Positions 1 through 45,145 of a stretch of 45,145 nucleotides of DNA are shown in pieces. The stretch is from Deltaproteobacteria bacterium (GTDB lineage Bacteria; Desulfobacterota; Syntrophobacteria; BM002). The number at the start of each line of letters is the position of its first letter. Position 1 is the first letter of the stretch. The stretch lies in assembly GCA_020353155.1 (NCBI GenBank), contig CP070689.1, positions 1,661,086 to 1,706,230 of the forward strand. Direction: 5' to 3'. Position numbers and translations under genes: made by a program. Below the pieces are notes generated by a model that saw only the letters and a program-made list of their open reading frames with translations, made no database searches and was not told where the DNA came from.

Positions 1-186
1 AAAAAACCTGTTTCTTCACCAGAAAACTATCTTTACTAGGCACTAGACACTGGATCATTTCTCAATTCGCATTTAGCATTTCGCATTTGTCATTTTGTTT
101 ATTAATGACATCTCTTTCCTAACTCTCTTTCGAATGCGCGATGAAAAATGAGAAATGACAAATGTGAAATATAAAGGTGCCTAGTA
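1..186. repeat. Dispersed inverted-repeat element, left copy
   Basis: This stretch is a near copy, in reverse orientation, of 42390-42582. The match begins at base 1 (AAAAAACCTGTTT) and runs to the GTGCCTAGTAC-like end near 186, roughly 90 percent by eye, with one 8-bp gap where the other copy has an extra TAGGCACT unit. The element is also internally self-complementary: ATTTCGCATTTGTCATT near 76-92 faces AATGACAAATGTGAAAT near 145-161. It looks like a small non-coding hairpin or MITE-like repeat. No coding potential was seen. Confidence 0.8.
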
Positions 187-225
187 CTTACAATCTAGTG
201 GGCAGATCGCATAGGAGGTATCATC

Positions 226-2253
226 ATGGCACCTGACTCAGTTAGCCAATTGGACTGCATCCTCAGGCCCAAGAGTGTGGCGGTCATTGGAGCATCCACC
301 AGCCCTGACAAGCTGGGCCATGAGATTCTGAAAAACATTTTGGATGGCGGCTTCAAGGGGACCGTTTATCCCATCAATCCCAAAGCTGATGCAATCCTCG
401 ACCTTCCCTGCCATGGAAACGTCAAGGATCTGCAGGAGCCGCCCGATCTGGCCGTACTCATAATACCGGCCCGCTTCGTCCCTCAGGCTGTGCAGGATTG
501 TGGTGAGACAGGTGTCAAGGGTGCGGTCATCATTACTGGCGGATTCAGCGAGGCTGGACCAGAAGGTGAAGAATTGCAGAACCAGACAGCTGAATTAGCG
601 CGCAAGTATGGGGTGAGGCTCATCGGACCCAACTGCCAGGGGGTTAACAATCCCCACCACCCAATCTGCGCTTCCTGGCCCCTGCTCACCTATCGCGGCA
701 AGGTAGCGGTGATCTCCCAGAGCGGCACCGTGGGAGCCGCCATGATGGACTGGTTTTCCGAAGAGAAGCTCGGCGTTTCAAGTTTTGTTAGTATGGGCAA
801 CCGGGCCGACGTGGATGAGGCCGATCTCATCGACTACTTCAACCAAGATGACAACACTGAGGTTATCGCAGCTTACATAGAGGGGATAAAGCGGGCTGAT
901 CGGTTCGTGGAAGTAATGGATAGGTTGCAAAAACCTTTAGTTGTGCTTAAATCCGGCCGCACGCCCAAGGGCAAGATTGCCGCAGAATCACACACCAAAG
1001 CCCTTGCTGGTGCAGATGCCATCTACGATTCCCTTTTCGAAAGACACAATGTTTGCCGGGCCTACACCATCGAGGAGTTCTACGACTACGCCAAGGCAAC
1101 CGCTTACCTCAAACCCCCAAAAGGCAACAAGATTCTTTTCATCACCACCTCTGGCGGCGCCGCTATCCTTGCCACCGATCAGGCCGAACAGGAAGGAATT
1201 GACGCCGCTCCTTTGCCTGCAAAAGTGGCAGAGGCCATTACTCCTCTAATACCAGCCCATGCCATAAAGGCCAACCCAATAGACCTCACCGGCGATGCCA
1301 CCGCCAAGATGTTTGGAGAGGTTATCCGAGAAACTAGGGATCATTTCGACACCCTGGGGGTGATTTTTGGGGATCCGGTGGAAGGTGCTTCAGAAGTCGT
1401 GACTCCTGGGGCCAATGAACTGGTGATCTTTCTGGGCGGAGCCGATGTAGAAAGACGGGAGCGTGAGCTCATGCATCTAAAGGGGATACCAGTATTTCCT
1501 ACCCCAGAACGGGGTGTCAAGGCACTGGCTCAAGTCCTGGACCGCAGTACCCTTGCCCCACCCGAAAAACCTACCTTGACCCTTGATGCAGCTGGGAGGC
1601 AGTTGCCGCCCCACGAAGCCCTTTCGCTCATTGCTGAACAGGGTTTGAACTGCACTCCTTTCGGCCTCGCCGATAGCCCCAGCAGGGCCAGCGAAATTGC
1701 TCAACAGCAGGGATTCCCTGTAGCTCTTAAAATCAGTTCCCCCGACATAGTGCACAAAAGCGATGCTGGCGGGGTCGTACTGAACCTGGACACTCCTGAA
1801 GCAGTAGAAAAAGGTTACGGCCAAGTAATAGACAGAGTTCGCAAAGGTTTTCCCCAGGCAACTATAGATGGCGTTTTGGTAAATAAGATGGCCCCGCCTG
1901 GTCAGGAAGTCATCATAGGCATGAACCGCGATCCCCAGTTTGGCCCAATCATCCTTTTTGGGCTTGGAGGCGTCCTGGTGGAGATCTTCCGCGACGTGGC
2001 ACTCCGCCATCTACCTCTCAGTCGAGAGGATGCCTTGGATATGATCCAAGAAATTAAAGGATATCAAATACTTGCTGGCTATAGAGGGCAACCAGTAGTG
2101 AATCTCCAACCTCTGGCCGACTGCTTACTAACGATTGCCCAGCTAGCCCAAAAGTATCCAAAAATAGTGGAAATTGATTTGAACCCGGTGTTCGCATACC
2201 CAGAAGGAATCTTGGTGGCAGACGCTAGGATCATCTTGGAGGAGGATAACTGA
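226..2253 (+). CDS. Acetate/acyl-CoA ligase (ADP-forming), fused alpha-beta chains
   Basis: The product (675 aa) interconverts an acyl-CoA, ADP and phosphate with the free acid, CoA and ATP, giving substrate-level ATP in many anaerobes. The N-terminal half is a CoA-binding/succinyl-CoA-ligase-like alpha part (VAVIGAST near residue 18, GPNCQGV near 138, VISQSGTVG near 164). The SHTKALAG motif near 258 holds the expected catalytic His, although the usual Gly after Thr is Lys. The C-terminal third is an ATP-grasp beta part (ALKISSPDIVHKSDAGGV near 500). The length is typical of fused AcdAB-type enzymes. AGGAGG lies 8-9 nt before the ATG. The gene stands alone, with a repeat upstream and 117 bp to the next gene. 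The acyl substrate cannot be read from the sequence. Confidence 0.9.
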   Translation: MAPDSVSQLDCILRPKSVAVIGASTSPDKLGHEILKNILDGGFKGTVYPINPKADAILDLPCHGNVKDLQEPPDLAVLIIPARFVPQAVQDCGETGVKGAVIITGGFSEAGPEGEELQNQTAELARKYGVRLIGPNCQGVNNPHHPICASWPLLTYRGKVAVISQSGTVGAAMMDWFSEEKLGVSSFVSMGNRADVDEADLIDYFNQDDNTEVIAAYIEGIKRADRFVEVMDRLQKPLVVLKSGRTPKGKIAAESHTKALAGADAIYDSLFERHNVCRAYTIEEFYDYAKATAYLKPPKGNKILFITTSGGAAILATDQAEQEGIDAAPLPAKVAEAITPLIPAHAIKANPIDLTGDATAKMFGEVIRETRDHFDTLGVIFGDPVEGASEVVTPGANELVIFLGGADVERRERELMHLKGIPVFPTPERGVKALAQVLDRSTLAPPEKPTLTLDAAGRQLPPHEALSLIAEQGLNCTPFGLADSPSRASEIAQQQGFPVALKISSPDIVHKSDAGGVVLNLDTPEAVEKGYGQVIDRVRKGFPQATIDGVLVNKMAPPGQEVIIGMNRDPQFGPIILFGLGGVLVEIFRDVALRHLPLSREDALDMIQEIKGYQILAGYRGQPVVNLQPLADCLLTIAQLAQKYPKIVEIDLNPVFAYPEGILVADARIILEEDN

Positions 2254-2370
2254 TTATTTTTGTGGTAAGCCATAGTAATATTTTGATAAAATAGATCTAC
2301 CAACTAAAAGCAATGGCTATAGGCACTGTCGGCTGCCGGCCCTGATGCACCTCTGGATCTGCTCGGAGCT

Positions 2371-3333
2371 GTGTCCCGGCAGAAAGGCAAGAGGATGACG
2401 ATCCCTCACTGGCTCATCGTTAGGCTCAAAAACCAGTATCCCATGCTCCACTATATGACTGAGCGCACCTTTGGAGTAGAGATCGAGTTTTACGGCCTGG
2501 AATACGTTCTCACCCCTCCAGATGCTGGAATTATTAAGCCTTACAACATCTCCTCCAGGGCCAGAGACGGGAGAAGTTTCTCCCAGCTCTACCGGCAATC
2601 CAAGATTAACCTTGGTACCAATAGGAATGCGTGGCACTTCGAGGAAGACACCTCGGTTAGAGGCAGGCTTCGCACCCGCTACGGCGCCGAACTCATTAGT
2701 CCAATACTTACCGGTATCGAAGGTCTGGTAGAAGTTTATCAAGCTTTCCTGTTTTTAAATGAGATCGAAGGAGTGGATATTGACGAGAGTTGCGGCTTCC
2801 ACGTTCATCACGGAGTCGATTCTGGGTTGTACACCTGTGAACAACTCAAAAAGTTAGTGAGGATCGTCCACCCCATGGAAAAACTCTTTTACCTTCTAAT
2901 CCCGGGAGAACGACAAAACCGAACAACCTGTCGTCCCATGGAAATTGATGTGAATGCATTTCTGCAGGAATGTGATCCCGTTTGTGGACCAAAGAACTGC
3001 CGTCTAAAGAGACTCTGGTATTCACCTGAAAACCGTTATGATCCCGAGCTAGCAAAACACCCCCGTTATGACAAGACTCGCTATCACGGTCTGAATCTGC
3101 ACTCATATTGGTTTCGTTCCACCATCGAATTTCGCTACCACTCAGCCGTGCTCCACCACATTGACGAAGCCATGCAGTGGATCATCTTCAGCCAGTTTCT
3201 TGTTGAGATGAGCCAAGGAAACATACCGGCAATCCACTTTCATGGCGATGGCAACAAATGGCTGCAGACTCTCTACGTGATTTACCACGATCTGGGCTAT
3301 TCTGACCTCATCCAAAGTATGTATTCTAATTAA
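2371..3333 (+). CDS. Putative amidoligase (Amidoligase_2-like, glutamine synthetase fold)
   Basis: The protein carries the blocks I associate with the amidoligase_2 family: FGVEIEFYG near residue 35, WHFEEDTSV near 90, YGAELISPIL near 107, CGFHVHHGVDS near 141 and TIEFRYHSAVLHHIDEAMQW near 250. Members are predicted to form amide bonds between a carboxylate and an amine using ATP, and in proteobacteria they neighbour class II glutamine amidotransferases. Two such genes follow here on the same strand. The substrate is unknown. The start is uncertain: GTG at 2371 gives 320 aa and ATG at 2395 gives 312 aa, while ATGs at 2443 and 2455 lie just before the first conserved block. No strong ribosome binding site settles it. 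Confidence 0.8.
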   Translation: MSRQKGKRMTIPHWLIVRLKNQYPMLHYMTERTFGVEIEFYGLEYVLTPPDAGIIKPYNISSRARDGRSFSQLYRQSKINLGTNRNAWHFEEDTSVRGRLRTRYGAELISPILTGIEGLVEVYQAFLFLNEIEGVDIDESCGFHVHHGVDSGLYTCEQLKKLVRIVHPMEKLFYLLIPGERQNRTTCRPMEIDVNAFLQECDPVCGPKNCRLKRLWYSPENRYDPELAKHPRYDKTRYHGLNLHSYWFRSTIEFRYHSAVLHHIDEAMQWIIFSQFLVEMSQGNIPAIHFHGDGNKWLQTLYVIYHDLGYSDLIQSMYSN

Positions 3334-3412
3334 GCGAAGCGAAATTTCTTCTGCCACCTTGAAATTCACCTGTCCAACTCCCGCTAGCAGTCGACCTGAT
3401 GTTATAGGGTTA

Positions 3413-3441
3413 AGTACTAAAGCTAGGCAAAGCTCAGTACT
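3413..3441 (+). other. Inverted repeat between amidoligase and first amidotransferase
   Basis: AGTACT at 3413-3418 pairs with AGTACT at 3436-3441, and inner AGCT segments extend the stem with single-base bulges. No T-run follows, so it is not a typical terminator. It could be an operator or a leader hairpin for the amidotransferase gene that starts 32 bp downstream. Confidence 0.45.
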
Positions 3442-3473
3442 GCAACATTAATTTAATTAGAATAGGGACAAAC

Positions 3474-4232
3474 ATGTGTGACATCTTTGCTCTCTCGGCA
3501 GGCTATAACTACACCGCCAAGGATTATCTTCCTATTTTTGCCGAAAAGGCTAAACAGAATATGAATGGCTGGGGCATCGGGTTTTTCCGAAATGGTAATG
3601 CCTTCGTGGAAAAATCATCCGAGCGAGTCATGATCGGTGATCAAGTACACGAGGGCTTCCAGCGATTGGCCCGGGTTATTGACAGCCGGATTATCATCTC
3701 GCACATAAGCTGTCCTCTGAGCGGCGGCAGCCATAGTGCTCACAACAATCCTTTCTCCCTGTCTTTTTTGGACCACACCTGGCTCTTTGTTAATGTGGGC
3801 AAAGACCAGGATATCGAACAATACCAGACTGTCAATAAGCCCCGTCTGGAAGCTGAGGTCAATGCTGCCAGGATCTTTGAGTATCTTAGGGACCATTTGC
3901 TGGCTCGCATAAATAGCTATCCTTATGGGAGCCTTTACGGGGCTCTCCGCGATGTTATCCGTGAGCTCTTATCCGACTACCCCGGATTTTACACCTTTTT
4001 CCTGGCCAATGAATCAGTGCTCTTTGGATTCTCCAACTTCCGTCGACTTCTTTTGATGAAAAAAGCCGAAACCATTGGAGATATCCTGATTATCACCTCA
4101 GTCAAAGAACGGCTCAGTCCAGGGGGATGGGTACCCATCAATCCTGACAAGGAATCTCTGGGCAAGCTAATGGTTATCGCCGGTCCGGATGTGTTGTATC
4201 TGGGCGACATTAAAAATACGCTCGGCGCATAG
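3474..4232 (+). CDS. Class II glutamine amidotransferase paralog with degenerate active site
   Basis: This 252-aa protein aligns without gaps for at least 140 residues with the product of 4354-5100, so the pair arose by duplication. The fold belongs to the GATase_4 (YafJ-like) Ntn-hydrolase group: Cys2 follows Met1 directly and NGWGIGFF (31-38) is present. Other glutaminase positions are changed relative to the sister copy: Arg79 is Ser, Thr82 is Leu, His92 is Asn, the HNG oxyanion motif (107-109) reads NVG, and Asp130 is Asn. In GlmS-type enzymes the equivalent Arg, Thr, Asn and Asp bind glutamine or form the oxyanion hole. I infer a non-glutaminase or altered-substrate partner, perhaps a structural or ammonia-channel subunit. 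The frame is intact, so it is not an obvious pseudogene. Confidence 0.85.
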   Translation: MCDIFALSAGYNYTAKDYLPIFAEKAKQNMNGWGIGFFRNGNAFVEKSSERVMIGDQVHEGFQRLARVIDSRIIISHISCPLSGGSHSAHNNPFSLSFLDHTWLFVNVGKDQDIEQYQTVNKPRLEAEVNAARIFEYLRDHLLARINSYPYGSLYGALRDVIRELLSDYPGFYTFFLANESVLFGFSNFRRLLLMKKAETIGDILIITSVKERLSPGGWVPINPDKESLGKLMVIAGPDVLYLGDIKNTLGA

Positions 4233-4285
4233 AGCATAGGGAAAATCAAGCTGGCAGCAACTTTTCATTGGCGGTAAGAGTTTTT

Positions 4286-4314
4286 AGCTGTCAGCTGCAA
4301 GTTGTCAGCTGCAG
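4286..4314. repeat. Short degenerate repeat between the amidotransferase paralogs
   Basis: GCTGTCAGCTGCAAGTTG is followed by a second GTCAGCTGCAG unit. It belongs to a word family (CTGTCAGC) that also appears near 30493-30530. It lies in the 121-bp gap between the two paralogs. Confidence 0.5.
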
Positions 4315-4353
4315 GCTCTAACTCAGCGCTCTGCGGCAAACGAAGTGAGCAAC

Positions 4354-5100
4354 ATGTGCGATTTATTTGTTCTCTCGGCGGGAAAAGATTATTCCGCCCC
4401 CAAATCTTTGCCCCTTTTCGCCAAACAAGCGAAAAAAAACATGGATGGCTGGGGTATAGGGTACTTCAAGAAATATAGAGCTTTTGTGGAAAAATCGGCA
4501 GACAGGGCCTATGTGGCCGGCCGGGTTCACGACGGCTTTCAGAGGCTTGCTCGGGTAGTTAACAGTAGGATCATCCTCTGCCATGTCCGTCTTCAAACCA
4601 GTGGCCCGGTGGATGAGTGCCACGCCCATCCCTTTATCCTCGAATTCGGCGGCCACAATTGGCTTTTTGCCCATAATGGTAAAGCTCCCGAGGTCGAAGA
4701 TTACCATACCTTGGGCTCTCCCATAGAGGGTGCTAAAAGTGATTCAGCCAGAGCTTTCGAGTATTTGCGGGACCGGGTGACCTCCCATTTTCAAAGGCCC
4801 CCTCAACCCTTGCCGGCGTTATTCGGAGCTTTACACCAGAGTACGGCGCAACTTTTAGAAGATTATCCCGGCAACTATAACTATCTGTTAACCAACGGCT
4901 GGGTTCTCTTTGCCTTCACCAATCATCGCCAGTTTATGATGTTGAAAAGAAGCAGGAAATTGGAAGGCGGCCTAATCCTTACCACCCTGGAGCGTGGCCT
5001 TAGTGATGAGAACTGGATGAGGCTAGCAAAAAGCACCAACAGGCAAGGACTCCTTCTGATGATCTCCGGAACAGATATAATCTACCAGGAAGCGCTCTAG
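4354..5100 (+). CDS. Class II glutamine amidotransferase (GATase_4/YafJ-like)
   Basis: This 248-aa enzyme should hydrolyse glutamine and supply ammonia to a partner synthase, most likely the amidoligase encoded at 2371-3333. The nucleophile Cys2, the DGWGIGYF block (31-38), CHVRLQTSG (Arg79, Thr82), HAHPF (90-94), AHNG (106-109) and Asp130 are all present, as expected for an active glutaminase. I chose ATG 4354 rather than the in-frame GTG at 4345 because the catalytic Cys must follow the initiator Met so that it becomes the N-terminus after processing. The ribosome binding site is weak. It is the sister copy of the degenerate paralog just upstream. Confidence 0.88.
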   Translation: MCDLFVLSAGKDYSAPKSLPLFAKQAKKNMDGWGIGYFKKYRAFVEKSADRAYVAGRVHDGFQRLARVVNSRIILCHVRLQTSGPVDECHAHPFILEFGGHNWLFAHNGKAPEVEDYHTLGSPIEGAKSDSARAFEYLRDRVTSHFQRPPQPLPALFGALHQSTAQLLEDYPGNYNYLLTNGWVLFAFTNHRQFMMLKRSRKLEGGLILTTLERGLSDENWMRLAKSTNRQGLLLMISGTDIIYQEAL

Positions 5101-5245
5101 TAAGCTCCAATAAAAAGTCCAATTCACCCTGCATATAAAGCTCACCGGGCAGCCATATTACTCATCTTCTTTCCTCTAACACATTGATCTAACTAAATTT
5201 AGCAAAAATATTACCCATTTTATACCGGATAAGAAATGGGTAAGA

Positions 5246-6091
5246 TTACCAGAGGCGGCGGGCTAGGGGATGTTGAGTTCGAGGGATAAAGTGAATTGCC
5301 TGCTGCTCGCAGTAGCTCCGGCACACACCACAGCCGTAGCAGCGAAGGGGGTCGATAAAGGCAACTTTGCGGGCCGCCACAAAGCTGATGGCGCCGAACT
5401 GGCAGGCCGAAAGGCAAGCTCGGCAGCCACTGCAGATATCCTCGGAAGTCTGGGCCACATACTCTCCGCGAAAAAAAAGATGAAAGCCGTAACGATCAGT
5501 GAGCAGAGCCAGGCAATCTGCTCGATCGCAGTTGCACAGTCCTCCGATGAAGGGTGTTTTAAAAGTCCAGAGGGAGTGTATTAAGGACTCCCTTTCATAG
5601 GCTCGCAACAAAGTCATTGCTTCATCTTTGCTCACACGTTCGAAGAGATCCACGTCCGGCCCTGGACGAAAGGTCTCAAGGAAAGCTTCTTTTATATCTA
5701 GAAGCTTTTCAGGATCCAGGCTAAGACCAAAACAGTAGCGGGCGTTATTATTTCCAGTGCTGTTTTTTCGGCAGATACAGGGCAGCCTGACAATCGAGCC
5801 AGCCAGAGTCAAAACTTCTTCCAGATCTTCCAGGGGCACCACCTGGCCAAAATGGTCTTTACGATAGCGTCGCTCGTAAAACCAGTAACAGAGCTGTCTC
5901 AACCATGAAGGTGATTTGAGCCCCAAGTGGAATTTCTTTTCCAACTCAGCCACATGGCCGTTGCCAACATCCAGGATGAAATCTTTGATATATTGACGCC
6001 TCTGCAGGTCAGCCAGCAGATCCTCAGAATAATGCTCTGCTTTCAGATACCACTTTTTTCCTTCGCCATGCTGATGACAGAACTTACACAT
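5246..6091 (-). CDS. 4Fe-4S ferredoxin-domain protein
   Basis: The 281-aa protein ends in two consecutive ferredoxin motifs, CSGCRACLSAC near residue 220 and CYGCGVCRSYC near 251, typical of a pair of [4Fe-4S] clusters. More cysteines occur at the start (MCKFC), in LPCICR near 104 and in CNCDRADC near 188, so extra metal sites are possible. There is no signal peptide or membrane segment, so it should be cytoplasmic. It is the gene after purQ on the same strand with a 110-bp gap, so co-transcription is possible but a purine role is not implied. The family function is unknown to me; electron transfer is the safe inference. Confidence 0.75.
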   Translation of the reverse strand: MCKFCHQHGEGKKWYLKAEHYSEDLLADLQRRQYIKDFILDVGNGHVAELEKKFHLGLKSPSWLRQLCYWFYERRYRKDHFGQVVPLEDLEEVLTLAGSIVRLPCICRKNSTGNNNARYCFGLSLDPEKLLDIKEAFLETFRPGPDVDLFERVSKDEAMTLLRAYERESLIHSLWTFKTPFIGGLCNCDRADCLALLTDRYGFHLFFRGEYVAQTSEDICSGCRACLSACQFGAISFVAARKVAFIDPLRCYGCGVCRSYCEQQAIHFIPRTQHPLARRLW

Positions 6092-6201
6092 AAACTTTTA
6101 AAAACCCCTCGCCCCTGCTTCCCTGGGCAATAACTTGTCGAGCAAAACAACATTATTTACCCAAAAGCGGTTTGACCAGAAATGGGTAATAGAGGTCGGG
6201 T

Positions 6202-7068
6202 TCATTTAAAGTACTCGACAGCGTTGCGGAAAATCTTTATGCCGTAGCCTTCTTGGGGATAGGGTTCCCGGCGGCGACGATAATGCTCCTTCTGGCGGGT
6301 CCAATCCGGGTGGTTGGTCCAGTGAATGAAAGCCTCCGTATGGGGCATTATGCCAAATACCCTTCCGGTAGAATCGCAGATGCCGGCGATATCTTTTAAG
6401 GAGCCATTCGGATTTTCGGGAAAACTACCGTTGGCGGCCCTACCCTCGCTGTCGGCATAACGGACTACAACCTGATTATTTTTTTCAAGATTCTTGATAA
6501 CCCTTTCCTCGGCGTAGAACTTGCCCTCCCCGTGGCGAACCGGTAGCTCCAAATTTTCCAGTCCCTGGGTGAACACACATGGCGAACTTGTCTCTACTTT
6601 GAGGTGGACCCATTGGTCACGAAAACTACCGCAGTCGTTGCCGATAAGGGCCACCTTACGGGAGCGATAATCGCCGTCTAAACCAGGCAGCAATCCCAGG
6701 TTCACCATGGCTTGAAATCCATTACAGATGCCTATAACCAGATTTCCTTTTTCGATGAAGCTGAGTATTTCTTCGCCCATGTTGTACAACAGCTTGCTGG
6801 CAAAAATTACCCCGGCACCGTGGTCGTCACCCCAGGAAAAACCGCCGATAAAGGCAAAAATCTGATAGTCGTCCAAACGGGCAACCTCACCGATTTCTTC
6901 ACCCATGAGAAGCTGGTTGATGTGTACTCTTCTGGCCTCGGCCCCAGCCAATTCAAGTGCATAGGCGGTCTCCCAATCGCAGTTCAAACCAAAGCCCGTT
7001 AGAACCAGAGCCTTCGGGGAGCTCCGAATGCGGGGTATAGGAGCTGCAATGTTTTTCTTTTTAGCCAT
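6202..7068 (-). CDS. purQ: Phosphoribosylformylglycinamidine synthase, glutaminase subunit PurQ
   Basis: PurQ (288 aa) is the class I glutamine amidotransferase of FGAM synthase, releasing ammonia for PurL in step four of purine synthesis. The nucleophile elbow GICNGFQAM (Cys near residue 115) and PHTEAF (catalytic His and Glu near 242-244) are present, as is the early GFGLNCDWETAYA block. It is somewhat longer than the short Bacillus-type PurQ of about 227 aa, with an N-terminal extension and a C-terminal tail rich in Arg. It follows purSL on the same strand after a 157-bp gap filled with degenerate repeats. Confidence 0.95.
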   Translation of the reverse strand: MAKKKNIAAPIPRIRSSPKALVLTGFGLNCDWETAYALELAGAEARRVHINQLLMGEEIGEVARLDDYQIFAFIGGFSWGDDHGAGVIFASKLLYNMGEEILSFIEKGNLVIGICNGFQAMVNLGLLPGLDGDYRSRKVALIGNDCGSFRDQWVHLKVETSSPCVFTQGLENLELPVRHGEGKFYAEERVIKNLEKNNQVVVRYADSEGRAANGSFPENPNGSLKDIAGICDSTGRVFGIMPHTEAFIHWTNHPDWTRQKEHYRRRREPYPQEGYGIKIFRNAVEYFK

Positions 7069-7225
7069 AACGTCCGTCGTTCAAGTCGCTCAATCGTTCG
7101 CCTTCGGCGAACTCGTTCAACCCGTTGAAATCGTAAGAGCTCAAGTAGCCAGAAAAAAGTACAGTCTTTATGTTTTTGCCTCCTGGATTCTGACTCCTGA
7201 CTCCTTACTCTATGCCCTATGCCTT
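7069..7225. repeat. Degenerate repeats in the purSL-purQ gap
   Basis: The gap holds three word families seen elsewhere in the window: GTTCAAGTCGCTCAATCG near 7079 (also 43976 and 44968), GACTCCTGACTCCT near 7190, and CTATGCCCTATGCC near 7210. A local inverted repeat GTTCGCCTTCGGCGAAC lies near 7096-7112. Confidence 0.6.
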
Positions 7226-10200
7226 TTACAGATTAGCGAAAGTCTTCTTCCAGGCCGTTTTGAGCTGCTGCAGGCCAACATTGAGGATAACCTTACCAGA
7301 CAAGCCCCGAATTTTTAGTTTCTTTATTTTCGTCACTCGGCCACAGCAGGCGTATGGCAAACCTTTGAATTTCTCTTCAAATCGAGCCCTGTCTTCCGGC
7401 GCAACAGTTACAATAAATCGTCCTGCCGACTCGGAATATAGTAAGACATCATCCCGTTTGACTCCCTCCGCAGGAACTCTAGCCAGTTCCACGTCCAAAC
7501 CAAGGCCGCCAGCCATAGCCACCAAGGCCAAATGGACTCCCAGGCCCCCGCGGTAGATGCCATGGACTGAGGCAAACAGTTCGGCACCAATAGCTTCCTC
7601 CAAGGCCCGGTACAGAGGTAGCACCTCTTCAAGTCTCACCTGCGGCACCTTGAGTCCGGTATATCCGAATAAATCATAATACTCAGAGCCAGCCAACTCG
7701 TTTCGAGTGAATCCCAGAGCGTAGAGTAAGTCACCTTCCATTTTAGCGTCCATGGTGACGCAGCGCTGCACATCTTTAATTACGCTAGTGCCGGTAAACT
7801 GTAGGGTCTCCAGGCCGGAGACCTTGTGCCTTTCGCCGAAATATCCCTCCAGGTTTCCATCAACGTACATGCTGTCTTTACCGGAAAGGAGGGGTATACC
7901 AAAGCCGAGACAGTAATCTCTAAGGGCCCAGTTGGCTCGTACCAGTTGGGCCGCCTTCAGTTTGCCGTCGGGATTGCTCTCGGGATGATACTGAATGTTG
8001 GGCCAACAGAAATTGTCTACTCCTCCCAGGTGCTCTAGACTACCTCCAACGGCCAGTAGTCGTCTTACTGTTTCGTCTATGGTACAGGCAGCCATGTGGT
8101 AAGCGTCAATGCGAGAGTAGGTGGGGTTTAGTGCTTGGGCAGTGGCCAAACCCCTAAGGGAGTCGAGACGGGGGCGCAAAACCACGGCATCGTTGGGCAC
8201 AACTCTCTCAAGCCCCACCAAATGCTTGATCGCGCTCGTTCCTTGTACCTCGTGGTCGTATTGTCGAACTATCCATTCTTTGGAGCAGATGTTCGGGCGG
8301 CTTAGCATGGTGAGAAGAATTCGCCTGTGATCCTCGGGAGGACCAAGCACCGGTTCCCTGAGCCCTCTGTACTCCGGCGGCACCCATTCCGCTTCGAACT
8401 CCCATTGAGGGAATCCGGACTCTAACAAGTCCAAATCCACGTAGGCGCAGGTATTCCCCTGGTAAGTGATGTGCAACTTGCCGTCGTCCGTGTATTTACC
8501 TAAGACCGTGCTCTCGACCTCATGTTTCCGGGAAAGTTGCATGAAGCGCTTCAGATTTTCCGGTCTTATCGCCACGGTCATTCTTTCTTGGCTTTCAGAC
8601 ACCCAGATTTCCCAGAGATCCAGCCCTTCATATTTCAGCGGCACCTTGTCCAGCTCCACCAAGGCCCCCTGGGAGAACCTGGCTGACTCACCTATGGATG
8701 AAGAGAGCCCGCCGCCGCCGTTGTCTGTGATGAAAGCAATCAATCCCTCATCCCGAGCTTCCAAGAGGAAATCATGCATCTTTTTCTGAGTGTAGGGATC
8801 GCCTATCTGAACATGACCGGCAGGGGTATGCTCGCTATAAATTTCACTGGAAGCTGTCACCCCGTGGATACCATCTTTTCCTACCCGGCCGCCGCACATG
8901 ACTATCAAATCACCTGCTGTGGTTGTTTTTTCCTCGCACGGCGTTCCTGCAACAGTGGCCGGCATCAGTCCCAGGGCAGTGACAAAAACCAGACATTTTC
9001 CCATATAACCTTGATCGAAAAACACTTGACCGTAAGGAGTGGGAATGCCGCTTTTGTTGCCTCCATCCCGCACTCCTTCGATGACCCCGTCCAGTAGCCG
9101 TCGAGGATGGAGGTGGGGTTTGAGTGGGCCACCATAATCCCGGTAGCCGACGCAATAACCATAGGTGCCGGCAATCAGTTTTGAACCTTTGCCCGTTCCC
9201 ATGGGATCCCTATAGACCCCCACGATACCGGTCAGGGCACCGCCGTACGCTTCCATGTTGGAGGGGCTGTTGTGCGTTTCTCCTGTAATGACATAGTAGG
9301 TATCCTGGTCGAAGCGGGCCACTCCGGCATTGTCCCAAAGCACCGAGACAACCCAGCCCTTTCTTTGTTTCAGTTCTAGAGTGGGCGATTCGATACAGGT
9401 TTTGAATAGGTTGTCTACCACTTCGGTCTCGCCTGTGACCAGATCCCGATAAAAAAACTTACCCCGAAAGGTATTGTGGTTGCAGTGGTCGCTCCGCGCC
9501 TGGGAAATGTACTCCAACTCCACGTCCGTGGGATCAGCCAAGCCAACCTTGCTCCGGGCGGCACGCACCTCAGGTCGAAGGAAATAGGAACGAATTACTG
9601 GAATGTCGTTGGGATGGAGGGCAAGATTGCGCTCCTGACTCAAATTCTGTAATTCTTCATCACTTGCGATGGACAGGGTTGCCACCGAAGGCTCATGGGC
9701 AAGTCGAACCTTGGGCACGATGATGCCAATTCCCTCCTTGGCATGCCATTCTTCCCTGGAATAGATTCTCCACTGCTGGATCAGGTCATTGGCGAGAAGC
9801 TCTCTGGCGATCCGCTCCACCAACCTGTAGCCTCTTTTGTCACCAGCCAATCGCTGTCCTCGGAGAAGATAGAGTCGAGAGGTGTATGCAGCCTCACCAG
9901 GTTGGAACCTGATCTTGAAAAGATCTTCCATTGCTTCCACTGCAGTGCTTCCCTGATTGTCTCGCACTCCAGGACGGAAACCAACCCAGATTGCCCAATC
10001 AAAGTCAGTGGCCAGTGGCGCGAATGAAGATATGTGAGTGACCGGATTGGTAAAGATGCGGTGCCGAGCTGATTCTAGCTGATCTTTGCTGAGCTTGGCG
10101 TCTATGGTCAGGACATGAATGGTACGGACTTGGTCGAGATGGATATTAAAATAGTCCCGGGCTTTACGCCTGACTGCCTCTCCTTCGGCATCAAATAGTT

Positions 10201-10234
10201 CTGGTTTGAGGGTGATCTCCAGGCGGGCAACCAC
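7226..10234 (-). CDS. purL: Phosphoribosylformylglycinamidine synthase, PurS-PurL fusion
   Basis: The 1002-aa protein is the synthetase part of FGAM synthase, converting FGAR, ATP and ammonia to FGAM. The first 180 or so residues look like PurS-type small domains (LEITLKPELFDAEGEAVRRKA at the start, a second unit near 85-175). The rest is PurL: RSDHCNHNTF near 248, GETHNSPSNMEAYGGALTG near 314, GGNKSGIPTPYG near 391 and GKDSMYVDG near 790. It is longer than stand-alone PurL (about 740 aa) and shorter than the 1300-aa proteobacterial PurL, because the glutaminase is the separate purQ gene downstream. The start is GTG, with no clear ribosome binding site, so it could shift slightly. Confidence 0.93.
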   Translation of the reverse strand: MVARLEITLKPELFDAEGEAVRRKARDYFNIHLDQVRTIHVLTIDAKLSKDQLESARHRIFTNPVTHISSFAPLATDFDWAIWVGFRPGVRDNQGSTAVEAMEDLFKIRFQPGEAAYTSRLYLLRGQRLAGDKRGYRLVERIARELLANDLIQQWRIYSREEWHAKEGIGIIVPKVRLAHEPSVATLSIASDEELQNLSQERNLALHPNDIPVIRSYFLRPEVRAARSKVGLADPTDVELEYISQARSDHCNHNTFRGKFFYRDLVTGETEVVDNLFKTCIESPTLELKQRKGWVVSVLWDNAGVARFDQDTYYVITGETHNSPSNMEAYGGALTGIVGVYRDPMGTGKGSKLIAGTYGYCVGYRDYGGPLKPHLHPRRLLDGVIEGVRDGGNKSGIPTPYGQVFFDQGYMGKCLVFVTALGLMPATVAGTPCEEKTTTAGDLIVMCGGRVGKDGIHGVTASSEIYSEHTPAGHVQIGDPYTQKKMHDFLLEARDEGLIAFITDNGGGGLSSSIGESARFSQGALVELDKVPLKYEGLDLWEIWVSESQERMTVAIRPENLKRFMQLSRKHEVESTVLGKYTDDGKLHITYQGNTCAYVDLDLLESGFPQWEFEAEWVPPEYRGLREPVLGPPEDHRRILLTMLSRPNICSKEWIVRQYDHEVQGTSAIKHLVGLERVVPNDAVVLRPRLDSLRGLATAQALNPTYSRIDAYHMAACTIDETVRRLLAVGGSLEHLGGVDNFCWPNIQYHPESNPDGKLKAAQLVRANWALRDYCLGFGIPLLSGKDSMYVDGNLEGYFGERHKVSGLETLQFTGTSVIKDVQRCVTMDAKMEGDLLYALGFTRNELAGSEYYDLFGYTGLKVPQVRLEEVLPLYRALEEAIGAELFASVHGIYRGGLGVHLALVAMAGGLGLDVELARVPAEGVKRDDVLLYSESAGRFIVTVAPEDRARFEEKFKGLPYACCGRVTKIKKLKIRGLSGKVILNVGLQQLKTAWKKTFANL

Positions 10235-10255
10235 TAATAACTCGCTTTCTTTTAA

Positions 10256-10310
10256 CCCGGATGCTCAATAAATTTGCGTCCCAGCTAGCGGTTCCTCAAA
10301 TCTATCCGGG
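10256..10310 (-). promoter_or_regulatory. Possible leader hairpin upstream of purSL
   Basis: CCCGGAT at 10256-10262 is complementary to ATCCGGG at 10304-10310, enclosing 41 nt just upstream of the purSL start. The GCATCCGGG word also forms the hairpin immediately before purA (13972-13995). This may be a shared purine-gene leader motif or chance; no known riboswitch was recognised. Confidence 0.3.
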
Positions 10311-10373
10311 CAAATGGAATTTGCGGCCAAAAGTAGCAGATTTTCCGAATGCCAGTCAACCGAATAGTCTCCA

Positions 10374-10834
10374 GGAGTTTACCCAAAAATGGGTTGATCA
10401 TTATTATAACCTTTGTTCAAGAGCCAGTTGAAATTGGTGTGCAAATGAAAGTCCTTATACTGATGTCTCTTCTGTCGCTCCGGGGCTCACGGTCTGGTCA
10501 CTTCTAGCCCAGCTGTGGCTGGGGGAAGGCACCCCCTCCCTGTTCCCGCCTTCGCAACGCTTCGGCGGGCCAGGGTCTCCCCCAACCACAACCGAGGAAG
10601 TGGCACAGACCTTCCGCAGTCACTCAGAAGAAACATCAGCAAAGGTCAAAAGAGGAGGTTGCCAAACAACGAGCATCTGAGCAACCTGTCTTTACCAATC
10701 TCAGCCTTGAGAGGGCCTGCATGAAGATGTGGTGCTTCCTCAACAGGAACTCTGCCAATAAATGGCGCGAATATGATCGTTGTGGAGTAGCCTTCCCGTG
10801 GCCTATGTAACAAAAACATTTTTGGGAAAACTCC
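10374..10834. mobile_element. MITE-like element, copy A
   Basis: The ends are inverted repeats: GGAGTTTACCCAAAAATG at 10374-10391 faces CATTTTTGGGAAAACTCC at 10817-10834, matching at 17 of 18 positions. Inside lies the GC-rich hairpin core (10460-10639). The right half is about 90 percent identical by eye to the right half of copy C at 18432-18600. No transposase or convincing reading frame is present. A clear target-site duplication was not found, so the true ends may lie slightly further out. The arsR promoter -35 box begins 20 bp beyond its right end. Confidence 0.65.
10460..10639. repeat. Hairpin core, copy A
   Basis: CTGATGTCTCTTCTG (10460-10474) pairs with 10625-10639 at 14 of 15 positions. 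Further nested pairings are GGTCTG with CAGACC, CACTTC with GAAGTG, GGGGGA with TCCCCC, and CCCTG plus CCCGCC with GGCGGG plus CAGGG. The whole folds as one long hairpin of about 180 nt. Confidence 0.8.
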
Positions 10835-10853
10835 TTAATACTCTCCCACTAAC

Positions 10854-10900
10854 TTGACAGGAGTTATTTATTATTTTACTATATGAGCAGATACTCAGAT
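10854..10900 (+). promoter_or_regulatory. arsR promoter with overlapping dyad operator
   Basis: TTGACA at 10854-10859 and TACTAT at 10877-10882 are separated by 17 bp. An imperfect dyad, ATATGAG (10881-10887) and CTCAGAT (10894-10900), overlaps the end of the -10 box. Its size and place suit an ArsR/SmtB repressor, so autoregulation is likely: metal binding would release the repressor and induce the regulator and permease together. Confidence 0.7.
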
Positions 10901-10917
10901 AATGAAGGGGGTGCATC

Positions 10918-11277
10918 TTGCCAAAGCAAAGCAGCGATCTTTGTGATTGTCGCCTCATCCACCGGCAGGTGGTGGAAGAGGCCATAGCTTCATCTCTCCA
11001 CTCGGATGAAATAGGGACCTTGGCCCAAATATTCAAGGCCTTAGCTGATGAAACCAGGTTGAAAATCCTTTGGGCTTTGGAAAAGCGAGAGATGTGTGTG
11101 TGTGATTTGGCTGCCATGCTTGGCCTGACCGAATCGGCTGTTAGCCATCAACTCCGTCTGCTAAGGAATCTACAACTTGTAACCAATCGGCGGGATGGGG
11201 TGGTGCTCTATTATCGCCTTGCCGACAACCACGTGTCCCAATTGATCAGAATTACTCTTGAGCACCTAAGGGATTGA
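10918..11277 (+). CDS. ArsR/SmtB-family metal-sensing repressor, CadC-like
   Basis: This 119-aa winged-helix repressor has the ArsR fold (FKALADETRLKIL near 39, ESAVSHQLRLLRNLQLV near 72-88). Both classical metal sites appear: N-terminal Cys9 and Cys11 with Cys60 and Cys62 (MCVCDL), as in CadC for soft metals, and the C-terminal Asp103, His105, His116, Asp119 set matching the SmtB/CadC alpha-5 zinc site. It should sense Cd, Pb or Zn-like metals and derepress its own operon. The start is TTG with a purine-rich GAAGGGGG 7 nt upstream. The permease begins 7 bp after its stop, so the two form one operon. Confidence 0.88.
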   Translation: MPKQSSDLCDCRLIHRQVVEEAIASSLHSDEIGTLAQIFKALADETRLKILWALEKREMCVCDLAAMLGLTESAVSHQLRLLRNLQLVTNRRDGVVLYYRLADNHVSQLIRITLEHLRD

Positions 11278-11284
11278 TAAATTA

Positions 11285-12394
11285 ATGAACGTTATTGGCC
11301 AAATACTGCAAGCTAGTTGGGAACTATTCCTGGAGGCAGCTCCCTATCTTTTCCTAGGCATACTGGTGGCTGGACTCATGTATCTTTTCCTTGCCCCTGA
11401 AACCATAGCCAGGCATCTATATAAAGGAAGGATACGCTCAGTGTTCAAGGCAGCTCTCCTTGGCATTCCCCTGCCTCTTTGCTCTTGTGGGGTCTTACCA
11501 GCGGCTGCAAGCTTGAGAAAACAGGGGGCCAACAAGGGGGCTACCGCTGCCTTCCTCATCTCTACTCCTGAATCTGGAGTTGACTCAATCGCTATAACCT
11601 ACGCCCTTTTAGATCCACTCATGACCCTTATCCGACCCCTTGCCGCTTTTATTACCGCTTTTGCCGCCGGTATTATGGAGAATGTCTTTGACTGGGAGGA
11701 CAGGGAAAAAGGGTTGCTCCCAGTGGTCGATCCTGGTTGCCGGGTTGATGGCTGTTGCGACGGACAAGATTGTCCCCCTGAGGAACATAACAAACACCAC
11801 ACTCTAGTTGAGAAATTGTGGAAAGCTATCAGCTATGGCTTCTTCGATCTCTACCGGGAGCTATCCGGCTGGATTTTCGCCGGCTTTTTGGTGGCCGGAG
11901 TAATTACTCTCTGGCTACCTCAGGATCTTACCAGTAGGTATCTTGGCGGCGGTTTCATCACCATGCTTTTTATGCTTGCCGCCGGTATCCCGACCTATAT
12001 CTGCGCTACCGCCTCTACCCCGGTAGCGGCCGCCTTGATTTTGAAAGGGATGAGCCCCGGCGCAGCCCTAGTGTTCCTCCTTGCGGGACCAGCCACCAAT
12101 ATCGCCTCCCTTACAGTATTGACTCGAGTGCTGGGTAGGCGCGGGGTAGTTATTTACTTGGGGTCCATCGCCACCTTTGCAGTGCTTTTCGGATTGGCTA
12201 CTGATTGGCTCTATGGTTTTCTGGGGATTTCCCTGCAAACCAAACTGGCCACTGCCACCAATGAAATGTTGCCCGGCTGGCTTCACCTGGGCCTAGCCTT
12301 ATTGTTGGCAATCCTTATGCTTGCCTTTCTTATCCGTGGCGTCGTTTCGTTTCTCAAAGGCAAAATTAATCCAACCCCGCAGCAACAGAGCTAG
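11285..12394 (+). CDS. SO_0444-family Cu/Zn efflux permease (ArsP/DUF318-like)
   Basis: The 369-aa integral membrane protein has two permease halves of about four helices each, separated by a hydrophilic loop. The motif GIPLPLCSCGVLPAAASLRK (near 57-76) and STPESGVD (near 93) are diagnostic of this family, and the second half repeats the pattern as GIPTYICATASTPVAAALI (near 238). The central loop (about 150-178) is rich in Cys and His (GCRVDGCCDGQDC, then EEHNKHH) and probably binds metal. With the upstream CadC-like sensor, the role is heavy-metal export at the inner membrane. The exact metal is inferred from the family, not from the sequence. Confidence 0.88.
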   Translation: MNVIGQILQASWELFLEAAPYLFLGILVAGLMYLFLAPETIARHLYKGRIRSVFKAALLGIPLPLCSCGVLPAAASLRKQGANKGATAAFLISTPESGVDSIAITYALLDPLMTLIRPLAAFITAFAAGIMENVFDWEDREKGLLPVVDPGCRVDGCCDGQDCPPEEHNKHHTLVEKLWKAISYGFFDLYRELSGWIFAGFLVAGVITLWLPQDLTSRYLGGGFITMLFMLAAGIPTYICATASTPVAAALILKGMSPGAALVFLLAGPATNIASLTVLTRVLGRRGVVIYLGSIATFAVLFGLATDWLYGFLGISLQTKLATATNEMLPGWLHLGLALLLAILMLAFLIRGVVSFLKGKINPTPQQQS

Positions 12395-12426
12395 CATAGG
12401 GTGAATAGAGCAACCGAAGATAACAA

Positions 12427-12622
12427 GGCATTCCTTGTGCCTCTTCTTGCGTTCCAAGTCTCACGGTCTGGTCACTTCTGGCGCAGCTGTGTCCGGGGGA
12501 AGCCACCCCCTCTCTGTTCCCGCCTCCGCTTCGCCTCAGCGGGCCAGAGGGTCCCCCAATCACAGTTGCGGAAGTGGCACAGACCTTCCGCCAGTCACTC
12601 CAGAAGAATCACAAGGAATGCC
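12427..12622. repeat. Hairpin core, copy B, with different outer stem
   Basis: This copy keeps the inner core of copies A and C (TCACGGTCTGG, CACTTC, GAAGTGGCACAGACCTTCCG) but has a different outer stem: GGCATTCCTTGTG at 12427-12439 pairs perfectly with CACAAGGAATGCC at 12610-12622. Near the apex the pair CTCTG/CAGAG replaces CCCTG/CAGGG. Both arms changed together, which preserves pairing. The terminal inverted repeats of the full element were not seen here. It lies directly after the permease gene and could also act in 3-prime end formation. Confidence 0.78.
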
Positions 12623-12717
12623 CTAGTCTTGCTATTTCCATCATTTCCTAATGACTGATCGCGCACCTAGAAAAATGGGGAAACTCCTGCTCATCACAAT
12701 CTTGACAAGAACCTTAG

Positions 12718-12746
12718 TTGACATTACTTTTTGCTTGCACGATAAT
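12718..12746 (+). promoter_or_regulatory. htpX promoter (sigma-70 type)
   Basis: TTGACA at 12718-12723 and GATAAT at 12741-12746 are spaced by 17 bp. Transcription would start near 12753 and give an 80-nt leader before htpX. No separate heat-shock promoter was recognised. Confidence 0.65.
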
Positions 12747-12833
12747 AAAATTGTGGAAACATTAACCACTTTTAATTACAGGGAAAATCTCTAAAAAATT
12801 GTTTCCGCATCCTTTTGACAGGAGGTAAAATCC

Positions 12834-13691
12834 ATGATGGCCAACCAGTTTAAAACTACGGTTTTGCTGGCAGCCCTAACCGTGTTAATCGTCCTCATCG
12901 GCAGAATGTTTGGTGGAAATCAAGGCATGATGATTGCCTTTATTTTTGCCATGCTCATGAACTTTGGCAGCTACTGGTTTTCAGACAAAATTGTCCTTGC
13001 CATGTATCGGGCCAAGGAGCTAACCCCGAGTGAAGCTCCAAGAATCCACCAGGTGGTGGCGGAATTGGCCCAAAACGCCGGCTTGCCTAAACCGCGCATA
13101 TATCTCATTCCCTCTGAAACGCCCAATGCCTTTGCAACTGGTCGCAACCCAGAACATGCGGTGGTGGCTGTTACCCAAGGTATCGTCCGGCTTCTAAACG
13201 ACGATGAGCTAAAAGGTGTCCTGGCCCATGAGTTGGGACATGTAAAAAATCGGGACATCTTAATAGGTTCTATTGCCGCCACTCTGGCAGGAGTGGTAAT
13301 GATGCTCGCCAGTATGGCTCGCTTTGCCGCCATTTTTGGCATGGGGGGTTCTGATGACGATAGAGGAGGAGGTAACATATTCAGTCTCATTCTAATGTCC
13401 ATTCTCGCTCCCTTGGCCGCAATGCTAATCCAAATGGCCATCTCCCGCTCCCGGGAGTACCTGGCCGATGAGACTGGCGCCCGCCTGGCAGGAAATCCCA
13501 AGAGTCTGGCCAGCGCCTTGGAAAAGTTGGCCTACGCCTCAAAGCGCATACCCATGCAGGAGGCCAAGCCAGCAACGGCACACATGTTCATAGTTAATCC
13601 GCTGAGTGGTAGGGGCTTTGCCAGCTGGTTCAGCACCCATCCACCTCTGGAAGAACGCGTTCGCCGTCTGCGCGCCATGTCCGTGGCTTAA
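12834..13691 (+). CDS. htpX: Membrane zinc metalloprotease HtpX
   Basis: HtpX (285 aa) is an inner-membrane M48 peptidase that degrades misfolded membrane proteins. The zinc motif [10 protein letters not shown] (near 130) is intact, and the third ligand lies in [15 protein letters not shown] (near 204). Two N-terminal membrane helices (about 8-28 and 30-50) and two central hydrophobic segments (about 145-165 and 180-200) fit the family. The C-terminal [14 protein letters not shown] is typical. AGGAGG lies 8 nt before ATG 12834; the next codon is also ATG. A terminator follows, so it is monocistronic. Confidence 0.95.
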
Positions 13692-13731
13692 TTTTAATCA
13701 TCCACATATCAGCGTTGCCAGTATCCGGTAG

Positions 13732-13756
13732 GACGGGCGTCCGTGCCCGTCTTTTT
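13732..13756 (+). terminator. Rho-independent terminator after htpX
   Basis: GACGGGC at 13732-13738 pairs with GCCCGTC at 13745-13751 across a 6-nt loop and is followed by five T residues. Confidence 0.8.
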
Positions 13757-15307
<1,551 letters not shown>

Positions 15308-15313
15308 CCCGAA

Positions 15314-15682
15314 TTACCAGAGGTCCCCTTCTTTCTTCTTGTACTGTTTGACAATCGCGTCGTGTAGCCGCCTGCGTTCTCTCGGAGACAACCGGGTGAA
15401 GCGAACAACCATGCCGCGAGGGGTAATTTCATCATCAGGACCGTATCTGTTCGACCAAATCACCTCGCCTTCAGCCAGTAGAGACTCTTCTTCGGAAAAC
15501 CGAATGCTCATACTGGCCACATCATACAGCCTTAGCGGATCTTTACATCGGACAAATGCTTGCTGGGTGCTGATGTTCCTGGTTTCTCCTCTCATTTGCC
15601 CGTCTGCCGTGAGCACGACAACAGGATATTTGGCGTCTACTTTTAGATTCTGGTGCCCTCTTTTTATCTTAAATGTATTCAA
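15314..15682 (-). CDS. PilZ-domain-like protein
   Basis: This 122-aa protein resembles a single PilZ domain, the c-di-GMP receptor fold: a short basic N-terminus, beta strands, a NIS motif (ETRNISTQQAFVRC near 33-46) and a final amphipathic helix (SPRERRRLHDAIVKQY). The canonical RxxxR loop is not clear (IKRGHQN instead), and the usual Gly of NxSxxG is replaced by Ala. Binding of c-di-GMP is therefore doubtful. It is transcribed alone, convergent with purA, with a purine-rich GGGAGGTA ribosome binding site before the ATG. Confidence 0.7.
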   Translation of the reverse strand: MNTFKIKRGHQNLKVDAKYPVVVLTADGQMRGETRNISTQQAFVRCKDPLRLYDVASMSIRFSEEESLLAEGEVIWSNRYGPDDEITPRGMVVRFTRLSPRERRRLHDAIVKQYKKKEGDLW

Positions 15683-15919
15683 AATGATACCTCCCTGGAT
15701 TTAGGGTTGCCTGCTCATCTAGTGGAGCAATCTTCTAGATTCGCCTTTTCCTTAGAAAATTTTTCTTTTTGGGGTGAATGGCAATGATTACGTCCAGTCA
15801 GTTTGTGCAAGGGATATACCAGCCAAAGAGATTGGAGATTTTAGATTGCAGATTGTAGATTCTGGGATCTTTTAGCTTCGCCTCTGGTCAGTCTTAAATG
15901 ACAAATAAGAAATCTTCTC
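15683..15919. other. Intergenic region between PilZ gene and phe leader
   Basis: No gene is seen. A degenerate repeat of the word AGATTGnAGATT lies at about 15830-15870. A TCTAG/CTAGA inverted pair occurs near 15717-15738. The leader promoter begins at 15920. Confidence 0.4.
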
Positions 15920-15946
15920 TTGACAAAAACACGGGACTTTTATAAT
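15920..15946 (+). promoter_or_regulatory. Promoter of the phe leader and aroF-pheA
   Basis: TTGACA at 15920-15925 and TATAAT at 15941-15946 are both consensus, with a slightly short 15-bp spacer. Transcription would begin near 15953, placing the leader peptide about 27 nt downstream. Confidence 0.75.
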
Positions 15947-15979
15947 GTTACGGCTCTGTTTTGTTAAGAGGTATAAGAT

Positions 15980-16069
15980 ATGCGCAGGGAAGCAACACAT
16001 TCCTTAGACTTTAGAGCTGGACGGTTCTTTTTCTTTTGCTTTTTTAGAATCGTCCGCCCGGCTTCCTAG
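15980..16069 (+). CDS. Phenylalanine-rich leader peptide (pheL-type)
   Basis: This 29-codon reading frame starts at ATG 15980, with AAGAGG 10 nt upstream, and stops at TAG 16067-16069. Seven of its 29 residues are Phe, six of them within seven codons (FFFFCFF at positions 16-22, bases 16025-16045). It precedes nested RNA hairpins and a terminator, then the aroF-pheA gene. E. coli pheL is organised the same way. Ribosome progress over the Phe codons would report charged tRNA-Phe. The peptide itself need have no function. Confidence 0.9.
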   Translation: MRREATHSLDFRAGRFFFFCFFRIVRPAS

Positions 16070-16108
16070 CGTTATGCCCCGGGCGGACCGAGAGCGGTCG
16101 CCTCGGGG
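16052..16108 (+). promoter_or_regulatory. Attenuator switching hairpins (segments 1, 2 and 3)
   Basis: Segment 1, GTCCGCCCGG (16052-16061), pairs perfectly with CCGGGCGGAC (16079-16088) in segment 2. Segment 2 (16077-16090) can instead pair with segment 3, CGGTCGCCTCGGGG (16095-16108), around an AGAG loop. Segment 3 in turn holds CCTCGGGG, complementary to CCCCGAGG (16141-16148), the left arm of the terminator. The model I infer: stalling early on Phe codons leaves 1:2 free to form, freeing segment 3 to pair with the terminator arm (read-through). A ribosome at the stop codon covers segment 1, 2:3 forms, and the terminator folds. Confidence 0.8.
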
Positions 16109-16137
16109 GTAATATTTATCCTACAGTTTTTGAGCAT

Positions 16138-16173
16138 AAGCCCCGAGGTGGCTAACCTCGGGGCTTTTCTTTT
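16138..16173 (+). terminator. Attenuator terminator before aroF-pheA
   Basis: AAGCCCCGAGGT (16138-16149) and ACCTCGGGGCTT (16155-16166) form a perfect 12-bp stem with a 5-nt loop, followed by a pyrimidine tract TTCTTTTT. It lies 30 nt before the aroF-pheA start and downstream of the Phe leader peptide, so it is regulatory rather than an end-of-operon signal. Confidence 0.9.
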
Positions 16174-16202
16174 TCCATTCACAATTTTAAGGAGTATTCA
16201 CA

Positions 16203-18080
16203 ATGATTCTCGTGTTGAAACAGGGCATAGGTGAGGAAGAGATAGAGCAGATCAGGAGCATTCTTCGGCAAGAGGGTTATCTTATTCGCGAGATGAGTAC
16301 CGGAGATGAAACCGTTATCGGCGTGGTGGGCAAGGTAAGCCGCGATCTGCGATTTTTCGAACAACTCCCGGGGGTAGCCAAGGTAGTTCCAGTGTCTCGC
16401 CCCTATAAGCTTGTTAGCCGAGAGATGCATCCTCAAGACACGGTAGTGCAGATTGGCGATGTCCAGTTAGGCGGTCCAAGGATTGTGGTGATTGCCGGCC
16501 CTTGTGCCGTAGAAAGCCGCGAACAAGCCATGACCATCGCCAAAAAGGTCAAGAGTGCCGGTGCTGTTTTGTTTCGCGGCGGTGCCTTTAAGCCACGGAC
16601 TTCACCCTACTCTTTCCAGGGACTGGGCGAGGAAGGTTTAAGAATTCTCGCCCAGGTCAGAGAAGAAACAGGACTGCGGGTCGCAACCGAGATGACCTCT
16701 CCTAATCAGGCGGACATCATGATGAAGTACGTGGACGTCATTCAGATCGGCGCCCGCAATATGCAGAACTTTGAGTTGCTTCGCAGCGCCGGCCGTCTAG
16801 GCAAACCCGTGTTGCTAAAAAGGGGCCTCTCAGCCACCATGGAAGAGTGGCTGATGTCGGCAGAATACATACTCTCAGAGGGTAATGAGCAAGTTATCCT
16901 TTGCGAACGCGGCATTCGTACCTTCGAGCGCTACACTCGCAATACCCTAGATCTGTCTGCCATTCCCATAATTAAAAATCTCACTCACCTGCCGGTGGTC
17001 ATCGATCCCAGCCATGCTACAGGCATCAGGGAGAAGGTCAGTCCCATGGCTCGCGCGGCTATCGCCGCTGGTGCTGACGGTCTTATGATCGAAGTACATC
17101 ACGATCCAAGCAATGCCCTTTCGGACGGACCTCAGAGTCTTTACCCTGAACAGTTTGAACAGTTAATGCGAGATCTTTACGTGATTGCTCCTGTAGTGGG
17201 AAAACAGCTCGATTTTGCCTACTTGGAGAAAGCCGCTCCGGCTTCTTCTCTGCCTTCTGTGAAAACCGGCGGTCGGAGGCGTGCTGTCTTTGCTGGTGAA
17301 ATGCGTGCTTTCGCCCACAAGGCTGCAAGCCAATTTTTTGGTAGCGACATTAATATAGATCCGGTTCCCTCCTTCCGAGACGTTTTTCGTGAAGTAAAAG
17401 AAGGAAATTGTGATTTTGGTGTAGTTCCCTTGGAAAATTCGCTAACAGGCAGTATTCATGAGAACTACGATCATCTATTGGAATATGACGTTAGAATAGT
17501 TGGTGAGATAACCCTCCGCATTGTCCACGCCCTCATCGGTCATCCAGGGACTGAACTTAATGCGATTAAACGAGTTATTTCTCATCCTCAAGCCCTCGAA
17601 CAGTGTCGCGATTTCTTGGAGCGTCAGCCCGAGTGGGAACTTGTTGCAGCCAGGGATACGGCTACGGCTGTGCGTCGCATCAAAGAAGGAGGCGAGTCAG
17701 GGGAAGTTGCCATTGCAGCAAGAGAAGCGGCAGATCTTTACGGTCTGAGTGTGCTCAAGGAAGGCATTGAGACCAACCCCAGAAACTATACCCGTTTTGC
17801 TGTCATAGCAGCAAGTGCGGTAAACAATGGCCCGAGGAAGAAATCCTCCCTAGTCTATTCCACCAGTAATAAGCCCGGCGCTTTATTTGATACCCTACAG
17901 ATATTTGCTGAAAACGGAATCAACCTGGTCAAGTTGGAATCCAGGCCTATTCACGGCAAACCTTGGGAGTACATGTTTTACGTTGATCTCGAGGCCGACG
18001 TGGAATCCAACGAACTGGCAGAGGTAATGAGGCAGCTGTCTGAGAAGACAGAGTATCTCAGAGTATTGGGAAGCTACTAA
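16203..18080 (+). CDS. Fused DAHP synthase (type I-beta) and prephenate dehydratase with ACT domain
   Basis: The 625-aa protein joins two distant steps of aromatic synthesis. Residues 1-70 form a ferredoxin-like regulatory domain, and 85-335 are DAHP synthase (IAGPCAVES near 97-105, [17 protein letters not shown] at 124-140, IDPSHATG near 270). A linker leads to prephenate dehydratase (about 362-535) with the NYTRF motif near 527, then an ACT domain (about 545-625) with the LESRP phenylalanine-binding motif. No chorismate mutase domain is visible. The dehydratase start reads [10 protein letters not shown] rather than the usual GxxGxxSH pattern. AAGGAG precedes ATG 16203. Control by the phenylalanine leader, plus probable allosteric Phe binding to ACT, fits the fusion. 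Confidence 0.92.
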
Positions 18081-18175
18081 GCTGACTCAGCTCCTCTTTT
18101 ACGGAATCAAAACTACTATGGTAAGTGGGGAACAATCCGTCACTGGTTGCTCAGATTCACCAGAGCCGATCTCTA

Positions 18176-18626
18176 GGAGTTTCCCCAAAAAAGAGTCGGT
18201 GATTCTTCTTAACTTTGCTCAAGAGCCAATTTACAGTGATTTGCTAATGAAAGTGGTCTTGCTGATGTCTCTTCTGTCGTTCCAGGGCTCACGGTCTGGG
18301 CACTTCTAGCCCGGCTGTGGCCGGGGGAAAGCACCCCCTCCCTGTTTCCGCCTTCGGCGGACCAGGGGCTCCCCCAGCCACGACCGGGGAAGTGGCACAG
18401 ACCTTCCGCAGTCACTCAGAAGAGACATCAGCAAGGGCCGAAAGGGGAGGCTGCGAAACAACGAGCATCTGAGCAACCTTTCTTTACCAATCTCAGCCTT
18501 GAGATGGCCTGCATGAAGATGTGGTGCTCCCTAAACAGGAACTCTGCCAATAAATGGCGTGAATATGATCGTTGTGCAGTAGCTTCCCCGTGGCCCAAGT
18601 CACAAGATTATTTTTGGGGAAAATTC
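18176..18626. mobile_element. MITE-like element, copy C
   Basis: The left end GGAGTTTCCCCAAAAA (18176-18191) faces TTTTTGGGGAAAATTC (18611-18626), an inverted repeat with 14 of 16 matches. The interior contains the hairpin core and a right half of about 170 bp nearly identical to copy A. The left flank of the core is more diverged. No transposase frame is present. It lies between aroF-pheA and an AT-rich radical SAM gene. Confidence 0.65.
18262..18431. repeat. Hairpin core, copy C
   Basis: CTGATGTCTCTTCTG (18262-18276) pairs perfectly with CAGAAGAGACATCAG (18417-18431). The apex is shortened compared with copy A: CCGCC-TTC-GGCGG forms a tight hairpin. Inner pairings GGTCTG/CAGACC and GGGGGA/TCCCCC are kept. 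Confidence 0.8.
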
Positions 18627-18833
18627 GGAGCCAAGCACTTATTGACAGCCCACCGCATGTCGTGCCAGACTAGCTAGCCGGTCTCGTCCTCGTGAGTCGG
18701 TTATTCCCCTCCTGACCCTGACTCCTGAGACCTAGCAGACCATTGAGAGATCTGCTGGCTAAAGCTGTTTTCTTCGAAGGCGAAGGTTTTAAATCTGGCG
18801 AGTGGTAAAATAAAAACAGAAAATAAGTCAGTT
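18627..18833. other. Intergenic region before the radical SAM gene
   Basis: No gene is seen. CTCCTGACCCTGACTCCTGA near 18710 is a degenerate repeat shared with 7190 and 44020. An inverted pair AGCAGA/TCTGCT lies near 18735-18759. TTGACAG at 18642 resembles the -35 box that follows copy A, but no matching -10 box was identified. Confidence 0.35.
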
Positions 18834-19784
18834 ATGAAAGAGTCTTTTTTAAAAACTCATCTATTGCCGCAGATGGCTTTCTTTACGATGGGAATGCCTC
18901 GCAATGGCTCAATATCAGTAGACATAACTTCACGTTGCAACTTAAGATGTAAGCATTGTTATTATTTTAATTTCAACAATGAAGAGGTAACAACGGAGCT
19001 CTCTGATATAGAATGGCAAGAAAAATTAATAAAATTAAAGAAAAGATCTCTTTTCTCTCACAGCTGTACATTTGTAGGCGGTGAGCCATTGATAAGAAAG
19101 GAGTTGGTTAGGAAGTTAACGAGATATTTTAGATATAATTTAGTGGTAACCAATGGATCAATAACGCTACCGTATTGGAAAGACGTTTTCTTTCATGTTT
19201 CTGTTGATGGTACAGAAGAAGTTCATGATGAAATTAGGAACCAGAAGGGACTTTACCAAAAGATAAAACAGAATATTTGCGAAAACGCCCGAGATATGCA
19301 TATTACAATTGTTACGTGTCTCACAAATGAAAACAAACACTGTATTGAGGAATTAGTTCGGGATTGGCTCGATAAAACTCCCACTCAAGGCTTTATTTTT
19401 GATTTCTATACTCCAAGTATTAATGATGACAAAGATAGATTTGTGATTCCTCATGCTGAGCGCGATAAGATAATTGATCAAATGGTGGAATTAAGAAAAA
19501 AATATGGAAATTTCATAACAATACCTGCCGATGTATATGATTTAATGAGATCAGGGAATTATAAGAAAGTGGTGAAAAACTGTATTTTTCGCAGGAGATG
19601 TGGTGCCTTTGATTCTATGGGGAACAAGAAACCTAAGTGTGTTCTTGGAGGGAGCGCCAATTGTGACCTTTGTGGTTGTATTGTTCCATATTACCTACAT
19701 TTTCGCTTAAATAAGAAATTCATAGTCAGCGAAGTAAAGAAAAGTTTAAAAACGCTTTTGCAGGGGAAGTACATTTATCTCTAA
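18834..19784 (+). CDS. Radical SAM protein with C-terminal Cys cluster, AT-rich
   Basis: The 316-aa protein has the radical SAM motif CNLRCKHC (near 37-44), a GGEP block (near 82-85) and an SVDGTEEVHD block (near 123), so it should bind a [4Fe-4S] cluster and cleave S-adenosylmethionine. The C-terminal part holds further cysteines (NCIFRRRC near 249, KCVLGG, then NCDLCGC near 280), suggesting an auxiliary SPASM-like cluster. The substrate is unknown. The gene is clearly richer in A and T, with many AAA and ATA/ATT codons, than its neighbours. It sits next to a MITE-like element, suggesting horizontal acquisition. No precursor peptide gene was recognised nearby. The ribosome binding site is weak. 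Confidence 0.82.
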   Translation: MKESFLKTHLLPQMAFFTMGMPRNGSISVDITSRCNLRCKHCYYFNFNNEEVTTELSDIEWQEKLIKLKKRSLFSHSCTFVGGEPLIRKELVRKLTRYFRYNLVVTNGSITLPYWKDVFFHVSVDGTEEVHDEIRNQKGLYQKIKQNICENARDMHITIVTCLTNENKHCIEELVRDWLDKTPTQGFIFDFYTPSINDDKDRFVIPHAERDKIIDQMVELRKKYGNFITIPADVYDLMRSGNYKKVVKNCIFRRRCGAFDSMGNKKPKCVLGGSANCDLCGCIVPYYLHFRLNKKFIVSEVKKSLKTLLQGKYIYL

Positions 19785-19921
19785 AGATAGTGAGAACTGG
19801 CGTCAAATCTTTATTCTTGACAATTCCACAAGTTGATTGCTCAATTCCGCAAATCTTCTTTTCAACTTTGGTTCTCCTTCCAATCTGATCCACATGAAAA
19901 AATGGGGCCGGACCTTCACTA

Positions 19922-20686
19922 TTACTCTGCACTTTCACCCTCACCCAAAGTCTTCAAGATGATCTCCGGCCCCTCGCCAAACTCAGATTCCCATTTGCGA
20001 ATGTGGCCCTGATCCGCGAAGCTGAAGTAGCGGTTTCGCCCAATAATCAAGTGGTCCAATACCTGGATGGACATTATCTTTCCTGCCAGAAAAAGATCAC
20101 GGGTAATAGTGAAATCTTGGCTGGAAGGCGTAGGATCGCCCGAGGGGTGGTTATGGGCGAAAACCAGCGCTGCCGCATGATGATCAAGGGCGCTTTTGAT
20201 CACTTCTCGGGGATAGACCGCGCTGGAGGTGAGACTACCCTCAAAAAGTGTCTCCACTTGGATGACCTCGTTGCGGCCATTGAGGAAAATTACTTTGAAG
20301 ACTTCCTTTTTCAAGTCTCGGAGAGAGTGGATAAGATATTCGTACACTTCCTTGGAGGAGGAGATGAACTCGCGGCCCTTGAGTCTTTCCCGTAAAAACT
20401 TGCGGGCCACTTCATGCACCAGTTTCAAACCAAGTGCATTCTTGGGCCCAATCCCTGGAACTTGTCGGAGTTGATCCTCCGGAGCTTCCAACACCCCAGC
20501 AAGACCTTGGAAGCGGCGGAGAGCTTCACGGGCTATCTGTTTGCAATCTCGCCTCGGAGTTCCCAGGGTAAGAAGAAGTTCTATAGTTTCTTCATCGGTT
20601 AGCTTCTCAAGGCCGTGATTCAGGAACTTCTGCCTGAGCCGCTCACGGTGGCCAGCTACACGCTTCTGCCAGTCTTCCTTTTCCAT
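19922..20686 (-). CDS. radC: RadC-family JAB/MPN domain protein
   Basis: The 254-aa protein has a helix-hairpin-helix N-terminus (QVPGIGPKNALGLKLV near 73-88) and a C-terminal MPN+ metal site: Glu in LFEGSLTSS, then HNHPSGDPTPSSQD (near 178-191). The predicted zinc-dependent JAB fold is intact. The historical name DNA repair protein RadC is not supported by firm biochemical evidence, and the role remains unclear. It is transcribed alone. No integrase or phage gene lies beside it. Confidence 0.92.
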   Translation of the reverse strand: MEKEDWQKRVAGHRERLRQKFLNHGLEKLTDEETIELLLTLGTPRRDCKQIAREALRRFQGLAGVLEAPEDQLRQVPGIGPKNALGLKLVHEVARKFLRERLKGREFISSSKEVYEYLIHSLRDLKKEVFKVIFLNGRNEVIQVETLFEGSLTSSAVYPREVIKSALDHHAAALVFAHNHPSGDPTPSSQDFTITRDLFLAGKIMSIQVLDHLIIGRNRYFSFADQGHIRKWESEFGEGPEIILKTLGEGESAE

Positions 20687-20699
20687 GTGAGTGCCCCCT

Positions 20700-20845
20700 T
20701 ATCATTTCACATTTCTCATTGGGCATTTGGAATCAAGGTTAGAATGACCGTTCAAATAAATGTCAAATGATAAATGAAAAATGTGCAATATGAATTATCA
20801 AATGTATGGTGCTCAGTCCCTAGTGCGTAGTGCCTAGTTTTAGCA
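20700..20845. repeat. Diverged relative of the dispersed inverted-repeat element
   Basis: ATCATTTCACATTTCTCATT near 20700 and AATGATAAATGAAAAATGTG near 20765 repeat the words of the 1-186 and 42390-42582 element, and TAGTGCGTAGTGCCTAG near 20821 resembles its end. The sequence is much more diverged than that pair. Confidence 0.55.
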
Positions 20846-20870
20846 CGCCGTGCGCCATTCGCTCTGAGAG

Positions 20871-21881
20871 TTACATCTCTATCCCTGCCACCGGGGTCTG
20901 ACAGTCAGGACAGCGACCTTTTTTGATACCATACTGACCTGTAGCGAAGCCAAAACGATCTATGAGTAATCGACCGCAGTGATGGCAAAGGGTTTTTTCC
21001 CCCTGATCTCCCGGTAAGTTCCCAGTGTATACATAGTGCAGGCCAACCTCTAGGCCAACCTCCCGAGCCCTCCTCAGAGTAGCCGCGGGGGTGCTAGGGA
21101 TATCCCTGAGCTTATAGGTTGGGTGAAATCTACTTACGTGCCAGGGAGTCTCTGGTCCCAAAGCAAGGATGAACTCGGCGATTTCTGACAGTTCCCTGTT
21201 ACTGTCGTTGAGTCCGGGGATTACCAGGGTTGTGACCTCTAGCCACACCCCCATGCTCTTTAGTTTTTGCAATGATTCCAATACGGGCGCAAGCTTGGCC
21301 CCGCACTGCTCTTTATAGAAATCATCGCTGAATGCTTTTAAGTCTACATTTGCCGCGTCCAGATAAGGATTGATGAGGTCGAGAGCTTCCGAGGTCATAT
21401 AACCGTTAGTTACAAAGATGTTTTTCATACCGGAAGAGTGTGCCAGCTTGGCCGTCTCATGGGCATACTCAAAAAAGATGGTTGGTTCAGTATAAGTATA
21501 AGAAATAGATCGGCACTGACTTTGGCGGGCGGATAGCACTACGTTTTCGGGGGGAAACTCCTCGCCCATGATTCGTTTAATCTCTCTGGGCATTTGAGAA
21601 ATGTCAGCGTTTTGGCAGAAAAGGCAACGAAAATTGCAGCCAACAGTGGCTATTGAGTATGTGCGACTTCCCGGCTGAAAGTGGAAAAGTGGTTTCTTTT
21701 CCACGGGATCAACGTGTCTGGAAATTGTCCGACCGTAAACCAGGCTTTGCAGCCGACCGTTTTGGTTTTCTCGGACGCCGCAAATTCCCCGCTTTAGATT
21801 TTTGATGACACAGCGGTGAGCGCAAAGATGGCACTGAACCTTTTGGTCCTCTTGGCTTTCATAGAGCATTGCCTCTCGCAT
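20871..21881 (-). CDS. amrS: AmmeMemoRadiSam system radical SAM enzyme AmrS
   Basis: The 336-aa protein begins with a Cys motif (CHLCAHRC near 17-24, then CGV near 34) and has the radical SAM motif CNFRCLFC near 82-89 with TYTEPTIFFEY near 128. The C-terminal CHHC and CPDC pairs (near 302 and 325) probably bind a metal. This layout is that of AmrS, the pyruvate formate-lyase-activase-like member of the AMMECR1-Memo-RadicalSAM set. The AmrA and AmrB partners are not in this window. The ATG is preceded by AAGGTGA. The target of the system is not established. Confidence 0.88.
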   Translation of the reverse strand: MREAMLYESQEDQKVQCHLCAHRCVIKNLKRGICGVRENQNGRLQSLVYGRTISRHVDPVEKKPLFHFQPGSRTYSIATVGCNFRCLFCQNADISQMPREIKRIMGEEFPPENVVLSARQSQCRSISYTYTEPTIFFEYAHETAKLAHSSGMKNIFVTNGYMTSEALDLINPYLDAANVDLKAFSDDFYKEQCGAKLAPVLESLQKLKSMGVWLEVTTLVIPGLNDSNRELSEIAEFILALGPETPWHVSRFHPTYKLRDIPSTPAATLRRAREVGLEVGLHYVYTGNLPGDQGEKTLCHHCGRLLIDRFGFATGQYGIKKGRCPDCQTPVAGIEM

Positions 21882-22019
21882 AGCAGAGTCACCTTAGGTG
21901 GAGGGGCAAGAAAATGAGCACAGAATGAATAGCGTCTTCCTCTATGTGCATGCAGATAAACAAGGCACTAATTCAAACAAGGCGGAACGTGCCGATAAAT
22001 CTGAAACAAAATAAAGTTG

Positions 22020-22165
22020 GATGTGAGATATGAGATATGAGATGTGGAACACAGAATTTTAAAAAAGAAGTCTAATCTCACATCGCCTATCACCCATCTC
22101 ACATCTGCTACTCTGGATTTTTTTAGCGCTTAGTGCATAATGGCTAGTGCCTGGTGGTTTCTAGA
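22020..22165. repeat. Degenerate repeats GAGATATGAGAT and CTCACATC
   Basis: TGTGAGATATGAGATATGAG near 22022 is answered by CTCACATCGCC and CATCTCACATCTGC at 22077-22108, an inverted arrangement. TAGTGCATAATGGCTAGTGCC near 22130 belongs to the GCCTAGT word family. Confidence 0.55.
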
Positions 22166-22171
22166 TAAACA

Positions 22172-22990
22172 CTAGGGGCGCAGAACTGCCTCAGGTGGCC
22201 GTTTGTCTTTCCACGCGGGTGGTGAAGAAGACACCCTGAGGGTACCTTGAGGCAGTTGACCATGTTTTTTGTGGAGCGGGCTAGTAAGGTCGTCTTGGCA
22301 GGTGATAAAATGGTAGCAAACGTCTACTTGCATGGCAATAAAGGCGCCCAAAGGATTTTGCTGAAAAAACGGATGGCTCTCCACAGTCCCTGCAACCTTA
22401 GAAAAGGTTAAGGGAAAGAAGATCACAGTACCCCACTGGATTGGAGTTGGTCCGAGGATCCTTTTAATCATCTCCTTGAGTTCCCAAACGCTGAAAAAAC
22501 GAGCTTGGCGATATATGCTATCCGCTACTAGCCCCTTAAGGCGGCGGTTTATGGCCATGAGTGCATACTTGTTTAATACCCCCAATACCACGCGCCGGCG
22601 AGTCACCCTGAAAGCCTCCGTCAGCGCTTTCTCGGGATCTTCCACAAACTCCAAGGTGTTGATCAAAGTGGACAGGTCGAATTCATTATCATCAAAGGGG
22701 AGATGCTCGGCCCAACCAAGGTGTAGATCCGCACCCTCCCGTAGTCGACTACGGGCTTGCTCCAGCATGTATGGACTTGCGTCCATGCCCGTCACTCGCA
22801 GCCCCAGGTCTTTGAACCACTCGAGGTGAATACCTGTGCCTGTGCCAATATCGAGAAGGCGCTCCCCGGGCCGGGGTTCCAGATGGCGTTTGATCAATTC
22901 GCGCTCTAGTTTTAGCGCCTGCGCACCACCTGGGCGCTGGTACCATTCATCATAGTGCTGAGCACACTTATGATCAAAACTGCACTTCAA
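22172..22990 (-). CDS. Class I SAM-dependent methyltransferase
   Basis: The 272-aa protein has a Rossmann-type methyltransferase core of the UbiE/Methyltransf_11 type: LLDIGTGTGIHLEWFKDLGL near 44-63 is motif I, VTGMDASPYMLEQAR follows, and LPFDDNEFDLSTLINTLEFV near 98-117 covers motifs II and III. The substrate cannot be told. A Pro- and Lys-rich C-terminal tail is not part of the core. The start is TTG with GAGGAA upstream. It is flanked by repeats and looks monocistronic. Confidence 0.8.
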   Translation of the reverse strand: MKCSFDHKCAQHYDEWYQRPGGAQALKLERELIKRHLEPRPGERLLDIGTGTGIHLEWFKDLGLRVTGMDASPYMLEQARSRLREGADLHLGWAEHLPFDDNEFDLSTLINTLEFVEDPEKALTEAFRVTRRRVVLGVLNKYALMAINRRLKGLVADSIYRQARFFSVWELKEMIKRILGPTPIQWGTVIFFPLTFSKVAGTVESHPFFQQNPLGAFIAMQVDVCYHFITCQDDLTSPLHKKHGQLPQGTLRVSSSPPAWKDKRPPEAVLRP

Positions 22991-23094
22991 ATTAATTCCT
23001 CACTATTCCCCTTGGTTTAGCCCTATTATAACTTTTTCGCAGTAAATTCACCACTCCACAGACTTAGTCCGCACAGCGCCAAGCGCAGAGCGCA

Positions 23095-23188
23095 TAGCAT
23101 TAAAATTTCGAAATTCGAATTTCGAAATTAAAAATCCGCAATCCGCAATCCCAAATTACTCTATGCTCCATGCTCCATGCCCTATGCC
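23095..23188. repeat. Degenerate repeats downstream of ilvD
   Basis: Three word families are stacked: TTTCGAAATTCGAATTTCG near 23106, AATCCGCAATCCGC near 23132, and CTATGCTCCATGCTCCATGC near 23161. The same families recur at 33005-33085, 44155-44215 and 45045-45110. Confidence 0.65.
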
Positions 23189-23189
23189 A

Positions 23190-24857
23190 TCAAATGTCCT
23201 CCCGCAGCACCGCCCCTTTAGCGCCTGAACTCACTAGCTTGCTGTACCTGTAGACATAGCCTTCCTTGATCTTGGGCTCCCGGGGTCGCCAACGTTCGCG
23301 CCGCCTTTCTAGTTCCTCCTCTGACACTTTCAAATTTACCTGTTTAGCGCTAATGTTGATTTCGATCCGGTCTCCCTCCTCAACCAGGGCTATGGGACCA
23401 CCGTCAGCTGCCTCAGGAGAAATGTGACCTATAGCAGCACCCTGGGTGCCACCACTGAAACGGCCGTCGGTGATCAAAGCAACCTCCTTGTCTAAACCCA
23501 TTCCCACGATAGCGGAGGTGGGAGTCAGCATCTCTCGCATGCCAGGTCCACCTTTTGGGCCTTCATAACGAATCACCACCACATCTCCACTACGAATTTG
23601 CCGGCCCATAATAGCATCCACCGCGTCCTCTTCCGCATCGAATACCCGGGCGGTTCCTTCGTTCACCATCATCTCAGGCGCCACAGCGGACTGCTTGACT
23701 ACTGCACCCTCTGGCGCTAGGTTGCCGAACAAAATTGCGATACCCCCTTCAGCGTGATAAGCCTCCTTTATTTCGCGAATTACTTTAGAATCCTTCACTT
23801 TGACGGACTGGAGATTTTCTCCCACGGTCTTGCCGGTAACACTCAAAGGGTTTTGATTAATCAAATCGGCCTCCGCCAGTCTGGCCATTACTCCATGAAC
23901 CCCTCCAGCTGCATCTAAATCCTCTAGCCGGTGAGGTCCAGCCGGGCTCAGGCTGCAGAGGTGAGGAATTCTCTTGCTGACCTGATTGAAAACATCCAGG
24001 TCGAGATCGATCTTTGCTTCATGGGCGATGGCTGGCACATGAAGCACTGTGTTAGTAGAACAACCCAAAGCCATATCTATGGCAATGGCGTTCTCGAAGG
24101 CTTCTTTTGTGGCTATTTGTCTAGGCGTTATGTTACGGGAAATCAATTCCATAATCTGCATACCCGCCTTTTTGGCCAGTCGGTAACGAGCCGCAGCCAC
24201 AGCTGGAACGGTACCATTGCCTGGAAGCCCTAGGCCCAGGGCTTCTGTAAGGCAATTCATTGAATTCGCGGTAAACATTCCGGCACAGGAGCCACATCCG
24301 GGGCAAGCGCAATCCTCTATCTCAGTCAATTTTTCTTCAGTCATCTTTTCAGATTTTACTGCCCCTACTCCCTCGAAAACAGTTATCAGGTCAATCACCT
24401 TGTTATCGAGCCTGCCAGCGAGCATGGGACCACCGCTGATAACCACCGCAGGAATATTGAGCCGGAGGAGAGCCATCAGCATCCCCGGCACCACTTTGTC
24501 ACAATTGGGGATTGCCACAATCCCGTCGAAGGGATGGGCCTTAGCCATTATCTCCACTGAATCGGCTATGAGTTCACGGCTACACAGGGAATATTTCATG
24601 CCCTCATGATTCATGGCAATGCCATCACAAACGCCTATAGTATTGAACTCTATTGGCGTTCCGCCTGCCATCCGAATACCCGCCTTAACTGCCTCGGCGA
24701 TTCGATCCAGATGGATATGGCCTGGAATAATTTCGTTGGCCGAATTTGCGATTCCCACCATGGGCCGGGCTATCTCTTCATCGGTGAGGCCCATTGCCTT
24801 GAACAAAGAACGGTGGGGGGCTTTCTCCACTCCTTTTTTCATAACATCGCTACGCAC
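23190..24857 (-). CDS. ilvD: Dihydroxy-acid dehydratase
   Basis: IlvD (555 aa) dehydrates 2,3-dihydroxy-isovalerate and its methyl homologue in valine, leucine and isoleucine synthesis and carries an Fe-S cluster. Cluster cysteines fit [11 protein letters not shown] near 117-127 and [19 protein letters not shown] near 185-203. The C-terminal half contains [21 protein letters not shown] near 460. The start is GTG at 24857 with GGAGG at suitable spacing. It diverges from the merR-like gene, leaving a 215-bp shared control region. No other ilv genes are in the window. Confidence 0.96.
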
Positions 24858-24993
24858 GACGTTCCTCCGAAGATATGCTGAAGTTGTAATCTTGGACAGT
24901 CAGTTTCGATGGTAGGTAAAGTCTTGACAGTCATCTCAGATAACTAGGAACTTTAGAATAAAACCCTTTGATTATCAAGGACAAAAATAACAC

Positions 24994-25046
24994 TTGACAG
25001 TGTTTGGTTATAGCTATAGGTTAACTTCAAAAGTTAGCTGACCTCT
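24994..25046 (+). promoter_or_regulatory. Probable promoter/operator of the MerR-family gene
   Basis: TTGACA at 24994-24999 is followed by TATAGG at 25015-25020 with a 15-bp spacer. A dyad containing AACTT-CAA-AAGTT follows, with outer AGGT and ACCT arms. The -10 assignment is uncertain. MerR regulators commonly bind dyads at their own promoters. Confidence 0.4.
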
Positions 25047-25072
25047 TCATTCATGCCACCAGGAAGGGCGAA

Positions 25073-25486
25073 ATGGATGATTACAAGGCCGTTTATCCAA
25101 TCGGCATTGTTGCTGAACTTTTGCACATTCACCCCCGCACCCTGAGAATCTATGAGCGTGAGGGTTTAATCAAGCCTGCCCGCCGCAGCGGTAAGAGGTT
25201 CTTTTCTAACAACGACTTAAAATGGCTCAGATGTCTACGAAAGCTAATTCACGAAGACGGCCTTAATATTGCCGGGATAAAGAAGCTGTTGACCCTTGCC
25301 ACCTGCTGGGAAATTCGCCAATGTGCTGAAGAAGAGCGCAAGAGCTGCCCGGCAGTGCTTGATTTTCCCGTTCCTTGTTGGGAGTTGAAGCCTAGAGCCT
25401 GCATCAATAAAGAGCTCGAGTGTAACACCTGCGAGGTTTATCTCACCAAAAAAGAGCAACTGATGCTGGACAATTCTTGTGATTAG
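25073..25486 (+). CDS. MerR-family regulator with Cys-rich two-CW-like tail
   Basis: The 137-aa protein starts with a MerR/HspR-type winged helix: IGIVAELLHIHPRTLRIYEREGLIKP near 11-36 and LNIAGIKKLL near 64. The remainder is a cysteine cluster: CWEIRQC (about 78-84), SCPAV, PCWELKPRAC (about 101-110), then CNTCEVYL. The spacing resembles the two-CW cysteine domain found in many anaerobes. I infer a metal- or redox-responsive regulator. It faces ilvD and lies upstream of the activase pair, both of which involve Fe-S proteins. AGGAAGGG precedes the ATG. Confidence 0.8.
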   Translation: MDDYKAVYPIGIVAELLHIHPRTLRIYEREGLIKPARRSGKRFFSNNDLKWLRCLRKLIHEDGLNIAGIKKLLTLATCWEIRQCAEEERKSCPAVLDFPVPCWELKPRACINKELECNTCEVYLTKKEQLMLDNSCD

Positions 25487-25935
25487 AACCCCTCATAGCC
25501 AGTACCCCGGTAATCTGTGGCTGAATGTTAGTTACTCCTGTTAGCATGGCTTCGCATAATAATCCCTCCTATTCTTTTAATATCCATACATATTGATGTG
25601 ACGCCCCAATGTTAAAGTATATAAACAGGGAGATATTCTGAAAAAAAGGCTTTAGAGTGCGGCCATATCCAGGGTCCTCCCTAGGCGGATTCATTAAACA
25701 TCCGAGATAGGACCAAACTTATAATCTTTCCTTGACTTGACGCAGACTCCCTGACTTTTTATAATTCGACCAGTCACGGTAACCCACTGAACAAATTCCC
25801 GCATGTAAAGGGTACTTTAAATTTGCACTTGCCAATGGGCCCGTGATACTGTCTTTCATTACAAAGTCATCGAAACCTCTTTTCTAAAAAGGGGCACCCT
25901 GCACCAAAAAGTCTTAACTTCCATCTGAGGCTATT
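25487..25935. other. Intergenic region upstream of the activase gene
   Basis: No gene is recognised in these 449 bases. A TATA-rich stretch and GGATTCATTAAACATCCG (near 25686-25703; GGAT/ATCC arms) are visible. A good promoter lies at 25737-25765, leaving a leader of about 165 nt before the activase start. Confidence 0.45.
25737..25765 (+). promoter_or_regulatory. Promoter of the activase operon
   Basis: TTGACG at 25737-25742 and TATAAT at 25760-25765 have a 17-bp spacer. Confidence 0.7.
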
Positions 25936-28900
25936 ATGTACACTGTTGGCATCGACATTGGTTCTGTAAGTATCAACTGTGTAGCACTAGATAAAGACGG
26001 TGATCTTGTTTACGAAGCACCTTACCAACGCCATTTCGGCAGGTTTGTGCCGCAAACTTTGCAGACTTTTGAGTCAATATACCAACGCTTTGGCAAGGAT
26101 CAGATAGGATCAGTCGCCTTCACCGGCAACCACGGCAAAATCATCGCTTCCCGTCTCAAGGCTCTTTATGAGTATGAATCCATCACCCAGGTCCTCGGTG
26201 TGCTCTATCTGGTTCCCGACGCCTCTGCCATCCTCACCATGGGAGGTCAAGACGCCGCCCTTTACCTACTCACCCATCGTGACGGCCAGTGGTATCTCAA
26301 ATCTTTCGCCATGAATGGACCTTGCGCTGCCGGGACCGGCTCTTTCATTGACCAACAGGCAGAAAGGCTGTCGTCATTTCTTTACGACGAAAATGTGACA
26401 TTTTCTCAAGAGCACATCTCGGAGATCCTTGCCGATTTTATAGCTCGAGGTCAGGACAGCACTGGTGCTGCTCCAGTGGCCTGCCGCTGCACTGTTTTTA
26501 CCAAATCGGATATGATCCATTTGCAAAACAAAGGCGAGCCTCTGGCAAACATTATTGCAGGTCTGCATCAAGGCAATGCTGCCAACTACATTAGCACTAT
26601 TGTTGCCAGCCAAGAGGTGAAAGCCCCAGTTGTTTTTATAGGCGGTGTAGCTGGCAACCTGCTGCAAGTAGAGGCCTTTCGGCGCTACTTCCCGGAACTC
26701 ATTGTTCCCCCATATCACACTTCTCTTGGAGCACTGGGCGCAGCCCTTTTTGCCCGCCGGCAAAATAAGCAGAGCAAGCCAGATCTCACTGCCTTGGAGA
26801 CAATGGCGGATGAAGCAGCCAGTGACTTCCCCATAGCTCCACCCCTGCGGTTGCACAAGACCAAGTTCACCGATAATGTTGTTATCCCTAAAAGAAAGCA
26901 GATCCCTAGTGCGAAGCTCCAGGTGTATTTGGGAGTAGACATTGGCTCCACCACCACTAAAACAGTTCTCATGGATGTCAATCAGAACATTATCCATAAA
27001 CAGTACGTCCGCACCCAGGGCAAACCCATCGAAGTGACCCAGAGACTACTAGCTGGCATTAGCGAAGAATTTGGTGACAATCTGGAGTTTCTTGCCACCG
27101 CCACTACAGGCTCGGGCCGTCACGTGGTAGGTGATTTCATTAACGCAGATCTAATTATTGATGAAATTACCGCCCATGCTCGGGCGGCGGTCCATTGGGA
27201 TCCGGAGGTAGACACGGTTTTCGAGATAGGCGGGCAGGATTCAAAATACATCTGGATTGAGCAGGGCAATCCCATGGATTTTGACATGAATAAGGTCTGT
27301 GCCGCTGGAACTGGGAGTTTTCTTCACGAACTAGCCAACAAACTCCGAATAAACATTGTCAAAGAATTCCAGGAAATTGCCCTCTCCTCTAAAAGCCCTA
27401 TCAACTTGGCTGAGCGCTGCACCGTGTTTATGGAATCCGACCTGGTCTCATACGCGCAGAAGGGTGCCCGGTTGGAAGACCTCATCGCCGGGCTCTGTTA
27501 CGCTATTGTTTACAATTACCTCAACCGGGTAGTGGAAAAACGAAGGATCGGCAAAAGAGTAATGTTTCTTGGCGGGCCTTCCCTGAACAAAGGCATTGTA
27601 GCAGCCTTTGAAAATGTTCTGCGGCAAGAAATTATCATGCCGGAGCATCGAGAGGTCCTCGGCGCTCACGGCGCTGCCCTGAGCATCATGGAGAAGCGAC
27701 TGAATTCAGAAGTGGTCAAGTCAAACTTCCTGGGCCTCGAACCTCTGATTGAAGCTGACATTTCCCATAAGGAGAAGATTTGTCGCGCTGACAAAAACTG
27801 CCACAACGAGTGCAAGCTCAAGATATATGACTTTGCCGGTCGCAAGAGTGTTTGGGGAGGAGACTGCGGCCGCTATGAAATGAGGGGAGATAGGAAAAAG
27901 ACCGAGGAAGACTGGTTCAAGAAGCGCGAACTTCTTTTTCTCCACTACCTAAAAGACCAGGTTGTGGATTGGCAAGAACTCTGCTCCGGCGGGATGGCGG
28001 CCAACCAACCATTTCAGTCCTTCAACGGCAAACCAACCATAGCTATACCGCGAGCCCTCCACATGCTTCAACATGGTATACTCTGGTCCCATTTCTGGAC
28101 AAAGTTGGGCTTCGCCGTTGTTTTTTCTCCTAAAACGAACCACGAAATTTCTGTAGCGGGCATTGAGTCCATGACCTCAGAGACATGCTATCCCATAAAG
28201 GTTTTCCAAGGTCACGCCAAAATCCTTATGGAAAAGACCCGCTATATCTTCCTTCCTACCATTATAAACATGCCTACACCTCGAACCGAGGAAACCGGTT
28301 TTTTCTGCCCGCTAGTACAGGGCAGCCAGTTCATGGCCAGAGCGGCCCTGAATATCCCTGGCCCTGCCCTGATTTCACCTACGGTGTATTTGAAGGAATC
28401 GGTTGAAAAAATCGTCTTGGATCTTCATCGGAGCCTTGGGGATCGTTTAGATCTCAGCCGGCGCCAAATTGATCGGGCCTATCGTGAAGCCCTGGAAGTT
28501 CATTTGGCCTTCCAAAAAGATCTTATTAACCAAGGTCAGACCTTTCTAGAATCTCTGCAGCCCAACCACCTCTGGGTTGCAGTTAGCGGTCGTCCCTATA
28601 ACCTCTACGACGAGAGGTTGAACCTGAAACTTGGACACAACCTGGCCAAACTGGGAATCAAGGCCATCCCTCAGGACTTTTTGGACACCGAGAGCGTGAA
28701 CTTGAGCGATTTTCCTAATATGTACTGGGGCTCGGGCGCCCAGATTGTTCGCACAGCTAAGTTTGTTAAGGCCAATTCAGGCGCCTACGGTCTCCACCTT
28801 ACCAATTTCAGTTGTGGTGCCGACTCTTTTATCGAGCACTTTTATCGCCACGTCATGGGACAAAAACCTTATCTTATTCTAGAACTTGACGAACACAGCG

Positions 28901-29007
28901 CAGTGGCTGGCATGATTACTAGGCTGGAAGCCTTCAAAAATGTGATTCAAAACGAGCACAGCCAGACGATTCGAAGTTGGCAAGAAACAAAGTGTTGCGC
29001 TTCTTAG
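25936..29007 (+). CDS. Acyl-CoA dehydratase activase-like protein, two BcrA/BadF ATPase domains plus DUF2229
   Basis: The 1023-aa protein has two tandem ASKHA ATPase domains of the (R)-2-hydroxyacyl-CoA dehydratase activator type. Domain one (about 1-270) has GIDIGSVS, MGGQDA, CAAGTGSF and CRCTVF; domain two (about 330-590) has GVDIGSTTTK, EIGGQDSKY, CAAGTGSFLH and ERCTVF. The two Cys positions in each resemble those that hold a bridging [4Fe-4S] cluster in known activators. A Cys-rich linker (CRADKNCHNEC) leads to a DUF2229-type region (about 690-900). Such proteins use ATP to drive low-potential electrons, but the substrate here is unknown. The next gene supplies a further part that is fused to this one in many relatives. 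Confidence 0.88.
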   Translation: MYTVGIDIGSVSINCVALDKDGDLVYEAPYQRHFGRFVPQTLQTFESIYQRFGKDQIGSVAFTGNHGKIIASRLKALYEYESITQVLGVLYLVPDASAILTMGGQDAALYLLTHRDGQWYLKSFAMNGPCAAGTGSFIDQQAERLSSFLYDENVTFSQEHISEILADFIARGQDSTGAAPVACRCTVFTKSDMIHLQNKGEPLANIIAGLHQGNAANYISTIVASQEVKAPVVFIGGVAGNLLQVEAFRRYFPELIVPPYHTSLGALGAALFARRQNKQSKPDLTALETMADEAASDFPIAPPLRLHKTKFTDNVVIPKRKQIPSAKLQVYLGVDIGSTTTKTVLMDVNQNIIHKQYVRTQGKPIEVTQRLLAGISEEFGDNLEFLATATTGSGRHVVGDFINADLIIDEITAHARAAVHWDPEVDTVFEIGGQDSKYIWIEQGNPMDFDMNKVCAAGTGSFLHELANKLRINIVKEFQEIALSSKSPINLAERCTVFMESDLVSYAQKGARLEDLIAGLCYAIVYNYLNRVVEKRRIGKRVMFLGGPSLNKGIVAAFENVLRQEIIMPEHREVLGAHGAALSIMEKRLNSEVVKSNFLGLEPLIEADISHKEKICRADKNCHNECKLKIYDFAGRKSVWGGDCGRYEMRGDRKKTEEDWFKKRELLFLHYLKDQVVDWQELCSGGMAANQPFQSFNGKPTIAIPRALHMLQHGILWSHFWTKLGFAVVFSPKTNHEISVAGIESMTSETCYPIKVFQGHAKILMEKTRYIFLPTIINMPTPRTEETGFFCPLVQGSQFMARAALNIPGPALISPTVYLKESVEKIVLDLHRSLGDRLDLSRRQIDRAYREALEVHLAFQKDLINQGQTFLESLQPNHLWVAVSGRPYNLYDERLNLKLGHNLAKLGIKAIPQDFLDTESVNLSDFPNMYWGSGAQIVRTAKFVKANSGAYGLHLTNFSCGADSFIEHFYRHVMGQKPYLILELDEHSAVAGMITRLEAFKNVIQNEHSQTIRSWQETKCCAS

Positions 29008-29051
29008 ATAGACGCATAGCGCTATGGGTAATGCGGTGAGTAAAGTGAGCC

Positions 29052-30401
29052 ATGGATCAGTTTGAATCACTAAAAGCTAAGGTCGGCAAATTTAGCTTGG
29101 CCAACAAGACCATCCTGGTACCGGAGATGGGCCGTTCCAGCAGCTCGCTAGTTGCTGCTTCAATGCGAAGCTTTGGCATCGATGCTCAAGTAATGGAAAC
29201 ATACAAAGGTTTGCAGCTGGGCAAGCAGTACACTTCTGGCAAAGAATGCTTTCCTTGCCAGATTACCCTGGGAGATGTCCTTCATCATTTGGAGCGCGAA
29301 AAAGAGTTACTCGGAGAAAGCTTTAACCCCGAAAACTATCTTTACTTCATGGCTGAATCTGGGGGGCCATGCCGTTTCGGCATGTACAACAAGTTGCATC
29401 GCATCATCCTAGACTCCATGGACGGTTTCAGTAAGACCCGCATTGCCTCCCTCACCGCCGAAGACTCCTATTCCATTGGCGGCCTGATGAAGCCGGAGCT
29501 GAGGACGCACTTCCGCAGAACTGCTTATGTGGCCATAGTCATCGCTGACATTCTCGACCGAATGCTTTGGCACACTCGTCCATACGAGAAGGAAAAAGGC
29601 CAAGCCCAAGCTTACTACGAGAAAACTCTGGACAATATGTGTGTGGCAGTAGAAATACACGGCAGCAAGAAGAGATTCCAACGAATCTACGGGATTTTAG
29701 AAGAGGCACTCGGCAAAGCCCAGGATATAGTAAACCCAAAAATTCCACCAAAACCGCTCATAGGTATGGTGGGAGAGATTTATTTGCGTAGTCACACCAA
29801 GTCAAACCAGGATCTTATCAAGCTCTTGGAGAGTTATGGGGGTGAGGTGGTCAATGCCTCAATTGCCGAGTGGGTGAATTACGTTTCTTATGACAATATG
29901 CAGAAGGCAAAGAGGAAAGCCATTCTGGCCCTGAGGGAGCGTGACCTCAAGTCACTGCACCAACACTTACGAAACTGGCTGAGTAACCGCATTGAACTAA
30001 CTTACCAGTACTTGCGTATGGATCAGGTTTATCGCCGAGCTAAGAAACACCTCCAACTTTACGAAGATCACAAGATTGACAAACTTGAAAAGCAGCTTGA
30101 TAACGGTCGCCTCTTTTCTTTTCAAGTGGGGACCGAAGCGGGGCTGAGCATCGGTGGAGCCTTGGAGTATTGCCGCCATGGCTTTGATGGTATCGTCAAC
30201 GTCTTTCCCTTCACCTGCATGCCCAGCACCATGTGTTCAGCAGTTCTCAAACCCCTCCTTGACCGCATGCAAGTCCCTTACATTGATGCGGCCTACGACG
30301 GCACTTACCAACCCAACCTCGAGGCGATAGTTCGCACCTTTATGTACCAAGCAGCGCAGCATCAAAAAAAGCGCTTAGCGCAAGGGAACACTAGGCACTA
30401 G
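29052..30401 (+). CDS. 2-hydroxyacyl-CoA dehydratase-like subunit (COG3581 type)
   Basis: The 449-aa protein belongs to the group that follows, or is fused to, large activases. Conserved features are ECFPCQITLGD (about 57-67), AESGGPCRFGMYN (about 98-110), GMVGEIYLRSH (about 236) and FPFTCMPSTMCSA (about 386). These Cys residues could ligate a [4Fe-4S] cluster. It begins 44 bp after the activase stop and should be co-transcribed. The pair probably forms one ATP-driven electron-transfer system whose reaction is not known. Confidence 0.85.
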   Translation: MDQFESLKAKVGKFSLANKTILVPEMGRSSSSLVAASMRSFGIDAQVMETYKGLQLGKQYTSGKECFPCQITLGDVLHHLEREKELLGESFNPENYLYFMAESGGPCRFGMYNKLHRIILDSMDGFSKTRIASLTAEDSYSIGGLMKPELRTHFRRTAYVAIVIADILDRMLWHTRPYEKEKGQAQAYYEKTLDNMCVAVEIHGSKKRFQRIYGILEEALGKAQDIVNPKIPPKPLIGMVGEIYLRSHTKSNQDLIKLLESYGGEVVNASIAEWVNYVSYDNMQKAKRKAILALRERDLKSLHQHLRNWLSNRIELTYQYLRMDQVYRRAKKHLQLYEDHKIDKLEKQLDNGRLFSFQVGTEAGLSIGGALEYCRHGFDGIVNVFPFTCMPSTMCSAVLKPLLDRMQVPYIDAAYDGTYQPNLEAIVRTFMYQAAQHQKKRLAQGNTRH

Positions 30402-30684
30402 GCATCCACAAGTCATAACACTTCGCGCCTTTGCACTTTGTTGTCATTAAGGCTACGCCTGTCATTTGGCCTTACGGCCGTCACTTATTGTCAGCCCTCA
30501 GCCAACTGTCCGCTGCATGCTGCTAGCTGAGAATTGCGCAGAGCGCAAATCCCTTGCAATCCCCCCACCCGTGGTTTATTTTATCCTGAAGTTAATCCGG
30601 AGTCTTGACTGTCCGGGTAAGGTAAAAGTGTGACTCACTTTTTACGAAGGCGGTGAGCTTTCGAGATCAAGGTGTAATTACGAC
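30402..30684. repeat. Intergenic region with GTCATT hairpin units, upstream of rng
   Basis: At 30444-30485 the word GTCATT recurs, each time followed by a small palindrome: AGGCTACGCCT, then GGCCTTACGGCC. CTGTCAGC-type words follow near 30490. Near 30625-30644 AAAAGTG-TGACT-CACTTTT forms a hairpin in the probable rng leader. No gene is seen. Confidence 0.5.
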
Positions 30685-32172
30685 ATGGGTCGACAAATGC
30701 TAATCAATGCCGACGAGCCCGAAGAATATCGTCTGGCAATCATCTCAGGAAAAAAGCTGGAGGAATTTTACCTCGAGACCACCACTCGTGAAAACACCGT
30801 TGGTAACATTTACAAGGGGGTAGTTGAAAATATTCAGCCCAGCCTCCAGGCCGCCTTTGTAAACCTCGGCGCTGAAAAAAACGGTTTCCTTCAACTGCAT
30901 GAGATTCACCCCGACTATTATCAAAAAGAGCCACCTGCCGAAGGGAAACGCGCTCGTATCCAAGATGCCCTTAAGCCGGGGCAGGAGCTCATGGTACAGG
31001 TAGTAAAAGAAGCTACCCCCACCAAAGGAGCGTTCCTTACCACCTATATTTCTCTTCCAGGCCGTTATCTTGTCCTTATGCCTGGCAGCAAACACGGAGG
31101 CATTTCCAGAAGAATAGAAGACGAACAACAGCGTCAGCGGCTTAGAAAGATAATCAGCCAACTTCGGGTGCCCGAGGGCATCCATCTCATCGTTCGAACT
31201 GCCGGTGAGAACCGAACCAAGCGCGAGTTGTCCAAGGATTTCGGCTATCTCCTTCGGCTTTGGAATAATATCAAGGCTACCGCCCAAGAGGTGAAACCTC
31301 CAGCCCTCCTTTATCAGGAAAGAAATCTTACTATCCGCGCAATCAGGGATTATTTCACCACCGGCGTTAAGAAAATCCTAGTTGATAACAAAGAAGTCTA
31401 TAAACGGGTCAAGGACTTCATGGCTGTGGTTTCCCCTCGCCATCGCTGGTTGGTAAAACTCTACAAAGAGAAGCGGCCCATTTTTGCCGAATATCAGCTA
31501 GAGAACCAGATCGAGACCATTTATAGCAACAGGGTTCCCCTGAAATCCGGGGGCTTCCTCCAAATAGACACTACCGAGGCCTTGGTAGCCGTGGACGTTA
31601 ATTCCGGCAGATTCAGCCGCGAGAAAGAGTTTGAAGAAACGGCATTTAAGACTAATTTAGAGGCAGCGGTGGAAGTGCCACGACAGTTGAGGCTACGCGA
31701 CCTCGGGGGCTTGATAGTCATTGATTTCATCGATATGAAAGATCGCAAGCACATTCGCCAGGTGGAAAGAACACTGCGGGAAGAGTTTAAGAAAGATCGA
31801 GCTAGAACAGAAATGGGGCGAATAAGCAAGTTTGGCCTAATGGAAGTCTCGCGCCAGAGGCTTCGCCCTTCACTGCAATCCAGTTCTTATGTTTCTTGTA
31901 GCCGTTGCGGCGGAGCCGGGGTAGTCCGCTCCACCGAGGCAACCGCTCTCTCATACCTGCGCAAAATCTGGCTGGAGCTCAGCCGCGGTGAAGTAAATCA
32001 GGTTCACGGCTATTTTTCCAAGGAAGTAGCGGATTATCTGCTGAATAGGAAACGAGCGGAAATCCTAAAACTGGAGAGCCGATATTCGGCAAACATTCAC
32101 ATTCAGGGGAGCCAAGAAATAACACCCGGAGAGGGAAGATTAGAATTTTCCCATCTCGAGATGGGAGCTTAA
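30685..32172 (+). CDS. rng: Ribonuclease G/E family endoribonuclease
   Basis: The 495-aa protein is the catalytic core size of RNase G, which processes 16S rRNA and decays mRNA. NIYKGVVENIQPSLQAAFVNLGAEKNGFL (about 37-65) is the S1 domain, DVNSGRF (about 310) and VIDFIDMKD (about 352) contain the Mg-binding Asp residues, and CSRCGGAG (about 410) is the Zn-link motif. No long RNase E scaffold tail follows. AAGGTG lies 10 nt before ATG 30685. Its stop codon shares a TTAA sequence with the convergent LOG gene. Confidence 0.94.
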   Translation: MGRQMLINADEPEEYRLAIISGKKLEEFYLETTTRENTVGNIYKGVVENIQPSLQAAFVNLGAEKNGFLQLHEIHPDYYQKEPPAEGKRARIQDALKPGQELMVQVVKEATPTKGAFLTTYISLPGRYLVLMPGSKHGGISRRIEDEQQRQRLRKIISQLRVPEGIHLIVRTAGENRTKRELSKDFGYLLRLWNNIKATAQEVKPPALLYQERNLTIRAIRDYFTTGVKKILVDNKEVYKRVKDFMAVVSPRHRWLVKLYKEKRPIFAEYQLENQIETIYSNRVPLKSGGFLQIDTTEALVAVDVNSGRFSREKEFEETAFKTNLEAAVEVPRQLRLRDLGGLIVIDFIDMKDRKHIRQVERTLREEFKKDRARTEMGRISKFGLMEVSRQRLRPSLQSSSYVSCSRCGGAGVVRSTEATALSYLRKIWLELSRGEVNQVHGYFSKEVADYLLNRKRAEILKLESRYSANIHIQGSQEITPGEGRLEFSHLEMGA

Positions 32173-32822
32173 ACAATCACTGTCCTCCTCACTACGGCCA
32201 CTACCTCATCGGGATCATCCACCAACTGGATAAGGTCCATATCTTCAGGCGAAATCTTGCCTGTCCCTAGCAGTCGCTCACGGAGCCAGTCCACTAAACC
32301 TGTCCAATAATCATTGCCTACCAAAACCACTGGAAAGGGTTTGATGCGATCCGTCTGGATAAGGGTTAGTGCTTCGAAAAGTTCGTCTAATGTGCCGAAA
32401 CCACCGGGGAAAACTACGTAGGCCTGTGCATATTTCACAAACATCACCTTGCGGACGAAGAAATACTTGAAGTCTAACACCACATTGGCGTAGTCGTTGG
32501 GCTGCTGCTCCATGGGAAGGTGGATGTTGAGGCCCACAGATTGAGCACCACCTTCGACAGCACCTCGGTTGGCCGCCTCCATCAGGCCTGGACCGCCGCC
32601 GGTAATCACATTAAAGCCTTTTTCCGCAAATAGCCTGGCAATGGTTCTGGCCTTTTCGTACAGTGGATCGCCCGGTCCAACTCTAGAAGAACCGAAAATG
32701 GACACTGCCGGATAGATTTCTGACATTGTCTCGAATCCATCCACAAATTCAGCCATTATGCGAAAGAGTCGCCAACTCTCTTTCACGGTAAAATCGTCTA
32801 TTGGGTACCGTCGTTCAACCAT
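32169..32822 (-). CDS. LOG-family protein (TIGR00730, putative nucleoside 5-prime-monophosphate phosphoribohydrolase)
   Basis: The 217-aa protein has the Rossmann-like LOG signature: ITGGGPGLMEAANRGA (about 75-90) and PGGFGTLDELFEALT (about 138-152). Family members release free base from nucleoside monophosphates; the cytokinin-activating plant enzymes are the best known, and older annotation calls them lysine decarboxylases. The natural substrate in bacteria is not certain. It converges with rng with a 4-bp overlap in the stop codons. Confidence 0.88.
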   Translation of the reverse strand: MVERRYPIDDFTVKESWRLFRIMAEFVDGFETMSEIYPAVSIFGSSRVGPGDPLYEKARTIARLFAEKGFNVITGGGPGLMEAANRGAVEGGAQSVGLNIHLPMEQQPNDYANVVLDFKYFFVRKVMFVKYAQAYVVFPGGFGTLDELFEALTLIQTDRIKPFPVVLVGNDYWTGLVDWLRERLLGTGKISPEDMDLIQLVDDPDEVVAVVRRTVIV

Positions 32823-33091
32823 TCTGTGCTCCCATATAGGGGTTGCTCAGGGGGAATATGGCTTCCCTCGTTTAAAAGCTCCTAGAAAGCAAGATATTAT
32901 ACAGTCATTTTCAATCTTCGTGCCACATTTGTTCCGCAGTCAGTAGCCAGTAGCCAGTAGTTGAAAAAACTCTATTTTGATCCTTTATCTTCTGGATTCT
33001 CACCCTATGCTCTATACTTTACCAAATCCACAATCCGAAATCCGCAATCCTAAATCACTCTATGCCCCATGCTCTATGCTCTTTGCCAAAA
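32823..33091. repeat. Intergenic region with stacked degenerate repeats
   Basis: The words are CAGTAGCCAGTAGCCAGTAG near 32940, CACCCTATGCTCTATAC near 33001, AAATCCACAATCCGAAATCC near 33022 and CTATGCCCCATGCTCTATGC near 33060. No gene is present. Confidence 0.6.
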
Positions 33092-33116
33092 CAAAAAAAG
33101 CGGGGATAATCCCCCG
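33092..33116 (-). terminator. Terminator of the atp F0 operon
   Basis: Read on the minus strand, CGGGGG-ATTAT-CCCCG is followed by CTTTTTTTG. It lies just after atpF and closes the operon without any F1 genes. Confidence 0.8.
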
Positions 33117-33160
33117 CCCTAACAATTAAATTCTCAAGCTGAATCCGCCAGCAATAGTTA

Positions 33161-33769
33161 CTAGGTAACCACCTGTTTCAGGCTACGCAAATATTCGTCC
33201 ACCAATCGTTCTTGATCTTTTTTGTTGATTGCCTTTCGTACACTCTCCTCAGCGATCTTAACCGCCTCATCTATCACTTCGCGCCGGAGTTGACTTCTCG
33301 CCTGCTCGACACTAAAGGCGGCTTCAAGTTTCGCCTTTTCCAACAGATGCTCGGCGGTCTGTTCCGCACTTGCGATAATTTTATCTCGCTCCTTTTGACC
33401 TTGCGTACCAATAGCCTGCCTTAGCTTCTGGATTTCCTCGTCGAGCAACTCTAACTGCCTTTCCATCCCTTCCAACTCTTTTTCGGCTTCTAGATAGGCC
33501 TCCTCAGTTCCTTGCAGCTTCTCGCGAATTACCCGAGCGGACTCTTTGAAAAAATTGCCGAGAGGCTCCTTCAATAGCTTGACCAAGAAGAAGGCGAGGA
33601 TCAAGAAGTTGAGCACCCGCCAGCTGTTCATCCAGATATTCTTGAGATTGATTTTCCCTGCCTGGCCTTCCGCGGCTAGAGCACTAAAAGCGAGCACGCC
33701 TAAAAGAGCGACCAGCAGAACGCAAAGAAGAAAAAAGGGCAACCTCTTTTTACCTCGATGTATGTTCAT
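33161..33769 (-). CDS. atpF: ATP synthase F0 subunit b
   Basis: The 202-aa peripheral stalk subunit has an N-terminal hydrophobic stretch (about 11-33) that looks like a signal or first membrane segment, a second one (about 51-67, RVLNFLILAFFLVKLLKEPL), and a long charged coiled coil (about 75-190). Such a b with an N-terminal extension is common in anaerobes that also carry a b-prime. Its ATG overlaps the end of the b-prime gene by 4 bp, so translation is coupled. It is the last gene of the operon; the delta and F1 genes do not follow. Confidence 0.9.
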   Translation of the reverse strand: MNIHRGKKRLPFFLLCVLLVALLGVLAFSALAAEGQAGKINLKNIWMNSWRVLNFLILAFFLVKLLKEPLGNFFKESARVIREKLQGTEEAYLEAEKELEGMERQLELLDEEIQKLRQAIGTQGQKERDKIIASAEQTAEHLLEKAKLEAAFSVEQARSQLRREVIDEAVKIAEESVRKAINKKDQERLVDEYLRSLKQVVT

Positions 33770-34194
33770 GACAACTCTCTTCCCAGTACCTTCTCAGCCA
33801 GGATCTGTGACAGTTCTTTTGCCTGTTGGCTAAGCTCTATCCTCACTCTCTCTCTCTCTTCTTCCAACGCCTGTTGAGTTTCGGCCACTATCAAAGCTGC
33901 TTTCTCGGATACTGCCTTAATACTTTCCTCCTCTTTCTCCTTGAGTTCTCTTGTCAACTGCTCCTGACTCTCTCGTGCTATTAGCCTCTCTTCGGCAAGC
34001 TGGTTCTCATATTTTTCCAGGTTTAATCGAGCAGTCTCCCTTAACTTATGGGTCTTCTCCTCCCATGAGGTGATCTTCTGCTGCCGCTCGGCCAAAACCT
34101 GATTTATAGGTTTGAAAAGCAGTCGATTCAGAATGAAGACCAGGATCAAAAATTGGATTACCTGAATAACAATGGTTAGATTAATTTCTACCAT
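33766..34194 (-). CDS. atpF: ATP synthase F0 subunit b-prime
   Basis: The 142-aa protein has one N-terminal membrane helix (about 7-27, IVIQVIQFLILVFILNRLLF) followed by FKPINQVLAERQQKI and a charged coiled coil to the end, as in b-type subunits. It would pair with the longer b encoded next to form a heterodimeric stalk. It overlaps that gene by 4 bp. Confidence 0.88.
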   Translation of the reverse strand: MVEINLTIVIQVIQFLILVFILNRLLFKPINQVLAERQQKITSWEEKTHKLRETARLNLEKYENQLAEERLIARESQEQLTRELKEKEEESIKAVSEKAALIVAETQQALEEERERVRIELSQQAKELSQILAEKVLGRELS

Positions 34195-34329
34195 AACACC
34201 ACCATGGAAAAATCTGCGTCCTTCGGGCGTTAGATGCTAGATGCTGATTACTAGATACTGGATGGATGTAACACAGCTTGTACTTCAATCTAGCATCAAG
34301 GATCTAGAATCCAGTATCCTTTTCAAGCT
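34195..34329. repeat. Degenerate repeats GATGCTGATTACTAGATACTGG in the atp operon
   Basis: GATGCTAGATGCTGATTACT near 34231 and inverted-sense words CTAGCATCAAGGATCTAG near 34290 interrupt the operon between the double-length c gene and b-prime. The same words occur at 40767-40815 upstream of rplS. Confidence 0.6.
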
Positions 34330-34821
<492 letters not shown>

Positions 34822-34829
34822 CTAGTCTT

Positions 34830-35078
34830 CTACACTACGAAGATCAGCAGCAAGGCCACGACCAGTGAGTAGATCCCGGTGGACTCTGCCACCGCCTGTC
34901 CCACTAGCATGGTTCTGGTCAACAAACCGGCCTCCCTCGGGTTCCTGCCGATGGCCTCACATGCTTTACCAGCTACGATTCCCTCGCCCAATCCTGGACC
35001 GAATGCTCCGATACCCATGGCAATACCGGCTCCGAGCATGGCTGCGGCCCTGACAATGTCTGCTCCCGTAATTTCCAT
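34830..35078 (-). CDS. atpE: ATP synthase F0 subunit c, single-hairpin form
   Basis: The 82-aa rotor subunit has two membrane helices joined by the RNP loop (GRNP near 44-47). Ion-site residues are Glu32, Val63, Glu65, Ser66, Thr67 and Tyr70. This matches the Na+ motif of Ilyobacter tartaricus c, except that Gln32 is Glu, as in the two-carboxylate Na+ rotor described for Fusobacterium nucleatum. The start at 35078 was chosen because AAGGAGGAC stands just upstream and the longer upstream frame has no membrane-protein features. It is 17 bp from the double-length c gene. Confidence 0.93.
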   Translation of the reverse strand: MEITGADIVRAAAMLGAGIAMGIGAFGPGLGEGIVAGKACEAIGRNPREAGLLTRTMLVGQAVAESTGIYSLVVALLLIFVV

Positions 35079-35133
35079 TCTAATGTCCTCCTTATGATTA
35101 AAGCCTGCTAAACCTTTACAACATATTCCAACA

Positions 35134-35808
35134 TCACCTGATCTGCACGGAAATGTAGACCAGAGTGAGCATGGTGAAGACAAAAGCCTGCACTGTCCCT
35201 ACAAACAAGCCAAAAAAGCCGTACAAGAAAGGTGGCAAGAGCAGGCCATAAACCAGGTGGGTAACCACTATAATGATGATGCTGCCGCCCATGATGTTGC
35301 CAAACAAACGAAAGGAAATGGATATGACCTTGGCTATTTCGCCGACGACGTTCAGCGGCATAAGGAAAAACATGGGCTCAAAATATTCCTTTAGGTACTT
35401 TTTCAACCCCTTCACTTTGATGGCGGTCCCGTGGGCAATAAAAAAACCCATGACCCCAAGACCCAGAGTCGTGTTTATGTCCTTGGTGGGCTCTTCCATC
35501 CCGGGAAAGACGCCAACCCAATTGCACAACAGTAAAAATATAAAGAGAGCGCAAATAAGGGGAAAATAACGCTCTTCGTATGCTTCGCCCAGTGCATCAC
35601 GCACCAGTTCTCTGAACCATTGGACCAGAAGTTCAGCTATTTGCTGCCATGGTCCCGGTATCAGACCTCGGCCTCGAGTGGCCACCCAAGCGAATGCCAA
35701 TACCAAACCTATGACCACCCAGGTCATGATGATTGTCGTACTATTGACTACCAGGCTGGTGCCACCAATATTAAAGACCCAGTGACTGACTTTTCCAATA
35801 CTTTCCAT
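35134..35808 (-). CDS. atpB: ATP synthase F0 subunit a
   Basis: The 224-aa membrane protein conducts ions beside the c ring. The essential Arg is in ISFRLFGNIMGG (about 164-175), within the usual fifth helix, and the C-terminal helix TVQAFVFTMLTLVYISVQI is typical. The N-terminal half includes LVQWFRELVRDALGEAYEERYFPLICALFIF. It begins the core of the F0 operon behind atpI, 24 bp away. Together with c it sets ion specificity, probably Na+. Confidence 0.95.
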   Translation of the reverse strand: MESIGKVSHWVFNIGGTSLVVNSTTIIMTWVVIGLVLAFAWVATRGRGLIPGPWQQIAELLVQWFRELVRDALGEAYEERYFPLICALFIFLLLCNWVGVFPGMEEPTKDINTTLGLGVMGFFIAHGTAIKVKGLKKYLKEYFEPMFFLMPLNVVGEIAKVISISFRLFGNIMGGSIIIIVVTHLVYGLLLPPFLYGFFGLFVGTVQAFVFTMLTLVYISVQIR

Positions 35809-35832
35809 AACGAATCTTCGGCACTAAGTGTT

Positions 35833-36219
35833 CTAGGTTCTGTTGTCTCCCGGCTTGAGCGATAAACGACGGTTGCTTATCAAGAAGTGGTAGTAGATCG
35901 CTGCTTTAACTGAAAAAATTCCCGCCACTGTAGCGGCGAAATTGATGGAAGGCAATTTTATGGCAATAACCAAGGGAACAGAGAGAATTAAAAACCGTCC
36001 AAAGAGACCGAAGAAGTCTTTAGATCTCCCCGTACGGACAAAGCGCCGCTCCAAACGTAGTGCCATCAGCTTGAATTCCACCACGCTGAATAGACTACCG
36101 AGAGCAATACCTTTGGCTGCTGATTTATGATTTAAGGCCAGGAAAATACAGGCAACGGCTAGGGATATTAACAGTGCCTTCTTAATCAGAGCCTTCTTTA
36201 GAGTCCCATAATCGCCCAT
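35833..36219 (-). CDS. atpI: ATP synthase subunit I (AtpI-like)
   Basis: This small membrane protein (128 aa from ATG 36219; an in-frame TTG at 36225 is also possible) has about four hydrophobic segments and the general pattern of ATP-synthase I proteins (ALIKKALLISLAVACIFL at the start, GIALGSLFSVVEFKLMALRL in the middle). AtpI helps assemble the c ring or import Mg2+. Its place just before atpB is typical. Confidence 0.8.
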   Translation of the reverse strand: MGDYGTLKKALIKKALLISLAVACIFLALNHKSAAKGIALGSLFSVVEFKLMALRLERRFVRTGRSKDFFGLFGRFLILSVPLVIAIKLPSINFAATVAGIFSVKAAIYYHFLISNRRLSLKPGDNRT

Positions 36220-36252
36220 GGTCAATAAAGTGAACTTGCCAACGTTGAAGTC

Positions 36253-36489
36253 TCACCGCTTTGCGTTCTCTGAATCCTCCAGTTCCCTGATCTGCCGATA
36301 GACAGTGTAGCCGCCACCGACTATGCCTAAAAGGATAAAGAGTGTAAGAAAAATGCCTCTTGTTCCGAGCCACTTATCTAGATAATAACCAATGGCAAAA
36401 CCGAGGCCGATGGAACCCACCATGGTCAATCCCAACTGAGAAACCATAGTGAGCTGCTCAAAAATCTTACGGGTCTCTTTACCCAACAT
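36253..36489 (-). CDS. AtpZ/AtpI-family small membrane protein
   Basis: This 78-aa protein has two membrane helices (about 20-40 and 46-66) with GFAIGYYLDKWLGT between them, the pattern of AtpZ (F0F1-ATPase putative subunit). I set the start at 36489 (MLGKETRKI) because the atp promoter predicts transcription from near 36552, which is downstream of the alternative TTG at 36555. A GGATGCCC/GGGCGTCC hairpin lies just before the start, and no clear ribosome binding site is seen. Confidence 0.78.
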   Translation of the reverse strand: MLGKETRKIFEQLTMVSQLGLTMVGSIGLGFAIGYYLDKWLGTRGIFLTLFILLGIVGGGYTVYRQIRELEDSENAKR

Positions 36490-36558
36490 GGAGTGCAAAG
36501 GACGCCCGCTAGGGCATCCTCGAAGGTTGTAAGAAATTTCACTTATGATGGCCAATCT

Positions 36559-36587
36559 AACATAGGGTAAATCTTTTGAAATGTCCA
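36559..36587 (-). promoter_or_regulatory. Promoter of the atp F0 operon
   Basis: On the minus strand TGGACA (36587-36582) and TATGTT (36564-36559) are separated by 17 bp. It diverges from the ffh promoter about 160 bp away. Confidence 0.55.
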
Positions 36588-36748
36588 GATATTTTTTCGG
36601 TCCCCCAATAGTGTAATTTTAAAGCGAACTTGCCGAGGTTTTAGGAGTTCTCCCAAGGAGCATCAGTCAGAAACGAGCCCACTTAACCATCACAGCAGAC
36701 AGGCAAATTCTAAAGGAAATAATGGGGGAACCCCAGGATTGGTTTCTC

Positions 36749-36777
36749 TTGACACCCTGCTACAAGCTTTCTATAAT
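36749..36777 (+). promoter_or_regulatory. Consensus sigma-70 promoter of the ffh operon
   Basis: TTGACA at 36749-36754 and TATAAT at 36772-36777 are both perfect consensus with a 17-bp spacer. Transcription should start near 36784, so the ffh start codon must lie at 36823 rather than at the upstream in-frame GTG. Confidence 0.88.
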
Positions 36778-36822
36778 AAACAGCTTTATGACTTTACCGG
36801 ACTTACACAGACGATATTAATT

Positions 36823-38166
36823 ATGTTCGAAAATCTAAGCGAAAAGTTCAACCGAACTCTCAAACGCCTCAAAGGGCAGGGAAAGCTCACGGATAAGCAC
36901 ATCAAGGAAGCTATGCGCGAGGTTCGCCTCGCCCTGCTCGAGGCGGATGTAAACTATAAAGTGGCAAAGCAATTTGTGGCTGACCTTGCGGAACAGGCCA
37001 GTGGTGCGGAGGTAATGGATAGCCTCACTCCAGGCCAGCAGGTGGTCAAAATTGTCCATCAAGCTTTGACCGAACTCATGGGCAGCGAAGCTGCCCCCCT
37101 GGAACTTACTGGCCGCACCCCCCTGGTCTACATGTTGGTCGGTCTTCAGGGATCGGGAAAAACCACCACCGCCGGCAAGCTAGCCCTTTATCTCAAAGAT
37201 CTTAACCGAAAACCTTGCTTGGTTCCAACTGATGTTTATCGACCTGCGGCCATAGATCAGCTTCAAACCCTCGGAAAGCAACTGTCCATTCCCGTTTTTC
37301 CTGCCACCACTCAGATGGATCCTTTGGAGATTGCCACCAAAGCCCTCGGATATGCGGGCCAACAGGGATGCGACATCCTGATTGTAGACACTGCTGGTCG
37401 ACTCCACATTGATACCGAACTGATGGACGAAGTGGAAGAGATCAAAGCGAAACTCTCGCCCGGCGAGATTCTTCTTGTCGCTGATGCCATGACCGGCCAG
37501 GACGCGGTGCAGGTTGCTGAAGCCTTCAACCAAGCATTGGATCTAACTGGAATTATTCTCAGCAAGATGGACGGCGACGCCAGAGGAGGCGCTGCCCTCT
37601 CTATGCGCACCGTAACCGGCAAGCCCATCAAGTTTTGTGGTATTGGCGAAAAATTAGATGCTTTGGAAACTTTTCACCCAGAGCGCATGGCCTCTCGCAT
37701 TCTGGGAATGGGGGATGTTCTTTCTCTTATAGAAAAAGCTGAGAAAGCCTTTGATGAAAAACAAGCACAAAAACTACAAGAGAAACTAATAAAGGACACT
37801 TTTACCCTTGAGGACTTTCGTGACCAGCTGCAGCAGATTAAAAAAATGGGCTCACTGGAGCAGATTTTGGGGATGCTTCCGGGTATGGGGAAATTGAAGC
37901 AGTTAGGTCACCTCCAACCTGACGATCGGGAACTGATACGGGTGGAGGCCATTATCAATTCAATGACCCCTGAGGAAAGGCGCAAACACACGATCATCAA
38001 TGCAAGTCGTCGGAAAAGGATTGCCAAAGGCAGCGGGACTTCGGTGCAGGAAGTAAACAAACTTTTGAAGAACTATGGACAAATGAAAAAAATGTTGCAC
38101 AAGCTGGGCAAGGGTGGTAAAGGCGGTATGCGTTTACCTCGAGGTGGTATACCTTTGCCATTTTGA
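36823..38166 (+). CDS. ffh: Signal recognition particle GTPase Ffh (SRP54)
   Basis: Ffh (447 aa) binds 4.5S RNA and signal sequences and delivers ribosomes to the membrane. The N domain starts MFENLSEKFNRTLKRLKGQG. The G domain has GLQGSGKTTTAGKLA (P-loop), DVYRPAAIDQL, DTAGRL and SKMDGDARGGAAL. The M domain is Met-rich and ends in a Gly/Lys tail (LGKGGKGGMRLPRGG). The start was fixed by the promoter just upstream. It heads an operon with rpsP, khpA, rimM, trmD and more. Confidence 0.96.
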   Translation: MFENLSEKFNRTLKRLKGQGKLTDKHIKEAMREVRLALLEADVNYKVAKQFVADLAEQASGAEVMDSLTPGQQVVKIVHQALTELMGSEAAPLELTGRTPLVYMLVGLQGSGKTTTAGKLALYLKDLNRKPCLVPTDVYRPAAIDQLQTLGKQLSIPVFPATTQMDPLEIATKALGYAGQQGCDILIVDTAGRLHIDTELMDEVEEIKAKLSPGEILLVADAMTGQDAVQVAEAFNQALDLTGIILSKMDGDARGGAALSMRTVTGKPIKFCGIGEKLDALETFHPERMASRILGMGDVLSLIEKAEKAFDEKQAQKLQEKLIKDTFTLEDFRDQLQQIKKMGSLEQILGMLPGMGKLKQLGHLQPDDRELIRVEAIINSMTPEERRKHTIINASRRKRIAKGSGTSVQEVNKLLKNYGQMKKMLHKLGKGGKGGMRLPRGGIPLPF

Positions 38167-38249
38167 TGACTGTGTGGTCGCTCAGGCCCATTACATTAAA
38201 GGAGCACGACTAAACATCCAAATTTGACATTAAGGAGTAAGAAAAAAGC

Positions 38250-38504
38250 ATGGCAGTACGAATTCGACTCACTCGCAAAGGTACAAAGAAAAAACCATTC
38301 TACCGGATTGTAGTTACTCATTCAGAAGCTCCAAGAGACGGGAAGTTCCTAGAGATTCTTGGCACGTATAACCCTTTGACCGATCCAGCAGAAGTTCAGA
38401 TTGATCCGGAGAGGCTTCGGGTTTGGCTCGACCGTGGTGCCCGGCCATCAGATACGGTGAGAAGCTTAATTAAGCAAAAGGGCTTGCTCACAGAATCGGC
38501 CTAA
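38250..38504 (+). CDS. rpsP: Small ribosomal subunit protein bS16
   Basis: The 84-aa protein begins [22 protein letters not shown] and contains LGTYNPLTD and [11 protein letters not shown], all typical of S16, a 30S assembly protein. AAGGAG precedes the ATG. It lies in the ffh operon, 83 bp after ffh. Confidence 0.97.
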
Positions 38505-38679
38505 AACCGAGAACCACGTTTTCAGGAGGTACTTTCCGGAGTTTCATTACGTCAGATAGCAAAAGACGTAGCTGTTGCTAGGGCTTCTCCGCAAGCCGAT
38601 AGTGTGCAAGTTTCGACTGTGCCACCTAATATGGTCAGAGCCAGACCCATTCAACTCCTTTGGCTTAGTGGAGGTCGCC

Positions 38680-38913
38680 ATGTTGAAGGAACTGATTGAG
38701 CTTATAGCTAAAGCGCTGGTGGATCACCCAGAACAAGTTGAGGTTTCAGAGTTAGAAGGAGAGCAGACCTCTGTTATCGAACTGCGGGTGGCCAAGGAGG
38801 ATCTCGGTAAAGTAATCGGCAAACAAGGGCGTACTGCTCGGGCAATGAGAACGATACTTAGTGCTGCATCCACGAAGATCCGCAAGCGGGCGGTGCTCGA
38901 AATTATCGAATGA
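38680..38913 (+). CDS. khpA: KH-domain RNA-binding protein KhpA
   Basis: The 77-aa protein is a single KH domain with the [18 protein letters not shown] signature. KhpA usually stands between rpsP and rimM, as here, and partners KhpB/Jag in RNA binding. The start at 38680 ([13 protein letters not shown]) has GGAGG upstream; a longer frame from 38575 has no family features. Its TGA overlaps the rimM ATG by 4 bp, so the two are translationally coupled. Confidence 0.94.
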
Positions 38914-39428
38914 AAGCGATGATCGTCGACCCATCGCTTCCCATTGGGAAAGTGATCAAAGCGCACGGGTTGAGAGGACACCTTAAAGTTCTTCCATACG
39001 GGGAAACCTTTTCAACTCTGTGTGTTGAGGAAAAGATCACTGCGAATCTGCCAGATGGCTCTTCGTTGACCTTAACCGTCGCAGAGATTCGTCCCCACCA
39101 GAAGACTTTTCTTTTAATGAGTCGCGAGATAGCCACGGTGGAAGAAGCCCACCGTCTAGTGGGTGCTGAACTTTGTGTGCCCGAGTCGCGCTTGCCCCCT
39201 ACCGATCCTGATGAGTTCTACTGGTATCAGCTCATAGGACTCGAAGTAGTAAACAGCGAGGGTGAGCGGCTCGGAATTTTAGAGGAGATAATTGAAACCG
39301 GGAGTAACGACGTCTACGTAGTACGCCGAGGAAAAGAAGAAATCCTCATACCGGCCATAGAAGAGGTTGTCCGGGAAGTGGATCTCCAACGGCGACTGAT
39401 GACCGTCGATCTCCCGGAGACTCACTAA
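38910..39428 (+). CDS. rimM: Ribosome maturation factor RimM
   Basis: RimM (172 aa) helps mature the 3-prime domain of 16S rRNA and binds S19. The N-terminal block [23 protein letters not shown] and the PRC-barrel part ([13 protein letters not shown], then SNDVYVV and [12 protein letters not shown]) are present in order. A second in-frame ATG at 38919 could also serve. It abuts trmD directly. Confidence 0.95.
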
Positions 39429-40166
39429 ATGATCATTGACATTCTGACCATATTCCCGGGTATGATGGCAGGGCCAATTACCGAGTCAATTATTGGTAAG
39501 GCCAGAGAGCGGAAGCTCATTGACATCCGGATCATCAATATTCGCGATTACGCTGCCGATCCGCATCGCACAACCGATGACCGGCCCTTCGGAGGCGGCA
39601 GCGGTATGGTCATGAAGCCGGAACCACTTGCGGCATCCATTGGCAATGTTCGGGAAAATGACCCCGCTGCTAGGGTAATACTCTTGAGCCCTCAGGGTCG
39701 ACTCTTTGACCAAGAGATTGCTTTCGAGCTCAGTCGGCTGAACCATATATGCCTGGTTTGTGGTCGATATGAAGGCGTCGATGAGAGGATTCGTACTCAT
39801 TACGTTGACGACGAAATCTCCATTGGCGATTATGTTCTAACCGGAGGCGAACTTCCCGCCTTGGTCATTGTGGACTCTGTGGCCAGGCTGCTTCCTGGTG
39901 TACTAGGCAGTGATGAGTCCCTAAACGAAGAGAGTTTCATCACTGGGTTGTTGGAATACCCACACTACACCAGGCCCGAGATCTTCGAGAACCATCGGGT
40001 GCCGGATATACTTCTTTCCGGCAATCATGGCGCTATTCGGCGTTGGCGTCGTCAACAGGCTCTTTTGCGTACGTGGCAGAAGCGTCCAGACCTTTTGCAT
40101 GGAAACGAGCTCAGCAGCGAGGACAGGAAGCTGCTCGCCGAAGCAATTGAGAAGAGGAAGGATTGA
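39429..40166 (+). CDS. trmD: tRNA (guanine-N1)-methyltransferase TrmD
   Basis: TrmD (245 aa) methylates G37 of tRNAs, preventing frameshifts. It starts [13 protein letters not shown] and has [15 protein letters not shown], the knot region [11 protein letters not shown] and [15 protein letters not shown], and a [11 protein letters not shown] block, all diagnostic. The start codon directly follows the rimM stop codon. Confidence 0.97.
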
Positions 40167-40190
40167 GCAATTCCTAAATTCGGAATTGGT

Positions 40191-40757
40191 GTGATGAATG
40201 TCCATGTGGCGTTGCTCCATTACCCTGTGTACAACCGTCAGCGCCAGATCATTGTCTCGGCGTTTACCAATTTGGACATTCATGACATCGCGCGTGCTGG
40301 TCGCACCTACGGAATAAGCCGCTTTTACCTGGTCACCCCGTTGGAAGATCAGCTCCAGTTGATCCAAAGGCTCTTGTCCCACTGGCGAGAGGGACATGGA
40401 TCTATTCGACATCCTGAAAGAAAGCAAGCACTGGAGTTGGTAACTCCTGCTGCTTCATTGGCTGACGTAGTTGAGATTATTGAAACAGATTGTGGCCAAA
40501 AACCCGAAATACTGGTAACCAGCGCCTCCCTGGCTGACGCCACTCTGAGCTATTCGAAGGCCAGAGAAAGAATCCATCAGGGAAAACCTCTCCTTTTACT
40601 GTTTGGCACGGGCTGGGGGCTAGCCAAGGAGGTTCTGGCTATGGCGGACGGTCGCTTGGAACCGATTCAAGGATTTTCCGACTACAATCATTTGTCGGTG
40701 CGCTCTGCAGTTGCCATCATCCTAGATAGGCTGATGGGAAGAACAAACGATGGATAG
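40191..40757 (+). CDS. SPOUT-type RNA methyltransferase (Methyltrn_RNA_4/TM1570-like)
   Basis: The 188-aa protein resembles the family next to trmD in many Desulfobacterota and in Thermotoga: HVALLHYPVYNRQRQIIVSAF at the start, DIARAGRTYGI, LLLLFGTGWGLAKEV (about 132-146) and FSDYNHLSVRSAVAIILDRL at the C-terminal knot. SPOUT fold and SAM binding are expected; the RNA target is unknown. GTG 40191 or ATG 40194 may be the start. Confidence 0.82.
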   Translation: MMNVHVALLHYPVYNRQRQIIVSAFTNLDIHDIARAGRTYGISRFYLVTPLEDQLQLIQRLLSHWREGHGSIRHPERKQALELVTPAASLADVVEIIETDCGQKPEILVTSASLADATLSYSKARERIHQGKPLLLLFGTGWGLAKEVLAMADGRLEPIQGFSDYNHLSVRSAVAIILDRLMGRTNDG

Positions 40758-40766
40758 CAACTTGAC

Positions 40767-40815
40767 TGGAATGCTGGATGCTGGATACTAGATGCTGGTT
40801 TCTGGATACTGGACT
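40767..40815. repeat. Degenerate repeat GATGCTGGATACTGG upstream of rplS
   Basis: Five imperfect units of about 9-10 bp (ATGCTGG, ATGCTGGATACTAG, ATGCTGGTTTCTGG, ATACTGG) lie within the operon, between the SPOUT gene and rplS. They match words at 34225-34320. Confidence 0.6.
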
Positions 40816-40839
40816 CCAGTTGGATGTGAGGAGACTTTA

Positions 40840-41187
40840 ATGGACACTCTACAATTACTTGATAGAGAACAGATGCGGACAGATATCCCCCAGTTCAAGC
40901 CAGGGGATACGATAAAGGTTCATGTGAGAATTCGGGAAGGAGACAAAGAACGCATTCAGATTTTCCAGGGCGTGGTCATACGAAAACGCAAAGGAAAAAT
41001 AAACTCCACCTTTACCGTTCGAAAGATTTCCTATGGTATTGGAGTAGAGCGAATCTTCCCCCTCCATTCTCCTATGATCGACAAAATCGAATTGGTCAGC
41101 CGGGGCCGCGTGCGTCGCTCGCGCCTTTATTATTTGCGTAAATTAAGAGGAAAAGCTGCCCGCATCCGTGAGTTGCGACCTCGATAA
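40840..41187 (+). CDS. rplS: Large ribosomal subunit protein bL19
   Basis: L19 (115 aa) lies at the 30S-50S interface. It contains [52 protein letters not shown] and the final [18 protein letters not shown]. The start at 40840 has GAGGAG at proper spacing; the longer upstream frame runs through the repeat. Confidence 0.97.
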
Positions 41188-41194
41188 TGATGGT

Positions 41195-41265
41195 AGGCCG
41201 TAATCGGTAAACGGTAAATGGCTGAAACGGTATGATTTTTCCGTTTACCGTTCACCCTTCACCAG
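41195..41265. repeat. Inverted CGGTAAACGGTAAA repeat between rplS and rnhB
   Basis: ATCGGTAAACGGTAAATGG near 41202 faces CCGTTTACCGTTCACCC near 41241, giving a hairpin. A short T-run (ATTTTT) lies in the loop rather than after the stem, so it is not a standard terminator. Confidence 0.5.
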
Positions 41266-41282
41266 CCTGAAAGCTCACAACC

Positions 41283-41948
41283 ATGGCCAGGCGGCCGTTA
41301 CATGCATCGCTCTTTACTGAGGAGCCCAGGGACTCTTGGTACTTCGAGCGCAGAGCTCACCAGCGCAATTTCCGCCGCATAGCCGGAGTAGACGAAGCAG
41401 GCCGTGGTCCCCTTGCTGGTCCTGTGGTAGCGGCAGCGGTGGTACTGCCCTACGGAATAGACCTCCCAAACGTCCGCGATTCAAAACAACTCAGTCCTTC
41501 GCAGCGCCAAGCCTGCTATGAAAAAATCTGCTCTGTAGCCACAGATATCAGCATTGGGGAAGTAAGCGCCGTAGAGATTGACCGCACCAACATCCTCGCG
41601 GCCAGCTTAAAGGCCATGCGCAAGGCAGTTAAGCAAATCGAACCCCTTCCTGACTTCCTTTTGATCGATGGCCCTTGGGAAGTGGAAATCCAGCTGGCTC
41701 AAAAAGCCCTAAAACGTGGGGATCAGTTAAGCATATCGGTGGCAGCCGCATCCATTGTGGCCAAGGTGCACCGGGATGCGATAATGGAAGCTTATCACCA
41801 GAGCTATCCCGACTACAACTTTGCCAAAAATAAGGGCTATGGCACTAAAGAGCACCGCCTCGCCCTGGCCCGCTTCGGCTCCTGTCCTGTTCATCGACTA
41901 ACTTTTCGCGGTGTGCCCTCTAAAGCCGCCAATCGAAAAACCACGTAG
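41283..41948 (+). CDS. rnhB: Ribonuclease HII
   Basis: RNase HII (221 aa) cleaves RNA in RNA-DNA hybrids and single ribonucleotides in DNA. The catalytic motif [21 protein letters not shown] (about 36-56), DSKQLS, LIDGPW and SIVAKVHRD are intact. The N-terminal 30 residues are an extension before the conserved core. The ribosome binding site is weak. It is followed by yraN 32 bp on. Confidence 0.95.
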
Positions 41949-41980
41949 CCCAGCACGGGGCGACCGGATGGTTCTCTATC

Positions 41981-42379
41981 ATGATTCAAGACGGCAAGCA
42001 AAGAGGAAGTAGCTCTAAGGCACACTCACATCAGGGCCTGGAGGGCGAACAACTTGCTGTCCGTCATCTGAGGCGATTGGGTTACAGCATTATCTGCCGA
42101 AATTATCGCAGTCCACTTGGTGAGATCGACATAATCGCTCGCCACCGAGGAGTTTTGGTCTTTGTGGAGGTGAAGTCTAGAAGTACAGAAGCTTTCGGTT
42201 CGCCCAAGCTGGCTGTCACACCTGCCAAACAGTACAAACTCAGCCAAGTTGCCTGGCATTACCTCCAGCAACACAACCTTACCGAGGCAAGCGCTAGATT
42301 CGATGTGGTAACCATCAGTCGTAGCAAGGGTGCACCCCTTTTTGAGGTAATAGAAAACGCCTTTGAGTCAACGTATTGA
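41981..42379 (+). CDS. YraN family (UPF0102) nuclease-fold protein
   Basis: The 132-aa protein has the restriction-endonuclease-like core GEQLAVRHLRRLGYSIICRNYRSPLGEIDIIA followed by VFVEVKSRS, the GEIDLI...VEVK pattern of UPF0102. Its role is unknown, though family members often sit next to rnhB, as here. It is the last gene of the run and ends just before the dispersed repeat. Confidence 0.9.
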   Translation: MIQDGKQRGSSSKAHSHQGLEGEQLAVRHLRRLGYSIICRNYRSPLGEIDIIARHRGVLVFVEVKSRSTEAFGSPKLAVTPAKQYKLSQVAWHYLQQHNLTEASARFDVVTISRSKGAPLFEVIENAFESTY

Positions 42380-42389
42380 AGCCACTAGG

Positions 42390-42582
42390 CACTAAGCACC
42401 TGTTAATTTCACATTTGTCATTTCTCATTTTTCATTGTGCATTGGAGACTGCGTTAAGAAAGAGGTGTCATTAATATAAAAAATGACAAATGCGAAATGT
42501 TCAATGCGAATTGAGAAATGATCCAGTGCCTAGTGTCTAGTGCCTAGTAAAGATAGTTTTCTGGTGAATAAACAGGTTTTTT
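42390..42582. repeat. Dispersed inverted-repeat element, right copy
   Basis: This is the reverse-orientation partner of 1-186. It runs from CACTAGGCACTAAGCACCTG to CAGGTTTTTT at 42573-42582. It carries one extra TAGTGCCT-type unit (near 42525-42550) and has internal arms CACATTTGTCATTTCTCATT near 42410 and AAAAATGACAAATGCGAAAT near 42479. Its edge overlaps the stop codon of the thioesterase gene by two bases. Confidence 0.8.
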
Positions 42583-42976
42583 ACGTGCCTTTTTCAGCTA
42601 TCTTGCTGTTGAACTTCTCAGCGTTGATGATAAAACGATCGTGGGTGGCTTTGCCGATTTTTTCGACTTCGTCGAAACCTTCTACTTCAAAGGTGAGTTT
42701 TCTGCCCTCGACCTCAACAAGTTTAGCGGTGAAGCGCACTTTCATTCCAATTGGCGTGGCCGCAGTGTGGGAAAATTTCATGCCAATCCCAACTGTCTGC
42801 TCTCCTTCGCCTAAATAAGGGAGGACCATCTCGGCACATACTTCCTCGAAATGCCCCACCATGGCTCGAGTGGCATATACATTGGGAACATGAGGAAATA
42901 CCTTTTGCGCCGACAGATCCTCAGTAACTTGCCGTTCAATTTCGTGGGTCAGGCCTGCTTTCAATTCCTCGCTCAT
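42581..42976 (-). CDS. Hotdog-fold thioesterase (FlK-like)
   Basis: The 131-aa protein resembles fluoroacetyl-CoA thioesterase-like hotdog proteins: VYATRAMVGHFEEVC (about 32-46), which holds the Thr and Glu expected in the active site, and MKFSHTAATPIGMKV (about 66-80) with the His. It should cleave a small acyl-CoA, though the substrate is unknown; resistance to fluoroacetate is not implied. The stop codon falls at the boundary of the dispersed repeat. It is monocistronic. Confidence 0.82.
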   Translation of the reverse strand: MSEELKAGLTHEIERQVTEDLSAQKVFPHVPNVYATRAMVGHFEEVCAEMVLPYLGEGEQTVGIGMKFSHTAATPIGMKVRFTAKLVEVEGRKLTFEVEGFDEVEKIGKATHDRFIINAEKFNSKIAEKGT

Positions 42977-43194
42977 AATTTATCCCTCCATGAATAGTTT
43001 TTCCAAAACCCTAGAGGATCTTAGGAATTCTACTGCCAAAAGTAGGTTAAAACCAGATCAATCACACGCAAATGAAAAGTGGGGGCGGTGAGTTAATGGT
43101 AACAATGCGATGTAATTGGAATTATTGCAAAAGGAATAATACCTGAAAATTCTGGCATGACAGTTTATCAAGAAATATTTCAGAAAAGCAAGCA
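42977..43194. other. Intergenic region between thioesterase and tatD
   Basis: No gene is recognised. GGAATTATT-GCAAAAGG-AATAATACC near 43118-43142 forms a small imperfect hairpin. Confidence 0.35.
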
Positions 43195-43959
43195 CTATAG
43201 ATCGGCAAGGCCATAGAATCTTGCCGCATTTGCCGCTGTGATCGAGCCCACTCTATCCAAGGGATAGTCAAATAAACTTGCCAGTCGGGAAACTATGGTT
43301 TCAAGGAATGCCGGCTCATTTCTTCGTTGGGTGCGTCGGGGTGATAGAGCAGGGCTATCAGTTTCAGTGAGAATGAGTTCGAGGGGAATTTCAGTGGCGG
43401 CCCTCTGTAGTTCAGAACTGAAGAGGAGAATGGCAGAAAAAGAGAGGTAGAAGCCGTGGTCAGTGATCTGCCTGGCCATCTGTCTGGTTCCGGCAAAACA
43501 GTGGAATAGAACCGGGGTTGTGCAGCGGGCAACTACCTCCAGCGCAGCTTTTTCTGCTTGGCGGGCATGAATAACCAGAGGAAGGTCCATAGCCTCCGCC
43601 TGTGCCATAGCATCCTCCAGCACCTTGAGTTGACGTTGGCGTAAACGGGGATCCTTGGTGCGGTAGAAATCAGGGCCCACCTCTCCCACCGCCACAATCT
43701 CTTCTTTCACACTCCTAATAGCCTGCCATAATTCGCCTAACTCCCTTTTGTTAAGCTTTGCAGCATTTCTTGGATGTACTCCTGCTGTCAGGTAAATGAA
43801 ATCATTATATTGTCGGCGAATGGCCAGACTTTTCTGCAGGCTCTCCAGATCAACCGCAGATATAATCACTGCCTGTAACTTTTCTCGGGCCCGCTGGATT
43901 ACCTCAGGGAGATCTTGATCATATTTGCCTGAATATAGGTGACAATGAGCGTCGATCAT
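43195..43959 (-). CDS. TatD-family metal-dependent hydrolase
   Basis: The 254-aa TIM-barrel hydrolase has the metal motif DAHCHLY (about 3-9), GEVGPDFYR (about 97, with the Glu ligand), VIHARQAE (His near 130), LFHCFAG (His near 152) and TETDSPAL (Asp near 205). TatD enzymes act as 3-prime exonucleases or deoxyribonucleases. Here VGPDF replaces the common IGLDY. It stands alone, with repeats on its upstream side. Confidence 0.92.
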   Translation of the reverse strand: MIDAHCHLYSGKYDQDLPEVIQRAREKLQAVIISAVDLESLQKSLAIRRQYNDFIYLTAGVHPRNAAKLNKRELGELWQAIRSVKEEIVAVGEVGPDFYRTKDPRLRQRQLKVLEDAMAQAEAMDLPLVIHARQAEKAALEVVARCTTPVLFHCFAGTRQMARQITDHGFYLSFSAILLFSSELQRAATEIPLELILTETDSPALSPRRTQRRNEPAFLETIVSRLASLFDYPLDRVGSITAANAARFYGLADL

Positions 43960-43973
43960 GGTGTCACTAAACA

Positions 43974-44222
43974 GCCGTTCAAGTCGTTCAAATCGTTGAG
44001 GTTAAAGGAGACAGGAGATAGGAGCCAGGAGTCAGAAGCGATTGACTTTTTATGTCTCCTGAATTCTGAATTCTAAGTCCTGAATTCTTACCTGCTTTGG
44101 TGCCTAGTGCTTAGTGCCTAGTTGAAAATCTCTGCCTGCCAGCTTTATCTTCTCTGTGCCCTATGTCCTATGCTCTATGCTTTCCCAAATCCGCAATCCG
44201 CAATTCGCAATCCGAAATAACC
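43974..44222. repeat. Stacked degenerate repeats between livF-like gene and tatD
   Basis: Families in order: GTTCAAGTCGTTCAAATCG (43976), GGAGACAGGAGATAGGAGCC (44008), TCCTGAATTCTGAATTCT (44055), TGCCTAGTGCTTAGTGCC (44100), CCTATGTCCTATGCTCTATG (44159) and CAAATCCGCAATCCGCAATT (44185). No gene is present. Confidence 0.65.
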
Positions 44223-44223
44223 T

Positions 44224-44955
44224 TTATCCCGCCCCAGCCACGATGCCAAAGAGGCTCTCTTGCAAATGGGGGTGATTGCGCAGTTGGTCCCCGCTACCAG
44301 AAAGAGTGATTCTGCCTTCCTCAATAAGATAGGCTCTAGTGGCTACACTCAAGATTCTGCGCACATGTTGGCCGGCCAAAAACAGGGTAAGTCCGTGGCG
44401 ACGTATTTTTTTCAAAGTATGGCAAAGTCGATTTATGTCCCGGGGTGCCAGACCTAAAAAGGGGTCATCGAGCATGAGCAAACCGGCACCGCTCATAATC
44501 CCCCGAGCTAGAGTAAGCATTCTCTTCTGGCCGCCACTTAGGGTTTTGGCCAATTGATGTCGCTTGTCAGCAAGAACTGGAAATAGATTGAACACTGAGT
44601 CCAGTCGGCCGGCTTTGCGCTCGCGGGATATATAAGCACCTACCTCAAGGTTCTCCATGACGGTCATGAGGGGAAAAACCTTCATACCTTCTGGGACATA
44701 TACCAATCCCCGCCTTACGACCTCGTGAACTGCGAGGTCGTGTATGGCCTCACCTTGGTAGCTTACTTCTCCTTGGATGGGCCGCAAAAGGCCGGCCACT
44801 GCTTTCATCAAGGTGGTCTTTCCCGAACCGTTAGGCCCCACGATGGAAACAATTTGACCTGAGCACACCGTCAGGTTTACGCGAAAGAGGGCTTGTGTAT
44901 CTCCGTAAAAGTAGTTTAGGTTGCGTATGGCCAAAAGAGGTTTATCAGTTTCCAT
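44224..44955 (-). CDS. ABC transporter ATP-binding protein, LivF-like, with Asp in place of catalytic Glu
   Basis: The 243-aa ATPase matches LivF of branched-chain amino acid ABC importers: Walker A GPNGSGKTT (about 39-47), VYVPEGMKVFPLMTVMENL (about 86-104), signature LSGGQ (about 139-143) and Walker B LLMLDDPFLGLAP (about 158-170). The residue after the Walker B Asp, usually the catalytic Glu (DEP), is Asp here (DDP), and the H-loop reads GQHVRR. Turnover might be slow or the fold may be regulatory. No permease or binding-protein gene is in the window; they may lie beyond the right edge. Confidence 0.87.
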   Translation of the reverse strand: METDKPLLAIRNLNYFYGDTQALFRVNLTVCSGQIVSIVGPNGSGKTTLMKAVAGLLRPIQGEVSYQGEAIHDLAVHEVVRRGLVYVPEGMKVFPLMTVMENLEVGAYISRERKAGRLDSVFNLFPVLADKRHQLAKTLSGGQKRMLTLARGIMSGAGLLMLDDPFLGLAPRDINRLCHTLKKIRRHGLTLFLAGQHVRRILSVATRAYLIEEGRITLSGSGDQLRNHPHLQESLFGIVAGAG

Positions 44956-44961
44956 AGCAAG

Positions 44962-45145
44962 ATCCTGTTCAAGTCGTTGAAGCCGTTCAAATCGTTAAAG
45001 CTTTTTAAATCGTAAGAGCTCAAATAGCCAGTAGCCAGTCTTTAATTTCGCAATTCGAATTTCGAAATTGAAAATCCGCAATCCGCAATCCGCAATCCAC
45101 AATTGCTAACATCTGCCCTATGCTCTTCGTAGTCTTGCCGCATAC
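44962..45145. repeat. Stacked degenerate repeats at the right edge
   Basis: GTTCAAGTCGTTGAAGCCG (44968), AGCCAGTAGCCAGTC (45026), TTCGAATTTCGAAATTG (45053), CAATCCGCAATCCGC (45075) and CCCTATGCTC (45116) repeat the words of 43974-44222 and 23095-23188. No gene is seen. Confidence 0.6.

Follow-up and report, generated by a model that had tools for sequence, protein, structure and literature searches.

The prephenate dehydratase gene pheA of gammaproteobacteria is controlled by a Phe-rich leader (pheL), and comparative surveys of proteobacterial attenuators exist. In Clostridia, aromatic amino-acid genes are controlled via tRNA charging by T-box leaders, in which the RNA senses the tRNA directly, without a translating ribosome. 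Attenuation of pheA is among the attenuators listed by others (PMC1183508), and in his leaders the successive hairpins AB, CD and EF, the last of which carries the U-tract, are set against an alternative pairing that includes DE (PMC10989985). His leaders also carry an extra hairpin, located after the pause hairpin and ahead of the terminator, to which a block of read-through after ribosome release is ascribed (PMC1183508).

We have analysed a stretch of 45,145 nucleotides from a Deltaproteobacteria bacterium (the window), in which a Phe-rich leader ORF and a terminator indeed lie ahead of aroF-pheA; this observation is confirmed. We consider it highly probable, at roughly 90%, that the region constitutes a ribosome-mediated, Phe-sensing transcription attenuator of aroF-pheA, with a six-arm layout as in enterobacterial his leaders. 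The features are the following:

15920..15948, + strand: predicted promoter, -35 TTGACA at 15920-15925, 17-nt spacer, -10 TAATGT at 15943-15948, assigned from conservation in the genus and family.
15966..15971, + strand: Shine-Dalgarno AAGAGG of the leader ORF, from sequence, 8 nt 5' of the ATG.
15980..16069, + strand: leader peptide ORF MRREATHSLDFRAGRFFFFCFFRIVRPAS, ATG at 15980, TAG at 16067-16069; Phe-rich frame in 40/40 curated leaders.
16019..16028, + strand: arm A GGACGGTTCT, pairing with B at 16046-16055; A:B hairpin of -12.4 kcal/mol, swap test 0/2000.
16046..16061, + strand: arm B AGAATCGTCCGCCCGG, of which 16052-16061 pairs with C; B:C cells 86.7% paired.
16077..16090, + strand: arm C, pairing through 16079-16088 with B, or through 16077-16090 with D.
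16095..16108, + strand: arm D, pairing with C, or through 16097-16108 (GTCGCCTCGGGG) with E.
16138..16152, + strand: arm E, 16138-16149 being the left arm of the terminator and 16141-16152 pairing with D.
16155..16174, + strand: arm F ACCTCGGGGCTT at 16155-16166 and U-tract TTTTCTTTTT at 16165-16174, an intrinsic terminator with E.
16203..18080, + strand: aroF-pheA, the gene putatively controlled; Pfam PF18152, PF00793, PF00800 and PF01842, and NCBIfam.

According to Pfam and NCBIfam, the product of aroF-pheA is a type I DAHP synthase (ferredoxin-like and catalytic domains) fused to prephenate dehydratase and an ACT domain. The fused gene is present in 34 of the 56 genomes examined from the class of the window's genome, and in only 18 of 395 in a phylum-wide sample. 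A solitary radical SAM protein (PF04055, Fer4_12; window 18834-19784) is encoded 750 nt 3' of it and, elsewhere in the window (10918-12394), an ArsR-type regulator precedes a permease that, from reading of the translations, resembles ArsP-like efflux permeases.

The leader ORF, a translatable, Phe-codon-rich short frame 5' of a Phe-biosynthesis gene, has 29 codons, with Phe at codons 16-19, 21 and 22 (16025-16036 and 16040-16045); this agrees with the 29-codon leader containing six Phe in seven codons that an earlier note on this DNA had placed here. In the 3.2-Mb genome, both strands included, there are only four occurrences of the pattern TTYTTYTTYTTYNNNTTYTTY. In a scan of the whole window for short ORFs in which one residue is over-represented and which have a terminator-like hairpin 3' of them, the leader ORF ranks top by far, with a hairpin of -25 kcal/mol, the others ranging from -12 to -16 kcal/mol. 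Upstream of it, TTGACA is found in the window and in nine loci from its genus or family, accompanied by a TA---T hexamer at the 17-nt spacing; TATAAT at 15941-15946 was dropped as the -10 element, being only 15 nt from TTGACA and not conserved. Transcription would therefore start 5' of the leader ORF, and a start 3' of 16173, which the earlier note had named as an argument against attenuation, is not borne out.

The 283-nt region folds with -94.9 kcal/mol, compared with -75.9±4.9 kcal/mol for shuffled sequences (z=-3.9). As isolated hairpins, A:B, B:C, C:D, D:E and E:F have energies of -12.4, -19.9, -23.3, -24.1 and -24.0 kcal/mol, respectively, and in the window the duplexes of the four main pairings (B:C, C:D, D:E and E:F) amount to -23.9, -26.0, -25.8 and -25.2 kcal/mol: all lie within about 2 kcal/mol, which indicates that the two states are nearly balanced. 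The window's D:E is a 12-pair helix, three bases of which (16150-16152) enter the terminator loop, a stretch that is unconstrained by E:F. An intrinsic terminator lies between leader ORF and gene, since 16138-16166 and its T-tract were matched independently in a pattern scan, as the strongest terminator in the neighbourhood. The alternative hairpins and terminator of the "five-segment" layout put forward earlier thus stand, and its count does not, as there are six arms (A-F) in five pairings. The his-like logic of that proposal, in which 1:2 frees segment 3 to block the left arm of the terminator, is borne out and is better worded as A:B, C:D and E:F versus B:C and D:E.

We have curated a set of 40 Desulfobacterota leaders with enough upstream sequence, drawn from genomes of the class and phylum and from contigs of a Desulfotignum, a Desulfobacteraceae and a deltaproteobacterial MAG; four fused loci whose upstream sequence is too short (L007, L013, L026 and L114) are excluded from the counts. 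Arms A-F are common to all 40 leaders, each of which has a Phe-rich open frame that ends over arm B or just past it, and in 30 of them the stop codon begins exactly 5 nt past arm B. The Phe run and the residues encoded by B are kept among the peptides, the N-terminal half is variable, and a few peptides are additionally rich in Tyr or Trp. Three aroF-pheA fusions (L034, and L117 and L118 of family f19) show no recognisable Phe leader within the 280-300 nt that were examined, which counts against the main reading. A comparable leader was sought and not found at the fused genes of Spirochaetota and Clostridia and at standalone DAHP synthases of other phyla; four AT-rich clostridial matches carry an ORF of a different kind and are not such leaders. 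Extra intergenic sequence separates terminator and aroF-pheA in L119, L033 and L031, the last having about 200 nt 3' of an intact leader (the last 270 nt before the gene).

Using an arm-swap test, in which arms are exchanged between leaders in 2000 permutations and relatedness is only partly removed, the permutations as good as the actual arms number 0 for A:B, B:C, C:D and E:F and 2 for D:E, as compared with 46 to 1937 for six control pairings without a proposed role. RNAalifold alone yields only C:D and E:F and does not recover A:B, so that for the alternative pairings each structure was specified by name and its pairs were counted, the arms being aligned free of gaps and 500 shuffles serving as reference. 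In this analysis 96.4% of the E:F cells are paired, with six pairs altered on both sides, and the outer seven pairs of C:D are 98% paired and near-invariant. For B:C, five pairs are changed on both sides (16 cells), and it exceeds all 500 shuffles both in cells paired and in covariation score. In D:E, 83% of the cells are paired, a value that no shuffle reaches, and its covariation is modest and not clearly beyond the shuffles (37/500 for the score, 307/500 for both-side changes), which counts against the main reading: its complementarity could in part be due to two GC-rich hairpins being alike. The his-type layout is therefore found, with the covariation of D:E being its modest component. A covariance model (R2) of 20 leaders, none of them from the genus or the family of the window, recovers the window at 16020-16170 with 60.1 bits (E 4.8e-12). 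Model R1 gives low-scoring matches (E about 0.007-0.08) in the genome of the window and in its close relatives; on reading, none shows a convincing Phe leader ahead of a gene, and most are ordinary terminators.

We have also investigated the effect of ribosome position, by placing the ribosome with each codon in turn in its A site and folding the RNA 3' of it as far as the end of E. In minimum-energy folding, at least one Phe stall yields B:C and D:E in 34 of the 40 leaders, and the remaining six (L006, L012, L016, L018, L019 and L033) evidence no switch, a result that counts against the main reading. Considering all leaders by codon relative to the stop, the antiterminating fold is obtained in 80% at -16 to -10, in 53% at -8, in 5% at -7 and no longer from -6 onwards, and with the ribosome at the stop codon the fold is OFF: in folding, a stall at Phe codons yields the antiterminator, and one at the stop codon does not. 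Of the residues at codons -13 to -8, 57-93% are Phe, and since the turn-on interval ends near -8/-7, the Phe run is at its edge. In about half of the leaders the ON fold is likewise obtained when the ribosome stalls before reaching the Phe run, which again counts against the main reading and makes A:B only a putative discriminating element.

From the computed parts, their conservation and the thermodynamics of switching, the mechanism would be as follows. RNA polymerase would pause at A:B (predicted at -12.4 kcal/mol). When Phe-tRNA is plentiful, the ribosome would reach the stop codon and cover arm B, so that C:D forms, E is left free for F, and transcription would stop at about 16170, assuming that E:F terminates in vivo. 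When Phe-tRNA is scarce, a ribosome stalled in the Phe run would mask arm A, B:C would form and free D, and D would pair with E, such that the terminator is not formed and transcription enters aroF-pheA. Without translation, A:B, C:D and E:F would form and the gene would be off. The Phe-responsive, ribosome-mediated attenuation of aroF-pheA that had been proposed is thus supported by the 40 leaders and the stall folding, as a prediction from sequence. Folding and alignment of the leaders, the check foreseen in the earlier note, have yielded a conserved Phe run and covarying E:F and B:C, and homologous leaders lacking both the Phe-rich frame and the alternative pairings, the other finding it had held to be adverse, were not encountered, as the homologous leaders keep both.

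Other explanations have been weighed against this one. A trp-like, four-arm attenuator (A:B, B:C, C:D), followed by an unrelated constitutive terminator with E:F acting as a partial block, would be compatible with 12 of the 40 leaders, in which a U-tract follows C:D and might make it the terminator. However, the window's leader and 27 others lack a U-tract after C:D, which alone would regulate nothing, and E:F, the best-covarying element, would hold the gene off absent D:E. In addition, complementarity of D:E exceeds that expected from composition in 38 of 40 leaders upon shuffling of arm E, compared with 36 of 40 for C:F, D:E being the stronger of the two (Wilcoxon p=2e-4) and entering the terminator loop in the window, so that we regard this explanation as improbable. 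The high complementarity of C:F is expected if both hairpins share an origin, and it is, together with the GC-rich and similar arms (C resembling E, and D resembling F), what would speak for a plain intergenic terminator whose hairpins are complementary by chance or hairpin duplication, without any attenuation. To this last we attach hardly any weight, the lowest of all: B:C covaries, though hairpin duplication cannot produce its complementarity, a promoter conserved in the genus lies 5' of the ORF, and the Phe run and stop position are kept in 40 leaders.

It is likewise very unlikely, and only slightly less so than the plain terminator, that the Phe-rich ORF is incidental and that the sensor is another one, such as T-box tRNA binding, a riboswitch or an RNA-binding protein. 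Inspection of clostridial loci with similar genes does suggest T-box-like 3' ends upstream of some of them; yet Rfam 15, which includes the Phe leader and T-box families, gives no family match at gathering score, and a permissive search of the region up to E 10 gives no match to the Phe leader family and no credible one (the weak matches to miRNA, U12 and others, E 0.016-10, are regarded as chance). Also, the Phe-rich frame, stop position and B are conserved whereas the N-terminal half of the peptide is variable. No description of such a Phe attenuator in Desulfobacterota was found in the open-access literature, to which the search was confined, subscription papers being outside its scope; with the Rfam result, this is consistent with the earlier remark that the system is little described.

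The C:D U-tract, absent in the window's genus, gives the 12 leaders that have it two terminators in tandem, and here B:C would open the first terminator and free D to open the second, one antiterminator undoing both. Such versions suggest a route for the origin or decay of the six-arm his-type switch, from a four-arm attenuator plus a second terminator, the first with or without its U-tract. The phylum-wide model search also matches leaders of other sequence and the same plan with Phe/Tyr-rich peptides, e.g. MSFFYFFYFYFNRGHP, which, read by eye, precede class I aminotransferases (often two in tandem), operons of phenylacetate-CoA ligase, ACT proteins and a Liv-type ABC transporter, and other Liv-type operons.

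Among individual loci, Phe/Tyr-rich leaders (e.g. MVDKSIFLGFFYFYFICPHPGIRLL) with tandem terminators (GCCATGGGTGC...CCATGGC-T-run, then a second one) are observed 5' of PRK06836-type aminotransferases, often paired, in family f59 (L164, L166, L168, L170, L172, L175 and L178), L165, L171 and L173. At L169/L180, L176/L187 and L205 (536-1837), such leaders (MSGIFFFFFYFTRSAREMAT; MTQPGIFCSFSFEAFRFFFFSRRVRPALS) and hairpins are found 5' of paaK; genes for ACT-domain proteins come next and, in L180 and L187, also those of a Liv-type ABC transporter. Liv-type substrate-binding protein operons (L177/L181, L190, L191, L207, L208 and L209), including those of three genomes of the window's class, are preceded by Phe-rich leaders that have one or two terminators.

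The paaK loci suggest, from their sequence context, a biosynthetic use of phenylacetate. If Phe/Tyr scarcity does switch on these operons, they would be anabolic, leading from arylacetates to Phe/Tyr, and together with the aminotransferase operons they raise the question of direction, salvage of arylacetates into Phe/Tyr versus degradation. We propose tentatively, at somewhat below even odds, that the window's leader is one member of a family of attenuators for aromatic amino acids that extends over Desulfobacterota and is not yet catalogued. In this family, formation of the antiterminator helix B:C would set D free as a relay arm, by which a second hairpin is taken apart, the two hairpins often being tandem terminators; the family would serve shikimate-pathway entry, aminotransferase pairs and phenylacetate-CoA-ligase/Liv-type transporter operons. 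The leader model is usable for annotating similar leaders, and Desulfobacterota, on whose amino-acid regulation the searchable literature has little, gain a conserved regulatory RNA of understandable mechanism.

In comparison with known systems, the T-box leaders of Clostridia have the same class of targets, aromatic amino-acid genes, whereas the window's leader has no T-box match and is predicted to be ribosome-based. The gammaproteobacterial pheL shares attenuation of prephenate dehydratase by a Phe-rich leader; the aroF-pheA leader differs in its extra hairpin, in two pairings beyond 1:2, 2:3 and 3:4, and in having no match to the Phe leader family. The his attenuator of Escherichia coli and Salmonella has the same plan, AB, CD and EF versus DE, with the extra hairpin. 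Unlike it, the aroF-pheA leader would sense Phe and not His, would control a DAHP-synthase/prephenate-dehydratase fusion, has no Rfam match that links the two and, in many relatives, has a CD that is itself a predicted terminator. By the features examined, the aroF-pheA leader is a predicted leader-peptide attenuator of his-type layout with Phe as its putative signal: a known mechanism in an uncatalogued, conserved form, whose plan, as read from the sequences, recurs with varying sequence across Desulfobacterota.
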